A stretch of DNA of 6,363 nt from positions 1 to 6,363 of the forward strand of contig JAAEQP010000362.1 in the NCBI GenBank assembly GCA_024231375.1, in the 5' to 3' direction. This document shows, one piece after another, positions 1 through 6,363 of the stretch (position 1 is the stretch's first letter; each line of letters opens with the position of its first letter). The position numbers and the translations under genes are program-made. The notes under the pieces were generated by a model that ran no database searches, was not told where the DNA came from, and saw only the letters and a program-made list of their open reading frames with translations. Source of the DNA: a bacterium (GTDB lineage: Bacteria > Hydrogenedentota > Hydrogenedentia > Hydrogenedentiales > SLHB01).

Positions 1-495
1 TCAATGTGATTTCCCCGCGCACGCGGGGATGGACCGCGACAGCGGGTCCGAGAACTCTCAGCCAGAAGGATTTCCCCGCGCACGCGGGGATGGACCGCTC
101 GGCTATCGCGCGACGGATGCGCGAACTCGGATTTCCCCGCGCACGCGGGGATGGACCGGCCGCCGCCACGATAGATGATCGGTTCGAGGAGATTTCCCCG
201 CGCACGCGGGGATGGACCGAGTATCATACCGTACGGTAACAGGTTCGCGGCGATTTCCCCGCGCACGCGGGGATGGACCGGTAGGCACGAGTGCCGCGAA
301 GGGACACGGGAAGATTTCCCCGCGCACGCGGGGATGGACCGAAGAGGGGGAGGGGATTGTGGGCGCCGGGGCCGATTTCCCCGCGCACGCGGGGATGGAC
401 CGATTCTCGCGGCGCCGGGGGCGGTGAAGGGTGCGATTTCCCCGCGCACGCGGGGATGGACCGTGCGGACACGGGTGGTGGGCAAAACTGTGGGC

Positions 496-524
496 GAGGT
501 CCCCACGCCCGTGGGGATGGACCG
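496..524 (+). repeat. Degenerate CRISPR repeat 9 with compensatory stem change
   Basis: This copy differs from the consensus at five positions: TT to GG at repeat positions 3-4, G to A at 10, A to C at 14 and C to T at 17. Positions 10 and 17 are stem partners, so the G-C pair has become A-T and the 7-bp hairpin is kept intact. The 3' end ATGGACCG is unchanged. It is the second last repeat of the array. Confidence 0.93.
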
Positions 525-528
525 CCCA

Positions 529-555
529 CCTCCACCACCTCCACCACCTCCACCA
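529..555 (+). repeat. Three tandem 9-bp units inside the last CRISPR spacer
   Basis: Three perfect copies of CCTCCACCA (529-537, 538-546, 547-555) make up half of the interval 525-578 between repeats 9 and 10. The interval is 54 nt, against 32 nt for all eight other spacers. A CCTCCACCA tandem is a simple-sequence tract and may have expanded by slippage after acquisition. Confidence 0.93.
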
Positions 556-578
556 CCACGTCGCACCCCGAGGTCACC

Positions 579-606
579 GAGGTCCCGCGCACGCGGGGGT
601 GGACCG
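579..606 (+). repeat. Degenerate terminal CRISPR repeat 10 (28 nt)
   Basis: The last copy has lost one C of the left stem (GAGGTCCC instead of four Cs) and carries A to G at the first base after the stem. It shares the GG at positions 3-4 with repeat 9. Its 5' end is part of a tandem duplication: CCGAGGTCA at 568-576 is followed by CCGAGGTCC at 577-585. The stem can still form with six or seven pairs. No further repeat follows, so this is the end of the array. Confidence 0.9.
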
Positions 607-627
607 GTCTGCCATTCCCTGGTAGAC
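607..627 (+). other. Hairpin abutting the last CRISPR repeat
   Basis: GTCTGCCA (607-614) pairs along its whole length with TGGTAGAC (620-627), with one G-U wobble, around a 5-nt loop TTCCC. It begins at the first base after the terminal repeat. No T-tract follows, so it is not a standard Rho-independent terminator. It could stabilise or end the pre-crRNA, or be chance. Confidence 0.45.
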
Positions 628-1066
628 GAATGACGACGCGGCTCGTTCTTCTTCGCGGAGGCCAGACGAGAAAGCGGGTGCATTCAAGGGGGTGATATGA
701 GAACAGGGCGGCCATACGGTGATAATCGGTCGCTTCGCCGGAGCGTTGCGTCTTGCAACTTCAGACCCCTTGGGTGCCAAGCTGGCGGCTTTGCGGTGTA
801 GGCTATGCCCGTGTCTGCCGCCAGTGTTGGGGCCGGGCCCCGAGTGGGCGTCACCGCACCGGAAGAAATGCCACAGCAGGCAAGTTCGCGCCACGCGAGG
901 ACAGCCATGACCTCAAGGCGAACGCGGACATTGAATCTGAGCATGCCTTGGGAGCATAATCACGGGTGGCGGTCAGGCCTTTCGGTGGTCAAGGTACCCC
1001 GAAAATGAAGACCTGAAGAGAGCGAGGTCATTATCGGATAGTGGCGGAATTCCTTCTTTTGCTTGA
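628..1066. other. Gene-poor spacer between CRISPR array and next ORF
   Basis: No ORF here has a convincing start, SD and codon pattern together. The short open frames overlap each other without any recognisable protein motif. Three small palindromes are visible: CTTGG/CCAAG at 769-781 (3-nt loop), GGGGCC/GGCCCC at 829-841 (1-nt loop) and TCGCG/CGCGA at 886-898 (3-nt loop). None is followed by a T-run. No tRNA-like cloverleaf was found by eye. The stretch could hold an element boundary or remnants of degraded genes, but nothing in it proves either. Confidence 0.5.
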
Positions 1067-1083
1067 GCATAGGATAACTATGC
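1067..1083. promoter_or_regulatory. Perfect 6-bp dyad upstream of a strong SD; candidate operator
   Basis: GCATAG (1067-1072) and CTATGC (1078-1083) are perfect inverted copies separated by GATAA. The dyad ends four bases before the AAGGAGGT SD at 1088-1095. The sequence GATAAC (1073-1078) within it resembles a -10 hexamer at four of six positions, but no good -35 lies 16-18 bp upstream. The symmetry and position fit a repressor site over a promoter or leader. The regulator is unknown. Confidence 0.35.
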
Positions 1084-1087
1084 CTAA

Positions 1088-1095
1088 AAGGAGGT
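1088..1095 (+). promoter_or_regulatory. Ribosome binding site, full consensus AAGGAGGT
   Basis: AAGGAGGT is followed by six bases and an ATG at 1102. The match to the 16S anti-SD is complete and the spacing is good, so translation very probably starts at 1102 even though the ORF behind it looks weakly coding. Confidence 0.75.
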
Positions 1096-1101
1096 ATACC
1101 G

Positions 1102-1527
1102 ATGCCCTATCCCGTCCCGTTTCTGCAACTTGCTCCGTGTCGTCCTGCGCCGCGTTTCGCAGAACGAGTCCTCGAGGCCCCCGGTCCTGCACCCGGACGA
1201 CACCACCCTCAGCTCACTGACCTCACCTACCCCGAGGTCGGTCCGTACGACCTGACACAACGCGACCGTATGAGGTTGCTCACCTCCAGGACCAGGGGTC
1301 GCCACGGGCATTCCGACCCACTTCGCGCCGTACTGAAGACGAGAGCCCCCGGTCCTCCGGCATGGACACGAGGCCAATGCCGTGACGGCCCAAGAGGTGC
1401 CCCCCCACCGGTCATTCTAGAGTGGACTGCGTGTCCACGGAGTGATGTCGTTTTGCACGTCTTGAGCACCAACATACAGAGCGCGAGGAGGTCAACCTCT
1501 GCGCCAGCAACAGGAGATAGAACCTGA
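1102..1527 (+). CDS. Doubtful 141-aa hypothetical protein
   Basis: I do not recognise this ORF. In its favour are the perfect SD six bases before the ATG and the TGATG junction with the next gene (stop 1525-1527, next ATG 1527-1529), which is typical of translational coupling. Against it is the product, rich in Pro, Arg, Thr and Gly with no domain, membrane segment or regular secondary-structure pattern. Third codon positions in the first 150 bases are only about 55% G+C by hand count, whereas the next forward frame gives about 80%, as does the matching antisense frame. That frame has no usable start and stops near 1255. The gene may be a genuine orphan, a frameshifted remnant, or a leader ORF that delivers ribosomes to the 470-aa gene. 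Confidence 0.4.
   Translation: MPYPVPFLQLAPCRPAPRFAERVLEAPGPAPGRHHPQLTDLTYPEVGPYDLTQRDRMRLLTSRTRGRHGHSDPLRAVLKTRAPGPPAWTRGQCRDGPRGAPPPVILEWTACPRSDVVLHVLSTNIQSARRSTSAPATGDRT
1481..1504 (+). other. Small hairpin just before the 1527 gene's SD
   Basis: GAGGT/ACCTC around CA forms a perfect stem at 1488-1499, flanked by GCGC on both sides (1481-1484 and 1501-1504). It ends eight bases before the AGGAG SD (1512-1516) of the next gene. It could modulate coupling between the two ORFs. The evidence is symmetry only. Confidence 0.25.
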
Positions 1528-2939
1528 TGTCGAATCAAGAACGCAAGGACCAAGAAGCGAAGCTGGGTATCCTTCTGGGCGAACTGATGCTGACCCTGAA
1601 TGACCTGAACCAACCGTCGGATTTCAGGCGGTTCAATAACGCCGTAGACGGGGCTCGCCAAGCATCCAAGCTCGCGGCGGAACTGGAGTGTCCTCCCCCG
1701 ATTTGGATCAGAGTGACGGCCGAGCAGTTGCTGGTGTATGAAAACCGACAGCACGACTCCCTCCCGGCGAGCCACATGGAATTCCTGAGGTGCAGCGGGG
1801 AGGTCTTCTTCAGGAACGGGGCGGAGCGAGAGAAGAAACGCCGGGGTGAAGTCCTTGAGCGAAAAGGAGCCGAGTGGTTTGAGTCATGCCTGACACCGGT
1901 CGAAACCGAGGATCCCGCGACCGTCTACGACCTGTTTCTTCACCTGAGTCGAGTGTACGCGGAGAACCCGAGCAACCTGAACGCCGTGGTTCGGCAACAC
2001 GTTACCGAGCGGCTCTCAGCTTGGGTCCGAGGCCTGGGGGTAGAGGTACCGGAGTTCGAGGTACCACCAGGGGGTTCATGGGTCCCCGACTGGTCACCTG
2101 AGGCACTGGAGCTCTTCCGCGAGCAGGGCGGCTGCGAAGTGATGCCCGCGAGTGCCTCGCTGAAGGACGCGAAACGGCTCCCCGATTGGGAAGTCGTTGA
2201 ACAATACAAGGCCTCCCGCCGACACCCCCCCGCTGCGCAACCGCCAGAGGCGCAGCAAGGCGCTGACGCAAGCGAGGAGGGTAAGGAGAAGCCGAAGCTA
2301 GAGGTAGAGTTGAAGAACGGCGAGTCCCGGTCGTTCGATGTTGAAGGAGGCGATCCGTTCCGCCTTGCGCAGAAAACCGACTGGCCGGGATGGCGTGAGA
2401 CCGCGAGCTGGGCCCTCGACGACGCAGCGTGCCTCGTCTGCGGGGTCAACCCGGACTACATCTTCGTGCACCACCTCATCGGTGGCGGTACCGGTGAGGA
2501 CCTCCGCTCGTGGCGGGCGCAGACGCTCTACGACCACGCCGAGCAAGCCATCCAGGCGGGCGACCTCGACCACCACACGAACGGCGAGGGCGACATGCGC
2601 GTGAAGCCGCGGGAGTTCGTTTCGTGGGCCGCTGCGCGCGGGTGGGAAGTCCCGCCTCCGCTCGAGGCGCTGGTTGTAGAGGTGGCAGCCAGGAAGAATG
2701 AAGAGAAGAGTGAAGACAGTACGACATCTCGCACGATGACGCGGGTGGAATTGGTCAATAGGTTCTGCGAGAGATTCCCCACGGCGGAGCGAGGCACTGC
2801 CACGACGAGAGTGTGGCGGGCCGTGAAGGGGAAGCGCGAGCTCCCCGAGGGTGACATTCCGACTGCGGTGGCAATCGAGTGGCTGGAGGGCCAAGAGGGA
2901 CCAAGACCGCGGCGCGACAGTGACTATGACATCGACTGA
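1527..2939 (+). CDS. 470-aa protein of unknown function, element-associated
   Basis: The ATG lies ten bases after AGGAG (1512-1516) and overlaps the upstream stop by one base. The protein is soluble, with no signal peptide or membrane helix. Residues 1-225 are mostly helical and charged. Residues about 230-260 form a Pro/Ala/Gln then Glu/Lys-rich linker. Residues about 284-309 contain the pattern W-x-x-TASWALDDAACLVCGVNPD, and residues about 358-383 contain VKPREFVSWAAARGWEVPPP. From memory, paired motifs of this kind (W..AA.LL.G..P, later V.P.EF..WA...G...P) recur in uncharacterised proteins of integrated elements, but I cannot name a family. Residues about 400-470 form a basic, then acidic tail. 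Codon use is uniformly GC-rich, so the gene is intact and expressed-looking. It ends 172 bp before the preferred start of the AlpA-like gene and may be a separate transcription unit of the same element. Confidence 0.85.
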   Translation: MSNQERKDQEAKLGILLGELMLTLNDLNQPSDFRRFNNAVDGARQASKLAAELECPPPIWIRVTAEQLLVYENRQHDSLPASHMEFLRCSGEVFFRNGAEREKKRRGEVLERKGAEWFESCLTPVETEDPATVYDLFLHLSRVYAENPSNLNAVVRQHVTERLSAWVRGLGVEVPEFEVPPGGSWVPDWSPEALELFREQGGCEVMPASASLKDAKRLPDWEVVEQYKASRRHPPAAQPPEAQQGADASEEGKEKPKLEVELKNGESRSFDVEGGDPFRLAQKTDWPGWRETASWALDDAACLVCGVNPDYIFVHHLIGGGTGEDLRSWRAQTLYDHAEQAIQAGDLDHHTNGEGDMRVKPREFVSWAAARGWEVPPPLEALVVEVAARKNEEKSEDSTTSRTMTRVELVNRFCERFPTAERGTATTRVWRAVKGKRELPEGDIPTAVAIEWLEGQEGPRPRRDSDYDID

Positions 2940-2950
2940 CAAGGACCTTC

Positions 2951-2976
2951 TGTAAGCGCATTGCAGACTTCTTACA
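2951..2976. promoter_or_regulatory. Inverted repeat TGTAAG/CTTACA, candidate operator
   Basis: TGTAAG (2951-2956) and CTTACA (2971-2976) are perfect inverted copies 20 bp apart, about two helical turns, so both half-sites would face the same side of the DNA. No T-run follows. It sits 12 bases after the stop of the 470-aa gene, at the head of the only sizeable gap in the gene string. It fits a protein binding site better than a terminator. Confidence 0.3.
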
Positions 2977-3002
2977 AGCCCGCGTTGAAGGCACTGTCAA
3001 CA

Positions 3003-3027
3003 AGGGTCACCGAGGGACCCTCTTCTC
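3003..3027 (+). terminator. Weak terminator-like hairpin AGGGTC/GACCCT
   Basis: AGGGTC (3003-3008) pairs with GACCCT (3016-3021) around a 7-nt loop and is followed by a pyrimidine run CTTCTC that contains only three Ts. An alternative short palindrome, GAGGG/CCCTC, overlaps it. The position between the 470-aa gene and the replication operon suits a terminator, but the T-tract is poor. Confidence 0.3.
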
Positions 3028-3071
3028 ACAACGACTGACAACTCTCCATTACTGGAACCCTCCAAGTAGGT

Positions 3072-3091
3072 CGCGGGCAATGGTGCCCGCG
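3072..3091 (+). promoter_or_regulatory. Strong hairpin CGCGGGCA/TGCCCGCG before the AlpA-like gene
   Basis: Eight perfect, GC-rich pairs (3072-3079 with 3084-3091) surround a 4-nt ATGG loop. The stem ends seven bases before the GGAGGT SD at 3099-3104. As RNA it would be very stable in the 5' leader of the operon and could control ribosome access or transcript stability. As DNA it could be an operator for the HTH protein encoded next. No T-run follows, so it is not a standard terminator. Confidence 0.5.
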
Positions 3092-3098
3092 TCAACAT

Positions 3099-3104
3099 GG
3101 AGGT
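3099..3104 (+). promoter_or_regulatory. Ribosome binding site that places the start at TTG 3112
   Basis: GGAGGT is followed by seven bases and TTG at 3112. The in-frame ATG at 3097 overlaps this SD and has only the hairpin upstream, so TTG 3112 is the better start. A dyad TTGAC/GTCAA (3106-3110 and 3116-3120) spans that start codon and may be a regulatory site. Confidence 0.65.
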
Positions 3105-3111
3105 ATTGACC

Positions 3112-3375
3112 TTGAGTCAACCCACATCTTCGCAGAGAGGCGGTCACGCCTCACAGTTGAATCTCCCGATAAACGCGGCCCTCCTGGACGTCAACCAGGT
3201 GTCACAACTGATGAATTGTAGTGTCCGAACCATCAGGCGGTGGTCGGACACAGGTCGGATGCCTCGTCCCGTCAGGATTGGCGGTCTCGTTCGATGGGCC
3301 CGCGCTGACCTTGAGCGCTGGGTCGCTGACGGCTGTCCGCCCGTCCGCCAGCGAAAAGGAGGTGTGCTGTCATGA
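3112..3375 (+). CDS. AlpA/excisionase-like helix-turn-helix DNA-binding protein
   Basis: This is an 87-aa product with the TTG start chosen from the SD at 3099-3104; the ATG at 3097 would add five residues. After a disordered N-terminal tail of about 22 residues, the sequence LLDVNQVSQLMNCSVRTIRR, then W, GRMPRPVRIGGLVRW and LERWV is the winged HTH of the AlpA/HTH_17 (MerR-like) family. The pattern covers helix 1, turn, recognition helix, P-x-P-x-x-I-G wing and a W-containing C-terminal helix. Members are small DNA-bending proteins acting as excisionases or as activators of integrase and replication genes in prophages and integrated elements. The stop overlaps the PrimPol ATG as ATGA, and that gene's SD lies inside this one, so the two are coupled. 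A direct role in controlling excision or replication of the element is inferred. No integrase is visible here. Confidence 0.87.
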   Translation: MSQPTSSQRGGHASQLNLPINAALLDVNQVSQLMNCSVRTIRRWSDTGRMPRPVRIGGLVRWARADLERWVADGCPPVRQRKGGVLS

Positions 3376-5684
3376 CCGCTCCAAAAGAAGCCGGCACTGG
3401 GGCGGTGCCCGCCGCGTCCAAGGCCGAAACAGCAAATACCAACGCTTCGAATTCCAGCCCCCTTGGCGAGGAAGGTCAAGCGACACCCCTTCTTGATGCG
3501 GCGCTCGTGTATGCCAGGCATGGGTGGCCGGTCTTCCCGTGTCGGGGGAAGCGGCCAGCGACGCCGCACGGCTTCAAGGACGCCACGACCGACGTCGATG
3601 CTATCCGCGAGTGGTGGCGTACGTGGCCTGAAGCGAACGTAGCTATAGCCACAGGTCCTGCCGGTCTGCTCGTCCTCGACTTGGACGTGAAGAACGGCCA
3701 GAAAGGGATCGAAGAAATGCGGCGCCTCGAAGAGAAAAACGACGCGCTGCCAGTGTGTCCCAGTGTCTCGACACCGAGCGGTGGTGCCCACTACTACCTC
3801 CGAGTGCCGGAAGGTCACGAGGTCAAGTGCAGCGCGAGCAAGCTGGCACCTGGCGTTGATGTCCGAGCGACGGGCGGATACATCGTCGCACCCCCATCGC
3901 GCCTCGCCGACGGGGGGCAGTACGCTTGGCAGGAGGGGGTTGATGAGGTCGCCCTGCCTGAAGCACCGACTTGGCTGCTCTGTTTCCTCGATTCTCCCAG
4001 GTCGCGCAGAGGCGACTGTCCTGCCGATGGGGGGCAAGGGGAAGAGCCAGAAATAATCGAGAAGGGCGGCCGCAATGATGCTCTGACACGATTTGCTGGC
4101 CGCCTCAGAAGTGGCGGTCTCACTGGCGATGAGCTTCTTGCCGCCCTGGATAAGATGAATGCGAACCGTTGCAGGCCGTCGCTTCCAAGGTCTGAGGTGC
4201 GGTCGATAGCCGCGTCCGTGCAGCGCTATGCTCGCGGGGAGGACCCTCCCCCTCCTCTCCCAAGAGTGAAGCGACCGAAGGCAGAGTCGTTTCCTGTCGA
4301 GGCGCTTGGTTCCATACTGGGGGCTGCGGCCGAAGCCCTTCACGAGTATGTCCAAGCCCCTTTGGCCATGTGCGGCAGCGCTGTCTTGGCAGCGGCTTCG
4401 GCGTGCTGCCAAGCGCAGGCCGATGTCCATGTGGACGGACGCGTCTACGCGACGAGCGTTTTCTGCCTCACCGTGGCGGAATCCGGGGACCGAAAGTCCG
4501 CGATTGACACCATGGCCACCCGTCCTTTGCGCGAACGCGAACGTGAGTTAACCAAGCGCTACGAACACGAGATGGGCGAGTATGAACGTGCTGCAAGCAT
4601 CTATGAGGCCGAAAGGAGCAGAACTTTGAGGTCGGGTAGCCTTAAGGGTCTCGAAGCCAAGAAGAGCGCCGTGGAAGAGCTCGGGCCGGCTCCATCGAAG
4701 CCTCTGCGCCCGGTGTTGCTCGTCAGCAACTTCACCGTCGAGGGGGTTTCGCGCCAACTCGCGGAAGGGTGGCCCTCGTTGGGGATTTTTTCCGACGAAG
4801 GGGGCCAGACCGTGGGCGGGCACGCGATGAGCAAAGATAACGAGCTCAAGACCCTTGCCGAGCTTTCAAAGCGTTGGGACGCGCACGGCGACGGCATGAG
4901 GCTACGAAGCGGTGATGGGGTGCGGGCCATCCTCGGACGCCGCGTCTGCATGCATTTGGCCATGCAGCCCGCCGTGGCCCGATTGCTGTTGGGAAACCCA
5001 CTCGCCCACGGTCAGGGCTTCCTCCCTCGTTGCCTTCTATCTTGGCCGGAAACGTTGCGCGGGACGCGGTTCTACAGGTCGGGGAACCCGAGCGAAGATT
5101 GCCGAGTGCAGGTCTACTACGAGACGCTTGCCAAGCTGCTCGAACTGCCTCTTCCGTGGGATGAGAGCGGCGAGGTCGCCCTCGGCTTGGCGCCGCGCGC
5201 CATGCAGCTGACGCCCGAAGGCTATGATGCCTATGTTGGTTTCTACGACTCCGTGGAGGAGCAAAATGCCCCGGACGGACCCCTTTCTTGCGTGGCGGCA
5301 TGGGCAAGCAAGGCGGCAGAGCATGCGGTACGTATCGCGGGCATTCTGTCACTAGTGGACGATCCCGACGCCTGTGAGGTGGAAGAAATCGCGTTCCGGT
5401 CGGGTGCGACCCTGGCCGAGTGGTACATGGCCGAGTACCTCAGAGTGTCCGGCCTGGCAGCGGAGGACGCGACGTCCGAGCAAGCCGATGAGGTGCTCGC
5501 GTTCATCGAAGCCCAAGGTGGAGCGGCCGATGCAACCCTGCTGATGCGAGCCGGTCCTCGGGCTGTTCGCAGCAGGTCCGGGCTCGACAAAGTCATGGAG
5601 TACATGGAGACGACCGGGATGGTGGAGCGCGAGACGGCAAGGCGGTCAGGCCGCAGCAAGAGGACCTGGAGGATAGCGCAGTGA
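3372..5684 (+). CDS. PrimPol - PriCT-1 - DUF3987 primase/helicase replication protein
   Basis: This 770-aa multidomain protein has its ATG eight bases after AAGGAGGT (3356-3363). Residues about 40-205 are a bifunctional primase/polymerase (PrimPol) domain with GWPVFPCRGKRP at 51-62, metal-binding D103 and D105 in LLVLDLD, the nucleotide-binding SGGAH with H140, and GVDVRATGGYIVAPPS at 161-176. Residues about 229-290 match the primase C-terminal domain PriCT-1 (KGGRNDALTRFAGRLRSGGL, then EVRSIAASVQRY). Residues about 307-690 are a DUF3987 P-loop helicase-like domain. It has a Walker A-like AESGDRKSA at 369-377 with K375, a charged helical insertion at about 385-440, and Walker B FSDEGG at 473-478. 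Residues about 704-770 look like a winged helix with a basic tail. The protein should prime and unwind DNA to replicate the element. All key residues are present and the gene is intact. Confidence 0.95.
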   Translation: MTAPKEAGTGAVPAASKAETANTNASNSSPLGEEGQATPLLDAALVYARHGWPVFPCRGKRPATPHGFKDATTDVDAIREWWRTWPEANVAIATGPAGLLVLDLDVKNGQKGIEEMRRLEEKNDALPVCPSVSTPSGGAHYYLRVPEGHEVKCSASKLAPGVDVRATGGYIVAPPSRLADGGQYAWQEGVDEVALPEAPTWLLCFLDSPRSRRGDCPADGGQGEEPEIIEKGGRNDALTRFAGRLRSGGLTGDELLAALDKMNANRCRPSLPRSEVRSIAASVQRYARGEDPPPPLPRVKRPKAESFPVEALGSILGAAAEALHEYVQAPLAMCGSAVLAAASACCQAQADVHVDGRVYATSVFCLTVAESGDRKSAIDTMATRPLRERERELTKRYEHEMGEYERAASIYEAERSRTLRSGSLKGLEAKKSAVEELGPAPSKPLRPVLLVSNFTVEGVSRQLAEGWPSLGIFSDEGGQTVGGHAMSKDNELKTLAELSKRWDAHGDGMRLRSGDGVRAILGRRVCMHLAMQPAVARLLLGNPLAHGQGFLPRCLLSWPETLRGTRFYRSGNPSEDCRVQVYYETLAKLLELPLPWDESGEVALGLAPRAMQLTPEGYDAYVGFYDSVEEQNAPDGPLSCVAAWASKAAEHAVRIAGILSLVDDPDACEVEEIAFRSGATLAEWYMAEYLRVSGLAAEDATSEQADEVLAFIEAQGGAADATLLMRAGPRAVRSRSGLDKVMEYMETTGMVERETARRSGRSKRTWRIAQ

Positions 5685-6115
5685 GTATCCCAGGATATGT
5701 TAGCTTTTCGGAACCATCGGCCAGCGACTTTGCTGAGTTTGCTAAGCTAGGCTCAACTCACGGCTCGACCCCCAGGAACAGCGCCGCCCAAGGCATCGCC
5801 GTTCCCAAGTCCGCCGACGCGGCTAACACAGCAAACTCAGCATACTCGCCAGGCTTGCGTTTCATCAGAGAGGTGTGGCGGGACTACTGGAAGTGGCAGG
5901 CGACCTTGCATCCCGCGCACAGCGCCGCGTATGTAGCGATGAGCAACTTGCCGCCAACGTGGCGCCCCAACCCCGACGATCCTGCCGTGGTGGAGATTCT
6001 GCGCATCCATGCCGACCCCCAGAGCCCCCCTGCCACGCCCGATGGGAGCGTCGGGCCACTTGGGCTAATGTGGGCCGCCTGGTGGCTGCGCGTGACCATG
6101 GATGGGCGCGTATAA
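5681..6115 (+). CDS. 144-aa protein of unknown function containing an internal inverted repeat
   Basis: The GTG start at 5681 overlaps the PrimPol stop as GTGA and lies seven bases after GGAGGA (5668-5673), so it is translationally coupled. The N-terminal 57 residues are low-complexity and probably disordered. Their sequence is dictated by an inverted DNA repeat: FAEFAK (17-22) is encoded by the left arm and NTANSAYS (49-56) by the right arm. Residues about 58-144 look like a folded segment rich in aromatic residues (SPGLRFIREVWRDYWKW, LPPTWRPNPDDPAVVEILR, GLMWAAWWLRV), which could be a small helical domain. I do not recognise a family and see no catalytic motif. There is no clear membrane span. 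Context suggests an accessory role with the primase, possibly binding the DNA or RNA structure it carries. The stop overlaps the ATG at 6115 (TAATG). Confidence 0.8.
   Translation: MSIPGYVSFSEPSASDFAEFAKLGSTHGSTPRNSAAQGIAVPKSADAANTANSAYSPGLRFIREVWRDYWKWQATLHPAHSAAYVAMSNLPPTWRPNPDDPAVVEILRIHADPQSPPATPDGSVGPLGLMWAAWWLRVTMDGRV
5724..5849. repeat. Nested imperfect inverted repeat built of 9-bp units
   Basis: Arms 5724-5752 and 5821-5849 are complementary at 23 of 29 positions, including a perfect 13-bp core TGCTGAGTTTGCT (5731-5743) against AGCAAACTCAGCA (5830-5842). The left arm contains tandem 9-mers TTTGCTGAG and TTTGCTAAG (5729-5746). The right arm on the minus strand reads TATGCTGAG then TTTGCTGTG. 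Between the arms, GGAACAGCG (5775-5783) pairs with CGCCGTTCC (5797-5805) at eight of nine positions. Its centre lies within about 4 bp of the outer centre, so the whole can fold into one long interrupted hairpin or cruciform. Possible roles are an iteron-type origin, a recombination site or a structured RNA. Confidence 0.8.
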
Positions 6116-6162
6116 TGGCCCAACTACTTGACAGATTGACCGAGACAGGAGATAATAATCTC

Positions 6163-6363
6163 ATGGCCTGCAAGAAGAGAGGCGGAACGAGCATGACGGA
6201 CCTGTTGCGCGAGGCCCTGCTCAAGGTCGAGTCGTTGCGTAGGGTGGCAACGGAGACAGGCGTTCAGCGCATGGCGATGGCGCGTTTCAGAGACGGTCGC
6301 CAATCGCTTCGCCTGGACAAGGCAGATATCCTGGCCGATTACTTTGGCATCGAATGCCGACGA
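6163..6363 (+). CDS. Cro/C1-like HTH protein, 3' end cut by the window edge
   Basis: The open frame runs from ATG 6115 to the last base without a stop. I prefer ATG 6163, eleven bases after AGGAG (6147-6151). ATG 6115 has only a weak SD but overlaps the upstream stop as TAATG, and ATG 6193 is also possible. From 6193 the protein reads MTDLLREALLKVESLRRVA, followed by TETGVQRMAMARFRDGRQSL and RLDKADILADYFGIE. This is a compact XRE/Cro-type helix-turn-helix: the recognition helix is around GVQRMAMARF, and the closing RLDKADILADYFG helix is typical of these small regulators. It is probably the autoregulator of the element's replication operon or a copy-control protein. Only 67 residues from the preferred start are visible. 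Families of this shape are usually 65-90 aa, so little should be missing. Confidence 0.82.
   Translation, partial: MACKKRGGTSMTDLLREALLKVESLRRVATETGVQRMAMARFRDGRQSLRLDKADILADYFGIECRR

Follow-up and report, generated by a model that had tools for sequence, protein, structure and literature searches.

Replication regions beside primase and helicase genes

The origin of PICIs is described as lying immediately 3' of pri/rep and as consisting of two iteron sets that flank an AT-rich stretch (PMC6092414, accessible text). PICIs of E. coli encode alpA, and the locus described here carries an AlpA-like gene. PICMI satellites of Vibrionaceae are int-alpA-prim elements, and their published search model takes PF12728 as AlpA and either DUF3987 or DUF5906 as primase (PMC10803314, accessible text). 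The word ‘iteron’ is absent from the main text of that paper. DUF3987 proteins figure in the accessible parts of the literature as predicted helicases, or as a primase whose loss lowers satellite replication.

In the phage P4 record, crr sits just 3' of the alpha primase and is annotated as a cis requirement for replication; a separate rep_origin is annotated besides. The annotated crr repeats are spaced at 9 nt in one orientation and at 18 nt in the opposite one. The P4 origin repeats are reported to be bound by a winged helix (PMC4234260, accessible text).

In pRN1 the corresponding region and the replication operon are together described as necessary and sufficient, and the region itself as a stem-loop lacking iteron structure. 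A mutation in one arm of the stem is rescued by a compensating change. Gel shift and footprinting gave no specific binding, and the authors report no direct evidence of origin function for the stem-loop (all from the accessible text of PMC4234260). We read this ‘stem-loop’ as 2+2 inverted 9-nt units (TGTCCATAG TGTCCAACT and inverse) about 55 nt past the gene. Its stem is perfect over 21 nt and its loop spans 58 nt, with arms at nt 54-74 and 133-153 past the stop. Such 2+2 units can be read in pRN1, pRN2 and pHEN7; 9 is the sole scoring spacing in pRN2 only, spacings of 8 (pRN1) and 10 (pHEN7) scoring as high as 9, perhaps owing to A/T runs. No clear 9-nt array was found in pDL10, pSSVx or BIP-1.

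The putative origin of SCCmec Cch2 lies between cch2 and ccrC and contains direct repeats within 23 bp, namely three 5-nt iterons. This direct-repeat region is bound as double-stranded DNA by the helicase, and also by the C-terminal domain in isolation. The direct repeats suffice for binding, and deletion of the inverted repeats is harmless. Binding to single strands was undetected, for which the authors suspect their own oligos (all from the accessible text of PMC7581432). If the three iterons are evenly spaced within the 23 bp, arithmetic would give them a 9-bp step.

The inverted repeat and its genes

We analysed a stretch of 6,363 nt (the window), in which an inverted repeat follows a PrimPol-DUF3987 gene. 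Its features are:

1527-2939: 470-aa ORF upstream of the replication module, no Pfam match
3097..3375, + strand: gene for an HTH_17/AlpA-like regulator, directly before the primase (PF12728, E 1.3e-10; Phage_AlpA at just E 0.045)
3372..5684, + strand: PrimPol-PriCT_1-DUF3987 helicase-primase, the proposed initiator (Pfam PF09250, PF08708, PF13148)
5469..5675, + strand: C-terminal winged helix of the initiator (from alignment and AlphaFold2 model)
nt 5532-5552, + strand: Thr722 and Arg726 in the second helix of the winged helix, aligned with both repeat-covarying columns of relatives
5681..6115, + strand: small ORF holding the repeats, with a GTG start that overlaps the primase stop
5724..5752, + strand: left arm, two clear units and a degenerate outermost one, 23/29 complementary to the right arm
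5723..5730, + strand: degenerate outer unit AGCGACTT, 8-nt step to its neighbour (read by eye)
5731..5739, + strand: unit TGCTGAGTT of the left arm
5740..5748, + strand: unit TGCTAAGCT of the left arm
5775-5783 / 5797-5805: nested 9-nt inverted repeat in the spacer, 8/9, with no role assigned
5821..5849, - strand: right arm, 23/29 complementary to the left arm
5825..5833, - strand: unit TGCTGTGTT of the right arm
5834..5842, - strand: unit TGCTGAGTT of the right arm
5843..5850, - strand: degenerate outer unit GGCGAGTA, 8-nt step to its neighbour (read by eye)

The two 29-nt arms sit at nt 40-68 and 137-165 past the primase stop. A recount recovered all of the geometry given in the original prediction: 23 of 29 positions paired, a perfect core of 13 bp and the nested 8/9 repeat. 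The accompanying claim that the arms are made of 9-bp units stands for two clear units in each, of the form TGCTRAGnn and in opposite orientation in the two arms; it fails for the outer units, which are degenerate and take an 8-nt step. Position 5 varies between G and A, with G in 3/4 clear units. Within the 6363 bases, TGCTRAG has just three exact matches, at 5731+, 5740+ and 5836-; allowing one mismatch brings the total to 27, including the right-arm neighbour at 5827-.

Comparison with shuffled and recoded sequences confirms that the inverted repeat is real and beyond chance. Its score of 2+2 inverted 9-nt units was matched by 13 of 2000 dinucleotide shuffles, and among 460-nt segments stepped along the window it was reached solely by the segment over the repeat. 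Against the codon-shuffled controls on which the original prediction had staked itself, the inverted-repeat score of the small ORF was reached by 1/300 codon permutations and by 0/300 synonymous resamplings.

An HTH_17 (PF12728) gene followed by a PrimPol-DUF3987 gene is the alpA-plus-primase module of PICIs and PICMIs, and the mobile element in the window is probably of the phage-satellite kind. PICMIs share the families PF12728 and DUF3987 with the window; they differ in their int gene and fis site, neither of which is seen in the window contig. A Pfam scan of five ORFs recognised no integrase or terS in the contig.

As in iteron origins of the PICI/P4 type, the repeats lie directly 3' of the initiator gene and form two sets of short tandem units that face each other and have letters specific to the element. 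P4 and the window both carry their repeats just 3' of the primase, whereas P4 has an additional annotated origin elsewhere, a Toprim-type primase and other repeat letters. P4 crr does not reach our inverted score when 9-nt spacing alone is accepted, and reaches it when 9 or 18 is accepted. In the pRN family, as in the window, the region comes immediately 3' of the gene for an archaeo-eukaryotic primase-helicase whose C terminus forms a winged helix. The geometry is also close to that of pRN1 without being identical, with a window loop of 68-72 nt that begins 40 nt past the stop; pRN1 differs in that its helicase is of the SF3 and not the DUF3987 kind and its linkers also pair. SCCmec differs in its separate primase and in binding without inverted repeats.

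The AlphaFold2 model gives residues 301-770 of the helicase-primase an MCM-like AAA+ fold. Foldseek alone returned only weak MCM matches, none at E 0.001 or better, and a profile search of PDB sequences gave no match. By structure comparison the winged helix resembles many winged helices without a clear best, and the P4 origin-binding domain is absent among the matches listed.

The small ORF has no Pfam match and no homologues except a shorter form of itself, and the window has no Rfam match at gathering thresholds. We attribute the preserved reading frame of the repeats to their location within a small gene that overlaps the end of the primase gene. Left-arm units translate as GCN-NNN-NNY (window frame counted by hand), and the peptides are FAEFAK in one arm and NTANSA in the other. 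Separately, positions 1-610 hold a CRISPR array with repeats like GATTTCCCCGCGCACGCGGGGATGGACCG, the final ones degenerate; we take these repeats to be type I-E-like.

Inverted 9-nt arrays in relatives

A single-sequence search with the window PrimPol found no relatives; they were reached through two alignments (A2, A3), and another (A1) was dropped as a source of patterns because it was too divergent. Two scans yielded 95 loci with a DUF3987 gene, 15 from viral contigs and 80 from genome contigs (the best 80 of 262). Joined by two plasmid loci and the window, and less L030, in which no stop was found, they made up a 97-locus set; L003, whose primase lacks DUF3987, was left out as well. Inverted arrays were scored in a 460-nt segment that surrounds and follows the stop of the DUF3987 helicase-primase gene, in 95 loci of this set, two short segments being dropped.

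We identified at least 2+2 inverted 9-nt units, with one mismatch allowed, in 56/95 loci (window included) versus 37/1680 control segments. At least six units were present in 45/95 DUF3987 loci versus 4/1680 control segments. The expectation that relatives would carry arms of differing letters that are nevertheless symmetric was borne out in these 56 loci; the other 39 fall below the inverted-array score and do not show it.

The usual layout in relatives is three YGC(T/G)A(A/C)W units followed by three inverted ones. Among the 97 loci, inverted arrays of exact 6-mers lie within 250 nt past the stop in 34, in the bin just before the stop in two and in the bin 500-750 nt after it in one, with zero in every other listed bin. 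Scored for YGC(T/G)A(A/C)W in three units, 35 of 58 representatives (<70% identity) lie above the 99% level set by 1033 control segments, some with one strong arm only; in 16, both arms are strong and less than 150 nt apart. The window scores below this stricter family pattern (36.5 versus a 99% level of 39); its units TGCTGAGTT and TGCTAAGCT match those of relatives in register and orientation. The window repeat is a divergent version of a widespread feature.

DUF3987 was present in 45/299 sampled Pseudomonadota genomes. In a second Pseudomonadota genome sample, which may overlap the first set (30 of the matches listed per family; L245 and L246 dropped for want of a stop), inverted arrays follow 12/28 DUF3987 genes versus 5/137 control segments taken inside and before genes. 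Unexpectedly, a second primase-helicase family, DUF5906, gave 16/30 versus 2/129 controls. At least six units occur in 9/28 DUF3987 and 9/30 DUF5906 loci, and in no control of either family.

Among 31 representatives there is no AT-rich stretch near the arrays: the array span is 5% below local GC and the flanks are near average. We therefore did not file the window repeat as a PICI origin, in which such a stretch lies between the sets.

A single-strand scan of viral contigs for triple TGCKAMA arrays (at least 120 loci) was set aside as not specific. In the 120 listed loci, two inverted units within 250 nt were found in six and a DUF3987 ORF somewhere in six; four DUF3987 ORFs lie within 500 nt of an array (L134, L152, L166, L177). 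Direct 9-nt arrays alone thus mean little, and the signal is the inverted pair near the stop. The exact TGCKAMA pattern had no match in five genomes where DUF3987 loci are known to occur; it missed them because single units vary.

Variants of the layout were also seen. Variant cores (TGTGCAA, TGGTGCA), a second array pair or a third array downstream occur in L057, L077, L001, L014, L020, L036 and L054. In the Pseudomonas group, both blocks of L002 seem from the DNA to have the same orientation (TGTCGCC units), and ORF peptides suggest same-orientation blocks in L066, L067, L069, L070, L073, L076, L078, L079 and L097. Four DUF5906 loci (L252, L253, L255, L258) have larger arrays, with 2+3 units facing 2 to 6 and about 70-100 nt between the sets, more like a PICI origin; their unit letters are ATTTGCC, ATGGCAC, AACGCAG and TTCGCCA. 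In P0003 and P0008, the linker ahead of the helicase domain holds the peptides ATSATSATSGARVAGVAEVA and AKVATVATVAGVAEA, and additional 9-nt units may therefore lie within the primase gene.

In many loci among the matches listed, a small ORF starts within about 80 nt of the match end. Many of these ORFs (L020, L025, L037, L045, L048, L061, L063 and others) open with a short motif of the MWFDA-like or FxKF-like kind, and a tail like LTWTGRVVSLADWR is common to several from Rhodobacterales. Mirrored peptide repeats with very different letters recur, such as ATSATTATQ with VSQVSQVSQ in L036 and AKVAKVEK with SQVSQLSQ in L034. The DNA beneath them consists of 9-nt units, often three plus three inverted.

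Arm distances in 16 loci were 26, 36, 36, 39, 46, 47 (five loci), 48, 57 (three loci), 60 and 84 nt; the 84 nt of L044 is inflated by a right array of six units, the nearest of which would give 57. The Rayleigh R of these distances is 0.72 at 10.5 bp and equally high from 10 to 11.5, in loci that are not phylogenetically independent; helical phasing is suggestive only.

Probable recognition of the units and proposed role of the arrays

Unit letters were compared with the primase-helicase in 41/97 loci, an unthinned set with many Rhodobacterales and without the window. These loci score at least 45, have arms less than 110 nt apart and have 5/6 units agreeing at positions 4 and 6. Letters at these two positions were compared with 406 alignment columns of the last 465 residues. 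For position 4 the top column is -53, at 0.86 bits (runner-up 0.57). For position 6 the top columns are -57 and -58, at 1.12 and 1.02 bits; the third, at 0.92, lies elsewhere. Averaged over the last 75 residues, covariation is barely above the remainder, on a high background, so the signal resides in single columns.

T4 occurs with Gln in 18/19 loci (one Arg) and G4 with Arg in 18/22 (three Asn, one His). C6 occurs with Arg in 25/25 loci, versus 0/16 for A6 or T6. A tree was built after removal of the last 90 residues; in one parsimony reconstruction on it, 9/9 letter changes at position 4 fall on branches with a change of residue class (10 residue changes), as do 5/5 at position 6 (5 residue changes). 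The closest contrasting pair, L047 (T4, Gln) and L043 (G4, Arg), is separated by a distance of 0.05. In held-out loci (4 judged of 31 ORFs), the position-4 rule held in 4/4 and the position-6 rule in 2/4.

The window fits the position-6 rule, with Thr722 and A or T at position 6 of all four clear units, and misfits the position-4 rule, with Arg726 and T4. This misfit, together with G at position 5, weakens the claim for the window and not for the family. The covarying residues lie in helix 2 and not in helix 3, the usual recognition helix. Covariation of unit letters with residues of the C-terminal winged helix suggests that the primase-helicase itself probably reads the sites.

We consider it likely that the repeat serves a mobile element as its replication origin, or as the part of that origin where the initiator loads. 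The iteron-like origin was among the roles first proposed for it and is well supported by the relatives' arrays, the covariation and the P4 and pRN1 regions. What the computations establish in relatives is the place, the 9-bp step, the inversion and the covariation with the helicase winged helix. Each arm would consist of a few 9-bp iterons in tandem, with the arms facing each other 40-165 bp past the PrimPol-DUF3987 stop. C-terminal winged helices would bind successive 9-bp units as double-stranded DNA, and the two facing groups of proteins would build one or two MCM-like hexamers. Melting of the duplex would follow, and the PrimPol domain would synthesise the first primers.

A structural origin is an unlikely alternative. 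Its arms would be extruded as a hairpin or cruciform, like that proposed for pRN1, and this structure, not the units, would be what the initiator recognises or primes at. Such an origin would accord with the strong folding of the window segment (RNA z -4.86 and ssDNA z -4.22, 0/200 shuffles as good in either case), with pairing of the linker within the 13-bp core, and with the pRN1 stem, in which restored symmetry rescues a one-arm mutant (PMC4234260, accessible text). In the 16 clean DUF3987 relatives, however, G2, C3 and A5 of the unit are nearly invariant and positions 1, 7, 8 and 9 are variable, and identity between arms at variable positions is 92/160 in hairpin register versus 168/256 out of register. 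The pairing itself has no register preference in these relatives and looks like a by-product of the shared unit. The window's own sequence fits either reading, and a hairpin may play a part in it. Unit letters that covary with winged-helix residues also speak against a purely structural signal, as does the need of SCCmec Cch2 for direct and not inverted repeats; its binding to single strands went undetected, possibly through the oligos, according to the authors (PMC7581432, accessible text). Two other roles first proposed for the repeat, a structured RNA bound by the downstream protein and a recombination site, find no support: the same register counts apply, and the covarying residues were found in the helicase, the sole protein compared.

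The arrays could instead be an operator or a copy-control/incompatibility site that the helicase-primase binds and that does not start replication. Iterons often act in control as well as initiation. The covariation argues for binding only, and P4 has its rep_origin annotated apart from crr. We nonetheless regard a purely regulatory site as improbable. The arrays lie after the gene, usually within the next small ORF, and not at an evident promoter, and the same place is the origin in PICIs (PMC6092414) and is required for replication in pRN1 (PMC4234260; accessible text of both).

The coding frame bears on whether selection acts on protein or on DNA. A plus-strand ORF spans both arms in 15/19 strong representatives, and an ORF reads the left arm as GCN-NNN-NNY, the frame of the window ORF, in all 15/15. 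Three of these carry, in addition, an ORF that uses a different frame, and the primase-coupled ORF of L001 departs from GCN-NNN-NNY at the array pair used. The other 4/19 (L006, L009, L064, L050) have no plus-strand ORF of at least 60 aa over the arms and keep the 9-nt inverted units; L050 has a minus-strand ORF only. It is highly improbable that FAEFAK/NTANSA-type motifs are themselves selected, with the DNA symmetry as by-product, or that an RNA hairpin regulates the operon: the shared left-arm frame would suit such a role, but these four loci lack the ORF, arm distances of 26, 46 and 47 nt break the frame between arms in several loci, and the repeat seldom survives when the window ORF is shuffled synonymously. 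With the repeats as DNA sites inside a small gene, the repeated peptides would be a by-product. Selection on the DNA of the arrays, as first proposed, is well supported by the relatives and the known replication regions. Overall, the original prediction is partly supported.

More tentatively, in a reading that we place just short of probable, one rule may apply to P4, PICIs, the pRN family, SCC and DUF3987 elements. In elements described until now as unlike each other, a hexameric helicase, be it MCM-like or SF3, would use its C-terminal winged helix to read facing arrays that have a 9-bp step and lie just 3' of the primase-helicase gene. The pRN1 ‘stem-loop’ would then be a pair of iteron arrays, and two DUF3987 residues would form a Gln/Arg site code.

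We found no description of DUF3987-associated repeats in the searched literature, a search that most subscription papers lay beyond. The repeat of the window is most likely an initiator-binding iteron origin in a DUF3987 variant, located inside a coupled small gene. For DUF3987 proteins, an origin and a DNA-binding domain are thereby predicted, along with a testable residue-to-base code, and the pRN1 puzzle receives a new reading. Origins of satellites may become findable from sequence alone, and in the window an origin-like site lies within the coding frame of a small gene that overlaps the primase gene.
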